Source of the DNA: Nitrosomonadales bacterium
Lineage (GTDB): Bacteria > Pseudomonadota > Gammaproteobacteria > Burkholderiales > Gallionellaceae
Reading direction: 5' to 3'
Assembly (NCBI GenBank): GCA_016195965.1
Contig: JACPYR010000017.1
Location: 1-64,000, forward strand
Length of the DNA stretch: 64,000 nt
The notes beneath the pieces are model-generated. The model ran no database searches, was not told the DNA's origin, and was given only the letters and a program-made list of their open reading frames with translations. A program made the translations under genes and the position numbers. Every line of letters starts with the position of its first letter. Within the stretch, counting starts at the first letter, position 1. This document shows, one piece after another, positions 1-64,000 of this stretch.

Positions 1-99
1 ATGCTGCGCTTGCTGCAACTGAATTTGTTTATGCGCCGAGATTTACTTCGGTTGTTACGCGGAGATCCGCCAGAGCGAAATCCTCTCGCAGAGCAGTAA
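1..99 (+). CDS. C-terminal tail of an ORF entering from the left, transposase-like
   Basis: Frame 1 is open from the first base and ends at a TAA at 97-99. The 32 visible residues include LLQLNLFMRRDL, which resembles the extreme C-terminus of some DDE transposases, but the fragment is too short to be sure. If correct, an insertion sequence ends just inside the window. The rest of the stretch up to 315 is AT-rich and shows no convincing gene; the 62-aa antisense ORF at 29-217 has no recognisable features. Confidence 0.3.
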   Translation: MLRLLQLNLFMRRDLLRLLRGDPPERNPLAEQ

Positions 100-315
100 C
101 TATGTTTGATATGAAAATCTGTGGGACAGCAGTGAGTCTGATCCCATCGCTTGGTTGGATATTTTTCCCCCACACTTCGAACCCGTTCATATATATGTAA
201 CAATTGGAAAATATCATAAATACAGCATTCGTTGCTTGTGTGCGATATTTGCAATTATCGTACTAGCATGCCTATGCGGAATGGCCAAAGTGATTATTAA
301 TATAGCGGGGAAAAT

Positions 316-1014
316 ATGATGCGTATTTTGTTGGTTGCTCTATGTGGCATTGTGATGACTGGATGCGCGAATATGGATAACCAAATATCGATGGGTGATT
401 TGCGGCAACCGTCACTGCAGTTTGTGGTTGATAAAACGCAACCAGATAATTATTCGGGGTATATGGCGGCGGAGGGGAATATCTATAGCTGTCGCTTTGG
501 GATTCATTATGAGACCAAGGATGAATTTTCTCCACCCAAGGCACAAATCTTTGCGGCGCTAATTGAAAAAGTGTCACCGACCATAATATCCCATGATGTA
601 ATTTTGGAGCGATTTGACGTGTACTACAACCACCGTCTCAAAGCGCTCCATATTGCAAGTGCTACGTTTGGCGGTGGAATTATTGGAAGCATGGCAGAAT
701 TTTCTGCATCGCAGAACAAAGATGTTTTTACCTTTGATAAGCTACTAATTGATACAAATCCGGAAAAAGAGCGACATCCAGGTGAAAATCATGTTGGCTG
801 TGATGATGCACACGAAGGTGAATATTACCCTTCGGAAATTAGCGGAGGGCACGATGTAGTCGTCACATGGCTGAAATTCACCGTGGACAACCATCCTTAT
901 TACTTCAGGACTTATTATCAGTTCCAGCCGGATAACAAAGAGCAAATTGCAGCCGGGGTCAAAGAAGCGCTTCAAATGTCCATAAAGGGTATTGCCCCAA
1001 GGCTTAAACTTTAA
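316..1014 (+). CDS. Hypothetical lipoprotein
   Basis: The 232-aa product starts with a short hydrophobic signal and a lipobox (VMTGC, Cys about residue 17), so it should be lipidated at that cysteine. The mature part is mixed alpha/beta with no transmembrane segment and no family I recognise. The first ATG is used; a second in-frame Met follows at once. It is preceded by 200 bases of AT-rich DNA and stands alone on its strand. Base composition is lower in GC than the housekeeping genes nearby, which suggests acquisition together with the possible transposase tail upstream. Confidence 0.75.
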   Translation: MMRILLVALCGIVMTGCANMDNQISMGDLRQPSLQFVVDKTQPDNYSGYMAAEGNIYSCRFGIHYETKDEFSPPKAQIFAALIEKVSPTIISHDVILERFDVYYNHRLKALHIASATFGGGIIGSMAEFSASQNKDVFTFDKLLIDTNPEKERHPGENHVGCDDAHEGEYYPSEISGGHDVVVTWLKFTVDNHPYYFRTYYQFQPDNKEQIAAGVKEALQMSIKGIAPRLKL

Positions 1015-1136
1015 GGTGTATGGACTTCACCCTCGCTAAAAACCCACCTGAAAGCGGAACGTCAATTATGTAGTACCCCGATTAATATCTGCGGGCCCTC
1101 CAACATAGATAGCCACCGCATCTGGTATCCGCGTAG

Positions 1137-1481
1137 CTATTTGACCGCCGTGATCTCGCTGATCACGTATTTTCCCTTGCGGACTTCATTCAGCTTGAAT
1201 TCGATTTTTTGCCCGGCCTTCAGTTTTGCCAGCACGGTCTTGTCCTGAACCTCGAAATCCATGGTCATGCCCGGCCAGTCCAGGCTGGCAATCGGCTCGT
1301 GGGTGATGTTGAGTTTGCCGGCTTTGGCATCCACGCTGTTGACCTTGCCCTTCCCGTGATGTGCTTCTGCAACAGGTTTGCCATCCATCGGCATAACCAT
1401 GGGCTTGTCATCTGCTGCGGCAGGAAGCGCAGCCAGCGTGAGAAGCGCCATGGGGATCAAGATGAATTGATTGCGTTTCAC
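1137..1481 (-). CDS. CusF-like periplasmic copper-binding protein
   Basis: The 114-aa protein has a Sec signal peptide ending near ALPAAADD, then a CusF/CopK-type small beta-barrel domain. The signature HEPIASLDWPGMTMDFEV contains the His, Trp and two Met ligands that CusF uses to hold Cu(I) or Ag(I). In the family it passes the metal to a CusCBA-type RND efflux system or buffers periplasmic copper. No efflux genes are visible here, so it is an orphan in this window. It lies downstream of the HAD gene on the same strand with about 90 bp between. The His/Met-rich stretch before the domain may add metal sites. Confidence 0.88.
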   Translation of the reverse strand: MKRNQFILIPMALLTLAALPAAADDKPMVMPMDGKPVAEAHHGKGKVNSVDAKAGKLNITHEPIASLDWPGMTMDFEVQDKTVLAKLKAGQKIEFKLNEVRKGKYVISEITAVK

Positions 1482-1571
1482 AGTGTTTCCTTTATAGAGT
1501 TAATTAATGGATCGAGATGGCGCGATAATACTGAAAACCGTGCGGCATATCAAAGGCATTCGCGCATCAAA

Positions 1572-2234
1572 TCAGCGCAAGCTCATCACCGGCCAGCCAT
1601 GCCGTTCGGCGTGCTGGCGCAAGGTGTTGTCGGGATTCACTGCCACGGGTTTTTTCACCTTGGCGAGCAGCGGCAAATCGTTCAGCGAGTCGCTGTAAAA
1701 GGTCGTGTCGGCAAAGCTGTCCCAGTTCCAGCCGCGTTGCGTCATCCAGCTTTCCAGCCGCGTGATTTTTCCCTCGCGGAAGCACGGCACGTCGGCGACA
1801 CCGCCGGTAAATTCGCCGTCCTTGTGTTCAGGCTCGGTGGCGATCAGATGTTCGACGCCGAATTCGCGCGCGATCGGAGCGGTCACGAAACTATTGGTGG
1901 CGGTGATGATGATGCATATGTCGCCCGCCGCAAGGTGGCGCTTGACCAGGTCGCGCGCCGCCGGGGTGATCATGCTGGTGACTTGCTCGCGCATGAACTG
2001 TTGATGCCATTGATCCAGCGTCTTGCGCGCATGGCGCGACAGCGGCTTCAGTTGAAAATCCAGGAACTCGTGGATATCCAGGGTTCCCGCTTTGTAGTGT
2101 TCGTAGAAGGCGAGGTTCCTGGCCTCGAATAATTCGCGGTCCAGTACGCCGATGCGGATCAAAAATTGCGACCACTCGAAATCGCTGTCGCCGTTGAGCA
2201 GGGTGTTATCCAGATCAAATAAAGCAAGGTTCAC
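1572..2234 (-). CDS. HAD-IB family phosphatase (SerB-like)
   Basis: The 220-aa protein opens with the HAD motif I FDLDNTLL (nucleophile Asp and acid/base Asp), has motif II in IIITATN and motif III/IV in YSDSLNDLPLL. This matches the HAD-IB group of small-molecule phosphatases found next to hda in many betaproteobacteria; the physiological substrate is not known (phosphoserine-like or histidinol-phosphate-like activities occur in the group). It begins one base after the hda stop, so hda and this gene form one transcript. Confidence 0.88.
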   Translation of the reverse strand: MNLALFDLDNTLLNGDSDFEWSQFLIRIGVLDRELFEARNLAFYEHYKAGTLDIHEFLDFQLKPLSRHARKTLDQWHQQFMREQVTSMITPAARDLVKRHLAAGDICIIITATNSFVTAPIAREFGVEHLIATEPEHKDGEFTGGVADVPCFREGKITRLESWMTQRGWNWDSFADTTFYSDSLNDLPLLAKVKKPVAVNPDNTLRQHAERHGWPVMSLR

Positions 2235-2235
2235 T

Positions 2236-2916
2236 TCAGTTACCTTTCGACTCTTGTTGTAATACTTCTTTCAGTAACGGCACCGAAGGCGCTCGGTGCA
2301 GGCTCAGCGAGTGCGCATCCAGCGCGTCCAGTGCCGCGAGCAGGCTGGGCAGGTCGCGCCTGCCATGACGCAATAAATACTGCGCGATTTCCGGCGGCAA
2401 GACAAATCCTTTTGCTTGCGCATGCTGTGACAGTGCGAGCATTTTTTCTTCGTCGCTCAGGCCATGCACCAGGTATACCAGCCCCCATCCCAGGCGGGTG
2501 CGCAGGTCGTCACGTATCTTGAGATGCAGCGCGGATTCCTTGCCGCTGACCAGCAACATGCCGCCGCTGTCGCGCATCTGGTTGTAGAGATTGAACAGAT
2601 CGATTTGAGCGGTTTCGTCGAGCTGTTCGGCGTCATCCACTGCCACTACTTTTGCAAGCTGTGGTACGCCAGCCTGCGCATACTGCGCGCTATGCCCTGC
2701 CGCCAGTGCAGCTCGCACGCAGGCTTGCAACAAATGACTCTTGCCGCTGCCGGGTTCACCCCACAGGTAGAAGCAGCGTTCGCCGCTGTTGCCGGCATCA
2801 TCGTTGCCGGACAGGGCATGGCGCAGCGCCGACAGCAATTCAAGATTGCCCCCGACGACGAAGCCGTCCAGCGTAGGCGAACTGATGGGGGCGATATCGA
2901 GCAGCAGTTGACTCAA
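2236..2916 (-). CDS. hda: DnaA regulatory inactivator Hda
   Basis: The protein is a 226-aa AAA+ ATPase related to DnaA domain III: Walker A GEPGSGKSH, Walker B-like VVAVDDAEQL, and a C-terminal lid region. Hda binds the DNA-loaded sliding clamp and triggers hydrolysis of DnaA-ATP, preventing re-initiation; the N-terminal QLLLDI fits the clamp-binding motif (QxxLxL/I type). The ORF track extends to 3315 only because the frame stays open through perM. The real start is a TTG at 2914-2916, eight bases after the perM stop, with an AGAGG five bases upstream; the clamp motif begins right after it. Confidence 0.9.
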   Translation of the reverse strand: MSQLLLDIAPISSPTLDGFVVGGNLELLSALRHALSGNDDAGNSGERCFYLWGEPGSGKSHLLQACVRAALAAGHSAQYAQAGVPQLAKVVAVDDAEQLDETAQIDLFNLYNQMRDSGGMLLVSGKESALHLKIRDDLRTRLGWGLVYLVHGLSDEEKMLALSQHAQAKGFVLPPEIAQYLLRHGRRDLPSLLAALDALDAHSLSLHRAPSVPLLKEVLQQESKGN

Positions 2917-2924
2917 GGCATCCT

Positions 2925-3989
2925 CTAGGAATTCGTATTGCGATACATCTCGCTGGTGAGGTACCAGGACTTGCCGTGGCGCAGGCCGACCAGCAGAATC
3001 GCAGACAGCGGCAACGCCAGCAGCAGCCCGAAGAAGCCGAACACCTGGCCAAAGGCGAGCAATGCAAAAATCACCGCCAGCGGATGCAACCCGACGCGAT
3101 CGCCGACCAGATACGGCGTGACGACCATGCCTTCGATCAGTTGCCCCGCGCCGAACACCGCCCACACCAGCACGACGCTGCTGAATGCGGTGAACTGCAT
3201 TGCCGCCGCCAGCGTGGCCAAAATCAAACCCGTGATCATGCCCAGATAAGGCACGAATACCAGCATGCCGGCGACAATCCCGATGGGCAGTGCAAATTCC
3301 AGCCCCACCAACCACAGCACCAGAACATAATATGCGCTCATCAGCAGCATCACGGAAATCTGCCCGCGCAGAAATTCTGCCAGGACGCGGTCCACGTCGG
3401 CGGTGATTTCCTTTACCTTGATCTGGGAATGGCGCGGAATCAGATCATCCACGCTTTGCAGCAATTTATTCCAGTCGCGCAGCAGATAGAACATCGCGAC
3501 CGGGATTAACAGCAATTGAGTGAGCATACCGATGAATGCACCGCCGCTGCTCTTGAGCCAGGGCAGCAATTTTGCCGCAGCACCGCCGGTACTCTGCCAA
3601 TCGTTGAGCAACATTCCCTTCACGGCCTGGCTATCCCATTGCAACTCTGCGCCGAACCACTGTTGCAACTGTGGCAGCAGGTGAAATCTTGCCGCTTCGA
3701 CCCAGTCCGGCAGACGCGACATGAATCGACTGATTTCCTTTTCCAGCAGCGGCAGCATGATCAACAACAGCGAGCCGAGCAACAAAAATATTCCACCCAT
3801 CACCAGCACTACCGCCAGCGTGCGCGGTACATTCCATGCATTCAGCCGATGCACCAGCGGATTGCAGATATAGGCGAGTATGCCTGCGGCGACAAACGGC
3901 GTCAGTATCGGGCTGAGCAAATACACCAAGCCAGCGGCTATCACGGCGAAAGACAGCCATTGCAAGGCAGCGAAGCGGGATAGGGTCAT
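2925..3989 (-). CDS. PerM / AI-2E family transporter
   Basis: The 354-aa membrane protein has about eight hydrophobic segments, the last ones in the arrangement typical of the AI-2E/PerM family (PF01594), including GLHPLAVIFALLAFGQVFGFFG. Family members export small molecules or ions, but the substrate of this orthologue is unknown. It is the first gene of the perM-hda-HAD transcript and diverges from purM with a 60-bp intergenic region that must hold both promoters. The arrangement perM-hda opposite purM is conserved in betaproteobacteria. Confidence 0.9.
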   Translation of the reverse strand: MTLSRFAALQWLSFAVIAAGLVYLLSPILTPFVAAGILAYICNPLVHRLNAWNVPRTLAVVLVMGGIFLLLGSLLLIMLPLLEKEISRFMSRLPDWVEAARFHLLPQLQQWFGAELQWDSQAVKGMLLNDWQSTGGAAAKLLPWLKSSGGAFIGMLTQLLLIPVAMFYLLRDWNKLLQSVDDLIPRHSQIKVKEITADVDRVLAEFLRGQISVMLLMSAYYVLVLWLVGLEFALPIGIVAGMLVFVPYLGMITGLILATLAAAMQFTAFSSVVLVWAVFGAGQLIEGMVVTPYLVGDRVGLHPLAVIFALLAFGQVFGFFGLLLALPLSAILLVGLRHGKSWYLTSEMYRNTNS

Positions 3990-4049
3990 TTAAGGTAAAA
4001 TTCGCGGAATTCGTGTGGCACTTTATCCTGTAGAAAGCGAAAACTCAAC

Positions 4050-5105
4050 TTGAACAACACAACCAACCCTACATCCCCCGCCGGCCTGACATACCGCGAC
4101 GCCGGGGTGGACATCGATGCGGGCGACCGCCTGGTCGAAAACATCAAGCCTTTTGCCAAGCGCACCATGCGCCCGGAAGTTCTCTCTGGTATCGGCGGTT
4201 TCGGCGGTCTGGTGGAAATTTCCAAGAAATACAAAGAGCCGGTGCTGGTGTCCGGCACCGACGGAGTCGGCACTAAACTCAAGCTTGCATTTGAATTGAA
4301 TCGCCACGACACGGTGGGCATTGATTTGGTCGGCATGAGCGTCAACGACATACTGGTGCAGGGCGCTGAGCCATTGTTCTTCCTCGATTATTTCGCCTGC
4401 GGCAAGCTGGATGTAGATGCCGCCACCGAGGTTATCAAGGGCATCGCCTTTGGTTGCGAGCAGGCCGGTTGTGCCCTGATCGGCGGCGAAACGGCTGAAA
4501 TGCCCGGCATGTATCCGGCGGGAGAATACGACCTCGCCGGCTTTGCGGTGGGCGTGGTGGAAAAGGCCAACATCATCAGCGGTGCGCATATCAAGGCGGG
4601 TGACGTGGTGATCGGCTTGGCTTCGAACGGCGCGCATTCCAACGGCTATTCGCTGGTGCGCAAGATCATCGGCGCCAACAAGGTCGATCTCGGCCAGAAG
4701 CTGGATGGCAAGACGCTGTCCGACCTGATCATGGCGCCTACGCGCATTTACGTGAAGCCGCTGCTAGCGCTGATGCAGAAGCTCACCGTCAAGGGCATGG
4801 CGCACATCACCGGCGGCGGGCTGCTGGAAAACGTGCCGCGTGTATTGCCGGAAAACCTGGTCGCGCAACTGGATGGCAAGGCATGGCACACGCCCGCCTT
4901 GTTCGACTGGCTGCGCGAGATGGGTAACGTCGCGCCGCATGAAATGTACCGCACCTTCAACTGCGGCATCGGCATGGTGGTGGTCGTGGACAGGAACGAT
5001 GCGGATGCCGCGCTGGCACACCTCAACGCCGCAGGCGAAACCGCAACCTTGATCGGCACCATACGTGCACGCCAGGGCAGCGAGGCGCAGACCCAAGTTT
5101 TATAA
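4050..5105 (+). CDS. purM: Phosphoribosylformylglycinamidine cyclo-ligase
   Basis: AIR synthetase closes FGAM to 5-aminoimidazole ribotide with ATP, step five of purine synthesis. The 351-aa length is normal. Visible family motifs are [13 protein letters not shown] near the N-terminus, [11 protein letters not shown] in the ATP site and HITGGGL. The only plausible start is a TTG at 4050, because the first in-frame ATG lies beyond the conserved N-terminal [12 protein letters not shown]. It is followed by purN after an intergenic inverted repeat of about 150 bp. Confidence 0.96.
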
Positions 5106-5113
5106 AACCAAGC

Positions 5114-5236
5114 TATCCGCAGATTTCACAGATTTACACAGATTAAAAATCTTTACACCCTGTTTACTGCTATGCAAATAGGTTTATGGAATTACTTCCG
5201 GTTTAATCTGCGTCAATCTGCGTAATCTGCGGACAA
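5114..5236. repeat. Dispersed inverted repeat, copy 1 (CGCAGATT family)
   Basis: The left arm begins TCCGCAGATTTCACAGATTT and the right arm ends TCAATCTGCGTAATCTGCGGA, so the ends are reverse complements around a roughly 60-bp AT-rich centre. Each arm is made of repeats of an CAGATT/AATCTG unit. A second copy lies at 15662-15795 with the same arm logic but a different centre. It sits between purM and purN, where it could form a large hairpin in the transcript. Confidence 0.8.
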
Positions 5237-5257
5237 CGGATTTTCTTTGGATACACC

Positions 5258-5896
5258 TTGAAAAATATCGTCATCCTGATCTCCGGGCGCGGCAGCAACA
5301 TGCAGGCGCTGCTGGAAGCGCGGTTACCCTGCAACATCGCGGCGGTCATCAGCAACCGCGCGGATGCCGAGGGGCTGAATATTGCGCAGGCGCACGGTAT
5401 TCACACTGCCGTCATCGCGCACCGCGACTATGCTGATCGCGGCAGCTTCGACGCGGCGCTGGCCAAGACGATAGACCGCTACAACCCTGATATCGTCGTG
5501 CTGGCTGGTTTCATGCGCATCCTGACGCCCGGTTTTGTCGAACATTATCGCGGCAGACTGATCAATATCCATCCTTCGTTGCTTCCGGCTTATAGCGGAC
5601 TGGACACGCATGCGCGCGCGTTGCACGACGGGGTGAAGATACACGGCTGCACGGTGCATTTTGTCACCGCCGATCTCGATCATGGCCCCATCATCATCCA
5701 GGCCGCCGTGCCGGTTGCGCGCGACGATACCGAGCAGACGCTGGCGGCGCGGGTGTTGCGCGAAGAACATCGCATATATCCGCAGGCTGTGCGCTGGCTG
5801 TGTACCGACCAGATTGAGCTGGGCGGGCAAGGGAGGGTGATACTCAAGTGCCGCAAACAAATCGGCACGGCGCTGATCTCGCCCGGCCTGGAATAA
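5258..5896 (+). CDS. purN: Phosphoribosylglycinamide formyltransferase
   Basis: GAR transformylase transfers the formyl group of 10-formyl-THF to GAR in purine synthesis. The 212-aa protein has the N-terminal phosphate loop ISGRGSNMQ, the catalytic Asn-His region NIHPSLLPAYSG and the folate-site segment HGCTVHFVTADLDHGPII with the catalytic Asp. Translation begins at TTG 5258; no ATG is available before the first beta strand. It is followed after two bases by the DUF3108 gene and probably shares its transcript. Confidence 0.95.
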   Translation: MKNIVILISGRGSNMQALLEARLPCNIAAVISNRADAEGLNIAQAHGIHTAVIAHRDYADRGSFDAALAKTIDRYNPDIVVLAGFMRILTPGFVEHYRGRLINIHPSLLPAYSGLDTHARALHDGVKIHGCTVHFVTADLDHGPIIIQAAVPVARDDTEQTLAARVLREEHRIYPQAVRWLCTDQIELGGQGRVILKCRKQIGTALISPGLE

Positions 5897-5898
5897 TC

Positions 5899-6603
5899 AT
5901 GAAGTCGACATTGCGGGCGCTCGCATGGCTGATGCTGTTTATTTCAGGACATGTTCTGGCCGATCCGCCGACACGAATCTTGGCCAATTACGACGTATAC
6001 AAGGGGCCGCTGCGCATCGGCCAGATCGAAGAGAGCTATGCGCGCGACCAGGATCGCTACACCCTGACCAGCGCCACCAGTGCGGTCGGCTTGCTGGCGA
6101 TATTCAATCCGGGGCGAATTTTGATCAGCAGCAGCGGTCTGGTGGGGAGTCGTGGTCTGCGGCCATTGCGTTTCAGCGATCAACGCGAACGCCACGAAAG
6201 CAGGAATCGCAGCGCGGAGTTCGATTGGAATGCCGGGCGGCTTACGATGATTCAGCAGGAGCAGCGCACGACGGTCGCATTACCCGAGGGCACGCAGGAT
6301 CGATTGAGCTCAATGTACCAATTCATGTTCCTGTCGCCGCAACCGGGCGCTACGCTGGATTTTGCGATGACCAATGGCGGTAATCTGGATGATTACCACT
6401 ATACTGTTACGCGCGGCGAACCGCTTAAAACGCCTGCCGGCGAATTCAGTACGCTGTACCTGGACAGCCATGCAAAAAAAGGCGAAACCCGCACCGAGTT
6501 ATGGTTGGCTACGCAGCAATATAATCTGCCCTGCAAAATGATAGTCACCGACCCAGACGGCGACCAATTGACGCAGATATTGCGCAGCATCGAAACCCAA
6601 TAA
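5899..6603 (+). CDS. Exported DUF3108 protein
   Basis: The 234-aa protein has a signal peptide ending LFISGHVLA-DPP and then a DUF3108 beta-rich domain (YDVYKGPLRIGQ, later LWLATQQYNLPCKM). Family members are periplasmic or outer-membrane associated and of unknown function; they commonly follow purN in betaproteobacteria. The start is the ATG at 5899, just after the purN stop; the track start at 5848 lies inside purN and lacks the signal peptide position. Confidence 0.88.
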   Translation: MKSTLRALAWLMLFISGHVLADPPTRILANYDVYKGPLRIGQIEESYARDQDRYTLTSATSAVGLLAIFNPGRILISSSGLVGSRGLRPLRFSDQRERHESRNRSAEFDWNAGRLTMIQQEQRTTVALPEGTQDRLSSMYQFMFLSPQPGATLDFAMTNGGNLDDYHYTVTRGEPLKTPAGEFSTLYLDSHAKKGETRTELWLATQQYNLPCKMIVTDPDGDQLTQILRSIETQ

Positions 6604-6633
6604 ACCAACCTTGCCCATCATCGAATACTAGCC

Positions 6634-7914
6634 ATGCTCATCACCGAATACCGTTTAGATCTCGTCATCCTGGCCTTGCGCACGATATTGCCGCTGGCCC
6701 ATCCCGCCGATACCACGCTGCGCTATTTTTTCAAGGAAGAACGCCTCGGTTCCAACGAGCGCGAACTGGTCGCGGAGACCGTGTTCGGCGTGTTGCGCCA
6801 CCGCATGCTGCTGGAGCATGCCTGCACGACACAAGGGAACGAAGCCGTTGCAGCCAAAACCGCCACGCCGCGACGGATGGCGCTAGCCTATCTGCTCAGG
6901 TTTGGCGGCTATAACCTGCGCGAACTAGAGCCGGTGTTGAAGCGCGACGAGAAGGAATGGCTCGCCACCGTGAAGGGTGTGAAGCTCGATGAGCTGCCGT
7001 TGCCGGTGCAGGCCGAGCTGCCCGAATGGCTGGTGGAAAAGATGCGCGCCTCTTATTCAGACGCCGACATCCTGACGATAGGAAAATCCATGCAGCAGGG
7101 CGCGCCGCTGGATATCCGCGTCAACACCCTGCTCGCCAAGCGCGAGGAGGTGCTGCAGCAATTGCACGACAAGAAAATCGAGGCGGAGGCCACGCCTTAT
7201 TCGCCCGTCGGCATCCGTCTCAGGGACAAGATCCCGCTGAACAAGGATGCGCTGTTTACCGAGGGCAAAGTCGAAGTGCAGGACGAGGGCAGCCAGTTGC
7301 TCGGCTTCCTGCTTGCTCCCAGGCGCAACGACATGGTGGTGGATTTCTGCGCCGGGGCGGGCGGCAAGACGCTGATGTTGGCAGCAGCAATGAATTCGCA
7401 GGGGCGCTTGTATGCGCTGGACGTGTCGGAAAAACGCTTGGCCAATCTCAAGCCTCGCCTGAAGCGCTCCGGCGCGAGTAACATTCAGCCCATGTTGATC
7501 GCGCACGAGAACGACCTCAAGGTCAAACGTCTGGCAGGCAAGATAGACCGCGTGCTGGTGGATGCGCCGTGCAGCGGCCTGGGCACGTTGCGCCGCAATC
7601 CCGATCTGAAATTCCGCCAGTCGCCCGGCAGTCTGGAAGAACTCACGCAGAAACAGGGCGCGATACTCGCCTCTGCCAGCCGCCTGTTGAAAAAAGGCGG
7701 GCGATTAGTGTACGCGACCTGCAGCATCCTGCCGGAAGAAAACCAGCACATCGTGCAAGCCTTTCTCGCAGCGCACCCCGACTTCGTGCTGAAACCTGCG
7801 GGTGAAGTGCTGCAACAGCAGAAAATCGGGCTGGAGGCGGGCGATTATCTGGAGTTGCGCCCGCATCTGCATAACACCGATGGGTTTTTCGCTGCGGTGC
7901 TGGAGCGGATTTAA
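6634..7914 (+). CDS. RsmB/NOP family RNA (cytosine-5) methyltransferase
   Basis: The 426-aa protein has an N-terminal helical NusB-like region (about residues 1-140) and a Rossmann methyltransferase domain: SAM motif FCAGAGGKTLML, then DAPCSGLGTLRRNPD and YATCSILPEEN, which supply the two cysteines of m5C methyltransferases. It is an rRNA or tRNA methylase; it is not an exact RsmB by its N-terminus and lacks the linked fmt/def genes, so I leave the symbol empty. It is codirectional with the DUF3108 gene 30 bp upstream. Confidence 0.9.
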   Translation: MLITEYRLDLVILALRTILPLAHPADTTLRYFFKEERLGSNERELVAETVFGVLRHRMLLEHACTTQGNEAVAAKTATPRRMALAYLLRFGGYNLRELEPVLKRDEKEWLATVKGVKLDELPLPVQAELPEWLVEKMRASYSDADILTIGKSMQQGAPLDIRVNTLLAKREEVLQQLHDKKIEAEATPYSPVGIRLRDKIPLNKDALFTEGKVEVQDEGSQLLGFLLAPRRNDMVVDFCAGAGGKTLMLAAAMNSQGRLYALDVSEKRLANLKPRLKRSGASNIQPMLIAHENDLKVKRLAGKIDRVLVDAPCSGLGTLRRNPDLKFRQSPGSLEELTQKQGAILASASRLLKKGGRLVYATCSILPEENQHIVQAFLAAHPDFVLKPAGEVLQQQKIGLEAGDYLELRPHLHNTDGFFAAVLERI

Positions 7915-8002
7915 TGGGCTGGTGCGCCGCTAATTTCTGTAGAATGGAGGGGCTGTTGCTGCGGTATCGGATAGCACACGGAAGCCCCTTTTAGGAGAAG
8001 TC

Positions 8003-9166
8003 ATGTTTTCAAATTTACCCTGGTGGGCTTATGTGCTCATCGCACTGTCCCTCACTCATATCACCATCGCGTCGGTGACCATTTTTCTGCACCGCCATCA
8101 GGCGCATCTCGCTTTGGATTTGCACCCGGCCGCCAGCCACTTTTTCCGCTTCTGGCTGTGGCTGACCACCGGCACCGTGACCAAGGAGTGGACCTCGATC
8201 CACCGCAAACACCACGCCAAATGCGAGACTGCGGAAGACCCGCACAGCCCGCAAGTCCTGGGCATCAAAAAGGTGCTGCTGGAAGGCGCTGAGCTTTATC
8301 GCAAGGAAGCCAGGAATCTCGAAACGCTGGAAAAGTATGGGCGGGGCACGCCGGACGATTGGCTGGAGCGCAAGCTGTATTCCAGGCACAGCGGCAAGGG
8401 CATCGCGTTGATGCTGCTGATTGATGTGCTGTTGTTCGGGCCGATCGGCATCACCGTGTGGGCGGTGCAGATGATGTGGATACCGGTGATGGCTGCGGGC
8501 ATTATCAATGGCGCCGGGCATTACTGGGGCTACCGCAACTTCCAGCCCGGCGATGCTTCCACCAATCTCGTGCCGTGGGGCATACTGATCGGCGGCGAAG
8601 AGTTGCACAACAATCACCACGCTTATATGAATTCCGCCAAGCTTTCCAATAAGTGGTATGAATTCGACATCGGCTGGCTATACATCCGCAGCATGGCTAC
8701 GCTGGGGTTAGCAAAAGTTAAAAGGGTCGCGCCCAAGGTGCGTCTGAACACCGCCAAGACGGTCTGCGATATTGACACGCTGCATGCGGTGATGGCCAAC
8801 CGTTACGAAGTGATGGCGAAGTATGCGCAGTCGTTGAAATCGACTTATCGCGAGGAAATCTCTCAGCTCAAGCAGCGCATACCGGACCTGGGTAAAGTCG
8901 ATCTGAAGCGCATCAAGCACTGGCTGCATGTCGATGAGACCGCGCTGAGCGAGCAGGAAAAGCTAAAGCTGGGTTTGGTGATCAGCACCAGCCCGAAGTT
9001 GAATACCGCCTACACCTTGCGCCAGGAGCTCATCGCGATCTGGCAGCGTTCCACGGCGACCAAGGAGCAGATGGTCAAAGACCTGGAAGACTGGTGTCGC
9101 CGCGCCGAAACATGCGGCATCGAAGCGCTGCAACAGTTCTCCAGGCGTCTGCGCTATTACGCCTGA
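8003..9166 (+). CDS. Fatty acid (acyl-CoA type) desaturase
   Basis: The 387-aa integral membrane protein contains the three histidine clusters of membrane desaturases: HRHQAH (about residue 31), HRKHH (about 69) and HNNHH (about 200), which bind the di-iron centre. Transmembrane segments lie at about residues 5-28, 50-68 and two pairs between 130 and 180. The C-terminal 150 residues are soluble and helical, longer than in short desaturases. It should introduce a double bond in membrane acyl chains. An AGGAG lies just upstream of the ATG. Confidence 0.9.
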   Translation: MFSNLPWWAYVLIALSLTHITIASVTIFLHRHQAHLALDLHPAASHFFRFWLWLTTGTVTKEWTSIHRKHHAKCETAEDPHSPQVLGIKKVLLEGAELYRKEARNLETLEKYGRGTPDDWLERKLYSRHSGKGIALMLLIDVLLFGPIGITVWAVQMMWIPVMAAGIINGAGHYWGYRNFQPGDASTNLVPWGILIGGEELHNNHHAYMNSAKLSNKWYEFDIGWLYIRSMATLGLAKVKRVAPKVRLNTAKTVCDIDTLHAVMANRYEVMAKYAQSLKSTYREEISQLKQRIPDLGKVDLKRIKHWLHVDETALSEQEKLKLGLVISTSPKLNTAYTLRQELIAIWQRSTATKEQMVKDLEDWCRRAETCGIEALQQFSRRLRYYA

Positions 9167-9208
9167 CGTTGTGGACTGCATTGAGAGCCGCGCCGACTAA
9201 TAAACCGG

Positions 9209-9291
9209 CTCTTAACAATTTTCAGGATGACGTATCACCGGGCCGCTTCCTTCTTTTTAAAAGGGGGATGCGGCCCGAGAATTGTTAAGAG
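9209..9291. repeat. Nested perfect inverted repeats upstream of the sensor kinase
   Basis: The outer arms CTCTTAACAATT (9209-9220) and AATTGTTAAGAG (9280-9291) are perfect 12-bp complements. Inside them CGGGCCGC (9239-9246) pairs perfectly with GCGGCCCG (9270-9277), and the centre is a TTTTAAAA-like pairing. The whole 83 bp can fold back as one long interrupted hairpin in the 305-bp gap between the desaturase and kinase genes. It could be a terminator for the desaturase, a leader structure for the kinase or a small repeat element. I see no gene in the rest of the gap. Confidence 0.75.
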
Positions 9292-9471
9292 GCAAAATCT
9301 ATTGCCTTGGAAAACTGCGGTTGGCAGATATCAACTCTGCGACACGCCCGCTGCGCGGGGAGAACGGTCTGCTCGCCCATTGGCAGAGTGCAAAAAGCCG
9401 TTCGTGCTGTATCGGAGCATGGAAGGCTTTTTCAATTTCAACTGCCGTTTCTAAAATTATTGGATCAGTCT

Positions 9472-11649
9472 ATGACGGATAATAAATTGCGCGCTGGTTT
9501 TTCGCCGACGACCACGATCACCATTTCGGCGATTGTGGCGGTAGGTTTGGCGTTGCTGTCTGTGATGCTGGCCATGAGCGGGCCGTGGCTGGGTATGGTG
9601 TTCGATCGCAGCTATGACGGCGCGGGGATACGCGTAGCGCAGGTGATAGACAACAGTCCGTCTGCCGGAAAAATAAAGGCGGGCGATATCATCGTTGCAC
9701 TCGAAGTGCCGACGCAGCAGAGGGTGGAGGTCTCTTCCCTGGTCACGCAGGAAGACCCTGACTATGCGGCCAGCTATGCCGAATTCAACGCCTTTATGGA
9801 ACTGCAACAGCGGGTGTGGCAGGCCATTTCAGCGCCATCGTTTGCGGTCGTTCTGGAAGACGGACGGCAAGTCGTGCTGGCTCCCGCCGCAGCTCCGGGG
9901 CTGGCCGTATTGCCGGTGGCGTTCTGGTGGCTGCTGCTGTTCGGCGGCGCTTCTTTTTTTCTCGGTATCAGCGCATGGAGTCTGCGCCGTGGCGAGCCGG
10001 TCACCAGGGCGCTGGCGGTTTCGGGCATGGGCTTCATGGTGAGTGCCTATACCTGCGGCATCTATATCGCGCGCGAACTGGCCCTGCCATCCGAGCGATT
10101 CTTTGCCTTGGTTGCAATCAGTCATCTCGGCCTCGTGGTATTCGCCTACGCCGCGATTTTGACTTTCTGGTATTACCCGCGCAGATTGGGTAATGGGCCT
10201 GCGGCCTGGCTATTTGCGCTATGGGGCGCGGCGATCTGGCTCAACGAAACGCTGCAGTGGTGGAACACCCCGCCCCATCCCTATTATGCGCACTTGGTGG
10301 TGGCTTTCTTCATGCTGGTGTTGCTGACTTCGCTGCAGTGGCGCCAATTCCGGGGGGTACCGCTGGAGCGCGCGATGCTCAAATGGATGTTGAGTACGAT
10401 GGTGATCACCCTGGGATTTAACGTGTTGCTGTTTTGCGTTCCCATCATCTGGGCGGGGCTGCCTGTTACCTCGACTGCGCTGACCTTCGGCTCGGTATTT
10501 GTGTTTTTCCTGGGCCTGACCATAGGCAATATCCGTTATCATCAGTTTGACCTGGAGCACTGGTGGTTCAAGGCCTGGCAATGGCTGATCTTCATTCTGA
10601 TCACGCTGGTCGCCGACGCAATTTTCGTTTACTTCATGCACATCACCGATGTCGTTTCGGTTGGCTTGGCTATCGCTATGGGTTGCATATATTTGCTGCT
10701 GCGCCAGTGGTTTTGGGGGAGGTATGCTGGAAAGAATAGCCGCACGCTGGAGCGTGCCTTGCCGCATTTGATCGATGCGCTGATGCTGCAGCAACAAAAG
10801 ATCACGCCGGATCAGCAGTGGCGGCAGTTGATCGCGCAGATATTCAATCCGCTCTCGATGAAAGCCCTTTCCGATGAGCGCGAGACGATAGCCATCGAAC
10901 GCGGCGGCCTGGCGCTAAAACTGCCCAGCCTGGACGGCGCGGTAACCATCGAGGCGTTCTGCTGCGATCAGGGCAAACGCTTGTTCACCGCCGCCGATGT
11001 GAATCTGGCCAACCGCTTGCTGGAACTGATGCGCCATTCGCGGGACATCTTGTCCGCGCGCGAACAGGGCGCGCAGGAAGAACGCCACCGCATCCAGCGC
11101 GATCTGCACGACGACGTTGCGGCCCGGCTGTTATCGCTGCTGCACCAGACACGCGAGCCGATGGTCAGCAAGGTTGCGCGCAATGCGTTGCGCGGCTTGC
11201 GCGATGTCATCCATCTGCTTGGCGACGAGGAGGCGCCGCTGGAGAGCGTGATGACCGATATCGAAGCCGGGGCGCGCGAGCAGCTGGCCGGCTTGGGCAT
11301 ACATTTCGAGTGGCGCTCGCCCGATAACTGGCCGGCTGTCACGCTGCGTTCCCAGCAACACATCAATTTGCGGCGCATTGCGCGCGAGGCGATAGCCAAC
11401 GCGCTCAAGCATGCCAACCCGGAAAACATTGTGATCGAAGTCGATCTCGGCCAGAAACTTTGCCTGCGTATCTGCAACGATGGCGCTGCCGCCGAACCGT
11501 CCGGCTGGATACCGGGCCGGGGTTTGAATAACATCAAGTCGCGCGTCGCCGAGATGGACGGCTCCCACAAATGGGTGATTGAGCGGGAGGGGACAAATAA
11601 GCAATACTGCTGCTTGGCTGTGTGCATACCCTTATCCCCGAGCAAATAA
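9472..11649 (+). CDS. PDZ-containing membrane sensor histidine kinase
   Basis: The product is 725 aa from the ATG at 9472 (the track start at 9307 lies in the hairpin leader). One N-terminal membrane segment is followed by a PDZ-like region (about 40-110, VIDNSPSAGKIKAGDIIVAL), then seven or so membrane segments (about 145-430). The C-terminal kinase is of the NarX/DesK type: phosphoacceptor in IQRDLHDDVAARLL (His about 546) and an ATPase domain with REAIANALKHA and GRGLNNIKSR. It is cotranscribed with the response regulator one base downstream. The PDZ suggests it senses an envelope peptide or protein end, which is inference. Confidence 0.9.
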   Translation: MTDNKLRAGFSPTTTITISAIVAVGLALLSVMLAMSGPWLGMVFDRSYDGAGIRVAQVIDNSPSAGKIKAGDIIVALEVPTQQRVEVSSLVTQEDPDYAASYAEFNAFMELQQRVWQAISAPSFAVVLEDGRQVVLAPAAAPGLAVLPVAFWWLLLFGGASFFLGISAWSLRRGEPVTRALAVSGMGFMVSAYTCGIYIARELALPSERFFALVAISHLGLVVFAYAAILTFWYYPRRLGNGPAAWLFALWGAAIWLNETLQWWNTPPHPYYAHLVVAFFMLVLLTSLQWRQFRGVPLERAMLKWMLSTMVITLGFNVLLFCVPIIWAGLPVTSTALTFGSVFVFFLGLTIGNIRYHQFDLEHWWFKAWQWLIFILITLVADAIFVYFMHITDVVSVGLAIAMGCIYLLLRQWFWGRYAGKNSRTLERALPHLIDALMLQQQKITPDQQWRQLIAQIFNPLSMKALSDERETIAIERGGLALKLPSLDGAVTIEAFCCDQGKRLFTAADVNLANRLLELMRHSRDILSAREQGAQEERHRIQRDLHDDVAARLLSLLHQTREPMVSKVARNALRGLRDVIHLLGDEEAPLESVMTDIEAGAREQLAGLGIHFEWRSPDNWPAVTLRSQQHINLRRIAREAIANALKHANPENIVIEVDLGQKLCLRICNDGAAAEPSGWIPGRGLNNIKSRVAEMDGSHKWVIEREGTNKQYCCLAVCIPLSPSK

Positions 11650-11650
11650 C

Positions 11651-12286
11651 TTGAAAGAAATTCTGCTGATCGAAGACTTTGCAGACATCCGCCGTTGGCT
11701 GGCGGGTTTGTTGCGCGCAGCCTTTGGTGCAGTGAATATCACCGAGGCGGCCACCGTTGCGCAAGCCTACAGCCATCTCGATGCGCAGCCGTTCGATTTG
11801 ATCGTGATCGACCTGAACCTGCCCGATGGAACCGGGGTCGATATCCTGCGCCAGATCAAGGCGCAACGGATGACGGCACACTGTGTGGTCGCCACGGTGT
11901 ACGACGATGACGCCTACCTGCTGCCCGCTCTGCATGCGGGCGCCGATGGTTATTTGCTCAAGGATCAGCCGGGCGAACAACTGGTGCGCGACCTGCACGG
12001 GATACTGAGTGGCTCTCCCTCCCTTTCCCCGCCGATCGCCCGGCGCATCATGCAGCTTGCCAAGCAACAACCCGCCGCACCGTTGCTGGTACCCCTGACC
12101 GCGCGCGAAGAAGAAGTGCTGACCTATATCGCCAAAGGACTGAACCGCACCGAGATCGCGCAACTGCTCGGCATCAGCGCCCATACCATCACCACCCATG
12201 TGCGCTCGATTTACACCAAGCTCGATATCTCCTCCCGCGCCGAAGCCGCCGTCGAAGCGATACGGCGCGGCCTGATCAGCACTTAA
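11651..12286 (+). CDS. NarL/FixJ-type response regulator
   Basis: The 211-aa protein has a receiver domain (acidic pair ED near residue 8, phosphorylation site Asp54 in IVIDLNLPDG, Lys in YLLKDQPG) and a LuxR-type HTH at about 145-205 (LTAREEEVLTYIAKGLNRTEIA). The start is TTG 11651, one base after the kinase stop; the track start upstream would add 24 non-receiver residues encoded inside the kinase gene. It is the partner of the kinase and a likely regulator of the lipoprotein genes that follow. Confidence 0.9.
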   Translation: MKEILLIEDFADIRRWLAGLLRAAFGAVNITEAATVAQAYSHLDAQPFDLIVIDLNLPDGTGVDILRQIKAQRMTAHCVVATVYDDDAYLLPALHAGADGYLLKDQPGEQLVRDLHGILSGSPSLSPPIARRIMQLAKQQPAAPLLVPLTAREEEVLTYIAKGLNRTEIAQLLGISAHTITTHVRSIYTKLDISSRAEAAVEAIRRGLIST

Positions 12287-12436
12287 CCTTACGCCAACCT
12301 TACCTCTTTCCTCACTCACTTGTGGGATACCGAGCTTTTTGCGTTGCCGCTAGGATCACCCCCAATTGCGGCATCAAGGCATCAGTCCGTTTGCTGATCC
12401 TTCATCAGCTCAAACTTTGGCCGCATCACCAATTCA

Positions 12437-12481
12437 GGTGATGCGCATTCAAAAGTTAATCGCTAGCATGCCGCTGGCTCA
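12437..12481 (+). promoter_or_regulatory. Shared 45-bp upstream box, copy 1
   Basis: This block is 36/45 identical, without gaps, to 17579-17623, which lies upstream of the second large lipoprotein gene. It contains the palindrome ATGCGCAT and the conserved segment CTAGCATGCCGC. The copy ends 22 bp before the lipoprotein start. Conservation outside coding DNA, in front of two related genes flanked by LuxR-type regulators, suggests a common operator or promoter. Confidence 0.6.
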
Positions 12482-12503
12482 AGTTTATAAATGGAGATTA
12501 GTG

Positions 12504-14672
12504 ATGAAAACAGTAACAGGGAAGCGCCAATTGATTAGGTCATTTTTTGTTGCAGCCATTTGCGCGCTGGCGGGCTGTGGCGGCGGGGCGGGAGGCAGCG
12601 GCGCTCCGGCAGCCCCTACGTTGAGCGGCGTCGCGGCGGTGGGCTTCCCTATCGTCAATGGTTCCATCAGCGCCCGATGCGCGACAGGGGCGCCGCTGAC
12701 TGCCACCACCAATAGCACTGGCGGATGGCAAGTCACCCTCGCTGCTACACATACCCTGCCCTGTGCGGTGCAGGTGAGCGGAGGCACGATCAACAATGCC
12801 GCCAACACCACGCCCTATCACTCCATAGCCACGACCACGGGTAACGTAAACGTCACGCCGCTGACCGACCTGATGGTGGCCAACCTGACCGGCAACGCAA
12901 CGCCGAGTGCATGGTTTACCGGGCTGAGCACGACCCCCGCGCCGCTCACGACTATCACGCAGGCCAATGTCGATGCGTCGCTTACCAAGCTGCGCGCGGC
13001 CCTGAGTACGCTGGCGCCGCTCGGCACGACCAACCCGATCACTACGGCCTTCATCCCCGCGCCCGGCAACATCAGCGACGACATGCTATCCGCACTGAAA
13101 GCGGCGATGACCAGCATGGGAACCGCGTACACGTATACGAGCATGCTGGGCAGTGCATCCGTTCCGGCATTCACAGTGCCATCGGGTTTTAGTACGGCTC
13201 TGGCGACCGCTTATGCGGGCACGACGAGTGGTTCGACATCGACAGGCAGCACGACCACAGCAAGCATCGCGAATTTTGCAGGTAGTTACAACCTCACCAC
13301 GGGCGGCGGAACAACGGCAACTATTACCTTTGACTCGGCGGGCAATGTGTCATCCTGCAAGCTGAGCACCGTCGTTGCCTGTTCCGGAAAATTGACGCTG
13401 AATGCAACGACGGGGGTAGCGACCATCCAGGTTTCCGGCAATGATGGGCTGAGCCCTGTTGACACCTCAGCCAGCATAAGCGGAACCATCGCTGCGAGCG
13501 GCAGTGTTACAGGAAGTTTTTCGGGCAGCTCAGTTACTACCGGTCCATTCAGCGGTACCTTTACGGGGAGCAAGCCTGGTTGCGCTACTCCACCTGCAGC
13601 CCCAACCGGAGTTGCCGTGACACATGTGGCAGGTACTTCCTTCATTGATAATTACATAACTTGGAATCCTGTGGCCAATGCTTCCTATTACGAAGTACTC
13701 TATGGCCATCTACCCACTGCCACAGACGTTGTTTTTGGCGTACCACCGTGTGCCTATCTACCTGGATGTACCGATACATGGGCGGGTAGTTACCCCTTCT
13801 CAATCAATCACGAATATTATGCGGTGAAGGCCGTGAATAGTTGCGGTGTCAGAAGTGCGCTCTCGGCTATTGTTCCTTCACCCCTTGTAGTAGCTATGCC
13901 GGTTATATCCAGCATAAGCCCAACTTCTGGCGCAGTTGGGACGGTTGTGAACATTGCGGGAACAAACTTCAACGCCACTCCTGCAAACAATACGGTCAAG
14001 TTCAACGGAACCGCAGCAACGGTGACAAGCGCATCAGCTACATCGATTACTGTCACCGTGCCTAGTGGCGCGACGACAGGGACGATCTCCGTTGCAACGG
14101 CGGGTGGGACAGCCACATCAACCGGTAGCTTTACGGTAAGTACAGGGGTGGCTGCTTTGCCTGCAACATCAATGCTGACAGTTGCAGGATCTATCAACGC
14201 TTCGCTTGCTATGAGCAAAGATGCATATTTGGCGGATACTAATGGCCCATATATTGGAACGCAGAATAACTTTTTAATGTACAACGGACTCTATTCTGGT
14301 GCCAACTCATTCCTGCCAGTTAATATATATTCGAGAAATTGGAGCGGGGCTGATGGAGTTACGAGCAATTTATATAAGCTTAATTTTTCTGTGATCGAAG
14401 ATGCTTCACATAATTTAATTTTATATGTTGATGGAACCACCATGGGGGGGACGCTTGAAACATACAACGTTGGCACTAATTTAACCGCATGGGGAGATTG
14501 TGCGATCGGTGGGACTATCGTGCCCACCTGTGCAAGCGCGGGTATTACACTGAATCGTAGTGCTGGAACGATAACTTTCTTGAATACGCCTATGGTTAGG
14601 ATAGGTGTGTCACCCTATGCACTGTTGGGGGCATTCACATTGAGTGGCACATTATCGTTTACCCCGTTTTAA
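12504..14672 (+). CDS. Large surface lipoprotein with FnIII-like and IPT/TIG domains
   Basis: From the ATG at 12504 the product is 722 aa with a signal ending in lipobox ALAGC followed by a Gly-rich linker. An N-terminal domain (about 30-260, containing VNVTPLTDLMVANL) is shared with the 1002-aa lipoprotein downstream. A fibronectin-III-like segment is at about 365-465 (AAPTGVAVTH, YYEVLYG), and an IPT/TIG Ig-like fold at about 470-555 (ISSISPTSGAVGTVVNIAGT). The last 160 residues are an unassigned beta-rich domain. Ser/Thr/Gly richness fits an exposed outer-membrane protein. The track start at 12366 runs through the upstream box and lacks a signal. Confidence 0.8.
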   Translation: MKTVTGKRQLIRSFFVAAICALAGCGGGAGGSGAPAAPTLSGVAAVGFPIVNGSISARCATGAPLTATTNSTGGWQVTLAATHTLPCAVQVSGGTINNAANTTPYHSIATTTGNVNVTPLTDLMVANLTGNATPSAWFTGLSTTPAPLTTITQANVDASLTKLRAALSTLAPLGTTNPITTAFIPAPGNISDDMLSALKAAMTSMGTAYTYTSMLGSASVPAFTVPSGFSTALATAYAGTTSGSTSTGSTTTASIANFAGSYNLTTGGGTTATITFDSAGNVSSCKLSTVVACSGKLTLNATTGVATIQVSGNDGLSPVDTSASISGTIAASGSVTGSFSGSSVTTGPFSGTFTGSKPGCATPPAAPTGVAVTHVAGTSFIDNYITWNPVANASYYEVLYGHLPTATDVVFGVPPCAYLPGCTDTWAGSYPFSINHEYYAVKAVNSCGVRSALSAIVPSPLVVAMPVISSISPTSGAVGTVVNIAGTNFNATPANNTVKFNGTAATVTSASATSITVTVPSGATTGTISVATAGGTATSTGSFTVSTGVAALPATSMLTVAGSINASLAMSKDAYLADTNGPYIGTQNNFLMYNGLYSGANSFLPVNIYSRNWSGADGVTSNLYKLNFSVIEDASHNLILYVDGTTMGGTLETYNVGTNLTAWGDCAIGGTIVPTCASAGITLNRSAGTITFLNTPMVRIGVSPYALLGAFTLSGTLSFTPF

Positions 14673-14689
14673 ACCGAGAATGTGGTTGG

Positions 14690-14719
14690 ACCTTGCATTT
14701 TTCATGTGAAATGTAAGGT
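14690..14719. terminator. Hairpin after the lipoprotein gene
   Basis: ACCTTGCATTT and AAATGTAAGGT pair over 11 bp with one G-T pair and an 8-base loop, 18 bp after the stop codon. There is no clear U-tract, so it may slow rather than end transcription. The pentapeptide gene begins 77 bp later. Confidence 0.4.
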
Positions 14720-14795
14720 TCGCGGCGCCGGGAGATAATATTTCCTGGCGTGTGCGAGTAAAATTATTTCAACTCTTTTTCTAAGGAAGTCAAAA

Positions 14796-15467
14796 ATGCA
14801 AAAAACTATTACCGCTGCAATTTCTTGTGCCTTGCTAGGTGTCATGGCGCCTGCTGTTGCGGAAGAGGCCGTTCCAGCTTCTTTTTGCGCGGAGTGGAAG
14901 TCTGCCGTGGCGGTTGACACGAAAGGCCTGGATAAACTCTTCATCAACAACGCAAAGGAAAAACCTGCCGAGGGGATGTCGTACACCAAGAAGCAATTTG
15001 CCGCGTTGCTCGGCAAGGATTTGGCGGCGGCGAAAAATGTGCTGGCCGGCTCCAAGGACAAGTTGCCGAAAACGAGCGATGGCCTGGTGGACTTGAAGGA
15101 TGTGATGCTCAACGGTTTCAACCTGTCGGGCCTGAACTTGGACAACGTGGATTTTAAAGGCGCGGAAATGAACGGGGCCGATCTCTCGGGTTCCTCGTTG
15201 CGCGGCGCGTCGCTGTATAAGGCGGAGCTGGAAGGCGCCAACCTGAATCACGCCGACCTTTCTTATGCCAATGCGGCGAAGGCCACCCTCGTCAAGGCCA
15301 GCCTGTGCCAAGCCACGCTGGTTGCCGCAGACTTCGAGGATGCCGAGATGCTGGGTGCTTATGTCAAGGGCGCGAAACTAGACCGCGCATCGAATGTTCC
15401 GAAAGCGATTTACCTGAATGCCGACGGCGTGCTGCATTTCGGCTTGCCGGTGCCTTCGATCAAGTAG
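14796..15467 (+). CDS. Exported pentapeptide-repeat protein
   Basis: The 223-aa protein has a signal peptide (ALLGVMAPAVA-EE), a helical region, and from about residue 105 to 200 a run of pentapeptide repeats of the A(D/N)LxG form (FNLSGLNLDNVDFKGAEM and onwards), which fold as a right-handed quadrilateral helix. Exported pentapeptide proteins have no single known role. AAGGAAG precedes the ATG. It stands between the lipoprotein and the zinc-ribbon gene and may be part of the same accessory block. Confidence 0.85.
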   Translation: MQKTITAAISCALLGVMAPAVAEEAVPASFCAEWKSAVAVDTKGLDKLFINNAKEKPAEGMSYTKKQFAALLGKDLAAAKNVLAGSKDKLPKTSDGLVDLKDVMLNGFNLSGLNLDNVDFKGAEMNGADLSGSSLRGASLYKAELEGANLNHADLSYANAAKATLVKASLCQATLVAADFEDAEMLGAYVKGAKLDRASNVPKAIYLNADGVLHFGLPVPSIK

Positions 15468-15502
15468 CGGTTCTATTTCTCGGACAGGTGATTGAACTTT
15501 AC

Positions 15503-15525
15503 GGTGGGAGCGGCTTCAGCCGCGA
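15503..15525 (+). repeat. REP-like repeat, single unit
   Basis: The sequence GTGGGAGCGGCTTCAGCCGC followed by GA matches units at 20878-20945 and 32130-32155. Short palindromic GGGAGCGGCTTNAGCCGC units of this kind are widespread bacterial REP sequences, usually in intergenic DNA. Confidence 0.7.
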
Positions 15526-15661
15526 TGTTGCATCCCTCTATTGATCCGGCCAGATTATGTTTGAAGCCCGTCCGCATTGAGCATGTCGAAATGCGAACGG
15601 ACTTGCAGCCTTCGTCGGGCGCTGGAGTCGTTACTCTATTCATCCTTAAAACTGCAGTTCA

Positions 15662-15795
15662 ATCCGCAGATTACACAGATTAACGCAGATTTTCATATTG
15701 TTACCGGCAGTTTTGTTCTCACCCTATAGGTTGTGTCAGCAATTTTGATAACCAGTTATTTAATCTTGTGTAATCGGCGTAATCTGCGGACAAGT
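15662..15795. repeat. Dispersed inverted repeat, copy 2 (CGCAGATT family)
   Basis: The arms begin TCCGCAGATTACACAGATTA and end GCGTAATCTGCGGA, the same terminal sequence as the repeat at 5114-5236, with a different 75-bp AT-rich centre. It occupies the 440-bp gap between the pentapeptide and zinc-ribbon genes, with the REP unit at 15503. I see no gene in this gap. Confidence 0.8.
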
Positions 15796-15909
15796 AAGTT
15801 TTTCAGGTTCATGCCGGATCGTCCACTATGATTTCCTTGCCATCTACCCTTAAGGTTTAATACTATCGCTTTGGGTTTTTGAATGTGGAAGTCAAAGAAA
15901 GGGAGTCCT

Positions 15910-16266
15910 ATGCTGGTCAAGTGTCCCGGATGTGGAAAGGAAATAAGCAAAAGTGCAATGATCTGCCCTCATTGCCAATGCAACACGGCGGCATTGAAAA
16001 AGCAGGAAACCAGGCCGTGCCGGATATGCAAAACTCCGCTGGTGGTGAAGGACCACCTTTCCATCGTATATAAAAGCAACGCCAGCATTGTCGATGGTGA
16101 TCCGATCAGCAGCTCTTTGAAATATACCCCGTGCCCCAAATGCGGTGAACCCAAGCCCATCTTGGAGGAATCTGCGGCATCGGCGAGCTCGAAATGGGTG
16201 ATCGCGATCCTGCTGGTCGTTATCGGAATAGCGGCTGCGGCTTATCTGAAATTCGCCGGACACTGA
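15910..16266 (+). CDS. Zinc-ribbon protein with C-terminal membrane anchor
   Basis: The 118-aa protein begins MLVKCPGCGKEI and has two CxxC pairs (CPGC, CPHC) forming a zinc ribbon, then a second set (CRIC, CPKC) and one C-terminal transmembrane helix (about 95-115). Similar small zinc-ribbon membrane proteins are of unknown function. I chose ATG 15910 because GGGAG stands five bases upstream, not the track start at 15883. Confidence 0.75.
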   Translation: MLVKCPGCGKEISKSAMICPHCQCNTAALKKQETRPCRICKTPLVVKDHLSIVYKSNASIVDGDPISSSLKYTPCPKCGEPKPILEESAASASSKWVIAILLVVIGIAAAAYLKFAGH

Positions 16267-16344
16267 CACCCGCCAGTAGCAAAAGAGGGCGCTGGAAATA
16301 AACGGCTCGGCGCAACAGGGATGCGGCGCATGATCGCCCGACTC

Positions 16345-17537
16345 TCAACAACTGTGGTTGGCCAGCCCCATCATCAGCTTGACGAAGCGGGCGCGGGTAT
16401 CCACGCCGAGCTTGGCGTAGATATGCTTGATCTGGGTATTCACGGTGTTAGGGCTGCTGCCCAGTTTATCCGCCACCTGCTGCGCGGAGCCGGAGTCCAG
16501 CAGCAATACCGCCACCTTCGCCTCGGCGGGCGTCAGCCCGTAGGCGTTCTGCAGCGCAGCCGGATCGATATGGATTTCCCGCGCGCTGTCGGCGATGAAA
16601 ACGATGGCGGCATAAGCGCCATTGCTGCCGCCGAATTCGTTGTGTTCGCCCAGCGCCGAGAATTGCAGCGTATAGCTGGCAGCGCCGGAGGTGCGCGGCA
16701 CCGCGACACATTGAGAAAAATGCGGCGTATCGTAAGGATCTCGGTCCAGGGCCGCGCCGAGTGCGTCGCTGATCGCGCTGTTGGCCGAAGCGTCGTCTAC
16801 GACCAGTTCACCCAGTCCCGCGCGATGGGTCAGATTGCGCAACCGCAAGCCGTCGTCATCCTCCAGCATGCGTTGCGCGGCGCGATTGGCGTAGGCCACA
16901 GCCCCAGACTCATCCATCAATAAAATTCCGGACGGCAAGCGGTTCAACGCATCCAGGCTGGAGGCGACGGTCAATTCCGCCGAACGCAGGCGCTGCATCA
17001 CCCCCAGCGAACGCGACAAATGCGGCAGTACCAGCCGCAGTTTCGCACGGTCGTCTTCGTTGAAATCATGATGGTGCAGGCTGCGAAAGAATGAAAATGC
17101 GGTAAGGGTGGTGTGTGGAGAGTCAGCCCCGAAAACAATGCTGGTCATCATTTGGGCCATGTTGGGATCACGAGAATAGCATGTGTTAAACGCCTTCGAC
17201 TCCAACCATTGCACGCGCGGGGCCAGTTCATCACCGAGCATCACATTGCCTTCGAATACCTGATTCTTCTCAACCGCAGCTTTCGTATAAATATCTTCGC
17301 TTTGATATGTGTTTACGTAGCGGTCGATCTGATCCTGGGTAACTCCGCGGAGAAAAAAATATCCACCCTGTTCGGGAGAGTGCAATGGGGTGAACAGGAC
17401 GCTGTTCGGCGCACCGATGTAATCGGAAACTGCCGGCAGGAGATGTCTTTCGTCCAGCGCGTCGGGTCGGTCGCCCCCTCGTAGATCAAGCCGATCAGTT
17501 CGCTCAGGCGCGTCAGTTCTTCGTTGTTGCAGTCCAT
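16345..17537 (-). pseudogene. LuxR-family regulator, frameshifted near its N-terminus
   Basis: Two overlapping frames together make one regulator. The N-terminal frame (17537 down) reads LIGLIYEGATDPTRW, a known N-terminal signature of this LuxR group. At about 17439-17445 the match moves to the other frame, which continues LPAVSDYIGAPNSVLFTPLH and on to the 346-aa ORF ending in a LuxR HTH (LTPAEAKVAVLLL, SSPNTVNTQIKHIYAKLG). Removing two bases (or adding one) at ATCTCCTG restores a roughly 397-aa protein with a PAS-like middle. Either the gene is broken, or the base sequence has an error here, or the 346-aa ORF is expressed from its internal Met. Confidence 0.75.
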
Positions 17538-17578
17538 GCTAAAAAAATTCCCTTTTTTTGCTTCATATACCCTGTTTG

Positions 17579-17623
17579 GGTGATGCGCATTTTAAAGTGA
17601 ACGACTAGCATGCCGCCAGCTGA
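17579..17623 (+). promoter_or_regulatory. Shared 45-bp upstream box, copy 2
   Basis: Ungapped 36/45 match to 12437-12481, including ATGCGCAT and CTAGCATGCCGC. It lies between the divergent LuxR pseudogene start (17537) and the second lipoprotein gene (start 17745), so it could serve either direction. Confidence 0.6.
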
Positions 17624-17744
17624 GAATCTCGCTTGGCAATCAGCGGATGTAAGGTGGCTGTAAGAATTACATGAGTGTTGCATCAGTTGTGTTGGTCGTA
17701 AGCAAGGTATTTTTGCAAGTTAATTTTCAGGAGAGCTTTTAAAA

Positions 17745-20700
17745 ATGAATAGAAATGAAAGCACACTTAAGAGTGGGCTGCTGCTGGTAGTCGGCTCGAT
17801 AATCGCCGCATTGCTGGCAGGTTGCGGCGGCGGTGGCGGTAGTGGCGGTAGTGGCGGTAGTGGCGGCGGTACTGCCACGATCAGCGGTACCGCAGCTTCC
17901 GGCGCACCTATCGTTGGCCAAGTGGTCGCGATCGATGCGAAGGGCGCAAAATTTTCTGCGACGACCAGCGCGAGCGGCGCTTATACCGTCAATGTGGCGG
18001 GCGGGACAGCTCCATTCATCTTGACGATCATCGGCACCGCAGGTGGTAAAGCGACTACTTTGACCTCGGTGGCTACTGCGCCTGGCCAGACCGTGAACAT
18101 CACGCCGCTGACAGATCTGATTGTATCCACCGCAGCGGGTCAGCCCGGTGGTGCGACACTGGCGACTCTTTGTACTTCGACCGTTGCTGCAGACCAGACG
18201 GCATGTAAGGCAGCACTGACAGCGGCAGCGACACCCGCAAATTTGAGTGCGGCAGTCACAGCAGTGACCAATATGGTTACCGCAACAGCTAGTGCTGTCG
18301 GTGGAGTAAGCAAACCCGATCTGCTGAATGGTGCATTTACCGCGAATGGCACAGGTATGGATAAGGTGCTGGATGCGATTCTGGTTGCTCCTGCAACGAC
18401 CCAAACCGGAACGGGCTCAACGGCGACCGTGACGCTGATCGCGGTTCCCGGCGCGACATTAGGAACGGTGGCGATGCCTGCCATATCGGGCGCTACGGCG
18501 ACTACAACGGTTACGCCCACGACGACAGCGTTGACTACAAGTATCACAACCGCCACGACGGCAGCCACTGCACTGTTGGAAATTCAGTCCTGCCTGGCTT
18601 CGTTGAATGCGCTTTATCCGGTAAGCATGACGACTCCGCCAACAGCAGCACAGGTGGGGGCTTTCATTGATCCAACATTCAGCTTGGCCGGCCCCAGCAT
18701 TGCCGCGAATCCAAATTTTGCGATCAATTTGCTATCTACTGCAGCCACGGCTACAGCAGGCACCAACCCGGGTTTTGCACAGCCCGGATTTTCGATAACG
18801 GTCAGTGCGTTGTCCGATTTTGACTTTACTCCGCAACCGACGGCTGCAACATTGGCCACATCGATGGTCAATTCGGCTGTGAATTTGGCGGCAGCGACTC
18901 CCTATGCTTGGGTCAAGATCAACATGACTACTAGCAATGGCGGTTCTGGAAACTGGAAAATGGTCAAGGGGGCGGCTTACGCGGGTTGCACTGGCGGTTG
19001 GAGAATCGCAGGCCCAGCAGGCCATATCCAGACACACATGCGTGCACGGGTAGTAAAGAATAATTTCGGCGGGATCACCTATACCCGAGAACTTCCATTC
19101 CATATAGCCACCACCAAAGCGATGGCCGAGGGTATCGGTTCTATCGTGGTTACAGGCCCAGGCTTGAGCGTATACGGCAATGCGACTGCTCCGGTCGCGG
19201 CAGCTGTTCCGGCCAATTCGATTACTCTGCTGACACCTCCGGTAGTCGTTGCACCGGCAGTGCAAATACCGGTGATGACGATCAAGAATCAGCTCGTAGG
19301 TAATATCGAGTCTCTGCAAAGTTGCCAGGACCTGGCCGGGACGGCAGCAGTAGCAGGCACTCCTTGTTATGACGAAACGGCGGTCGCACCGGGAGCGGTT
19401 TACACTTACACTGTGTATAACACCGCGATGACTCCTGCGGTATTGTATGCATACCCTGTCCAGATTGCTGCGGTGCCGCTATCCAAGGCCTTTGTGCAGG
19501 CCAACGACAAGGATCTGTTTGCGCAGAACATCACTGCCAGCCCGGCTGGAGTTGTTGCGCTCAATACTGCAGTAACTTCTTTTGCTACTGGTGCAGCACT
19601 GGATAATTTATTGACATTTAGCTATACCCAGTCCCCCGTGTATGGCGCTCAGACCAATAATTGCGGTATTGGCGTGACTGATGCTAATAATGCTGTGGTA
19701 TTGCGGGCAGAGCAAAATGTGGACGGCTTGCCGACTCAACAAACCGGTTGCACGTTCAATACTGCCGGATTGAATTTGGGTAGCCTAGCGAAACCTGCCA
19801 GTGCATTCGGTGGGACAAACAGCTGGATGTATGTAGGCAACATGGTGCTGGGCAATCATCTGGTTTCCTCGCAACCATATGTTGCGACCACGACCACGAC
19901 TACGACTACGACTACAACTACAACTACAACTGCAGCAAGCACGATAGTTGGTTCCTGGTATTTGTCTGGAGGGACCAACTTTGTTGCCGGAGGCGGGCCG
20001 GGAGAGTCAGTGTTGACGTTCTTTGCGGATGGCACCTTCATACACGCGCAGTCGGTCATGCCGGGAACTGTCGCGCAGCAAACGGCGTCGCAAGTATGGC
20101 CAGGTTTGGAGCAAGCTACTTACACCTGGAATGCAAGCACCGGTGTATTGACCAATACCTGCCCAACCGTTGATACCAATGGAACAGCTGGGATTTCAGG
20201 AGTCGCTCCGGGAGGCTACACGGCGTATAAGGGCCTGCCGATTGGCACGGCTTGTCCTTATACTGTTAATACGATAAATGGCGTGACAGTAAGCGGTAAT
20301 ACATTGTCATTGGGCGGGAACACATTTACTCGCGTTGTGGATGCAACTAATCCGATCATTGGCTCCTGGTATTTATCTAGTGGCACCAACTTCGTTGTTG
20401 GGGGAGGCCCGGGAGAATCTGTGTTGTCGTTCTTTGTTGATGGCACCTTCATGCATGCTCAGTCGGTCATGTCGGGTACACTTGCGCAGCAACAGGCGTT
20501 ACAAGTATGGCCGGGTTTGGAGCAAGCTACTTATACTTGGAATGCAAGCACCGGTGTATTGACCCATACCTGCCCAACCGTTGATACCAATGGAACAGCC
20601 GGGATTTCAGGCATCGCTCCCGGAGGTTACACTGCGTACAAAGGCCTGCCAATTGGCACGGCTTGTCCTTATACCGTTAATACGATAACTGGCGTGACAG

Positions 20701-20753
20701 TAAGCGGCAATACGTTGTCAATTGGTGGAAACACATTTACTCGCGCGATGTAA
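17745..20753 (+). CDS. 1002-aa surface lipoprotein with duplicated C-terminal domain
   Basis: The signal ends in lipobox LLAGC followed by a Gly/Ser linker. The N-terminal domain (about 40-240, VNITPLTDLIVSTA) is related to that of the 722-aa lipoprotein upstream. A middle region of about 440 residues is Ala/Thr-rich with few charges. A pure threonine run of about 15 residues (about 715-730) leads into two tandem copies of a 137-aa domain beginning VGSWYLS and containing WPGLEQATYTWNASTG. A Thr linker plus repeated lipocalin-like or beta domains fits an exposed adhesin or binding protein; the function is unknown. GGAG stands before the ATG and a strong terminator follows. Confidence 0.8.
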   Translation: MNRNESTLKSGLLLVVGSIIAALLAGCGGGGGSGGSGGSGGGTATISGTAASGAPIVGQVVAIDAKGAKFSATTSASGAYTVNVAGGTAPFILTIIGTAGGKATTLTSVATAPGQTVNITPLTDLIVSTAAGQPGGATLATLCTSTVAADQTACKAALTAAATPANLSAAVTAVTNMVTATASAVGGVSKPDLLNGAFTANGTGMDKVLDAILVAPATTQTGTGSTATVTLIAVPGATLGTVAMPAISGATATTTVTPTTTALTTSITTATTAATALLEIQSCLASLNALYPVSMTTPPTAAQVGAFIDPTFSLAGPSIAANPNFAINLLSTAATATAGTNPGFAQPGFSITVSALSDFDFTPQPTAATLATSMVNSAVNLAAATPYAWVKINMTTSNGGSGNWKMVKGAAYAGCTGGWRIAGPAGHIQTHMRARVVKNNFGGITYTRELPFHIATTKAMAEGIGSIVVTGPGLSVYGNATAPVAAAVPANSITLLTPPVVVAPAVQIPVMTIKNQLVGNIESLQSCQDLAGTAAVAGTPCYDETAVAPGAVYTYTVYNTAMTPAVLYAYPVQIAAVPLSKAFVQANDKDLFAQNITASPAGVVALNTAVTSFATGAALDNLLTFSYTQSPVYGAQTNNCGIGVTDANNAVVLRAEQNVDGLPTQQTGCTFNTAGLNLGSLAKPASAFGGTNSWMYVGNMVLGNHLVSSQPYVATTTTTTTTTTTTTTTAASTIVGSWYLSGGTNFVAGGGPGESVLTFFADGTFIHAQSVMPGTVAQQTASQVWPGLEQATYTWNASTGVLTNTCPTVDTNGTAGISGVAPGGYTAYKGLPIGTACPYTVNTINGVTVSGNTLSLGGNTFTRVVDATNPIIGSWYLSSGTNFVVGGGPGESVLSFFVDGTFMHAQSVMSGTLAQQQALQVWPGLEQATYTWNASTGVLTHTCPTVDTNGTAGISGIAPGGYTAYKGLPIGTACPYTVNTITGVTVSGNTLSIGGNTFTRAM
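19944..20750 (+). repeat. Tandem 411-bp coding duplication
   Basis: Unit 1 starts at 19944 and unit 2 at 20355, in frame and 411 bp apart. Long stretches are identical at DNA level, for example around TGGAATGCAAGCACCGGTGT, so the duplication is recent. The units differ at scattered mostly synonymous sites. A run of ACN codons (about 19887-19931) precedes unit 1. Confidence 0.85.
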
Positions 20754-20807
20754 TTCTCTGCTAAGGTATTTGACGTGACTCAGGAGGCTAGCTTCCTGAG
20801 TTCGAGT

Positions 20808-20845
20808 AAAAAACGCAAGGATCGAAAGGCCCTTGCGTTTTTTTG
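20808..20845 (+). terminator. Rho-independent terminator after the lipoprotein
   Basis: AAAAACGCAAGG pairs with CCTTGCGTTTTT around a 10-base loop and runs into eight T residues. A second hairpin (CTCAGGA/TCCTGAG, 20780-20800) lies just before it. The A-rich left side makes it usable on the other strand as well. Confidence 0.88.
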
Positions 20846-20877
20846 TATCCGTCAATTTTCAAAGAACGATAAGGGCA

Positions 20878-20945
20878 TGTGGGAGCGGCTTCAGCCGCGA
20901 GAGATTTCAGTGGGAAGCGGCTTCGCGGCTAAAGCCGCTCCCACA
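20878..20945. repeat. REP-like repeat pair in inverted orientation
   Basis: Unit TGTGGGAGCGGCTTCAGCCG at 20878 faces its inverted partner ending AAAGCCGCTCCCACA at 20945, with a third degenerate GGAAGCGGCTTCGCGGC between them. The paired arrangement is typical of REP doublets (BIME-like). Confidence 0.75.
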
Positions 20946-20947
20946 GT

Positions 20948-21282
20948 TTAAGTGAGCTGTTGTTTCAACATTTCGCATAGACCGCTGACTGCCTGACGGT
21001 GAACTTCTGTTTTCGTTTTCGCAAACGTCTTGATCACCAGACCAGCGTTCAGCGTCACCACGCGATCAATCCGGATCCAGCTGGGTTTAGGGAGATGTCC
21101 TTCCAGCAATGCATCATTTTTCAGTGGTATCGCATTAATATGAGGGGAGCGTGAGCTGATTGCCATACCGATGAAGTCGCCATTTCGTCGGGTGTAGTCA
21201 ACACCAATACAGGCCGGCGCTTGGTCGTCGTTGCATCCGAGTATGGGAAAGGCGGTAATACCAGCGCTCCTGCCTTAAACAT
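20948..21282 (-). pseudogene. PemK/MazF-family toxin, frameshifted
   Basis: The first frame reads MFKAGALVLPPFPYSD and RRPVLVLTTPDE, the N-terminal half of a PemK/MazF endoribonuclease. The second half lies in another frame: GDFIGMAISS, then WIRIDRVVTLNAGLV, the C-terminal half. The switch is at GACGAAATGGCGAC (about 21193), where one extra A would restore DENGDFIG and a 111-aa protein, the normal length. Either a one-base deletion killed the toxin or there is a homopolymer sequence error. Its ATG overlaps the antitoxin stop. Confidence 0.8.
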
Positions 21283-21452
21283 GATTCCACACCTCGTCGT
21301 CCGGATTGTCCCAAACACTGGCGAGCGATTTTTCCTGGGCTTGCATCAGATCATTCCACTGTGCCTGTTCCTGACGCGACTTGAGATAGCCGATGAAATC
21401 CAGCACTTCCCTCACTTGCCCCTCCGGCAATGACAATTTCAGCCAATCCCAT
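21275..21452 (-). pseudogene. Antitoxin partner of the PemK-like toxin, frameshifted
   Basis: This gene is too short for the ORF track. AAGGAG and an ATG at 21452 begin a frame that fails, but dropping one G from the GGG after the ATG gives MDWLKLSLPEGQVREVLDFI, a DUF2281/VapB-like antitoxin start, and 58 aa in all ending VWNHV. The total of 178 bases is one more than a multiple of three, as expected. Stop and toxin start overlap (ATGTTTAA). Two single-base homopolymer changes in adjacent genes mean either decay of the module or local sequence errors. Confidence 0.65.
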
Positions 21453-21528
21453 GTTCATCTCCTTCAATAACACTATGTTAACGTTGTTTGTCCAGACTAG
21501 ATCATCCCTTCGACAGCACTCAGCGGCT

Positions 21529-22104
21529 TCAAGCCTTCGACAACAGCTTCAGCGCCTGGCGTATGCCATCCGAGACGTTGACTTCTTTGGGCAATTGCTT
21601 GGCCGCCCAGTCCGCTTCCTTTTCGTTGTAGCCCAGCGCCTGCAGGGCATTGACGATGTCGTTGCTGGCTGATGCGATGGCGGCACCCGGCGTGGCGCTG
21701 GTCACGGCGAACTTGCCCTGCAATTCCAGCAGCAGGCGTTCGGCGGTTTTCTTGCCCACGCCGGGTATCTTGGTGAGCCGCCCGGCATCCTTGTTCGCCA
21801 CCGCGACGGCCAGATCGGCAAGGCTTAAGCCGGATAACACCGAGAGCGCCAGCTTGGGCCCGACGCCGCTGATCTTGAGCAACTGGCGGAACGCGACGCG
21901 CTCCTCGTTGCTGGCAAATCCGTACAGCAGATGCGCATCTTCGCGCACGATCAGTTGCGTGTGCAGCACCACTTTTTCGTGCAGCACCGGCAGGTTGTAG
22001 AACGTGCTCATCGGCACGTCGAGTTCGTATGCCACGCCCTGCACGTCCAGCAGGATTTGCGGCGGATTCTTTTCCAACAATATTCCGGTTAAGCGACCGA
22101 TCAT
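21529..22104 (-). CDS. ruvA: Holliday junction branch migration protein RuvA
   Basis: RuvA tetramers bind four-way junctions and load RuvB. The 191-aa protein has the N-terminal OB fold ([12 protein letters not shown]), two helix-hairpin-helix motifs ([10 protein letters not shown] about 73-82 and [16 protein letters not shown] about 108-123) and the C-terminal RuvB-binding domain (NALQALGY). It lies downstream of ruvC on the same strand, 245 bp away; ruvB is 40 kb off at 62121, so the usual ruvCAB cluster is split. Confidence 0.97.
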
Positions 22105-22130
22105 TTCAACTCCACCTTTTATAAACTGCT

Positions 22131-22179
22131 GATTAAATCCGTTCGTGGTGAGCTTATCGAATCATGTGCGGATTTAATC
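22131..22179. repeat. Inverted repeat between ruvC and ruvA
   Basis: GATTAAATCCG (22131-22141) and CGGATTTAATC (22169-22179) are perfect complements around TTCGTGGTGAGCTTATCGAA, a sequence that recurs as a dispersed repeat in many proteobacteria. The rest of 22180-22349 has a similar CTTCGACAAGCTGG fragment and no gene. Confidence 0.6.
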
Positions 22180-22349
22180 TACTTGTTAAATTCACCCTTC
22201 GACAAGCTGGTGGAACAACTAGCCATTCGACTAGGCTTCAAACGACGATAGCCAAGTACACCCGCAAGGGGTACGCCGTGGTTGTATGGGGCTGAAGCCC
22301 CGACAACACACGCAGGCTGGTTATCAGGGCGAACGGCCTTCATGCTCTA

Positions 22350-22994
22350 TCAAATCAGCCTCCCGTTCTTCATGCGATACCCCGCCGTTGCCAGTTGGCC
22401 CAAACCTTGCCCGCCATTCGCGTGGGCGATCGCGCAGGCCAGCGCATCTGCCGCGTCCGGGCTGGGGGTGCCGGACAATTTCAGCAGGCGCTGCACCATC
22501 TGCTGCACCTGTTCTTTGTCGGCGTGGCCGTTGCCGACCACGGCCTGCTTGACTTGCAATGCGGTGTATTCCGCCACCGGCAGATTCGCCAGCACCGCCG
22601 CGCAAATCGCCGCGCCGCGCGCCTGGCCGAGCAGCAGCGTGGATTGCGGATTGACGTTGACGAATACTTTTTCCACCGCGACTTGTTGCGGCTGATGCTG
22701 CGCGATCACTTCGCACAGCGAATTCAATATTACTTTTAATCGCTCCGGCAATTCGCCGTCCGGTGTCTTGATGCAGCCGCTGGCGACGTAGTGCAACTGC
22801 TGGCCTTCTTTATCGAGCACCCCAAAGCCCGTCACACGTAACCCCGGATCAATTCCCAATATCCTGGTGTGGGAGGGCGCAAGGGGCAAGGGGCAAGGGG
22901 CAAGGTGAGCATCCTTGGAACGTTCAGCGACGGTTTCCTGAACCTTGAGCCTTGTACCTTGTGTCTTGAACCTTGAGCCTTGAGCTTTGTTCAT
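22350..22994 (-). CDS. ruvC: Crossover junction endodeoxyribonuclease RuvC
   Basis: RuvC resolves Holliday junctions. The catalytic acids are visible in [13 protein letters not shown] (Asp), VEKVFVN (Glu) and SPDAADALA (Asp pair). The ATG at 22994 overlaps the yebC stop (TGATG), which supports translational coupling and gives 214 aa. However, the first 43 residues before RILGIDPG are encoded by short tandem repeats and are absent from normal RuvC (about 172 aa); an internal TTG about 10 codons before RILG could be the real start. The much longer track ORF is the shadow of yebC. Confidence 0.92.
22869..22991. repeat. Degenerate heptamer repeats at the ruvC start
   Basis: On the + strand, GGGGCAA repeats four times near 22875-22905 and CCTTGAG/CCTTGTA/CTTGAAC units repeat about seven times between 22935 and 22988. 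They separate yebC from the conserved start of RuvC and are translated if the ATG at 22994 is used. Confidence 0.75.
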
Positions 22995-23719
22995 CAGTGT
23001 TCTATCACCGCCGTCGTATAAACTTCCTGCACATCGTCGAGATCTTCCAGCGCGTCGAGCAGCTTCTGCATTTTCACCGCGTCGTCTCCGGTGAAGATCA
23101 CTTCGTTGGCGGGCTTCATGATGACTTCGCCGAACTCGGGCTTGTAGCCTGCGGCTTCCAGCGCCTGCTTCACGTTGACGAAATCGTGCGGCGAGGTGAT
23201 CACTTCTATGCTGCCGTCGTCGTGGCTGACGATGTCTTCCGCGCCGGCATCCAGCGCGACTTCCATCAGGCCGTTCTCGTCGGTGCCGGGGGCGAAGATC
23301 ATCTGGCCGCAATGTTTGAACAGGAACGATACCGAACCGTCGGTGCCGAGGTTGCCGCCGTTCTTGGTAAACGCGTAGCGCACATCGGCCACGGTGCGGG
23401 TCTTGTTGTCGGTCATGCAATCCACCATCACCGCCGCGCCGTTGATGCCATAGCCCTCGTAGCGCAGCTCTTCATAATTGACTCCATCCAGTTCGCCGCT
23501 GCCACGTTTGATCGCGCGTTCGACGTTGTCCTTGGGCATATTGTTGGCGTAGGCCTTGTCCATCGCCAGGCGCAGGCGCGGATTGCCGTCCGGGTCGCCG
23601 CCGCCCAGCCTCGCCGCGACGGTGATTTCCTTGATCAGGCGCGTGAATATCTTGCCGCGCTTGGCATCCTGCTTGCCCTTGCGGTGCTGGATATTTGCCC
23701 ATTTGCTGTGTCCCGCCAT
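22994..23719 (-). CDS. yebC: YebC/PmpR-family translation or transcription factor
   Basis: The 241-aa protein begins [20 protein letters not shown], the family signature, and contains [14 protein letters not shown]. Members were described as transcriptional regulators, and recent work on YebC-type proteins links them to relief of ribosome stalling. It is placed upstream of ruvC as in many bacteria. A GGAGG stands before the ATG. Confidence 0.96.
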
Positions 23720-23807
23720 GCTTGCCTCCTAAAACCAGTTATGCATTTCATAAATATTTATCATGCGATGGTATCATTTAGACCGTTGCAACCCAAGTCA
23801 GACCGAT

Positions 23808-25328
23808 ATGACAGAACCTTTGCTGATAGCCAAGAATAACCTGCAAGAACTTTACCTGTTGCCGCAGATGGCCAGCCGCCACGGCTTGATCACCGGTGCG
23901 ACCGGAACCGGCAAGACCGTCACCTTGCAGACGCTGGCGGAAGCCTTCAGCCGTATCGGCGTGCCGGTGTTCCTGTCCGACATCAAGGGCGACCTGTCCG
24001 GCGTGAGCAAGGCGGGCGGCGGCAATGCCAAGGTCGAAGCGCGCGTGGAACAGCTGGGCCTTGCCGACTTCGCGCACCGTGCGTATCCGGTGACGTTCTG
24101 GGACGTGTTTGGCAAGATGGGCCATCCGCTGCGCGCGACGATTTCCGACATGGGGCCGCTGCTGATCGGGCGGATGCTGAATCTCAACGAGGTGCAACTG
24201 GGCGTGCTGTCACTGGTGTTCAAGATCGCAGACGACTATGGCCTGTTGCTGCTCGACCTGAAAGACCTGCGCGCGATGGTGCAGAGCGTGGGCGACAACG
24301 CCGCCGACTTCACCACCGAGTACGGCAATATCTCCACCGCCAGCATAGGTGCGATCCAGCGCGGGCTGTTGCAGATCGAGATGCAGGGCGGCGACCAGCT
24401 GTTCGGCGAACCGATGCTCAACATCGAAGACCTGATGCAGACCGACAGCAACGGCTGCGGCATGATCAACATCCTCGCCGCCGACCAGTTGATGACCTCG
24501 CCCAAGGTCTACTCGACGCTGCTGCTGTGGTTGCTCTCCGAGCTGTTCGAGCATCTGCCGGAGACAGGCGACTTGGATCGCCCGAAGCTGGTGTTCTTCT
24601 TCGACGAGGCGCACCTGCTGTTCAACGATGCGCCCGCCGCGTTGCTGGACAAGATCGAGCAGGTGGTGCGGCTGATCCGCTCCAAGGGTGTGGGCGTGTA
24701 TTTCGTCACGCAGAATCCCGCCGACGTGCCGGACAGGGTGTTGGGCCAACTCGGTAACCGTGTGCAACATGCGCTGCGCGCTTTTTCGCCGCGCGATCAG
24801 AAAGCGGTCAAGGCCGCCGCCGAGACGATGCGCGATAACCCGGCGCTGGATGAGGCGAGCGTCATCACCCAACTGGGGGTAGGCGAGGCGCTGGTCTCAT
24901 GCCTTGATGAAAAAGGCACGCCCAATATTGTCGAGCGCGCGCTGATCGTTCCGCCACAGGCACAGATCGGCCCGATCACCGAGTCCGAACGCAAAGCGAT
25001 CATGCAGGCCTCGCTGCTTGCCGGACATTACGAAAACGTGATCGACCGCGAATCGGCCTACGAGATACTCAAGGGCCGCACGAATGAAAAACAGGGAGAA
25101 GTTCCCGCCCCGCAACCTACCCCGCAAACGCCGCAAGCAAACAGCGGTGGCGGCCTGGGCGACATGCTGGGCGGAATTTTTGGCGGCAGCGGTGGCAACA
25201 GCCGCGCCAGCAGTCGCCAAAGCATAGGCGAAGCCTTCGTCAAGAGTGCCGCACGCTCGATCGGTTCGGCGGTCGGGCGTGAGATCATACGCGGGGTGCT
25301 GGGCTCGATATTGGGTGGCCGCAAGTAA
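23808..25328 (+). CDS. HerA-like DUF853 ATPase (YjgR family)
   Basis: The 506-aa protein has Walker [13 protein letters not shown] (about 27-38), Walker [13 protein letters not shown] and a conserved arginine region [17 protein letters not shown], as in the DUF853/HerA-type helicase-like ATPases such as E. coli YjgR. The biological role is unknown. A Gly/Ser-rich linker ([10 protein letters not shown]) precedes the C-terminal tail. I chose ATG 23808 (MTEPLLIA) over the track start because it matches the family N-terminus. Confidence 0.9.
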
Positions 25329-25359
25329 GCAACATAAATTCTGTAGGGCGGGGCGAGAC

Positions 25360-25974
25360 ATGAAAGCGATACTGATAGCCAATCCTAAAGGTGGCAGCGG
25401 CAAGACCACGCTGTCGGTCAATATTACGGGCTATCTGGCCAATCGCGGCCAGCGCGTGGCCTTGCTCGATCTGGATCGCCAGCAGTCAGCCGCGCGGTGG
25501 CTGGCGATGCGGCCCGGCTATCTTCCTGCAATAGAATTGCTTGCATCGAAAAAAGATGAAGCGCGCCGCGCCGATATCCTGGTGATAGACTCGCCCGCCG
25601 GGCTGCATGGAAAAAACCTTGATCATGCCATCAAGCTCGCCAGCATAATCATCGTGCCTATAGCACCCTCTTTATTCGATCTGCAAGCCAGCAGGGACTT
25701 CCTGCAAACATTGACTTTGGAAAGTAAAGTGCGTAACGGTTTTTGCCGCATCGGTGTGGTCGGCATGCGCATGGAGATGCGCACCAAAGCGGCTTTTGCG
25801 CTGGAGCATTTTCTGGCGACCTTCGATTTGCCGATACTCGCCTACCTGCGGGAAACCCAGGTCTATGTGAATGCCGCCTTTGAGGGAAAATCCCTGTTCG
25901 ATCTGCCGCCTTATCTTGCCGGGCGCGAGCTGGAGCAATGGGCGTTTTTGCAGGGCTGGCTGGAACAGGAATAA
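25360..25974 (+). CDS. ParA-family ATPase
   Basis: The 204-aa protein has the deviant Walker A KGGSGKTTLSVN at residues 10-21, Walker A-prime region LLDLDRQQSA and Walker B DILVIDSPAG. It is a single-domain ParA/MinD-like ATPase without a visible ParB partner, so it could position a protein complex or chromosome site. It follows the HerA-like gene by 31 bp and may be cotranscribed. Start is ATG 25360. Confidence 0.9.
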   Translation: MKAILIANPKGGSGKTTLSVNITGYLANRGQRVALLDLDRQQSAARWLAMRPGYLPAIELLASKKDEARRADILVIDSPAGLHGKNLDHAIKLASIIIVPIAPSLFDLQASRDFLQTLTLESKVRNGFCRIGVVGMRMEMRTKAAFALEHFLATFDLPILAYLRETQVYVNAAFEGKSLFDLPPYLAGRELEQWAFLQGWLEQE

Positions 25975-26583
25975 TCAAAAAGTTTCTTGGCGTTTGCCCT
26001 GTTCTTGAGTGGCCCTCAGATTGCGCATGCAAACGGAAAACCGTGCTTCTTCTTCCGGGGAGACATGTTGGTCGAACTGAAATAGCTCGTCAGGATCATC
26101 TTCCTGACGGTTTATTCCAGATTTGAAATTCAGCCCGACGATGAAATTTTCTTGCAACATTGCGGTCAAAAGATCTGCCGTGCTGGAAAATTCGCTGTTC
26201 ACCATATAGGCGTCGCTATGCGCCGATTCTTCATCCTTGTAGAACATCGGGCGCTTGCCCGAACCGGTCGTGACCCATGCCCTTTGTAATTTTCCAGGCG
26301 ATGCGGAATCTGCCTTGCCGTGCTTTGCGATGGTCTTCCTGGCGACCGCTTTGAATACGCCGAATGCAGCTCCCGTTTCTTTCCTGAATACGGTGATCAG
26401 TATATTGAGGGATAGACCGTCCGGTGTTTCTCCGGTGGCCCGCAGTCCGCATCCGGTTTGCCGTCCATTGCTGAAATAATCAACCGTCGCCAAATGCTGG
26501 TTCAGTGGAACGATAGGGGCAGGGGAGTCGGCCAGCGCCGGTGTTGACAACAGCACGCCAACAAGAAGAATCCAGTATTTCAT
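25975..26583 (-). CDS. Exported hypothetical protein
   Basis: From ATG 26583 the product is 202 aa with a signal peptide (ILLVGVLLSTPALA-DSP). The mature protein has three cysteines and a charged C-terminus; I do not recognise a family. GGGGAG stands upstream. It converges tail to tail with the ParA gene, with which its stop abuts. Confidence 0.75.
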   Translation of the reverse strand: MKYWILLVGVLLSTPALADSPAPIVPLNQHLATVDYFSNGRQTGCGLRATGETPDGLSLNILITVFRKETGAAFGVFKAVARKTIAKHGKADSASPGKLQRAWVTTGSGKRPMFYKDEESAHSDAYMVNSEFSSTADLLTAMLQENFIVGLNFKSGINRQEDDPDELFQFDQHVSPEEEARFSVCMRNLRATQEQGKRQETF

Positions 26584-26690
26584 TTGCACTCCCCTTCGGC
26601 TTAAATCCTGGCTACGCGTTAAATTATTATTGTACTCTATAAGCTGCGCCGCACATGCAGTACACATTCTGATAGGTCATTTCATACCCA

Positions 26691-26734
26691 CTTTTCCCAT
26701 GAACCGCATGGGGGATGGTGAAACTCTATGCGGC
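26691..26734 (-). repeat. Element at the 3' end of higA, shared with the satellite
   Basis: Read on the minus strand, the last codons of higA and the following 35 bases match 35581-35624 (the end of the XRE gene of the integrated element) at 40 of 44 positions. It includes the hairpin CCCCCATGCGGTTCATGGG. The two antitoxin proteins are otherwise different. Confidence 0.75.
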
Positions 26735-27028
26735 CTTGAGTTGCTGGATGTGGGTGTAGTCGCCTTGCTGTTCCAGCGTCCACACGTCTACAGCCTGCTG
26801 CATCCTTAGCCACAGCCCCGCGCCATTACCCAATAGCTTTCCCAAGCGGATTGCCATATCCGGTGTAACTGGGCGGTGTCCGTTCAGTATCTCAGACACG
26901 GTGCGGCGCGACACGCCCAGCCGGTCGGCAAGCTCGCCTTGCGTGATCCCCAGCTCAGGCAACACCACCTCGCGCAGCAATGCGCCCGGATGGCTGGGTG
27001 CACGTTTTTTGTTTCGTAAAGTATCCAT
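26726..27028 (-). CDS. higA: HigA-type antitoxin, XRE family
   Basis: The 100-aa protein has a helix-turn-helix (ITQGELADRLGVSRRTVSEILNGHRPVTPDMA), the HigA/VapI addiction-module signature. It should bind and neutralise the upstream-encoded HigB and repress the operon. Start overlaps the higB stop (TGATG). Toxin-first order is typical of higBA. Confidence 0.92.
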   Translation of the reverse strand: MDTLRNKKRAPSHPGALLREVVLPELGITQGELADRLGVSRRTVSEILNGHRPVTPDMAIRLGKLLGNGAGLWLRMQQAVDVWTLEQQGDYTHIQQLKAA

Positions 27029-27306
27029 CAGTGATAATCCTCCAAGTCCAGAATGTAAGCGTCTCCATTTTCAAATTCAAACGTGATGCGCCAATTGGCC
27101 GACACTCTCACGCTCCACAGGTTGCGCTTGTCGCCCTTCAAGCGGTGCAGGCGTAAGCCGGGCAAGTCCAATTCTTTCACCTGTTCCGCTGCGTCTATTG
27201 CATCAAGTATCAGGGTAATGCGGGGCGCATAGTCCGCCTGCACACCGCTGACACTGTCTTTAATAAATAGCCGCTCAAGCCCTTTGTGTTTGAAGCTCTT
27301 AATCAT
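27028..27306 (-). CDS. higB: HigB/RelE-type toxin
   Basis: The 92-aa protein (MIKSFKHKGLERLF, then LHRLKGDKRNLWSVRVSANWRITFEFENGDA) is a RelE-superfamily mRNA interferase of the HigB type, acting at the ribosome. Both key segments, KGxxxxxWSVRVxxNWRI and the C-terminal LEDYH, are intact, so the module looks functional. Confidence 0.92.
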   Translation of the reverse strand: MIKSFKHKGLERLFIKDSVSGVQADYAPRITLILDAIDAAEQVKELDLPGLRLHRLKGDKRNLWSVRVSANWRITFEFENGDAYILDLEDYH

Positions 27307-27367
27307 GGCTTATTGTAACCTTATAAGTTACATTGTCAAGCATCGCCTGCGCGCGTGTTCGGTCATG

Positions 27368-27559
27368 CTATGCGGCGCTTGCATGGTGCGCCTGTGCTAT
27401 CGCTTCCGTTGCGCCCCAGGCTGAACAGACGGGCAGGTCGGGAAAGGTAGCTATGTAGCATTCATCCTCATCACTCCAGAAAACTTCAACCGGGTAGGAT
27501 GCCCAGCGCCCGCGCAACACCATCTGCCCGCTGTCAATGTCGGCCTGTGTGATGGGCAT
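27368..27559 (-). CDS. HicB-like antitoxin fragment
   Basis: The 63-aa product contains VEVFWSDEDECYIATFPDLPVCSAWG, the HicB-type partial RNase H-fold domain, but then stops after a short HHASAA tail. The C-terminal part normally found is missing and no HicA partner is visible. ATG 27559 or GTG 27565 could start it. It is probably a remnant of a TA gene in the same unstable interval as higBA. Confidence 0.6.
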   Translation of the reverse strand: MPITQADIDSGQMVLRGRWASYPVEVFWSDEDECYIATFPDLPVCSAWGATEAIAQAHHASAA

Positions 27560-27627
27560 ATTCACGGCATACCCGCTTTTATACCCATTTTTTTTCTAGG
27601 ATGGCAATGCATACCTTTGGACTGCTA

Positions 27628-27672
27628 AAAACAACAAAGCCCAGTGCTACCGGGCTTTTACGTTGTTTTTTT
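27628..27672 (-). terminator. Terminator after ychF, bidirectional
   Basis: On the minus strand AACAACGTAAAAGCCC pairs with GGGCTTTGTTGTT around CGGTAGCACT, followed by a T run; the other side is also T-rich. It lies 37 bp after the ychF stop, beside three imperfect copies of TTGGATGGCA/TTGGATGCCA that may be an old insertion end. Confidence 0.75.
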
Positions 27673-27708
27673 GGATGGCATTGGATGCCATTGGACAGGT
27701 AAAACGGT

Positions 27709-28800
27709 TTACACATTGAACAGGAAGTTCATTACGTCTCCATCCTGCACCACGTAGTCTTTGCCTTCGACGCGCATCTTGCCTTTTTCCTTCGCGCCCG
27801 CCTCGCCGCCGCAGGCGATGAAGTCGGCATAGGAGATGGTCTGCGCGCGGATGAAACCTTTCTCGAAGTCGGTGTGGATCACGCCCGCCGCCTGCGGTGC
27901 AGTGTCGCCTTTGTTGATGGTCCAGGCGCGTACTTCTTTGACGCCTGCGGTGAAATAAGTTTGCAGGCCCAGCAGGTCGTAGCCGGTGCGGATCAGCCGG
28001 TTCAGGCCGGGTTCGTCCAGCCCCAGGTCGGCGAGGAATTCTTTCTTGTCGGCGTCGTCCAGATCGGCCAGTTCGGCCTCGATCTTGGCGGACAGCGCCA
28101 CGACCGGCGCGCCTTCCTTGGCGGCGTGTTCGCGCAATCGGTCCAGATGCGGGTTGTTCTCGAAGCCGTCTTCCAGCACGTTGCCGACGTACATCGCGGG
28201 CTTGATCGTGAGGAGGCACAGCGGCTTGACGAGCAGCTTCTCATCCTCGCTCAAGCCGAAGGTACGCGCGGGCTTGCCTTCGTTCAGATGCGGCAGCAGT
28301 TTTTCCAGCAGGGCCACCAGCTTCTGCGCGTCCTTGTCGCCGGACTTGGCCTTCTTGCCGTCGCGCTGAATGGTGCGCTCCACCACCGCCAGGTCGGCCA
28401 GCGCCAGCTCGGTGAGGATCACTTCGATGTCGGAGATCGGATCGACGCGCCCGGCTACATGCACTACGTTGGGATCATCGAAGCAGCGCACTACGTTCAC
28501 GATCGCATCGGTCTCGCGGATGTTGGCGAGGAACTGGTTGCCCAGGCCTTCGCCCTTGGAGGCTCCCGCCACCAAGCCCGCGATGTCGACGAACTCGACG
28601 ATGGCGGGCTGCATCTTCTGCGGCTTGACGATTTCGGCCAGGGCCTGCATGCGCGGGTCGGGTACCTCGACGATACCGACGTTGGGCTCGATGGTGCAGA
28701 ACGGATAATTCTCCGCAGCTATCCCTGCCTTGGTCAGTGCGTTGAACAGGGTGGACTTGCCGACATTGGGCGGGCCGACGATACCGCATTTCAAACTCAT
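27709..28800 (-). CDS. ychF: Redox-regulated ATPase YchF
   Basis: The 363-aa protein is an OBG-type P-loop protein that prefers ATP: P-loop [14 protein letters not shown], switch II DIAGLV, a coiled-coil insertion (about 130-205) and a C-terminal TGS domain ([17 protein letters not shown]). It associates with ribosomes. Start is ATG 28800 ([12 protein letters not shown]); the track's upstream Met adds a non-conserved 26 residues. In relatives it follows pth directly; here 2.6 kb with sqr and a cytochrome gene lies between. Confidence 0.96.
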
Positions 28801-28985
28801 GGTGGTTCCTTGCTGGATTCTGAAAGGCGCGAATTGTAACACCCTTGGGGGATTGGACTTGTCGGCTGGATGAAGCACGGCTGAAAATAATTACAGCAAT
28901 AGGTCAGATTCCTGGTTGAGGGCGGGACTCTCAAGATGGAGGGGTGGGCTGAATGTGCGGTCCGGGATGGATAGTAGCCGGCATG

Positions 28986-29017
28986 CCGATCAAGATGATG
29001 GATTTCATCTTGATCGG
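28986..29017. repeat. Perfect 13-bp hairpin between ychF and sqr
   Basis: CCGATCAAGATGA pairs perfectly with TCATCTTGATCGG around a six-base loop. No T run follows on either strand, so it is not a standard terminator. It is about 100 bp after the sqr stop. The rest of the 316-bp gap (28801-29116) shows no gene. Confidence 0.6.
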
Positions 29018-29116
29018 AGGTGCAGCGTCGTTAATCCGGCATGGCCATTCTTATCAACAGCATGAACTTTTTGACCGCCAGGCGATGCTTCATGGGGGCT
29101 GATTTCAGGATGAATA

Positions 29117-30703
<1,587 letters not shown>

Positions 30704-31318
30704 ATGGGCAAGAAAATAAAGTTTATTGTCTGGTTGCTGTTGATGGCCTTATCGGGATTAGGTACGGTGCATGCGCAAGACGACGATTTTGCCGCCGGCA
30801 AGGCAAAGTCCAAGTTATGCCAGCAGTGCCACGGCGAAGACGGCAATAGCATCAATCCTTTTTGCCCCAATCTGGCGGGGCAGAATCCGGCTTATTTAGA
30901 GAAACAAATCCGCGATTTTCAGGCCAGGGTGCGCGTTGATCCGATCATGACCGGGGTGTCGCAAAGCGTTATTTCAGATCAGGATGTCAAGGATATTGCG
31001 GCTTACTTTGGTAGCCGCAAGCGGATGGCTGGTTATAACGCTAACAAAATCGGCCAGCTCATTTTTCGCGAAGGTAAACCTGAAAGCGGCCTGGATTCCT
31101 GTGCCAGTTGTCACGGCGAAAACGGCAGAGGCAAGCAGGACGATGCAGTGGCCTTCCCCGTGTTAGGCGGACAAACCAGGGACTACGTTATCAAACAATT
31201 GAGAGATATGCGCAGCGGCGCCCGCCACAACGATCCCGCAGGCATGATGGGCGATATTGCCAAAAAGTTGAGCGATGCGGAAATCAGCGCGCTGGCGGAT
31301 TACATTTCGGAGCTGTGA
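30704..31318 (+). CDS. Dihaem c-type cytochrome (cytochrome c4 / FccA-like)
   Basis: The 204-aa periplasmic protein has a signal peptide (LLMALSGLGTVHA-QD) and two class I cytochrome domains, each with one haem motif: CQQCH (about 39) and CASCH (about 136), with distal Met ligands likely in PIMTG and GMMGD. This two-domain layout is that of cytochrome c4 and of the haem subunit of flavocytochrome c sulfide dehydrogenase. Next to sqr it may carry electrons in sulfur oxidation (inference). AGGAG precedes ATG 30704. Confidence 0.88.
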   Translation: MGKKIKFIVWLLLMALSGLGTVHAQDDDFAAGKAKSKLCQQCHGEDGNSINPFCPNLAGQNPAYLEKQIRDFQARVRVDPIMTGVSQSVISDQDVKDIAAYFGSRKRMAGYNANKIGQLIFREGKPESGLDSCASCHGENGRGKQDDAVAFPVLGGQTRDYVIKQLRDMRSGARHNDPAGMMGDIAKKLSDAEISALADYISEL

Positions 31319-31372
31319 AGCGTAGCCATCATCCGGCAAGTCCCGCATCCTCAAGTCAGCAGTCTTGGTCGG

Positions 31373-31948
31373 CTAAGCGCTGTGCAGCTTCAGCATCGCC
31401 GCTTCGGGTTTCCCCTCGATGATCAGATGCGCGAGGCCATGCGCTTTTTTCATCGCCGCATCGATTAATTCGCGGTCTTCCAGGCGCGGATTGCCTAACA
31501 CGTAATTGGATACTTCGCTACGCTCACCGGGATGACCGATACCGATACGCAGCCGCCAGAAATCATTGCTGCCCAGATGCGCGATGATGTCCTTCAGCCC
31601 GTTGTGCCCGCCGTGTCCACCGCCGATTTTCAGGCGCGCCACACCCGGTGGTAAATCCAGCTCGTCATGAACAACCAGTATTTCCGCCGGGGAGATTTTA
31701 TAGAACTGTGCCAGCGCACCGACAGAGCGGCCACTGTGATTCATGAAGGTTTGCGGTTTGAGCAGCCATGTTTCATGGCCATGCAACTGGGCGCGTGCGG
31801 TCAGGCCGAGAAACTTGCTCTCGCTCTTGAAGCTCTGTTTTTGTATAAGCGCGAGTTCATCCACCCACCAGAAGCCGACGTTGTGCCGGGTGGTTTCGTA
31901 TTCGCTTCCGGGATTGCCCAGGCCAATGATCAAGCGTATCTCAGTCAT
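31373..31948 (-). CDS. pth: Peptidyl-tRNA hydrolase
   Basis: Pth releases peptides from peptidyl-tRNA that drops off ribosomes. The 191-aa protein shows [21 protein letters not shown], with the catalytic Asn and His, and HDELDLPPG with the catalytic Asp. ATG 31948 gives MTEIRLIIG; the track start adds 17 residues. It normally follows rplY, which here is 21 kb away on the other strand. Confidence 0.96.
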
Positions 31949-32129
31949 GTTGTCTTTCAATTCTGGTTGATTAACGAAAGCCGCTAATTTTCGGGCCACA
32001 GAGATTAAAAATCAAATGCTCATGAAAATCGTCATGCAAACGATCTCCGGGCGCGCAGCGCTGAAGCGGGGCGCTAGTGTAGCGTTGCACTGTTGATTAA
32101 ACTTAATGGAGTTATCGAGCAAGTCATTT

Positions 32130-32155
32130 GTGGGAGCGGCTTTAGCCGCTCCCAC
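32130..32155. repeat. REP-like perfect palindrome
   Basis: GTGGGAGCGGCT and AGCCGCTCCCAC are perfect 12-bp complements around TT. It is the cleanest copy of the repeat also seen at 15503 and 20878-20945. It lies in the 264-bp gap between pth and a small lipoprotein gene. Confidence 0.78.
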
Positions 32156-32212
32156 TGGAGAAGTTAAGTTCCAAACAGAATGCAACACTACACTAGCGAG
32201 AAGAATGGACGG

Positions 32213-32386
32213 CTACTTTTCAGCGTCTTCGATTTTCTTTTTCGACTCGTCGGTATTGGTTTTCACCACTTGATCTACACCCTGGGCTTTTTCAAGCGCG
32301 GCACGCTGCGGAGCGGCGATTTTCGGCGCGGGGGTGGAGCGGTCGCAGGCGGCGAGCAGCACAACGGCGAGCAAGATGTATTTCAT
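32213..32386 (-). CDS. Small lipoprotein
   Basis: Too short for the ORF track: 57 aa from ATG 32386, beginning MKYILLAVVLLAAC with a clear lipobox LAAC, followed by a Pro/Ala linker and a charged helical tail (ESKKKIEDAEK). GGAGAA lies upstream of the ATG. It is downstream of mutM on the same strand with 70 bp between and may share its transcript. It resembles the small entericidin/LptM-like class only in general layout. Confidence 0.72.
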   Translation of the reverse strand: MKYILLAVVLLAACDRSTPAPKIAAPQRAALEKAQGVDQVVKTNTDESKKKIEDAEK

Positions 32387-32456
32387 GTTTTCTCCGTCCG
32401 GGAATCCTGTTGGGATATCGTCAATTCGTCGGCTGCCACTCTAGCACGAACAGCGA

Positions 32457-33272
32457 TTAGCGCTGGCAACTCCCGCAATAGAAACTGGAGCGCTGGCCCT
32501 GTTTGATCTGCTTGATAAGTGCGCCGCAATTCCGGCAGGGTTCGCCCGCCCTGCCGTACACCCAATAAGACTGCTGGAAATAGCCGGGCTGGCCGGAGGG
32601 AGCGACGAAGTCGCGCAGGGTGCTGCCGCCCAGCCGGATGGCTTCGCTAAGCGTGGCGCGGATTTCTTCTGCCAGTTTGGCGCAGCGCGGCTGGCTGAGC
32701 TTTCCGGCGGCGAGTTGCGGTTTGATCCCGGCGCGGAACAACGCCTCGTTCGCGTAGATGTTGCCTACGCCGACCACGACGTGGTTGTCCATGATGCATT
32801 GTTTGATGCTGACGCTGCGCCCGCGCGTGGCCAGAAAGAGATGGCGCGTATTGAAATCATTTTCCAGGGGCTCAGGGCCGAGGCTGGCAAGCAACGGGTG
32901 AGTGTGCACATCGCCGCCATGCCAAAGCACCGCGCCGAAACGGCGCGGGTCGCGCAAGCGCATCAGCGTGCCGTTATCGAGGATCAAGTCAAAATGATCG
33001 TGCTTTTCCGGCGCAGCATCTGCGGGCAGGACGCGCAGGCTGCCGGACATGCCCAGATGCAGGATCAGCGTGCCATTGCCGCAATCCATCAGCAGATATT
33101 TGGCGCGGCGCTGGAGTGAAAGTATCACCTGTCCGCGCAATAACCCCGGCAAATTTTTCGGGATGGGCCAGCGCAGGCTGGCGTTGCGGATGACGACATC
33201 CGCAATAGTCAGGCCGGTCAGGTGTGCGGCCAGGCCGCGTCGTGTGGTTTCTACTTCTGGGAGTTCAGGCAT
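32457..33272 (-). CDS. mutM: Formamidopyrimidine-DNA glycosylase
   Basis: Fpg removes 8-oxoguanine and nicks the site. The 271-aa protein begins MPELPEVE (catalytic Pro after Met removal and Glu3), has the H2TH region ([14 protein letters not shown]) and a C-terminal zinc finger CRNC...CGSC. ATG 33272 is the start. Its first 22 bases are the left att copy of the integrated element, so everything upstream of the ATG is now element DNA, with only a weak AGAGA as ribosome site; the native GAGGTAAAC-ATG is stranded at 42,785. Confidence 0.96.
33251..33272 (-). other. attL of the integrated element (mutM codons 1-7)
   Basis: Twenty-two bases running CTACTTCTGG-G-AGTTCAGGCAT on the + strand, matching 42766-42787 at 21 of 22 positions. 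The one difference is a synonymous third-position change in the Leu-4 codon of mutM (CTC versus CTT). Confidence 0.88.
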
Positions 33273-33392
33273 AGGGTTTTTCTCTGTTGATTGGCATTCC
33301 AAAAATACATAACTTTCCTATAATTTCATTGAGTTAAGCATTTGTCCCTTGTTTGTTGTGTTGATAAGTATTCTGGCATATACTTCATTTTA

Positions 33393-33410
33393 GGTTACAT
33401 AGTGGTTACA
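33393..33410 (+). promoter_or_regulatory. Paired integrase arm-type sites, left end
   Basis: GGTTACAT at 33393 and GGTTACA at 33404, spaced 11 bp (one helix turn), just upstream of int. The same pair with the same spacing and orientation occurs at 42689-42707, inside the right end. Confidence 0.65.
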
Positions 33411-33435
33411 CAGATGACTTAATAGTGGGAGCAAC

Positions 33436-34776
33436 ATGGCAAAAATAGTCAAAGCGGTTAAGGTGAAGCTGACATCGGGCAGGATAGCAGACTTCAAATG
33501 CCCCGCAGATAAGCAACAAGCCTTCCTTTGGTGCGACACTGTGCCGGGGCTGGCCGTTCGTGTAACGGCAAACGGCGCGAAGTCCTACATATTCCAGGCC
33601 AAGGTTAAGGGCAAATCCATGCGCCTGACCATTGGTGATGTGAGCGTATGGAGCATTGCCGATGCGCAAATCGAAGGCCGCCGCCTACAATCGCTGATAG
33701 ATAACGGCGATGACCCGCGCCAAGTGAAGGCCGACAAAGCCGCCGCCAAGGAAGCCGCGAGGCTGGCCAAGGAATCGGAAGCCGCCGCGCTGGTGCTGCA
33801 GGAAGCCCGCGAATCTGTGACCGTGGGTGCGGCATGGCTGGAATATATCGAAGCCCGCAAAGCGAATTGGGGCGTTCACGCTCTTTATAAACATGAGCGC
33901 GCCATGCAAAGGGCAGGACAGCCGCAAAAGCGTGGCAAGGAATTGACTGTAGCCGGTGAACTGGAATCACTAGCCGATGTTCGCCTTGTTGACCTTACAC
34001 CCGAGCGAGTAAATGAGTGGGCAAGCGTTGAGGTGTTGATTCGCGCATCATCCGCACGGCTTGCATTAAAGATGCTTCGGGCGTTTCTATTCTGGTGCGC
34101 CCGACACCACAACTACAAAGCAATCATCGCAAGCAATGCCGCCACAAGCCCTGAAGCCCGCGAAACGCTAGGAAAGCCAAAGGTAAAGAATGACGCGCTC
34201 CAGCGTGAGCAATTACCTGCATGGTTCGCCGCAGTGAAGAGCATCGGCAATCCTGTGATTAGCGCATTTTTACAAACCTTGCTGATAGTTGGTGCGCGCC
34301 GTGAAGAGTGGGCATCACTGCGCTGGGTTGCCGTAGATTTTCAGTGGAACAGCATTCGCATAAAAGACAAGGTGGAGGACTTCCGCATCATTCCCTTAAC
34401 GCCCTATGTGGCGCAATTGCTGGCCGGATTGCCGCGCCGTAACGAGTTTGTTTTCAGTAGCCCCGCATCTATTTCCGGCTATCTTGCCGAACCTTCGGAT
34501 AAGCATAACGAGGCATGTGCTGTTGCTGGTGTGGATGTGACCTTGCACGGCTTGCGCCGTAGCTTTGCAACCCTGAGCGAATGGATAGAAATGCCCGCCG
34601 GAATCGCTGCGCAAATACAGGGACACAAGCCACAAGGGGTGCGTGAACAACACTATATCCGTCGTCCGCTAGACCTGTTGCGTATGTGGCACGTCAAAAT
34701 TGAAGCGTGGATACTGGAGCAGGCCGGGATTGTGTTTGTGCCGGTGCAAGTGGGTTTGCGTGTAGTGGAGAAATAA
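33436..34776 (+). CDS. int: Tyrosine recombinase (element integrase)
   Basis: The 446-aa protein has an N-terminal DUF4102-like arm-binding region, a core-binding domain (about 120-230) and a catalytic domain with Arg in VGARREEWASLRW, HGLRRSF (His-x-x-Arg), GHKP and the nucleophile Tyr in EQHYIRRP. It lies 164 bp from attL, as usual for the enzyme that catalyses insertion and excision at that site. The target in mutM codons 1-7 rather than a tRNA is less common. Confidence 0.92.
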   Translation: MAKIVKAVKVKLTSGRIADFKCPADKQQAFLWCDTVPGLAVRVTANGAKSYIFQAKVKGKSMRLTIGDVSVWSIADAQIEGRRLQSLIDNGDDPRQVKADKAAAKEAARLAKESEAAALVLQEARESVTVGAAWLEYIEARKANWGVHALYKHERAMQRAGQPQKRGKELTVAGELESLADVRLVDLTPERVNEWASVEVLIRASSARLALKMLRAFLFWCARHHNYKAIIASNAATSPEARETLGKPKVKNDALQREQLPAWFAAVKSIGNPVISAFLQTLLIVGARREEWASLRWVAVDFQWNSIRIKDKVEDFRIIPLTPYVAQLLAGLPRRNEFVFSSPASISGYLAEPSDKHNEACAVAGVDVTLHGLRRSFATLSEWIEMPAGIAAQIQGHKPQGVREQHYIRRPLDLLRMWHVKIEAWILEQAGIVFVPVQVGLRVVEK

Positions 34777-34811
34777 TCCCTTGAAACCCTTCATATATAC
34801 CAATACAATGT

Positions 34812-35135
34812 ATGCCAATAAAAAACATTAAGCCTCTCAAGCCGAGCGAAAAGCTGGCTAAGCAATGGCTCAAGGAGGCTGCCCAAGGCAAACGGCGCTT
34901 GCTCTTTTCTCCACACGCCGAATTGCGAATGCGCCAGCGCAAGATTGGGCGTAGGCAGGTGCTGGAAACCTTGGGACATGGAACCATCAGCGAACCGCTT
35001 CACCAAGATATTCATGGGGACTGGCGCTGCAACATCAGTTGGCAACATGCTGGGATGCGCGTTACGGTGGGCGCGGTATTCAAGCTGCATGAAAATGGCG
35101 AATGGGTAATCATCGCAACGGTATTCGAGGGATAA
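34812..35135 (+). CDS. DUF4258 protein, possible toxin
   Basis: The 107-aa protein contains HAELRMRQRKIGRRQV and ends in VIIATVFEG, the DUF4258 pattern, a small fold distantly like RelE/MqsR-type toxins. It is followed after 4 bp by an XRE protein, and toxin-first pairs with an HTH antitoxin are common. No ribosome site is obvious before its ATG, 36 bp after int. Confidence 0.68.
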   Translation: MPIKNIKPLKPSEKLAKQWLKEAAQGKRRLLFSPHAELRMRQRKIGRRQVLETLGHGTISEPLHQDIHGDWRCNISWQHAGMRVTVGAVFKLHENGEWVIIATVFEG

Positions 35136-35139
35136 AGAA

Positions 35140-35589
35140 ATGTTGAAATATGACGACTGTGGGCTGCGGAATATATGGCTGAAAAATGGCTACCGATATG
35201 AAGTAATCGAAGGGCATGGCAAGTGCTTGGAGATAGCCGACATAAACGGGCTACATCGCACCATTGCCCACCAATTGGTAAATTATCGCAAGCGATTGTC
35301 TGGCGCGGAAATCCGTTTTCTTCGGGTGGAAATGGGCATGTCGCAAAAACGACTGGCCGACTGCATGGGCGTTGACGAACAGACAATTTCCCTATGGGAA
35401 CGAAGCAAACGCCGCCCGACAGTGGCAGCCGAAAGGATGCTGCGCCTGCTTTATCTGGAACATGCTGACGGCAAAACCAAGGTAGCGAAAATGATTGCCC
35501 AATGGAACGACATAGATCGGCAAGAACTGGAAGAAGAATCCAAGCAAGTATTTCAGGAAACAGATGAAGGGTGGCGAATGGCCGCATAG
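35140..35589 (+). CDS. XRE-family regulator, possible antitoxin
   Basis: The 149-aa protein has an N-terminal region of about 50 residues (LKYDDCGLRNIWLKNGYRYE) of MqsA/YgiT-like layout but without the zinc cysteines, then an HTH (MSQKRLADCMGVDEQTISLWERSKRRPT, about 68-95). It is likely to bind and repress the operator of the pair. Its 3' end shares a 44-bp element with higA. Confidence 0.75.
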   Translation: MLKYDDCGLRNIWLKNGYRYEVIEGHGKCLEIADINGLHRTIAHQLVNYRKRLSGAEIRFLRVEMGMSQKRLADCMGVDEQTISLWERSKRRPTVAAERMLRLLYLEHADGKTKVAKMIAQWNDIDRQELEEESKQVFQETDEGWRMAA

Positions 35590-35624
35590 AGTTCTACCGT
35601 CCCCCATGCGGTTCATGGGGAAAG
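35581..35624 (+). repeat. Element at the 3' end of the XRE gene, shared with higA
   Basis: Matches 26691-26734 (minus strand) at 40 of 44 positions, covering the last codons, the TAG stop and a hairpin CCCCCATGCGGTTCATGGGG. A second hairpin (GCGGGCTTGCG...CGCAAGTCCGC) follows at about 35631-35656, so together they may end the transcript before radC. Confidence 0.75.
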
Positions 35625-35694
35625 CGAAGCGGGCTTGCGCTGATACGCAAGTCCGCTTCTAACCACAACGCAACCTACACAGGAGGTACGCATC

Positions 35695-36345
35695 ATGGCT
35701 ACTGCCATTATAGACACACCCGCAAGAGACAGCACCAGCAAACAAAATCCGTCCGCAATGACTGCACGCGAAGAGCGTGCGATCTATCGCGCAATGGGCA
35801 TACTTGAAACACATCTAAGACGAGCGCCCAGTGAGGTGCTTAACAGTTCGTCGCAGGTGCGCAAATTCTTGACGTTGAAGCTAGCGCGCGAAGAGAGCGA
35901 ACAATTTGTGGTGTTGTTTCTCGACACGCAGCACCGCTTGATTGAGGCTGAGACGTTATTCTACGGCACGCTTGGACAAGCCAGCGTCTATCCTCGGGAA
36001 GTGGTGAAACGCGCCCTGTACCACAATGCGGCGGCTGTGATACTGGCGCACAATCATCCATCTGGCGTGGCCGAACCCAGCCAATCAGACCAGCTATTGA
36101 CCTGTGCGCTGAAGCAAGCATTATCGCTAGTGGATGTGCGCATACTGGATCACTTCATCGTTGCATCAGACTGCGCGCTATCACTCGAAGAGCAAGGGCT
36201 GATGTATGGCAATCCTAAGCTGGAAAGTGAAGTGGAAAAACGTGAGCGTCGCAAGGCACTGGCGCGGAAAATACGCAAGCCGCGCCTCCAAACAAAAGCG
36301 GCAAGAGCACGCGCTGGCCGCGTGTCGATGGCCACACACGTTTAA
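35695..36345 (+). CDS. radC: RadC-like JAB-domain protein
   Basis: The 216-aa protein contains the JAB/MPN metal motif [19 protein letters not shown] (HxHPSG plus downstream Asp) and [12 protein letters not shown]. RadC proteins are common on mobile elements; the name comes from an old repair assignment that is now doubted and the true function is unknown. A strong AGGAGG precedes the ATG. The C-terminus is rich in Lys/Arg. Confidence 0.9.
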
Positions 36346-36451
36346 GCAATATCGAGTTTACCCCCGCCTAGTTTTAGCGGACGAAAAGCCGGTTCCTTCA
36401 CCGGTCTGTCGGGGGTTTCTATTTTGAAGGCTGACACCGGAAGGGGTGCAA

Positions 36452-37786
36452 ATGCAGACAATTTTTACTATTCCCGAAACGCTGGCAGTGCTTGAAAAGC
36501 ATACAGGCCGGACATGGACCGCCTCAGAACTTTTCGACATGGTGGGCAGCTATGGGATAAATCTGCACGCCGCAGCGCCGGTAACCGCACAAACCAAGAT
36601 TGAAAAGTTTGTTGACAGCGTTGGCATGGTGCAAAAATTCAGTTTGCCGCCTGCTGACTGTGATTATTTACTTGATCCGTTCAAAGTGCCAAATAGTCAT
36701 TCCGGCTTGGCTGTGCTATTTCCGGCGCAAGTGAAGCAACTTCAAATAAATGGCGAAACCCTGACAAGACACCCAAGCGACCACGACGAAATAGCGGGTG
36801 AAAATAAAGTGTTTATCGAACCCGTGCGAGTAACCAGCGAACAGGTGCGTGTCAAGGCGGAGACACTAGAAAGGATATTGAATAGATTAGGCACGTCACA
36901 ATCCTCTAAAATGAATATGCTGAAACTGGTAAAAGACCAACTGAGGTTTGATGATGAAATGCGTATTTCGTATTCCAGTGTTCGCAAGAATGCAGATGGT
37001 AATCCGTATTACGTCACAGGCGCGAGACAATGGTTGAAGGCCGTTAGCGTAATTGGTTTAATTACGCCCGGGCAATTCCTTGCGATCATGCTGGAAGGGA
37101 TGCGCAACACGAACATCCTCATGCATGGCGGATTGGATGAAAGTTATGAGCAGGAAATAATCACAGCATGGGCTGGGTTCATTCGAGACGCGCTACACAA
37201 TGACGAAATCAGCCCGCGTGATGATGTGACTGGCCTTCCCATCGGCAAGATGAGCTGTGCCCCCCATATGGATATTCTTGATTGTTCTTGGTGTATGTCC
37301 GTATCTGATGCCGTTAAATTGGCCGCTTCTAAGGGCGCTGAAATCGACTTTGTGGCGATAGCGGAACACCTCTACAAAATTTATTTTGAGAACGAAGCCG
37401 CAACCGTGGAGCGGGCTGCTCCCGCCGCGAAGGTGGAAACCGTTCCTGACACAAGCCAGAGCAGTGAAGATATTGAAGAGCAAGCCGCTGCCAATAACGA
37501 AAACAAAATATTAGCCGCACTGTTTGACCCTGTGCCAGTGGACGTATTGGAAATGATGTTTCCTGCTGATGGAAAGTGGAAAAGCTGGACAGATAGAGCC
37601 TCTAGAAACGGGTTAATTAATGCCCGCGAAGGAACCGCAATGTATAACCCTTACAAGGCCGGAATGTGGTTTGTTGTTAAGGGCAGGAAGGGGATGACTA
37701 TAGGCCACTGCCGCCGGAAGCTGGCGAACCATCTGCCTGATCGTTCCCTGGATGAAAAATATCTGCTGACTGGTGAGTTAGACTAA
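36452..37786 (+). CDS. Unknown 444-aa element protein
   Basis: I do not recognise a family. From ATG 36452 (GGAAGGGG upstream) it is a soluble protein with no signal or membrane segment. A central part (about 130-290) is hydrophilic and mixed; a Glu/Ala-rich linker (about 325-350) separates a C-terminal module of about 95 residues with FPADGKWKSWTDRASRNGLI. It is preceded by a structured leader (GCCGGTTccttcACCGGT hairpin at about 36389). It occupies the cargo position of the element between RadC and the AlpA-primase block. Confidence 0.7.
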   Translation: MQTIFTIPETLAVLEKHTGRTWTASELFDMVGSYGINLHAAAPVTAQTKIEKFVDSVGMVQKFSLPPADCDYLLDPFKVPNSHSGLAVLFPAQVKQLQINGETLTRHPSDHDEIAGENKVFIEPVRVTSEQVRVKAETLERILNRLGTSQSSKMNMLKLVKDQLRFDDEMRISYSSVRKNADGNPYYVTGARQWLKAVSVIGLITPGQFLAIMLEGMRNTNILMHGGLDESYEQEIITAWAGFIRDALHNDEISPRDDVTGLPIGKMSCAPHMDILDCSWCMSVSDAVKLAASKGAEIDFVAIAEHLYKIYFENEAATVERAAPAAKVETVPDTSQSSEDIEEQAAANNENKILAALFDPVPVDVLEMMFPADGKWKSWTDRASRNGLINAREGTAMYNPYKAGMWFVVKGRKGMTIGHCRRKLANHLPDRSLDEKYLLTGELD

Positions 37787-37978
37787 CCGCCATATTTCCG
37801 CCACACCATAGACGCACCTCGGCATTCTTCCACCGGGTTGCCGCCATATAGCCGCCACTCTTCCGCCGATACCCCTTCAAATTTTCTTTACACAATTGAG
37901 TCTATCAATATCTCTACGCCGATGTACCTTCCTGCAAAGGGCGGAATGTGTGGGTGTTGATAGCTGATTGTCGGCAAG

Positions 37979-38030
37979 TTATCAATACCCATCACGCCGC
38001 CCCGAGCGGGAATTTTAGGAGTATTGATAA
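37979..38030. promoter_or_regulatory. Inverted repeat at the AlpA-like start, probable operator
   Basis: TTATCAATAC (37979-37988) and GTATTGATAA (38021-38030) are perfect 10-bp complements; the second overlaps the spacer and first base of the ATG. Two more related copies, TATCAATA at about 37903 and TTGATAG at about 37957, stand upstream. They could be autoregulatory binding sites or a hairpin covering the AGGAG ribosome site at 38017-38021. The remainder of 37787-37978 shows no gene. Confidence 0.6.
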
Positions 38031-38278
38031 TGACGCTTGATAACCCGCAATTCCCAGCAACATGCGCAGCACATAACTTACAAACCTTTCCCCCGCTAGA
38101 GCTTGTCACGCGCCCCACGGTTCCAACTGACCAAGCCGCCTATTACCTGAACCGCAAGCCGCAGACAATGCGCAGCTGGGCCTCGACGGAGAGCGGCCCA
38201 CTTCGCCCGGTGCATATCAATGGCCGTCTTGCATGGCCGGTTGCGGCAATCCGCGAAATCGTGAAAGGGGGTGCGTAA
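38030..38278 (+). CDS. AlpA-like / excisionase-type HTH regulator
   Basis: The 82-aa protein has a MerR/AlpA-like winged helix (TDQAAYYLNRKPQTMRSWA, then GRLAWPVAAIREIV). In P4-like and PICI satellites, such proteins activate the integrase or replication operon or act in excision. It starts at ATG 38030 and overlaps the next gene by TAATG, so it opens the replication operon. Confidence 0.75.
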   Translation: MTLDNPQFPATCAAHNLQTFPPLELVTRPTVPTDQAAYYLNRKPQTMRSWASTESGPLRPVHINGRLAWPVAAIREIVKGGA

Positions 38279-38733
38279 TGTCAACCTCGATTCCGGAAAA
38301 TTCTAATGACACTATGGCCGATAGCCCAATGGATTACACATTGACGGAAGCTGCCAAGCATACCGCTCGCTTGCTTAAAATCACGCCTGAAGAGGCAGTG
38401 CGTGATTACCCTGTAATCGTGTCAACCTATGCGCTGTTTGCGGTTGGTCAATGCGATTCTGACGCTGCGTATAACCGGCATGAGGAATTGACGGATGTGC
38501 TGTGCGACATGCGCGATACGGTGCGCGAGATTGCGGAAAATCTGAAATCCAATTCAGCGCGGGCAGTGTGCCAGACTTCACCCGTGCTTGATGAGCTGCG
38601 CAGCCTATCAGAGCGTGAGCGCTGGCAGATGTATGAGGCTTTGAAAGCTGGCTTTTTCAAAAACCACAAGACTTACACCCAGTGCGAATACGACCGCGCC
38701 ATACGGCTGTACACGAACCTGCTGGGGGTGTAA
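38278..38733 (+). CDS. Unknown 151-aa element protein
   Basis: The product is soluble and largely helical, with a central acidic segment (VLCDMRDTVREIAENLKS). I do not recognise a family. It is coupled to both neighbours: its start overlaps the AlpA-like stop and its stop is 2 bp before the primase ATG, so it is probably a replication or regulatory accessory. Confidence 0.72.
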   Translation: MSTSIPENSNDTMADSPMDYTLTEAAKHTARLLKITPEEAVRDYPVIVSTYALFAVGQCDSDAAYNRHEELTDVLCDMRDTVREIAENLKSNSARAVCQTSPVLDELRSLSERERWQMYEALKAGFFKNHKTYTQCEYDRAIRLYTNLLGV

Positions 38734-38735
38734 CT

Positions 38736-41195
38736 ATGGCCGATCCAATACAAGCGTTTTTCGCCGCTATGCGCGAGGCTGGCCTGTCGATTGATGAGAC
38801 GATCACGGCTGATGGTCGGCTACATCGCTTCAATGTCGAGGGCGACAAACGCGGCAAGCGGAATGGTTGGTACGTGCTACACCTTGATGGTCTGGCGGCG
38901 GGTTCTTTCGGTTCGTGGCGTACTGGGGAAAGTCATCAGTGGTGTACCAAGGCCGAGCGCGAGATGAGCAACGAGGAGCGCGAGCAGAACCGCCTTCGTA
39001 TAGCCACTGCCAAGGCCGAGCGTGAAGCCGAAGAAGCCAAGTTGCGCGAGGTTGCGCGCCTCAAGGCTGAAAAGCTTTGGGCGCGTGCGGGTTCGGTCGA
39101 TTCTGCGCATCCGTACCTGGCAAAGAAAGGCATCCGGCCTGTCGGTATCAAGCAACTGAACAACATGCTGGTAGTGCCGGTGCGTGATGCGGATGGCGCG
39201 CTACATTCTCTTCAGTTCATCAGCGCAGATGGTAGCAAGCGGTTTCTGACAGGTGGACGCAAGGCCGGATGTTATGCAGCAATGGGTGAGCCTATGGGCG
39301 CTCTGTGCATCGCCGAAGGCTATGCAACCGGGGTCAGCATCCACCATGCCACTGAATACGCGGTAGCGGTGGCGTTTGATGCTGGCAATCTTGCGGCAGT
39401 AGCCAAGGCGCTGCGCGCTAAATTTCCCGACATCCAACTGATCGTGTGTGCTGATGACGATCACCAGACGCCTGGCAATCCCGGCATCACCAAGGCGACC
39501 GAGGCGGCGCGCGCCGTGGGTGGGCTGCTTGCCGTACCCGACTTTGGCAGCAACAGACCGGACAGCGTTTCTGACTTCAACGACTTGCACCAGCACGGCG
39601 GGCAGGATGCCGTATGCGGCTGCGTAGCGCGTGCAATTGAAGTGGTGATGACTGAGCCTCAAGCTCAAGAGAAAAACGCACCAAAACGCAAAGTAACGGT
39701 TCCAGCTTCGACATCGGAAACTTCGGTTACTGAATCTTGGCCTCCCCTGCTGCTGCCCGGCACGGTACGCCCGCCTGAAATTCCCGCCGACATTCTGCCT
39801 GGCTGGGCGGGTGCAATGGCCGCAGCGGTGGCCGCCGACACTCAGACATCACCATCCGCATCCGTGCTGCTGGCGTTGCCGATGATTGCGGCCTGTGTGC
39901 AGCGCCGCTATGAGGTAGCCCCGCATGGTGATGGCAGTTATCGAGAGCCGTTGTGTTTATGGACCTTGGCCGCACTGCCCAGCGGATCACGCAAGACGCC
40001 GATCCTCAAGGCGTTGTCCGATCCATTGCGCCGATGGGAAAAGCTGCTGGCGGATCGTCTGCGCGCCGAGATTGCCCGAGTCGAAGCGACGCGGCGCGTG
40101 ATGAAGAAGCGTATCGAGGCGCTGGAAGCCAAGGCCGCCAAGGTCGAAAGTTCGACCGAACGCGCCAGCATCCGCGATGAAATCCAGCGGGAGCTGGAAG
40201 AAACGCCGGAGGAACTGAAAGTGCCACGCCTGATGACCGGCGACACCACGCCGGAACGGTTGCAGGAGATGCTGGTAGAACAGCATGAGCGCATGAGTCT
40301 GGTGAGTGATGAGGCCGGAATATTCCTGGTGCTGGGCGGCATGTACAGCGGCGGACAGGCGAATCTGGATGTATTCCTGCAAGCCTACAGCGGATCATCG
40401 GTGCGTGTTGACCGCAAGGGACGTATGGCGCATCTGGAAAGCCCCGCGCTGACCTTCGCCCTGGCCTTGCAGCCGGGCATCTTGCAGGACGTCGCCAACG
40501 ACAAGCGTTTTCACGATTCCGGCCTGCTGGCGCGCTTCCTGTTTTGCATCCCGCAGAGCACGGTCGGCGCGCGCGATGTACGCGCCAGAAATCCCATCCC
40601 GGATCATGTCGCCGCCGCATGGCGCGAAGGCTTGTTTTCCCTTCTGCTTGACGCTGAAAAGCGTCCAGATGAACCTCGTCTATTGTCCTTCACCAATGAG
40701 GCGCGCGAGTGCTGGCTGGACTTCGCGCAGAAGGTGGAAAACGAGCTTGCCAGCGGCGGCAAACTGGCGCATTTCGCCGAGTGGGGCGCGAAGCTGCCCG
40801 GCCAGTGCGCCCGCATCGCCGGACTGATGCAGCTTATCGCCACAGGCCGCGAATCCAAGCAGGTAGGGCTGGACGCCGTACAGCGCGCCGTCAAGTTATC
40901 CGGCTTGCTGGTGAAACACGCTTACTCGGCATTCCGGCTGCTGGGGGCGGACAAGGTGGAAGCAGACGCCATCCATCTGATGGAGTGGATCAAGGCGCGC
41001 GGACTGGATGAGTTCGACAGGAACGATGCGCACAGGGCGATGGAGGGCAGGTTCCGCACCGTGGCACGCCTCAAGGAAGCCGCCGAACGGCTGCACGAAT
41101 GGAATGTATTGTCGCCAGAACTGCGCCGGAGCAACCACAAAGCGCGACCGTCGCCTTACTACCGGGTAAACCACCAGTTATTTGGTAAATCGTGA
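38736..41195 (+). CDS. Toprim-DUF3987 primase/helicase-like replication protein
   Basis: The 819-aa protein has an N-terminal region with a charged coiled coil (about 75-125), a Toprim domain (about 155-290; CIAEGYATG supplies the Glu and CADDDHQ the Asp pair), and a DUF3987 ATPase-like part (about 355-700) with P-loop-like PSGSRKTP and SLVSDEAGIF as Walker B. This architecture is common in satellite and prophage replication proteins. Start is ATG 38736, and the origin-like repeat lies directly downstream, so it probably replicates the excised element. Confidence 0.88.
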   Translation: MADPIQAFFAAMREAGLSIDETITADGRLHRFNVEGDKRGKRNGWYVLHLDGLAAGSFGSWRTGESHQWCTKAEREMSNEEREQNRLRIATAKAEREAEEAKLREVARLKAEKLWARAGSVDSAHPYLAKKGIRPVGIKQLNNMLVVPVRDADGALHSLQFISADGSKRFLTGGRKAGCYAAMGEPMGALCIAEGYATGVSIHHATEYAVAVAFDAGNLAAVAKALRAKFPDIQLIVCADDDHQTPGNPGITKATEAARAVGGLLAVPDFGSNRPDSVSDFNDLHQHGGQDAVCGCVARAIEVVMTEPQAQEKNAPKRKVTVPASTSETSVTESWPPLLLPGTVRPPEIPADILPGWAGAMAAAVAADTQTSPSASVLLALPMIAACVQRRYEVAPHGDGSYREPLCLWTLAALPSGSRKTPILKALSDPLRRWEKLLADRLRAEIARVEATRRVMKKRIEALEAKAAKVESSTERASIRDEIQRELEETPEELKVPRLMTGDTTPERLQEMLVEQHERMSLVSDEAGIFLVLGGMYSGGQANLDVFLQAYSGSSVRVDRKGRMAHLESPALTFALALQPGILQDVANDKRFHDSGLLARFLFCIPQSTVGARDVRARNPIPDHVAAAWREGLFSLLLDAEKRPDEPRLLSFTNEARECWLDFAQKVENELASGGKLAHFAEWGAKLPGQCARIAGLMQLIATGRESKQVGLDAVQRAVKLSGLLVKHAYSAFRLLGADKVEADAIHLMEWIKARGLDEFDRNDAHRAMEGRFRTVARLKEAAERLHEWNVLSPELRRSNHKARPSPYYRVNHQLFGKS

Positions 41196-41205
41196 AAGTC
41201 GCTAT

Positions 41206-41354
41206 AAGTTATTTTTAGATAATTTATTTATTATCAATCAGCTACGCCATACAGACATGCACCCCTGTCGATTAAGTCGATTAACTCGATTAACCCAACT
41301 TTCACTATATCGAGGATTCCGGTTAGTCGAGTTAATCGACTTAATCGACAGGGG
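41206..41354. other. Candidate replication origin of the element
   Basis: Two arms of 34 bp (41262-41295 and 41321-41354) are complementary at 33 of 34 positions. Each arm holds three tandem 9-mers of the form TCGATTAAC/G, which act like inverted iterons. On the left lies an AT-rich block (about 41206-41237, TTATTTTTAGATAATTTATT). Direct repeats, inverted symmetry and an AT-rich flank beside a primase gene fit an origin. A hairpin without T tract is less like a terminator. The rest of 41355-41677 has no clear gene. Confidence 0.65.
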
Positions 41355-41677
41355 TAAGGGTTGTGGGCATGTGAGAGAGTTTGAACGACATGAAGTAATC
41401 CACATCGGCAATGCAGCTTGGGTAATGGCCTTATCCTCCTCTCAAAAATCACGGGTCCTTCCCAGGGTTATTCACAGCGGGTCCCATGACCGCGAAAATT
41501 CTCTAGTTACCAACATCCATAAGGGGGTTGTATCGTAGGCGGGGCATTAGATTTGGAGGTGGTGTATATATTTTAAGCAAATGAAAAATGTAATGCTTAA
41601 TTTTTATGCAGCGGGTTGTAGCGGTGTGCAAGGCTAGAATTTTGTGATGTTTAACTTTATGAAGGAGCGTAGCGATC

Positions 41678-42136
41678 ATGGCAACACAACAACAAATAGC
41701 AGAGCACTTGGATTTAAGCCAACAACAGATAAGCAACATCATGGCGCGCCTTGGGATCGACTGGAAAACCGCAAGTATGGATCACGTCCGCATCGCATAC
41801 ATTCGGCATCTAAGAGTGGTGGCCGCTGGGCATGAGTCAAGTGGCGGCGATAGCTTGGTGGCAGAACGGATACTTTCTGAGCGCGTGGATCGTGAACTGA
41901 AGGAACTCACACTTGCCGAGAAAAAAGGCACACTCATCAATGTCGCACAGCTTGAGCCTGAACTGATGAACATGGTGAGTGCCTTCCGTACTGAGCTGCT
42001 ATCCCGTGATGACAAGCTGGCCAGTGACCTTGCCACGCTGTACGGAATACAGGTTGATGTTGCGATACTCAATGAATTCACTAACGCCGCACTGTTGCAA
42101 CTCAGTCGATACGATGTCGCACGGGATAGGGGGTAA
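41678..42136 (+). CDS. Terminase small subunit-like protein (Nu1 type)
   Basis: The 152-aa protein begins with a helix-turn-helix (TQQQIAEHLDLSQQQISNIMARLGIDW) and continues with a helical VDRELKELTLAEKKGTLI segment, the layout of Nu1-type small terminase subunits that recognise DNA for packaging. No large subunit is present. In satellites such a TerS redirects the helper phage packaging machine to satellite DNA. GAAGGAG is upstream of the ATG. Confidence 0.75.
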   Translation: MATQQQIAEHLDLSQQQISNIMARLGIDWKTASMDHVRIAYIRHLRVVAAGHESSGGDSLVAERILSERVDRELKELTLAEKKGTLINVAQLEPELMNMVSAFRTELLSRDDKLASDLATLYGIQVDVAILNEFTNAALLQLSRYDVARDRG

Positions 42137-42295
42137 AAATCTCTACAGCCCTATGCTTCAAGACCGGTAGCCTACCTTTGTTTGCAGCGGCGCGAATTAG
42201 ACAGGGGGGGTATTGAATTCGGAGATGGAGTATCGGGTGCTGAAATTCTTATAGGAAAATCAAGCCGTGGTATGTTATTGACTTGGAGGCATAAC

Positions 42296-42580
42296 ATGGG
42301 TTTTCTATTCCGTAAGCGCATTAAACTACTTCCTGGCGTTTGGCTAAACCTGAGCAAGGGCGGAGTCAGCACGTCCATTGGAGGCAAGGGGCTGACCGTC
42401 AACATAAAGAGCGGCAAGACCAAAACTACCGTAGGAATTCCCGGGACCGGATTGAACTACAGCGAAACATCTGCCGCCGCGCATCAGGTACACAAAACAC
42501 CGATACCAGCGAGAGCAGGAATCCCGACATTGGTCTGGTTGCTAATCTTGGTGGTGGCAATGGTGTTGCTGCTGAAGTGA
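42296..42580 (+). CDS. DUF4236 membrane protein
   Basis: The 94-aa protein has the DUF4236 segment RKRIKLLPGVWLNLSKGGVS and GIPGTGLNYSET, then one C-terminal transmembrane helix (WLLILVVAMVLLL). The function of the family is unknown; members often ride on mobile elements. GGAGG with seven-base spacing selects ATG 42296 over the track start at 42182. Confidence 0.82.
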   Translation: MGFLFRKRIKLLPGVWLNLSKGGVSTSIGGKGLTVNIKSGKTKTTVGIPGTGLNYSETSAAAHQVHKTPIPARAGIPTLVWLLILVVAMVLLLK

Positions 42581-42615
42581 AATCCAAACTATGCAATGTT
42601 GGGCAATGAGCCCTG

Positions 42616-42653
42616 ACCGCTGGCGCTAGAGATAGCCCGGCGGTTTTTATTTT
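42616..42653 (+). terminator. Terminator at the right end of the element
   Basis: ACCGCTGG pairs with CCGGCGGT around 13-15 bases and runs into TTTTTATTTT. It is 36 bp after the DUF4236 stop and would insulate the flanking chromosome. Confidence 0.75.
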
Positions 42654-42688
42654 CGTGGGCGGGTGTGCGTGCATTATTTATGAAATGC

Positions 42689-42707
42689 GGTTACAAACTG
42701 GTTACAT
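42689..42707 (+). promoter_or_regulatory. Paired integrase arm-type sites, right end
   Basis: GGTTACA at 42689 and GGTTACAT at 42700, 11 bp apart, matching the left-end pair in spacing and orientation; 60 bp from attR. Confidence 0.65.
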
Positions 42708-42765
42708 TAAAACAAAGCAAGCCAAGTATATACCCTAACACATTGATTAATATAATGTGTCATTA

Positions 42766-42787
42766 CTACTTCTGGAAGTTCAGGCAT
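42766..42787 (-). other. attR of the integrated element with the native mutM start
   Basis: Direct repeat of attL. On the minus strand the sequence GAGGTAAAC-ATGCCTGAACTT shows the native ribosome site, start and first codons of mutM, now separated from the gene body by the element. Confidence 0.88.
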
Positions 42788-42852
42788 GTTTACCTCAGAT
42801 ATCTTTCCTACTCCGTTTAAGGGAGAGGAAAAAAGGCGTTTTGGCGATAATC

Positions 42853-43055
42853 AAAGGCCGCCGCATAACGTAGCGAGCGCAGCTGAGACAAGGCAAAAAA
42901 TGGCGAAAAACCGGAATTTACTGTTATGTAAATGAGGATTTTGAGCCATTTTTTAACGCAGTATCAGCAAGCGCATAACCAACGACTTAGTTGGCGTAGT
43001 TTGACAACTTAGTCGGATGGCTAGTCGTTTCATCAGTAGTTATGCGGCGGCCTTT
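42853..43055. repeat. 203-bp MITE-like element with 17-bp terminal inverted repeats
   Basis: AAAGGCCGCCGCATAAC at 42853-42869 and its exact complement at 43039-43055 enclose a non-coding centre with smaller stems (CCAAC/GTTGG). The right end touches the stop codon of the ABC auxiliary gene. No transposase is encoded. The size and ends fit a MITE; no target duplication is clear. Confidence 0.72.
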
Positions 43056-44431
43056 TAGGCACGGCGGCGTTTCCACCAGATATAACCTCCGGCACCCGCC
43101 AATAGCAGCGGCAATCCGAGCAGAAAGCCAAAGCTGATGACGTTGAGTTTGGTTTTGCTCAGCGCCAGTTTGCTGTCCTTGGCCGGACGCAGTTGTGGCG
43201 TGATCAGATGCTCCTCGCCCGCCAGCCAGTTCACCATGTTCATGCCCAGATCGACGTTGCCGCCGTTGCCGGCGAAACTGTTGGAGAGGAATGCGCCGTT
43301 GCCGACCACCACGATACGCTGCTCCCGTGCATTGATGTTGCGTTGCAGCGCCACTGCAATAACTGCCGGACCGGGGGTGTCGTGCTGTTTGTCGAACGGG
43401 TGCCCGGACAAACGGTTTTCGTCGTGCGGCTTGCCCTTGGGAGGGGTGCGGCTCACCCAGCCGCGCGCGGCGACTTCCACCAGAACCTGGTGCTGCCAAT
43501 CCTTGGTTTCGTTCCACAGCAGCGGGCGGGCAGACGGAAAGGCGGTGATCAGGCTGAAATTGCGGGTGATCGCGTGAGACGGATAGGTCGCGCCCAGCGA
43601 CCAGGTGGCGGGTGCATTCATCTCGGCAGCAGCCGGATCTATCACCACGCCGGGAGGCAACAGCAAGTCGAGTTTTTCGGCGAGGCGCTCCAGTCCGTGC
43701 ATGGGCTCGGCGTCCACCAGCCAGAGCAGGTTGCCCCCGCGATCGACATAGCGCAGCAGCTTGTCCACTTCACCCCGCATCAGATCGAGTTGCGGCTGGG
43801 TGATCACTAGCACGCTGACATTGTCCGGCACCTCCTGCGCCAGCGCCAGATTCAGGCTGCCGAGATGGAAGCCGTTCTGCTTGAGCTTGGCGCCGAACGG
43901 AGCGCCGAGGTCGAAGTTGGCGATGCCGTCCAGTTTGCGTTCTCCGTGCCCGTCCAGATACATTACTGTTTGATCGCCGGTATGCGCCAGGCGCAACAGG
44001 GTGCCGGTGACGATAGGCTCGTTGATCTTGGTCAGATGCTCGCTGCGTCCGGCGTATTCGATCACCATTTCGCCATTGAAGCGGATTTGCGCAGCACGGG
44101 CTTTCTCCGCTTCCTTTTCGGGATCGACGAATACCAGCTGCATGTCGGGTTTGTAGCGCTGATAAAGCGACAGAAAATCGCGGATGATTTTGCGTATGTC
44201 GCCCAGGCGCGCATCCTGTTCGGTCGCATACACGGTGACCGTGACTGGCCCGTTCATCTGCCTGAGCACTTCCACACTGTCGGGTTCCAGACTGTTGACG
44301 GCGTTGTAGGTGATATCGCGCTGAACAGGATGCTGCATCGCCAGATAAACCAGGCCAAACGCCGAGCCCGACAGCAGCAACACGAACAGCAGGTTGCGCA
44401 GAGTCGGATTGGTGGAAAACTTATTCTTCAT
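43055..44431 (-). CDS. GldG-like ABC-transport auxiliary protein
   Basis: The 458-aa protein has membrane helices at both ends (LRNLLFVLLLSGSAFGLVYLA and FGFLLGLPLLLAGAGGYIWW) around a large periplasmic IFT52/GldG-like domain (TVTVYATEQDARLGDI, QTVMYLDGHGERKL, GGNLLWLVD). With the permease and ATPase it makes an operon of the Gld/NosFY type with gldFG-like genes. The substrate is unknown. Before insertion of the mobile element, mutM lay directly downstream. Confidence 0.85.
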   Translation of the reverse strand: MKNKFSTNPTLRNLLFVLLLSGSAFGLVYLAMQHPVQRDITYNAVNSLEPDSVEVLRQMNGPVTVTVYATEQDARLGDIRKIIRDFLSLYQRYKPDMQLVFVDPEKEAEKARAAQIRFNGEMVIEYAGRSEHLTKINEPIVTGTLLRLAHTGDQTVMYLDGHGERKLDGIANFDLGAPFGAKLKQNGFHLGSLNLALAQEVPDNVSVLVITQPQLDLMRGEVDKLLRYVDRGGNLLWLVDAEPMHGLERLAEKLDLLLPPGVVIDPAAAEMNAPATWSLGATYPSHAITRNFSLITAFPSARPLLWNETKDWQHQVLVEVAARGWVSRTPPKGKPHDENRLSGHPFDKQHDTPGPAVIAVALQRNINAREQRIVVVGNGAFLSNSFAGNGGNVDLGMNMVNWLAGEEHLITPQLRPAKDSKLALSKTKLNVISFGFLLGLPLLLAGAGGYIWWKRRRA

Positions 44432-44434
44432 GGC

Positions 44435-45178
44435 TTATCCGTATCTGCGGTTGTTGTGCAAACGCTTCATCGTCAACAGCAGGAAGACTGCGGTAAACAA
44501 CACGAAGAATGCTGCATCGCCGCTGTCCAGCAAGCCGTTGTTGAAATTCTGGAAGTGATAGAGCGGCGAGATGGCGTGCCAGGGCGAATTTTCCGCTGCC
44601 GCGCCGACATCGGCCAGCCACAACCCGATCAGCACCGCAAACGCGCCTAACGCGGCGATGATGGGCTGTGTGGTCAGTGCGGAAATGTACAGCCCCAGCG
44701 CGACATAGCTGGCCGCAAGCAGGAACAGGCCCAGCATATTGCTCAACAGCAGGCCGTGGTCGAGAGCCGTGCCCAGCGTCAGCGTATAAAGCATCAATGG
44801 CACGCCCGCCATCATCAGCAGCAGAAAAACCAGCAAGCCCAGAAATTTTCCGAGCACGATGCGGCAACCGGACAGCGGGGCAGACAGCAGCAGCGCAAAT
44901 GTCTGGTTGCGGCGCTCTTCGGCGATCAGGCGCATCGTGAACATCGGAACCAGCATCATCAGCAACAGAGCTACCGTGTTGAACATCGGGGCGGCAACCG
45001 TGGCCGTCACGCCGGGAGGATTGGCGAGTTGCGCGAGCTGAGGCTGTATTTCCAGGAATGCCTCCAGCCTAGCCAGAAAAAACCATGCGAAAATAAACTG
45101 TAGCGCCGCCAGTATCAGCCAGGTGGATGGCATGGCAAACAGGCTGCGCAATTCGCGTAGCGCGAGCAGGTGGATCAT
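44435..45178 (-). CDS. ABC-2 type transporter permease
   Basis: The 247-aa protein has about six membrane segments and the typical EERRNQTFALLLSAPLS coupling region of GldF/NosY-type permeases. It overlaps the ATPase gene by four bases (ATGA) and is three bases from the GldG-like gene. Confidence 0.9.
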   Translation of the reverse strand: MIHLLALRELRSLFAMPSTWLILAALQFIFAWFFLARLEAFLEIQPQLAQLANPPGVTATVAAPMFNTVALLLMMLVPMFTMRLIAEERRNQTFALLLSAPLSGCRIVLGKFLGLLVFLLLMMAGVPLMLYTLTLGTALDHGLLLSNMLGLFLLAASYVALGLYISALTTQPIIAALGAFAVLIGLWLADVGAAAENSPWHAISPLYHFQNFNNGLLDSGDAAFFVLFTAVFLLLTMKRLHNNRRYG

Positions 45179-46143
45179 GGAGTTTCTCCTTCAGCAGAAG
45201 TATCTGTGATCTTGACGAACACATCTTCCAGCGTGGCTTGCAAAGGAGTGAGTTGCTCAAGTTGCCAGCCTTGCTGTTCTGCCATCGTCAGCAACGCGCC
45301 TTTGGGGTTGTTGTCCGGTGCATGCAAGATGCGGAACTGCGTGGCAGAAATTTGCTCGACGTCGCTGATACCCGGGATCCCTTCCAGCACGCTCGGCGGG
45401 GGAGGGTTGCCCAGGCCGACGATGAAGCCGGACACGCTGCCGTGTTGCTGCATGTGTGCACTGGTATCGCCATAGATCAGCTTGCCGTGCTGCATGATTT
45501 CGACGCGGTCGCAGACGCTTTCCACTTCGCTGAGCAAATGAGTGGAAAGGATCACGCTATGCGCATCGCCTAGTTCGCGGATCAGGTTGCGTATCCCGCG
45601 AATTTGCGCGGGGTCGAGACCGACGGTGGGCTCGTCGAGCACGATCACGGCAGGGCTGTGGATAATCGCTTGCGCGATACCGACGCGTTGCTGATAACCT
45701 TTGGACAGGGTGCCGATGATCTTTTTGCCGACCTCTTCCAGGCCGCATCGTTGTCTGGTTTGCATCAAGGCCCCGGCAGCGGCGGCAGGCTTCATGCCGC
45801 GCAGACGCGCTGCAAAAGTCAGGTAATCATTCACGCTGAGTTCGCGATAAAGCGGCGGGGTTTCAGGAAGATAGCCTATGTGTGCCTTGGCCTGAATCGG
45901 ATGATGCAACAAATCTACGCCGCAGATGTCTATGCTGCATTCATTTTTTTCAGCATCATCCGGCAGCAGGCAGCCCGTCAGCATTTGCAGTGTCGTACTC
46001 TTGCCGGCACCGTTGTGACCGAGCAGGCCCAGCACCTCGCCGCGCCTGAGTTGCAAAGACACTTGATGGATGACTTGCCGACCGCCAAAGCGCCGCGTCA
46101 GGTTGCGTGCGGAAAGGGTTATTTCAGGAGTTAGGTTAGGCAA
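45175..46143 (-). CDS. ABC transporter ATP-binding protein (GldA-like)
   Basis: The 322-aa protein has Walker A GHNGAGKST, the signature LSKGYQQRVG, Walker B VIVLDEPT and a switch His in STHLLSE. The C-terminal 80 residues form the extra domain of the CcmA/GldA-like group. It is the first gene of the three-gene export operon, divergent from the TPR gene. Confidence 0.93.
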   Translation of the reverse strand: MPNLTPEITLSARNLTRRFGGRQVIHQVSLQLRRGEVLGLLGHNGAGKSTTLQMLTGCLLPDDAEKNECSIDICGVDLLHHPIQAKAHIGYLPETPPLYRELSVNDYLTFAARLRGMKPAAAAGALMQTRQRCGLEEVGKKIIGTLSKGYQQRVGIAQAIIHSPAVIVLDEPTVGLDPAQIRGIRNLIRELGDAHSVILSTHLLSEVESVCDRVEIMQHGKLIYGDTSAHMQQHGSVSGFIVGLGNPPPPSVLEGIPGISDVEQISATQFRILHAPDNNPKGALLTMAEQQGWQLEQLTPLQATLEDVFVKITDTSAEGETP

Positions 46144-46213
46144 AGTCTGGGGGCGGAATGGTTGTGGATTTGATTAAATATACCCTATTATGTGCACCCA
46201 CATCAAAAGCAGT

Positions 46214-47959
46214 ATGGATATGACCCAGTTTAAATACATCCTCCTATGCAGTTTGCTGCTCACCGCATGTGCGCACGCTCCCCAGCAACCCAAAGCGGCA
46301 GTACAGGACGATCAGGCAGAGGCTGAAAGCCAGGCTGAACCACAGGCTGAAGTGCCGCAGGTGTTGCCCAATGTTGAATTAAGCGGCGAGTTACTCTACG
46401 AGTTCATGCTGACCGAGATCGCCAGTCAACGCGGCAACGACGCGCTCGCAGTTACAGGCAGCGTCGATCTGGCCAAAAAAACCCAGGATCCGCGCCTGGC
46501 GATGCGCGCGGCCCACCTGGCGCTGCAGTTCGGCCAGATCGACAAGGCGCTGGAGGCGCTCAGAATTTGGCGCAATACCGATCCGGCCTCGATCATGGCG
46601 AGACGCATGCTGTCATCGGTATTGCTGCGCAGCGGCAATACCGAAGCAGCCGGCAATGAATTCGCGGACTTGCTGAAAGTGGACGAGAAACATGCCGCAC
46701 AGAACTTTATCCAGATTTTTCAGATGTTGGCTGCCTACCCGAATAAGGCGGAGGCCCTGAAGTTGTTGCGCGGACTCGCGCAACCCTATCCGCGAGTCGC
46801 TGAAGCTCGCTGGGGCGTGGCGCAATTGGCGCAGGCGTCCGGCGATGCGGAGCTGGCGTTAAACGAGGCAAAGCAAGCGCATAGCCTGCGCCCAGAATGG
46901 GATAGAGCCGCCTCACTGGAAGCTCAATTGTTGCAAAAAAATGCGCCGCAGCAGGGTTTGGAGGTGTTGCGCAGCTATCTGTCCAGCTATCCCGATGCAC
47001 ACGAAATTCGTCTGCAATATGCGCGCACCTTACTGGATCAAAAGCAATACAAACTGGCGCGGGATGAATTTCAACGAATAGCGGACGAAAATCCCGAGAA
47101 TCCGGATCTGGCCTATGCCATCGCACTGATATCGCTGCAGTTAAGTGACTGGGAAAATGCCGAAATACAACTCAAACAAGCGCTCAGCAAGGGCAAGAAA
47201 GAGCAGGACACGGTGCAGTATTACCTCGGGCAATTGAGCGAGGCCAAGAAAAAAGAAGAGGAGGCGATTGCTTATTATCGCGAGGTCAAGGGCGGTGAAT
47301 TTCAGGTGGCTGCCCATATCCGCATTGCATATTTGCTGAGCAAACGCGGCCAGCTTGCCGAAGCGCGCCAGCTGCTGCATCAGGTGCATGTCACGAATGA
47401 CCTGCCTCGCGCACAGTTGTCGATGGTCGAGGCGCAATTGTTGCGTGAGGCGAGCCAGTTCGACGACGCCTATCAAGTGTTGAGCCAGGCTCTGGCGAGG
47501 TTGCCTGACCAGATCGACCTGATTTACGAGACCGCGATGATGGCCGACAAAATCGGCAAGTTTGACGAGTTCGAGAAATTGATGCGCAAGTTGATCAAAA
47601 TCAAGCCGGATCATGCACAAGCCTACAATGCGCTGGGCTATAGCATGCTGGAACGCAATGATCGCATCCCGGAAGCCGTAGAGCTGGTGGAGAAAGCGCT
47701 CCAACTCGCGCCGGATGATGTCGCCATCATGGACAGCGTGGGGTGGGGCTACTATCTGAGTGGCAAACTGGACGAGAGCGTGAAGATGCTGCGGCGCGCT
47801 TTTGCCGGTGATGCCAACCCTGAAATCGCCGCGCATCTGGGAGAGGTGCTGTGGGTGCGCGGGGATAAAGAAGAGGCAAAAAAAATATGGCAGAACAGCC
47901 TCAAGGAAAATTCCGGCAACAAGCCGCTGCAGGCAGTCATCCAAAAATTTGACCCTTGA
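46214..47959 (+). CDS. TPR lipoprotein
   Basis: The product is about 581 aa with lipobox LLTAC, a Gln/Ala/Glu-rich linker and from about residue 60 onward a superhelix of tetratricopeptide repeats (for example AYNALGYSMLERNDRIPEAV and GWGYYLSGKLDESVKMLRRAF). Such proteins sit upstream of lolB in betaproteobacteria; the function is probably in envelope assembly but is not established. ATG 46214 is chosen; the track start adds eight residues. The stop overlaps lolB. Confidence 0.88.
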   Translation: MDMTQFKYILLCSLLLTACAHAPQQPKAAVQDDQAEAESQAEPQAEVPQVLPNVELSGELLYEFMLTEIASQRGNDALAVTGSVDLAKKTQDPRLAMRAAHLALQFGQIDKALEALRIWRNTDPASIMARRMLSSVLLRSGNTEAAGNEFADLLKVDEKHAAQNFIQIFQMLAAYPNKAEALKLLRGLAQPYPRVAEARWGVAQLAQASGDAELALNEAKQAHSLRPEWDRAASLEAQLLQKNAPQQGLEVLRSYLSSYPDAHEIRLQYARTLLDQKQYKLARDEFQRIADENPENPDLAYAIALISLQLSDWENAEIQLKQALSKGKKEQDTVQYYLGQLSEAKKKEEEAIAYYREVKGGEFQVAAHIRIAYLLSKRGQLAEARQLLHQVHVTNDLPRAQLSMVEAQLLREASQFDDAYQVLSQALARLPDQIDLIYETAMMADKIGKFDEFEKLMRKLIKIKPDHAQAYNALGYSMLERNDRIPEAVELVEKALQLAPDDVAIMDSVGWGYYLSGKLDESVKMLRRAFAGDANPEIAAHLGEVLWVRGDKEEAKKIWQNSLKENSGNKPLQAVIQKFDP

Positions 47960-48540
47960 TGATGAGATTGTTGCTGGTTTTGGGGCTTGCCATGCTGAGC
48001 GGCTGCGCGTCCCTCCAACCTGCCCAAGCGCCAACAGTACGTCCCTCACACCCTGAAACTGCACCGTTCGAGATGAGTGGGCGCGTGTCGATCAACCATC
48101 AGGGCGAACGGCATACCGCCGGGCTGCATTGGACGCATCGCGCGCAATCCGATGAAATCCTGCTACTGACGCCGCTGGGACAAACGGTCGCGCGCATTTA
48201 TCGGGACGATAGTCATGCAACGCTGGATGACGGCAAGCAACGCTACCAGGATGCGGATGTCGAATCGCTGATGCAGCAAGTGTTGGGCTGGCATTTGCCG
48301 CTGGCGGGCTTGCATCAATGGGTGCTGGGCTTGCCAGTGGCCGATGTTCCGGCACAAACCGAGCGCGGCGGTGATGGGCGAGTTTCCCTGTTGTATCAGG
48401 ATGGCTGGGAAGTACGTTACCTGCGCTTTGCGGATAGCCAGCCGGATAGTCTGCCGTCGCGTTTGCAGTTAAACCGCGAAAATTTACAAATGCAATTGCT
48501 GATCGACGAGTGGGCATGGATCGATCAAGTCATGCATTGA
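47959..48540 (+). CDS. lolB: Outer membrane lipoprotein receptor LolB
   Basis: LolB takes lipoproteins from LolA and inserts them in the outer membrane. The 193-aa protein has lipobox LSGCAS and the LolB pattern (FEMSGRVSINHQGERHTAGLHWTH, then GWHLPLAGLHQWVLG). ATG overlaps the TPR stop (TGATG). In relatives ispE follows directly; here a reverse-strand radical SAM gene intervenes. Confidence 0.93.
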   Translation: MMRLLLVLGLAMLSGCASLQPAQAPTVRPSHPETAPFEMSGRVSINHQGERHTAGLHWTHRAQSDEILLLTPLGQTVARIYRDDSHATLDDGKQRYQDADVESLMQQVLGWHLPLAGLHQWVLGLPVADVPAQTERGGDGRVSLLYQDGWEVRYLRFADSQPDSLPSRLQLNRENLQMQLLIDEWAWIDQVMH

Positions 48541-48619
48541 TTGCATGCCCTGTGGCGGCTATTTTGCCCGACTATTTTGCCAGACCTGGCCTCAAGTTCT
48601 GCTCACAATCTTTGGAAAT

Positions 48620-50131
48620 TTACTCCGCCAGGTGCCGCGCCTGCCGGGTGGCAGGATTCTTCGCCCGTTTCGGGGCTGGCAAATAGTTTTTCGGTTTCAT
48701 GAACGAGGGCATCTCCTTGCTGCCCGACAGGATGAAATCCTGCTCCAGTGCCGCGCGGGCCGCATCGGCATCTGCCGCGAGCGCGGACTTCAGCCCGCCT
48801 AGCACCAGATCGAACAGCAGGTCCAGCGGGATCTGGTGCGTCTTGCGCGTGGTGTCATACAGCCAGTCTGAAAACGCGAGGAAGCGCGCAAACGGGTCGT
48901 CGGCCAGCAGCAATTCGAGCGCGTGCGGGAAACGTCCGGAGTTGGCGACGAGATCCCAGTAACGGGCAAAACGGGTAAGCCGTTGCATGGTGGAAAAATC
49001 GATGCGGTCGGTGGCTTGCACGGTGTAGGGCGGGTAGGGCGTGTAGCGCATGTCGTAAGCTGCTGTGTGGCGGATGATGGGCGTGCCGCGCAGGCGCTTC
49101 AAGATCCCTACCTGGATCTCCTGCTGCTTGAGTGCGACCAGACGGTTGAATCCTTGCCCCACGCTCTCGATGTCTTCGCCGGGCAGGCCGATGATGAGAT
49201 CGACGTGGACATGCGCGTGGCTTTCATGGCGCAACCAGCGCAGGTTCTCGAAGGTCTTGGCACTGTCCTGTTTGCGCGAGATCAGCGCCTGCACTTCGGG
49301 GTTCAGGGTCTGGATGCCGACCTCGAATTGCAGCGCGCCGGCGGGGAATCGGACGATGAGTTCTTTCAACTGATCGGGCAGGTGATCGGGGATGACCTCG
49401 AAATGCACGAACAGTTTGTCGTCCAGCCGCGCCAGGAAAAACTCCAGGATGCGGATGCCGGCCTTGAGGTTCAAATTGAAGGTTCGGTCGACGAATTTGA
49501 ACTGGCGCGCGCCACGCAGGTACAGCGTGTTGATCTCGGCCAGGAAGGCATCCAGGTCGAAGGCCCAGGCGGTCTTGTCCAAGGACGAGAGGCAGAATTC
49601 GCACTTGAACGGGCAGCCGCGCGAGGCTTCCACATACAGGGTGCGGTGGGCGATGTCGTCGTCGGTATAGAGCGCATAAGGCAGCTTGATGTCGGACAAC
49701 GGCGGCTGGATGCCGGGAATGATCTTCTGCGGCTGCGGATGCCGCCGCAGGAGCTCGCGGCAGAGCTTGGGAAAACTGATGTCGCCCCAGCCGGTGACGA
49801 CGTAATCGGCCAGGCGCACGATTTCCTGCTCATTGCATTCGTAACTGACTTCCGGCCCGCCCAGCACCACGGTGATTTCGGGGGCAACGCACTTCAGTAA
49901 GGCTACCACGCGGGTGATCTCGGTCACGTTCCAGATGTACACGCCGAAGCCGACGATACGCGGCTGGGCTGCCAGCAAAGCCTCGACGATCTCTTCGGTC
50001 CGGTTCTGCAGCACGAATTCCAAGATCCGCGTTTCACCCGCAAGCTCACCCATGTTGGCGGCCAGATAGCGCAGGCCGAGCGAGGCGTGGATGTAGCGCG
50101 CGTTAAGGGTGGAAAGGAGGATGGCGGACAT
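48620..50131 (-). CDS. B12-binding radical SAM protein (DUF4080)
   Basis: The 503-aa protein has an N-terminal cobalamin-binding-like Rossmann domain (about 1-140; VGFGVYIWNVTE and VLGGPEVSYE), a radical SAM core with CPFKCEFC and a C-terminal DUF4080. The substrate is unknown. The B12 domain lacks the DxHxxG His motif as far as I can see, so cofactor binding may be base-off or absent. It lies between lolB and ispE on the opposite strand, an insertion in a conserved neighbourhood. Confidence 0.88.
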   Translation of the reverse strand: MSAILLSTLNARYIHASLGLRYLAANMGELAGETRILEFVLQNRTEEIVEALLAAQPRIVGFGVYIWNVTEITRVVALLKCVAPEITVVLGGPEVSYECNEQEIVRLADYVVTGWGDISFPKLCRELLRRHPQPQKIIPGIQPPLSDIKLPYALYTDDDIAHRTLYVEASRGCPFKCEFCLSSLDKTAWAFDLDAFLAEINTLYLRGARQFKFVDRTFNLNLKAGIRILEFFLARLDDKLFVHFEVIPDHLPDQLKELIVRFPAGALQFEVGIQTLNPEVQALISRKQDSAKTFENLRWLRHESHAHVHVDLIIGLPGEDIESVGQGFNRLVALKQQEIQVGILKRLRGTPIIRHTAAYDMRYTPYPPYTVQATDRIDFSTMQRLTRFARYWDLVANSGRFPHALELLLADDPFARFLAFSDWLYDTTRKTHQIPLDLLFDLVLGGLKSALAADADAARAALEQDFILSGSKEMPSFMKPKNYLPAPKRAKNPATRQARHLAE

Positions 50132-50361
50132 GCGGGTCAGGTGTGGCTGGTCAGAAATCAGGCCGACATGTTACGCTACTTCCGCGCCATCTCGTCATGG
50201 TGCCTGATACCTAATGTCATACTTTCTGCCCTCAATCATTTCCATTTCTAAACAATGCCGATGCGATACTAGTTAGCTAGTCCTCGAGCAAGCTGCTAGA
50301 ATTTATTGATAGTTGGATAAAACCCGGGGCTCAAATTGACTCCCGCCACGAGATTCGCAGA

Positions 50362-51312
50362 ATGAAACTGATTTGCCCCGCGCCTGCCAAATTAAACCTG
50401 TTTCTCCATGTCGTCGGGCGCAGGGCGGGCGGTATGACACGGTGCGCGCAAGCGTCCGGTGCGGGAATGCCGCCCTCCCGCCTCCTCCCGCAATCGGCTG
50501 GCTCCGCCAGTAACGTGTCGGAGGCGGACGGCTATCACCTGCTGCAAACCCTGTTCCGTTTTATAGAGTTGCACGACACCTTGCATTTCGGCCTGCGCGA
50601 AGACGGTGTGGTTCATCGCACCAATGCCGTTGAGGGTGTGCCGGAAGAGCAGGATTTGTGCGTGCGTGCGGCGCGCTTGCTGCAAGCCGAGACAGGCTGC
50701 GGCTTGGGCGTAAACCTCACGGTGGAAAAGCGCATTCCAATGGGCGGCGGCCTGGGCGGCGGCAGTTCTGATGCCGCCACCACGCTGATCGCGCTGAATC
50801 GCTTGTGGTCTTTGGGTTTGTCGCGTTCCCGTCTGATGCAGCTGGGCTTGCGGCTGGGCGCGGATGTGCCGGTTTTCGTGTTCGGCGAAAATGCCTTTGC
50901 CGAAGGCGTCGGCGAGCAACTGCAGGCCTATCCCCTGCCGGAGGCATGGTATGCGGTGTTATTTCCTCCGGTACACGTACCGACCGCACAGATTTTTACG
51001 CATCCAGAATTGACACGCGATACGGTTTCCATCACAATGCGCGCCCTCTCGGAACGGCAATTGTGGGAACAGCAGTTGCATAACGATCTGCAGCCCGTGG
51101 CATGCAAGCTTTATCCCGAGGTGGCGCGTTATATCGCATGGCTGGAAAAATTCGGGAAGGCGATGATGACAGGTTCCGGTGCCTGTGTATTCGCAGAGTT
51201 TGCCAGCCGCAGCCAGGCCGAAGCCGTTTTGCGGGAATTGCCACACGAAATGCGTGGCGTAGTAACACAAGGTTTAGCAAAGCATCCGTTGCATGATTGG
51301 GTGCTTGAGTAA
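50362..51312 (+). CDS. ispE: 4-diphosphocytidyl-2-C-methyl-D-erythritol kinase with insertion
   Basis: IspE phosphorylates CDP-ME in the MEP isoprenoid pathway. The GHMP kinase motif PMGGGLGGGSSDAATTL and the C-terminal MTGSGACVFAEF are intact. At 316 aa it is longer than usual because 33 residues (about 23-55) stand between GRRA and DGYHLLQTLF, which are adjacent in other IspE proteins. The reading frame is kept, so it may still function. It precedes tRNA-Gln and prs as in relatives. Confidence 0.93.
   Translation: MKLICPAPAKLNLFLHVVGRRAGGMTRCAQASGAGMPPSRLLPQSAGSASNVSEADGYHLLQTLFRFIELHDTLHFGLREDGVVHRTNAVEGVPEEQDLCVRAARLLQAETGCGLGVNLTVEKRIPMGGGLGGGSSDAATTLIALNRLWSLGLSRSRLMQLGLRLGADVPVFVFGENAFAEGVGEQLQAYPLPEAWYAVLFPPVHVPTAQIFTHPELTRDTVSITMRALSERQLWEQQLHNDLQPVACKLYPEVARYIAWLEKFGKAMMTGSGACVFAEFASRSQAEAVLRELPHEMRGVVTQGLAKHPLHDWVLE
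50428..50526 (+). repeat. In-frame 99-nt insertion in ispE
   Basis: The segment begins GGCGGTATGACACGGTGCGC and ends GTGTCGGAGGCG. The copy of IspE without it would read GRRADGYHLL. Both edges carry GGGCG/AGGCG, which could be a short target duplication. It is richer in CCTCCCG/GGCGGAG runs than the gene around it. Confidence 0.7.
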
Positions 51313-51320
51313 AGAGTAGA

Positions 51321-51395
51321 TGGGGAGTCGCCAAGTGGTAAGGCACCGGATTTTGATTCCGGCATTCGTAGGTTCGATCCCTACCTCCCCAGCCA
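51321..51395 (+). tRNA. tRNA-Gln (anticodon TTG)
   Basis: Seventy-five bases fold as a tRNA: acceptor TGGGGAG/CTCCCCA, D arm, anticodon stem CCGGA/TCCGG with loop TTTTGAT, T arm with GGTTCGATCC, and an encoded GCCA end. The anticodon is TTG (Gln). It sits between ispE and prs, as in other betaproteobacteria. Confidence 0.95.
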
Positions 51396-51497
51396 GTTTT
51401 CGGGGCGTTAAGCCTCCTGTGCAATTTGCAGGGCGCGAGCCTCTGTGTCGTTTGCGGGGCGTAAGCCCCGTGTGTTTTGATTTTTAAGGGGTCGCTC

Positions 51498-52448
51498 GTG
51501 TCCTACGACAGCTTGATGGTGTTCACCGGCAATGCCAATCCTAAGCTCGCCGAAGCGGTCGCGCGGCATCTGCACATACACCTGGGTCGCGCCACGGTAG
51601 GGCGTTTTTCCGATGGCGAAGTTATGGTCGAGCTGCTTGAGAATGTGCGCGGTCGGGACGTTTTCGTGTTGCAATCCACTTGTGCGCCAACCAATGACAA
51701 CCTGATGGAAGTGATGGTGATGGTGGATGCGCTCAAACGCGCTTCTGCCGGACGCATTACCGCCGCGATGCCGTATTTCGGTTACGCGCGCCAGGATCGC
51801 CGCCCGCGTTCGGCGCGAGTCGCGATTACCGCCAAACTGGTCGCGGATATGCTGAGCAGCGCCGGGGTGGACAGGCTGCTGACGATGGATTTGCACTCCG
51901 ACCAGATTCAGGGCTTCTTCGATATCCCGGTGGACAATATTTACGCCAGCCCCATCCTGCTGTCCGACGTGTGGAAGAATAACTACCCGAATCTGATTGT
52001 GGTATCGCCGGACGTGGGCGGCGTGGTACGCGCCCGTGCGCTGGCCAAACAGATGGACGCGGATCTGGCGATCATCGACAAGCGCCGTCCCAAGCCGAAT
52101 GTGGCCAAGGTAATGAACATCATCGGTGAAGTGGCGGGACGCACTTGCCTGATCATGGACGACATGGTGGACACCGCCAACACCTTGTGCGAAGCGGCCA
52201 ACGCGCTGAAGGAAAAAGGCGCGACGCGCGTGCTGGCTTATTGTACCCACGCGGTATTGTCCGGCCCGGCGATCGAACGCATCGAGAATTCCGCGATGGA
52301 TGAGCTGGTGGTCACCGACACCATTCCATTGAGCGAAGCGGCACGCAAGTGCAGGCGTATCCGCCAATTGAGCACGGCAGAATTGCTGGCTGAGACGATA
52401 CGCCGCATCAATAACGAAGAGTCGGTGAGCTCGCTGTTTACCGAGTAA
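51498..52448 (+). CDS. prs: Ribose-phosphate pyrophosphokinase
   Basis: Prs makes PRPP from ribose 5-phosphate and ATP. The 316-aa protein (from GTG 51498 with AAGGGG six bases upstream) has [21 protein letters not shown] and the PRPP-binding loop [13 protein letters not shown]. The track start TTG 51477 would add seven non-conserved residues. Confidence 0.96.
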
Positions 52449-52533
52449 GTCAGGTTTTAGCGCTAGCCATGTTGGCTAGCGCAAATGTTGAATCGTCTGG
52501 TCGCGGGCGATTCAGTTTTTTTGGAGAAGTGAA

Positions 52534-53247
52534 ATGACAATCGAAATCAATGCAACAATTCGTAAGGCGCAAGGTACGGGTGCGAGCCGCCGTCTGCGTA
52601 ACGCCGGCCGCGTGCCAGGCGTTGTGTATGGCGTGGGCGACGTAAACATGATCGAAATGGATCACAACGATCTGTATTACAAGCTGCGTGCGGAAGCGTT
52701 CCACGCTTCCATCCTGACGCTGAATCTGGAGGGCAAAAAGGAGTCCGTGCTGTTGCGCGACTTCGTCATGCACCCGTTCCGCCAGCAAGTTCAGCACATC
52801 GACTTTCAGCGTGTGGATGCGAAGAAAAAGATGCACATCAAAGTGCCATTGCACTTCATCAATGAAGAGATCGCGCCTGGCGTAAAAGTGGGTGGCGGCA
52901 AGATCAGCCACGTGATGACCGAACTGGACATCGCTTGCCTGCCCAAGGATTTGCCGGCTTTCATCGAAGTGGACTTGTCGCATCTGACGCTGGGCCATTC
53001 CATACACGTCTCCGATTTGAAGCTGCCTAAAGGCGTGGAAGCCGCTTCTCATGGTGCCCATGCCGCCGAAGCGGTAGTGGCTACCGTGCAAGTTCCGCGT
53101 GGCATGGCTGAAGCTGAAGTGGCGGCCGAGGCTGATGCCGCCGCTGCCGCTTCTGCGGCTTCCGCGCCGGCTCCGGCAGCGGGTGCCGCCAAAACGGCTG
53201 CCCCTGCTGCTGCAGCAGCGCCTGCTGCCGCCAAAAAAGCCAAGTAA
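52534..53247 (+). CDS. rplY: 50S ribosomal protein L25 / Ctc
   Basis: The 237-aa protein binds 5S rRNA. It has the L25 N-terminal domain ([18 protein letters not shown]), the TL5-type C-terminal domain ([19 protein letters not shown]) and an Ala/Pro-rich tail of about 50 residues (about 188-237) that is probably disordered. A GGAGAAGTGAA stands before the ATG and a terminator follows. Confidence 0.95.
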
Positions 53248-53263
53248 TACGTTCGGCTGCAGA

Positions 53264-53300
53264 AACCCGCCATTGCTGATCCCGGCATGGCGGGTTTTTT
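53264..53300 (+). terminator. Rho-independent terminator after rplY
   Basis: AACCCGCCAT pairs with ATGGCGGGTT around a 13-base loop and ends in TTTTTT, 17 bp after the rplY stop. Confidence 0.88.
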
Positions 53301-53376
53301 CATTCAGGGGCGGAATGTTCTATCAATACACGGCTGCATTGAAAGCAAGCCAGATTCTGAATAATCATAAGGTGCG

Positions 53377-54267
53377 GTGATCGAAATGATTTTTTCCGAT
53401 AAGGCTGCAACGGGCAATAAATCCGGTCAACGGTTGATGTCCCGTGTATACGCGCCGGTTCTATTTCTGGTTGCGATGATTCCTGTCGGCCATGCCGATA
53501 CGTTGCCGCGCCCCGACCATGTCGTGGTAGTGATAGAGGAAAATCGCGGCTATGCGCAGATCATGGACACTGGCAATCGCGCTTCCTACATCCACGCACT
53601 GGCAAAACGTGGGGCGTTGTTTACGCAGTCCTACGGGGTCACGCATCCCAGCCAGCCCAACTATCTGGCACTGTTTTCCGGCTCCACCCAGGGGGTATCC
53701 GGAAACGCCTGCCCGAATTCTTTTGCTACCGATAATTTGGCCTCTGCTTTGCGGGATGCGGGTTTCAGCTTCGCCAGTTATGCGGAATCGTTGCCCGCTG
53801 CGGGCGGCTTGAGCTGCGAGTCCGGCGCGTATCGGCGCAAACATAATCCCGTGGCGAACTGGCAAGGCACGCGCCTGCCAGCAGGGGTGAACCTGCGTTT
53901 TGCCGATTTCCCGCAGGACTTTTCCAGGCTGCCGACAATTTCTTTTGTGGTTCCGAATCAGGACAACGACATGCACGACGGCAGCTTCGAGGCGGCGGAC
54001 CAGTGGCTGAAGACGCACATCGATCCGTATGTATCCTGGGCGATGCAGCACAACAGCCTGCTGCTACTCACCTGGGACGAGGATGATTATCGTGAAGACA
54101 ATCATGTGGTGACGTTGCTGGTGGGGCCGATGGTGAAGGCGGGTATCAGTACGCAGCGCATCGATCACTATAGCGTGCTGCGCACCTTGCTCGACTTATA
54201 TGGCTTGCCCGCGCTGGGTGAGAGCCGCGCTGCGGAAGCGATCAAGGGAATCTGGAAAAACCGCTGA
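53377..54267 (+). CDS. Exported phosphoesterase family protein (acid phosphatase-like)
   Basis: The 296-aa protein has a signal region (VLFLVAMIPVGHA) and PF04185 features: HVVVVIEENRGYAQIMD, THPSQPNYLALFSG and LLLTWDEDDYREDNHVVTLLVG, which provide the metal-binding Glu, Asn/Asp and the Asp-Glu-Asp/His set. Family members are phospholipase C or acid phosphatases acting outside the cytoplasm. The start may be GTG 53377 or ATG 53386. It is an insertion after rplY, where pth would normally be. Confidence 0.85.
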   Translation: MIEMIFSDKAATGNKSGQRLMSRVYAPVLFLVAMIPVGHADTLPRPDHVVVVIEENRGYAQIMDTGNRASYIHALAKRGALFTQSYGVTHPSQPNYLALFSGSTQGVSGNACPNSFATDNLASALRDAGFSFASYAESLPAAGGLSCESGAYRRKHNPVANWQGTRLPAGVNLRFADFPQDFSRLPTISFVVPNQDNDMHDGSFEAADQWLKTHIDPYVSWAMQHNSLLLLTWDEDDYREDNHVVTLLVGPMVKAGISTQRIDHYSVLRTLLDLYGLPALGESRAAEAIKGIWKNR

Positions 54268-54273
54268 CGCAAA

Positions 54274-55547
<1,274 letters not shown>

Positions 55548-55600
55548 GCGGCTGCGCAGTTCGCCGCCTATGATCCGGACCTTATTTATCTTTTGGTGAA

Positions 55601-56932
55601 TTATTTCGCAGCCCCTTCAGGGCCCCCCACGATCACCGTCGCCATTGCCTGCGGATCGATGTGTCGTGAGAACGCGTCACGTATCTGCGCCGTAGTGACC
55701 CGGTCGACGTTATCGGTGAAATCGTCCAGATAAGTCAGCGGCAAATTGTAAAAGCCGATGATGCTCAGATAGTCGAGTATCTTGCGGTTGCTGTCGATGC
55801 GCAACGGGAAGCCGCCGATGATGTTCTGCTTGGCGGCCTGCAATTCCTTTTCGCTCGGGCCTTGTGCGACGAAGTCCGCCAGCGTTTTGCGCGCCAGCCG
55901 CAGGGCTTCGTCTGCCTGTTCATTCTTGGTTTGCAGGCCGATCTGGAATTCGCCCGGCTGCTTGAGCGGCATGAAGTAGCTGTAGACGCTGTAGGCCAGG
56001 CCTTTCTTTTCGCGCACCTGATCCATCAGCCGTGACACGAAGCCGCCGCCGCCCAGCGTATAGTTGCCGACATACAGCGGAAAAAAGTCCGGGTCACCGC
56101 GCGCCACGCCCGGCGCGCCGATCAGGATGTGGCTCTGGCTGGCCGGATGGGGGATGCGCTGCTCACTCGCCGTGATCTTCATCGTTACACCGGGCAATGA
56201 CGAGGTGGTGGTTGATTGCGGCAGTTGCGCGGTGAGTTGTTGCGCGATCGCCGTTGCCTGGGCGCGCGTCGCATCGCCCATGATCGCAACCACGGCGCGA
56301 TTGGCTTGGTAATGCTCCCGGTAAAAATCCTGCAGGTCTTGGACGCTGATTTTTTCCACGGTATCGACTTCGCCAGAGCTACGCAGCGCATAAGGGTGCG
56401 CACCGAACACGGCTTTCTGGAATGCGCGCGCGGCTATGCTTTCCGGCTTGGTGTCGGACTCTTTTAATGCCGCGATCAGCCGCGTTTTCTCCCGCTCAAG
56501 AATTGCCGCCGGGAATGCCGGATGCTGCAGCACGCGCGCCATGATATCCAGCGCCTTGTCGCGCTCTGCCGTGCTGCTCAAGGTGCGCAGCGACACACTG
56601 GAGCGATCCTGGTCAAAGCTGCCGCCGAATTGCGCGCCGATGTCCGCCATGCCGCCGGAAATGTCATCCTCGCTCAAACCGTCGGCGCCGGCATCCAGCA
56701 TCTGGTGCGTCAATCCGGCTACGCCTGATTTATCTGCATTATCGAAGCCGCTGCCTGCGGGAATGCTCACCGCCACATCCAGCATTGGGATGTCGTGATC
56801 TTCAACGAACAACACCTTCGCGCCGCTGGCGCTCTGCCAGTGCTGGATTTTCGGGGTGGCGTAAGCAAGAGTTGTCAGGCAGCACAAGGCTGCCACGCTC
56901 GCGGCTCGTATCAGTTTTGTTCTAGCGGACAT
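55601..56932 (-). CDS. M16 family peptidase, non-catalytic-type subunit
   Basis: The 443-aa protein has a signal peptide (LTTLAYA) and the two M16 half domains, but the HxxEH zinc motif is replaced (LTHQMLDAG), so it is probably the inactive partner. It has the second-domain R/Y region (GGFVSRLMDQVREKKGLAY). It overlaps the upstream active M16 gene by 11 bases. Such pairs form heterodimeric periplasmic proteases. Confidence 0.9.
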   Translation of the reverse strand: MSARTKLIRAASVAALCCLTTLAYATPKIQHWQSASGAKVLFVEDHDIPMLDVAVSIPAGSGFDNADKSGVAGLTHQMLDAGADGLSEDDISGGMADIGAQFGGSFDQDRSSVSLRTLSSTAERDKALDIMARVLQHPAFPAAILEREKTRLIAALKESDTKPESIAARAFQKAVFGAHPYALRSSGEVDTVEKISVQDLQDFYREHYQANRAVVAIMGDATRAQATAIAQQLTAQLPQSTTTSSLPGVTMKITASEQRIPHPASQSHILIGAPGVARGDPDFFPLYVGNYTLGGGGFVSRLMDQVREKKGLAYSVYSYFMPLKQPGEFQIGLQTKNEQADEALRLARKTLADFVAQGPSEKELQAAKQNIIGGFPLRIDSNRKILDYLSIIGFYNLPLTYLDDFTDNVDRVTTAQIRDAFSRHIDPQAMATVIVGGPEGAAK

Positions 56933-58286
56933 GCGATCCTCCTGCGGATTTGTGTTTTGGCTTGCCGGAAAGCGGCTGAGGGTCGAGCACGGCGACCGTC
57001 AGATTGTCGTCCTGCAAAAATTCTCTGGCGACTTGCTGCACCTGTTCGGCTGTCACCGCCTGGAGTTTTTTCAGCATCACCGGAATCGCCTGATGGCCCA
57101 GGCCGGTGCTCTCCAGCTCGCCTATCTGCATCGCCTGATAGAACAGCGAGTCGCGCTTGAACACTTCGGATGCGGTCACCTGTGCCTTGACGCGCTTGAG
57201 TTCATCTTCGTTGACGCCGTCTTTCAGCAGCAACTCGATTTCTCCGCGCAACGCGGATTCCACATCCTGTACGTTCTTGCCCGCGCTGGGCGTGGCTTCC
57301 AGCATAAACAGGCTGGGGCCGCGCGCCATCGAGTCATAACCCGCTCCCGCCGCGCTGGCGATCTGCTGCTCGCGCACCAGATGTTTGTTGAGCCGCGCCG
57401 ATTCGTTGCCGTCCAGTACACCTGCTAGCATCTCCAGCGCATAAGGCTTCCAGTCTTTCTCGGCATCCCTGATCACCGGAGCCTGATAGGCCATCACCAG
57501 CTGCGGCAATTCGGCTGGCGCCTTGACGACCAGGCGCTTGATGCCGACTTGCTTGGGCTCGGTGTAGTTGCGCCGTATCGGCAATTTATGCTGGGGGATG
57601 GAACCGTAATAGCGTTGCGCCAGCGCAAACACCTCGTTGGCTTTCACGTCCCCGGCGATCACCAGCGTGGCGTTGTTCGGCGCATACCAGCGGTTATACC
57701 AGACCTTGGCGTCATTGACCGTGAGCATCTGCAAGTCGCTCATCCAGCCGATGACCGGATGGTGGTAGGGATGTTCCTGGTAAATGGTCGATCTCATGAT
57801 TTCATTCATCAGCGACTGCGGCTCGTCGTCGGTGCGCATGCGCCGTTCTTCCATGACCACCTTGATTTCCTTGCTGAACTCTTTCGCGCTCAGATCGAGA
57901 TTTTCCATCCGGTCCGATTCCAGCTTCATCGCCAGCGGTAATTGGGATTTATGCAATTGCTGGAAATAAGTGGTGTAATCGCTGCTGGTAAACGCGTTCT
58001 CGCGCCCGCCTGCTGCCGCGATGCGTTTGGAGAATTCCCCGACCGGCACGGACTTGGTTCCCTTGAACATCATATGCTCCAGCACATGCGCGATTCCGGT
58101 AGTGCCGGCCATTTCATCCATGCTGCCCGCTTTGTACCAGACCTGCTGAACGATAACCGGCGCGCGGTGATCTTCCTTGACGACGACTTTCAGTCCGTTC
58201 GCCAGCGTCTTCTCGAATACTTCGGCCTGCGCGGCGCTGTGCGAGCAACCCAACAACAATGCGATGTAAAATAAATAAACTCTCAT
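56922..58286 (-). CDS. M16 family zinc peptidase
   Basis: The 454-aa protein has a signal peptide (LLGCSHSAAQA) and the inverted zinc motif HVLEHMMFKGT (HxxEH) with a downstream Glu in the helical region. It is the catalytic partner of the M16 protein that follows. The two genes lie divergently from ftsY, the normal betaproteobacterial arrangement. Confidence 0.93.
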   Translation of the reverse strand: MRVYLFYIALLLGCSHSAAQAEVFEKTLANGLKVVVKEDHRAPVIVQQVWYKAGSMDEMAGTTGIAHVLEHMMFKGTKSVPVGEFSKRIAAAGGRENAFTSSDYTTYFQQLHKSQLPLAMKLESDRMENLDLSAKEFSKEIKVVMEERRMRTDDEPQSLMNEIMRSTIYQEHPYHHPVIGWMSDLQMLTVNDAKVWYNRWYAPNNATLVIAGDVKANEVFALAQRYYGSIPQHKLPIRRNYTEPKQVGIKRLVVKAPAELPQLVMAYQAPVIRDAEKDWKPYALEMLAGVLDGNESARLNKHLVREQQIASAAGAGYDSMARGPSLFMLEATPSAGKNVQDVESALRGEIELLLKDGVNEDELKRVKAQVTASEVFKRDSLFYQAMQIGELESTGLGHQAIPVMLKKLQAVTAEQVQQVAREFLQDDNLTVAVLDPQPLSGKPKHKSAGGSHVR

Positions 58287-58371
58287 GTCCCTAGCCCTTT
58301 AAGGTGTAATCGGCATAAAATGCCGCGCGCATTATGCGACATTTTTCCGCTTACCGGCCATACCCATCCAA

Positions 58372-59346
58372 ATGTTTAGTTTTTTGAAAAAAAATCCGAC
58401 CGATACGCCCAGCGAGAAAGCAGATGGCGGCTGGTTTTCTCGCCTGAAGACCGGCTTGGCGCGCACCGGCGGCCAGTTGGCCGATCTGTTAGGCGGCGGC
58501 GGAAAAATAGACGACGACCTGTACGAGGAACTGGAGAGCATACTTATCACCGCCGATGTCGGCATGGATGCGACCCGCGCGCTGCTGGCCGACCTGCGCC
58601 ACCACGTCAAGGAACATCGTTTGAGCGAAGCCTCGCAAATGAAGGAAGCGCTCGCACATTGTCTGCTCAAGCTGCTCAAGCCGCTGGCGCAACCGTTGCA
58701 GGCTGAAACCAATAAACCTTTTGTCATCATGATGGTGGGCGTGAACGGCGCGGGCAAGACCACCTCGATAGGCAAGCTGGCGAAATACCTGCAGGACCAA
58801 GGCTTGTCGGTGATGCTTGCGGCAGGCGACACGTTCCGTGCTGCTGCAAGAGAGCAACTGATGACCTGGGGCGAACGCAACAATGTGACGGTGATCGCGC
58901 AGCAGAGCGGCGATGCGGCTGCGGTGATCTACGATGCGGTGCAGTCCGCACAGGCGCGCAAGATCGACGTGGTGCTGGCCGATACCGCCAGACGGCTGAC
59001 CACCCAGGCGCACCTGATGGAAGAAATCAAAAAAGTGAAGCGCGTGATCGCCAAGGTGTTACCCGATGCGCCACACGAGGTGCTGCTGGTGCTGGACGCG
59101 AATACCGGGCAGAACGCGCTCTCCCAGCTCAAGGCATTCGATGAGGCGCTGGGTGTGACCGGCTTGATACTCACCAAGCTGGACGGCACAGCCAAAGGCG
59201 GCGTGATCGCCGCGATCGCCCATTCTGCGCATAACCGGGCACATCCCATCCCGGTACGTTTCATCGGCGTGGGTGAAGCGCTGGATGACCTGCGCCCGTT
59301 CGTGGCGGAGGATTTTGTCGCGGCATTGCTGGGTTTAGACGAATGA
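58372..59346 (+). CDS. ftsY: Signal recognition particle receptor FtsY, altered G3 motif
   Basis: The 324-aa GTPase docks SRP-ribosome complexes at the membrane. The acidic N-terminal A domain is short. The NG domain shows G1 GVNGAGKTTSIGK, G2 DTFRAAA, G4 TKLDGTAKGG and the GVGE end. The G3 motif reads DTARRLTTQ (codon AGA at 58990) where SRP GTPases have DTAGR. Arg at about residue 207 would disturb the switch glycine, so either a sequence error or a rare variant is present. Confidence 0.93.
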   Translation: MFSFLKKNPTDTPSEKADGGWFSRLKTGLARTGGQLADLLGGGGKIDDDLYEELESILITADVGMDATRALLADLRHHVKEHRLSEASQMKEALAHCLLKLLKPLAQPLQAETNKPFVIMMVGVNGAGKTTSIGKLAKYLQDQGLSVMLAAGDTFRAAAREQLMTWGERNNVTVIAQQSGDAAAVIYDAVQSAQARKIDVVLADTARRLTTQAHLMEEIKKVKRVIAKVLPDAPHEVLLVLDANTGQNALSQLKAFDEALGVTGLILTKLDGTAKGGVIAAIAHSAHNRAHPIPVRFIGVGEALDDLRPFVAEDFVAALLGLDE

Positions 59347-60023
59347 TCTCTTTTTCTCAAGTCAACAAGCGCTACCCCGGCGGCTATCAGGCGTTGAAGA
59401 ATGTTTCGTTCGATATTGCCGAGGGCGAGATGGTGTTTCTCAGCGGCCATTCCGGCGCGGGCAAGAGCACGCTGCTCAAGCTGATCGCGGCGATCGAGCG
59501 CCCCAATTCCGGCAGCGTGCTGGTAAACAACCAGAACGTCGGCGTGCTCAAGGAGCGCGCCCTGCCATATCTGCGCCGCAACCTGGGCATCATTTTTCAG
59601 GATCACAAGTTGCTGTTTGATCGCAGCGTGTTCGACAACGTGCTGCTGCCGCTGCAGATTTGCGGTTTCGATTACCGTGAAAGCCACAAGCGGGTGCGTG
59701 CCGCACTCGACAAGGTCGGCCTGCTCAAGCGCGAAAAATCCCATCCCATCGCGCTGTCAGGCGGCGAGCAACAGCGCTTGTGCATTGCCCGGGCGATCGT
59801 CAATCGTCCGGCCATCCTGCTGGCCGATGAGCCGACCGGCAACCTGGATGCCGAGTACGCGCAGGAGATCATGGCGATATTCAGATCCTTCCATCAGGTC
59901 GGTGTCACCCTGCTGATCTCCACCCACGATACCAACGTGTTGCAGGATAACGGCGTGCGCGTGCTCGCTCTCAGGCAGGGTGAGTTGCAAACCATAACAT
60001 CGGGGGGGGGAGGAGGAAAATGA
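59343..60023 (+). CDS. ftsE: Cell division ATP-binding protein FtsE
   Basis: The 226-aa ABC ATPase has Walker [15 protein letters not shown], signature [14 protein letters not shown] and Walker B LLADEPTG. With FtsX it controls cell-wall hydrolases at the septum. It overlaps ftsY by four bases and ftsX by four. A run of nine G in its 3' end is slippage-prone. Confidence 0.96.
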
Positions 60024-60916
60024 GGCACGCATTCGCGCAAAATTCCAGCATATTGCGGCGCATGTTTGCTTCGCCATTGGCCGGATTTCTCAACATTCTG
60101 GTCATCGGCATCGCGCTCAGCCTGCCTGACGGTATGTATGTGCTGCTGAAAAACATGCAGGGGCTGGTCGCGCAACTTTCGGGCACCCCGCAGATCAGCC
60201 TGTTCATGAGCATGGATGCAAAGGCGGACGATGTCGATATGCTGCGCAAACAACTGGAGCAACATCCGGCTATCGAACGCATTGAGTTTGTTGCGCGGGC
60301 AAGGGCCTTGGAGCAGCTCAAACAAAGCACCGGGCTCGCCGATGTGGTCGGCGGTTTGAGCCAGAACCCCTTGCCGGATGCCTTCATCGTCTACCCCAAA
60401 TCAAGTACAGCGCAAGCGCTGGATGAATTGCGCATTGAGTTGGCGAAGCTGCCCAAGGTGGAATTGGCACAACTCGATTCAGCCTGGGCATACAAGCTGG
60501 AAGCCTTGCTCAAGTTCGGGCGGATGGGGGTGCTGATACTGGCCAGCCTGCTCAGCCTCGCGCTGATTGCTGTCACGTTCAATACCATACGACTGCAAAT
60601 TCTTACCCAGCGCGATGAAATTGAAGTGGCCAAATTGATAGGCGCAACCAACGGTTTCATACGCCGCCCATTCCTGTATTTTGGTGCGGCTCAGGGTTTG
60701 TTGGGGGGCATCGTGGCCTGGTTCATCATCATGGCCAGCCTGCTGTTGCTCAATCACCAGCTCGGTGCCTTATCGCAGCTTTATGCCAGCCAGTTTGTTT
60801 TGCATCCGCTGTCAATCGGCGATAGCCTGACACTGCTGATGTTTTCGATGTATCTGGGTTGGCTGGGTGCGTGGTTGTCAGTGGCGCGGCATTTGTCGCA
60901 GATAGAGCCGCGTTGA
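60020..60916 (+). CDS. ftsX: Cell division protein FtsX
   Basis: The 298-aa permease-like protein has four membrane segments (about 25-48, 165-190, 218-245 and 265-290) and a periplasmic loop after the first. It works with FtsE to activate amidase regulators. The FtsX pattern LLKNMQGLVAQLSG and RDEIEVAKLIGATNGFIRRPFLYFG is present. Confidence 0.95.
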   Translation: MRHAFAQNSSILRRMFASPLAGFLNILVIGIALSLPDGMYVLLKNMQGLVAQLSGTPQISLFMSMDAKADDVDMLRKQLEQHPAIERIEFVARARALEQLKQSTGLADVVGGLSQNPLPDAFIVYPKSSTAQALDELRIELAKLPKVELAQLDSAWAYKLEALLKFGRMGVLILASLLSLALIAVTFNTIRLQILTQRDEIEVAKLIGATNGFIRRPFLYFGAAQGLLGGIVAWFIIMASLLLLNHQLGALSQLYASQFVLHPLSIGDSLTLLMFSMYLGWLGAWLSVARHLSQIEPR

Positions 60917-60951
60917 ATGTGGGGAGTTCGGGTTACATTTCAAAGCAGTGT

Positions 60952-61137
60952 TTACTGCACGTAGCGTACCGTTTCATGGGCGAAGTAAAACAACGGCAGG
61001 CTCAACTGGCGATGGTATATCAGGTCGAGGTCGTCAATTTCAACAGCCCGACCGAAGAGCATGATCTCTTCGCTGTCCACGCCGCTGAACGCATCGTCTG
61101 CAGTTTGTGGGCCGCTTAACTCTATCGTGAAATCCAT
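60952..61137 (-). CDS. Small unknown protein, 61 aa
   Basis: From ATG 61137 (AAGGGG upstream): MDFTIELSGPQTADDAF and onwards, with an acidic centre. No known family. It is the first listed of three short minus-strand genes between ftsX and ruvB, each with a ribosome site; all are unlike the housekeeping genes around them. Confidence 0.55.
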   Translation of the reverse strand: MDFTIELSGPQTADDAFSGVDSEEIMLFGRAVEIDDLDLIYHRQLSLPLFYFAHETVRYVQ

Positions 61138-61228
61138 GCACATCCCCTTAAAACATGACTTCAGTGAAATTACATTTGTTTCTTATCGGACTTGAATTGT
61201 ATTTCTGCGCTATCCGATGCGCGGTGAG

Positions 61229-61348
61229 TCAGGTTGTGGGCTTGGCCACAACATAAAATCCTTTGTTGCGCAAGGTCTGGGCTTTTTCCATGTCCGCTAC
61301 AATGGTGTAGCGCAGCACGCCGTGATAATAAACGCATAATTTAAGCAT
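61229..61348 (-). CDS. Small unknown protein, 39 aa
   Basis: Too short for the ORF track. MLKLCVYYHGVLRYTIVADM continues to FYVVAKPTT-stop. A full GGAGG stands five bases before the ATG. The sequence has the flavour of a single beta-alpha-beta unit. No family is known to me. Confidence 0.5.
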   Translation of the reverse strand: MLKLCVYYHGVLRYTIVADMEKAQTLRNKGFYVVAKPTT

Positions 61349-61412
61349 GATAACCTCCAATCAATCTGCCATATCGTATGGCATGTCTTGCTCAGCACCG
61401 GCCAACATCAGG

Positions 61413-61631
61413 CTAGCGCTGGTTGGCATACATTTTTGCCAGGAAGATATCGGCAATTACCGCAGTAAGATCCGACGGTATGCTCAATTGCTTCTCTGCC
61501 TGGATCAGTTGTTGCTGGCACATCAAGTCAACAGCGGGGTTCCAACCGGCACACATGATTTCCGCGCCGTATTCCGCTTCCATCAAGTCATGTTCGATTT
61601 CGTAGCCGCTCATATTCATCGTGATACTCAT
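61413..61631 (-). CDS. Small unknown protein, 72 aa
   Basis: MSITMNMSGYEIEHDLMEAE and then CAGWNPAVDLMCQQQLIQAE; two cysteines and many Glu/Gln. AAGGAGG stands six bases before ATG 61631. It is the most convincing of the small trio; no family recognised. Confidence 0.6.
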   Translation of the reverse strand: MSITMNMSGYEIEHDLMEAEYGAEIMCAGWNPAVDLMCQQQLIQAEKQLSIPSDLTAVIADIFLAKMYANQR

Positions 61632-62120
61632 GGCACACCTCCTTCTGCTTGCTTAACTTCGTTACGGCCTGTTGCCGCGTAGTTGCATCCTGGTCTGATG
61701 GCTTGAAACTTCGAATGGCCACCGGTGTTGCTCTAGCAGCATATTGTATGCCAAGCGGCAGATTGCTGCTCTGAAATGGCGCCGCCATTGGCCTTGGTGG
61801 GGTTTGTGCGGAGGTATTGAGGCGCCGAGGAATTTCTCAAAAGTAGCTAAAATTTGCGGTTAGTCTTAGTAATGAGAAGAAGAATTTACCAATTTATAAA
61901 ATAGAGAATGTCACAGGGGAAGTCGACAGCAATAGGATTTTGGGTTCCTTTCGCATTAAATATCGCACTGTAGTCATAGTGGGTATTGCTGGGCTCCGGG
62001 CAAGCGGCTCGGTTGGGCGGACGCATTACCAAGTCTCACAACAGGGATGGTGCGGTTACAATGCGTGTTTTACGGATTATCCCGAATAAAATATCCAGAG
62101 CGTAAAGTGCAATTAACCAC
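61632..62120. other. Intergenic region before ruvB, no gene seen
   Basis: This 489-bp stretch has only a weak antisense ORF (61588-61788) without a ribosome site. It is AT-rich from about 61840 to 61970. It holds the promoters of ruvB and of the small gene at 61631, but I cannot place them with confidence. Confidence 0.5.
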
Positions 62121-63197
<1,077 letters not shown>

Positions 63198-63200
63198 ATA

Positions 63201-63608
63201 ATGAGTAAAAGCAAAATATTTTCGCTGCCGGTGCGCGTATATTTTCAGGACACCGATGCGGGCGGGGTGGTTTATCATGCCAGCTACGTGAACTTCATGG
63301 AGCGGGCGCGCACCGAGTGGCTGCGCGCACATGGTTACAGCAATGCCGGGCTGATGAAGGAATTCGGTACGGTGTTCGTGGTGCGCTCACTCAAGCTGGA
63401 TTATCTCAGGCCCGCGCTGCTCGATGATTTACTGGATGTGACGGCGCAGATCAAGGATATCGGGCGCAGCCGCATCTCGTTGCTGCAAAGCGTGTGCCGG
63501 AATGGCGAGGTGTTGACCGAGGCTGAAATACATCTGGTTTGCGTCTCGCTGGCAAGTTTCAAGCCGGTCAGCGTGCCGGAAGTGTTGCGCGAGCGATTGA
63601 AAGTTTGA
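63201..63608 (+). CDS. ybgC: Tol-Pal-associated acyl-CoA thioesterase YbgC
   Basis: The 135-aa hotdog-fold thioesterase has the catalytic Asp in YFQDTDAGGVVYHASYVNFMERARTEWLR. It is the first gene of the tol-pal cluster and follows ruvB closely. Confidence 0.95.
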   Translation: MSKSKIFSLPVRVYFQDTDAGGVVYHASYVNFMERARTEWLRAHGYSNAGLMKEFGTVFVVRSLKLDYLRPALLDDLLDVTAQIKDIGRSRISLLQSVCRNGEVLTEAEIHLVCVSLASFKPVSVPEVLRERLKV

Positions 63609-63623
63609 AAGGGAAATTTTAAA

Positions 63624-64000
63624 TGGATGTGACGCAGGATTTGTCGTTTGTGCACCTGATCAGCCATGCCAGCGTGCTAGTGCAGTTGGTGATGGGTTTG
63701 TTGCTGCTGGTATCGGTGCTGTCGTGGTGGTATATTTTTCTTAAGATGTTCGCGATCCGCGATGAAGTCAAGCTGACCGAGGAATTTGAGGAGGCGTTCT
63801 GGCACAACCAGAATTTGAACGAACTGTACAAGTATGCGAGCGGGAACTCTACACGTGAACATGGTGCAATGGAGCGCATTTTTGCCGCCGGTTTTGTCGA
63901 GTTCGTGAAATTGAAAAAGCAGCAGGGGGTGGATGCCAGCGCGGTCATGGAGGGGACGCGCCGCGCGATGCGCGCGACCTATCAGCGCGAGATGGACAGG
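63624..64000 (+). CDS. tolQ: Tol-Pal system protein TolQ, 5' part
   Basis: The first 125 residues are present before the window ends. A first membrane helix (LVMGLLLLVSVLSWWYIFLKMF) and the cytoplasmic region (FEEAFWHNQNLNELY) match TolQ/ExbB. With TolR it uses the proton gradient to power outer-membrane constriction at division. GGGAAATTTTAA precedes the ATG. Confidence 0.93.

What the first reader, a model, noticed from the sequence alone, without database searches (positions are those of the whole stretch)
50428..50526. In-frame 33-residue insertion in the essential gene ispE
All other IspE motifs are intact, but 99 nt separate GRRA from DGYHLL, which are normally joined next to the substrate site. 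The segment has its own CCTCCCG/GGCGGAG bias and possible short target duplications, like palindromic elements that insert in coding genes in Rickettsia.
Basis: partly seen in the sequence, partly recalled or inferred. Interest (0 to 1): 0.7.

Follow-up and report, generated by a model that had tools for sequence, protein, structure and literature searches.

The report
Mobile hairpin DNA inside essential genes
A 99-base palindromic mobile DNA element sits in frame inside the essential enzyme gene ispE of an uncultured iron-oxidising (Gallionella-type) bacterium; close copies of it are spread through the whole bacterial family, often inside housekeeping genes and repeatedly at the very same site, which suggests that it finds its target by matching its own end sequence.

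Summary
It is one copy of a dispersed, structured element: 8 copies in this genome, matches in 42 of 61 Gallionella genomes (up to 58 per genome) and 95 of 150 Gallionellaceae genomes. Anatomy: L'-arm A-19-nt loop-arm B-R'. The loop is antisense to the element's own ends; the stems covary strongly (255 double changes). Many copies lie in frame in housekeeping genes (argS, sucA, dapF, murG, hisF, galU, pgi). Empty sites show net gains of 99, 102 or 159 nt and resemble the element's own end junction (p about 2e-8). The ispE bearers are not one clade (p-AU 1e-4), yet their cores are 97.6% identical while flanking ispE is 80-86%: recurrent, homing-like insertion or precise loss at one nucleotide. 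AlphaFold models the insert as a disordered loop. No published description was found in the held literature. No mobilising enzyme or autonomous copy was found; guide-like targeting is inferred.

The parts
50362..51312 (+). ispE, 4-diphosphocytidyl-2-C-methyl-D-erythritol kinase, host gene, read through the element in frame
   Evidence: TIGR00154 equivalog over cut-off; PDB 1oj4 match either side of the insert
50427..50525 (+). the mobile element, net 99-nt insert
   Evidence: absent in aligned relatives L011-L018, net 99 nt; 116.6-bit match to model R1
50427..50435 (+). L' end (GGGCGGTAT), pairs with 50467-50475
   Evidence: covarying helix 1, all 9 pairs with double changes over 83 copies
50436..50466 (+). 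arm A, GACACGG...GCGGGA, conserved core
   Evidence: alignment A1, copies
50467..50485 (+). 19-nt variable loop ATGCCGCCCTCCCGCCTCC = rc(L') followed by rc(R'); antisense to the element's end junction R'-L'
   Evidence: own loop pairs own left end 8.77/9 against 7.06/9 when swapped within family
50486..50519 (+). arm B, TCCCGCAATCGG-CTGGC(TCC)GCCAG-TAACGTGTC; insertion point of the nested second family in 144-nt copies
   Evidence: invariant in A1; nested copies
50520..50525 (+). R' end (GGAGGC), pairs with 50480-50485
   Evidence: covarying helix 2 (5 pairs counted), 99.3% paired

Best explanation
The insert is one copy of a non-autonomous, about 100-nt palindromic mobile element of Gallionellaceae (a MITE-like element that behaves like the Rickettsia palindromic elements). 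Shown: dispersed copies, a conserved core with copy-specific ends whose pairing with an internal loop is kept by compensatory changes, exact net gains of 99/102/159 nt at empty sites, recurrent presence at the same nucleotide in ispE and at the hisF-hisI junction in lineages that are not one clade. Inferred: (1) it is excised or copied as a unit whose joined ends form the sequence R'-L'; (2) an unlinked enzyme integrates it, without target duplication, at chromosomal sites that resemble R'-L', so each sub-lineage keeps hitting the same sites (homing-like); (3) insertions inside genes survive only when the gain is a multiple of three and the frame stays open; (4) in ispE the element is translated as a disordered 33-residue loop at the turn between the first two strands, which the enzyme tolerates.
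For: Copies: own genome; 42/61 genomes of the genus; 95/150 of the family, 13 of 15 genera. Structure: 0/500 shuffles reach the observed covariation; 98.4% of cells paired against 34-60% when slid; same with 9 copies. Empty sites and net lengths. Targets resemble the own junction (Fisher p 2e-8) and not the other subfamily's (p 0.11). ispE bearers not one clade (p-AU 1e-4; window+L009 alone 8e-6), 3 changes. Second site hisF-hisI: 5 changes, not one clade, p-AU 0.012; empty TCGAGGTGCGGTTATGA against junction GGAGGTGCGGTTAT. Cores 92-100% identical at orthologous sites, in nearly all cases above their flanks, mostly 75-91%. In-frame copies. Disordered loop: pLDDT below 50 at residues 23-57 with the rest folded.
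Against: No autonomous element: all 8 right ends in this genome belong to full copies and so do nearly all in G048 and those in G103. No enzyme linked: Y1 transposases correlate only weakly with copy number and are absent from genomes with 6, 12, 14 and 21 copies; IS110 is absent from G048, G047, G103. Junction consensus T1/T2 was partly derived from the same copies, and the loop alone resembles the targets only weakly (p 0.003). Non-clade distribution could also come from short-tract recombination of ispE between species, or from precise loss. Translation of the insert is not shown.
Confidence: 0.66

Rival explanations
1. Plain structured MITE: the ends and loop covary only because hairpins must be kept for an enzyme to bind; target likeness reflects that enzyme's fixed sequence taste (G-rich GTGGCGG-like sites), with no guiding by the loop and no homing.
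For: Ends are element-borne: the same L'/R' recur at unrelated sites, and copies at one site can differ in L' without following the target (gltD L099 against L141; pgm L101 against L139, L140). Loop-target likeness alone is weak.
Against: Targets follow the subfamily's own junction, not a shared consensus; recurrence at the same nucleotide.
Confidence: 0.4
2. The patchy ispE and hisF-hisI distribution comes from horizontal exchange of short gene segments that carry the element, not from new insertions.
For: Core identity far above flank identity between species could mark short exchanged tracts.
Against: Flanks beyond about 30 bases are as diverged as the genes overall, so tracts would have to end close to the element every time; 84- and 144-nt versions alternate at the same sites.
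Confidence: 0.2
3. The element is removed after transcription (splicing-like) or skipped by the ribosome, so the enzyme is made without the loop.
For: Core conserved above its coding flanks in essential genes; flanking imperfect repeats and stable hairpins.
Against: Intragenic copies listed are open in frame and gains at empty sites inside genes are multiples of three, which removal would not require; copies at gene junctions are equally conserved.
Confidence: 0.08
4. An old lineage-specific functional loop of IspE.
For: Shared by three genomes.
Against: Same element in many unrelated genes; sister L012 lacks it; bearers not a clade.
Confidence: 0.02

Closest known systems
Rickettsia palindromic elements (RPE; reviewed in PMC10969869)
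   Same: 100-150 bp, palindromic, many copies, in-frame insertions in unrelated protein-coding genes, conserved peptide
   Different: Different lineage (Betaproteobacteria); ends covary with an internal 19-nt antisense loop; targets resemble the element's own end junction; recurrence at the same nucleotide across species. Sequence homology was not tested.
MITEs / REP and BIME hairpins (RAYT-mobilised)
   Same: Non-autonomous hairpin repeats, many copies, no coding capacity of their own
   Different: No full element with the same ends found, no copy within about 1.5 kb of the 30 Y1 loci checked, no clean target duplication, frequent in genes
IS110 bridge RNA system (PMC11208160; mechanism from general knowledge and its abstract)
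   Same: Loop halves complementary to the two halves of a junction; circle-like end junction; insertion without duplication
   Different: No recombinase gene in the element, one loop instead of two, IS110 absent from some high-copy genomes
PARCEL palindromic amphipathic repeats (PMC2996958)
   Same: Palindromic sequence read in frame inside coding genes
   Different: Those are described (only title and abstract start read) as intragenic tandem repeats; here mostly single copies in housekeeping enzymes

Membership tests
Rickettsia palindromic elements | dispersed palindromic repeat of about 100-150 bp | tested here: met
   core plus ends 98-102 or 158-162 nt
Rickettsia palindromic elements | in-frame insertion in unrelated protein-coding genes | tested here: met
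Rickettsia palindromic elements | sequence kinship with an RPE family | not tested
   no RPE sequence was compared; host lineage differs, so not filed as a member
MITE (non-autonomous transposon) | terminal inverted repeats, no transposase, dispersed copies | tested here: met
   GACACG...CGTGTC core ends
MITE (non-autonomous transposon) | target site duplication | tested here: not met
   empty sites read as insertion without clean duplication, at sites similar to the element's ends
MITE (non-autonomous transposon) | autonomous relative with the same ends | tested here: not met
   own genome (83% complete): all 8 right ends lie in full short copies; G048 and G103 similar
RAYT-REP | Y1 transposase in the genome, flanked by copies | tested here: not met
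   no copy within about 1.5 kb of 30 Y1 loci; genomes with 6, 12, 14 and 21 copies have no Y1 hit
IS110 bridge RNA system | IS110 recombinase linked to the guide | tested here: not met
   IS110 absent from G048, G047, G103, G085
Rfam families | match to a described RNA family | tested here: not met
   only a tRNA above its gathering score in 50000-51600

The most novel reading that the evidence does not exclude
A minimal, guide-bearing homing element: its 19-nt internal loop is antisense to its own joined ends and directs a host or phage enzyme to chromosomal sites that match, so that a 100-nt sequence without any gene re-invades the same codons of essential genes across species, tolerated there because its length is a multiple of three and its frame is open.
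Probability: 0.22. Interest if true: 0.92.

Novelty: new variant of a known kind. Interest (0 to 1): 0.72.

Why it matters
RPEs have stood as an unusual case of mobile DNA that adds peptides to proteins; the 2024 review (PMC10969869) calls a similar process in other prokaryotes 'conceivable'. Here is a second case in free-living bacteria, with up to 58 copies per genome, insertions in many enzymes that are normally essential, empty sites to compare, and evidence of recurrent insertion or loss at one nucleotide. That makes both questions testable: how such elements choose a site, and how enzymes such as IspE, ArgS, MurG or HisF bear a 33-53 residue foreign loop.

Tried and rejected
Guide adapts to target after insertion: rejected, since copies at the same site differ in L' independently of the target. 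Y1/RAYT and IS110 as required enzymes: not supported. Autonomous long version with the same ends: not found. Protein-level selection on the insert: codon-position variability is the same in intragenic and other copies. Circular dumbbell fold: only modestly better than shuffles for five of six copies and not for galU. Rfam: no hit. Plasmid search of ispE gave only distant enterobacterial ispE.

Full report
What is there. The window is contig C34 of a 2.73-Mb Gallionella-type draft genome. ORF 50362-51312 is IspE. Between GRR and DGYH it carries 33 extra residues. Eight aligned relatives (L011-L018) read straight through, e.g. CGCAGGCC^GGACGGCTA, and the net gain is exactly 99 nt.

It is a dispersed repeat. 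BLAST with the segment finds seven more copies in the genome. A covariance model built from nine copies finds eight in the genome, matches in 42 of 61 genomes of the genus with up to 58 in one (match counts include some copies scored on both strands), 95 of 150 genomes and 13 of 15 genera of the family, and weaker relatives with the same GACACGG...GCGGG-loop-TCCCGCAA...GTAACGTGTC plan in other families of the order.

Anatomy. L' (9 nt) - arm A (GACACGG...GCGGGA) - 19-nt loop - arm B (TCCCGCAA...CGCCAGTAACGTGTC) - R' (6-10 nt). The loop's left half is the reverse complement of L', its right half of R'. Over 83 distinct copies 98.4% of pair cells are paired, against 34-60% when slid by 1-3 columns; 255 cells show changes on both sides, and no shuffle reaches this (the alignment was fitted to the structure, but the nine-copy MAFFT alignment gives the same). 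Within families that share R', a copy's left end pairs its own loop (8.77 of 9) better than other copies' loops (7.06 of 9; better in 54 of 60, worse in 2). Tandem copies share one end segment, with a period of 98-99 nt. Read as R' followed by L', the joined ends are close to the antisense of the loop.

Where it sits. 46 of 68 inspected copies lie in an open frame of at least 200 codons; some of these are chance frames antisense to a real gene, so this is an upper figure. Ten were checked with Pfam and all lie in recognised proteins: dapF, phosphoglucomutase, hisF, 2-oxoglutarate dehydrogenase E1 (sucA), murG, a nucleotidyltransferase read as galU, argS, pgi, ligA, an AMP-binding enzyme. By my reading of the sequences, without a tool, gltD, uvrD, rlmI, secF, hrpA, yhdP and a YfiH-like protein are hit too. 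In this genome six of eight copies are inside genes: ispE, argS, sucA in sense, an AMP-ligase, a transglutaminase-like protein and a YfiH-like protein in antisense; the last two are my reading.

Empty sites. For eleven loci a relative without the insert was aligned. Net gains inside genes are 99, 102 or 159 nt, all multiples of three. At the hisF-hisI junction, outside the frames, the gain is 98 nt; there the core's GA restores the upstream stop codon and R' offers GGAGG before the downstream ATG (sequence reading). The joins read as: target left half, element, target right half, with no clean duplication. The empty sites resemble the joined ends R'-L' of the element that hit them (combined p 2e-8) and not those of the other subfamily (p 0.11). 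With the loop alone as query the likeness is weak (p 0.003), and T1/T2 were read partly from the same copies, so this is support, not proof, for guide-like targeting.

Recurrence. A tree of 2.3 kb downstream of the insert puts L010 in another clade than the window and L009, and puts L012, which lacks the insert, as sister of L009 with full support; holding the three bearers together is rejected (p-AU 1e-4), as is holding window and L009 (8e-6); at least three changes are needed. The cores of the three are 97.6% identical while ispE on the right is 80-86%. At hisF-hisI ten rows (nine genomes) carry it and 21 do not, with five changes, and one clade is rejected less strongly (p-AU 0.012). Some rows scored 'other' there look like further carriers. 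Recurrent insertion at one nucleotide, precise loss, or exchange of very short tracts explains this; tree tests cannot tell gain from loss.

Effect on the protein. AlphaFold2 with 55 sequences gives pLDDT below 50 and no secondary structure for residues 23-57, and a well-folded remainder in which the insert joins strands 2-20 and 59-79. Codon positions vary alike inside and outside genes, so nothing shows that the peptide itself is selected. Translation is inferred.

Mechanism. Best supported: a non-autonomous element moved by an enzyme encoded elsewhere, integrating at sites like its own end junction. Candidates were tested. Y1 transposases correlate weakly (rho 0.28, not corrected for phylogeny) and are absent from genomes with 6, 12, 14 and 21 copies; IS110 is absent from G048 (36 matches), G047 (21), G103 (13) and G085; no right end without a full short copy was found in this genome. 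The enzyme is unknown.

Relation to the known. It works like the Rickettsia palindromic elements (PMC10969869); kinship was not tested, so it is not filed as one. Searches of the held literature for Gallionella with palindromic, REP or MITE terms found no description.

Noticed in passing
L010:3147-3260; L140:717-770; own genome G000:C80:900-930: A second palindromic family, ATAACCAGC-GACTTGGC-stem-loop-GCCTAGTC-GAATGGCTAGTAGTT, with its own copy-specific stems, lies nested in the arm-B loop of the 144-nt copies. It also occurs alone: 7 pattern matches in this genome, 46 in G016, 12 in G039 which has no copy of the first family.
   Followed up: partly
L010:3001-4176: In the groundwater MAG JACREB01, ispE carries two tandem copies, the first with a double nested insert, and the whole ORF is still open.
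   Followed up: partly
L096, L098, L125, L135, L137 left flanks: Several intergenic copies share a longer flank, AGGGGGAAGGTTGGGATGG...GGGGGTAGAA, as if the element had entered another dispersed repeat.
   Followed up: no
L005, L120, L128 flanks (TCTAAAAATCGTAGCGAGGTTG...AAGAGCAAGGCG): 83-nt copies in three genomes sit in what looks like yet another repeated intergenic sequence.
   Followed up: no
hisF-hisI junction, e.g. L131:1191-1298 and own L002: Insertion at the overlapping stop-start ATGA keeps the upstream stop and supplies GGAGG before the downstream start; extra spacer sequence lies there in several genomes.
   Followed up: partly
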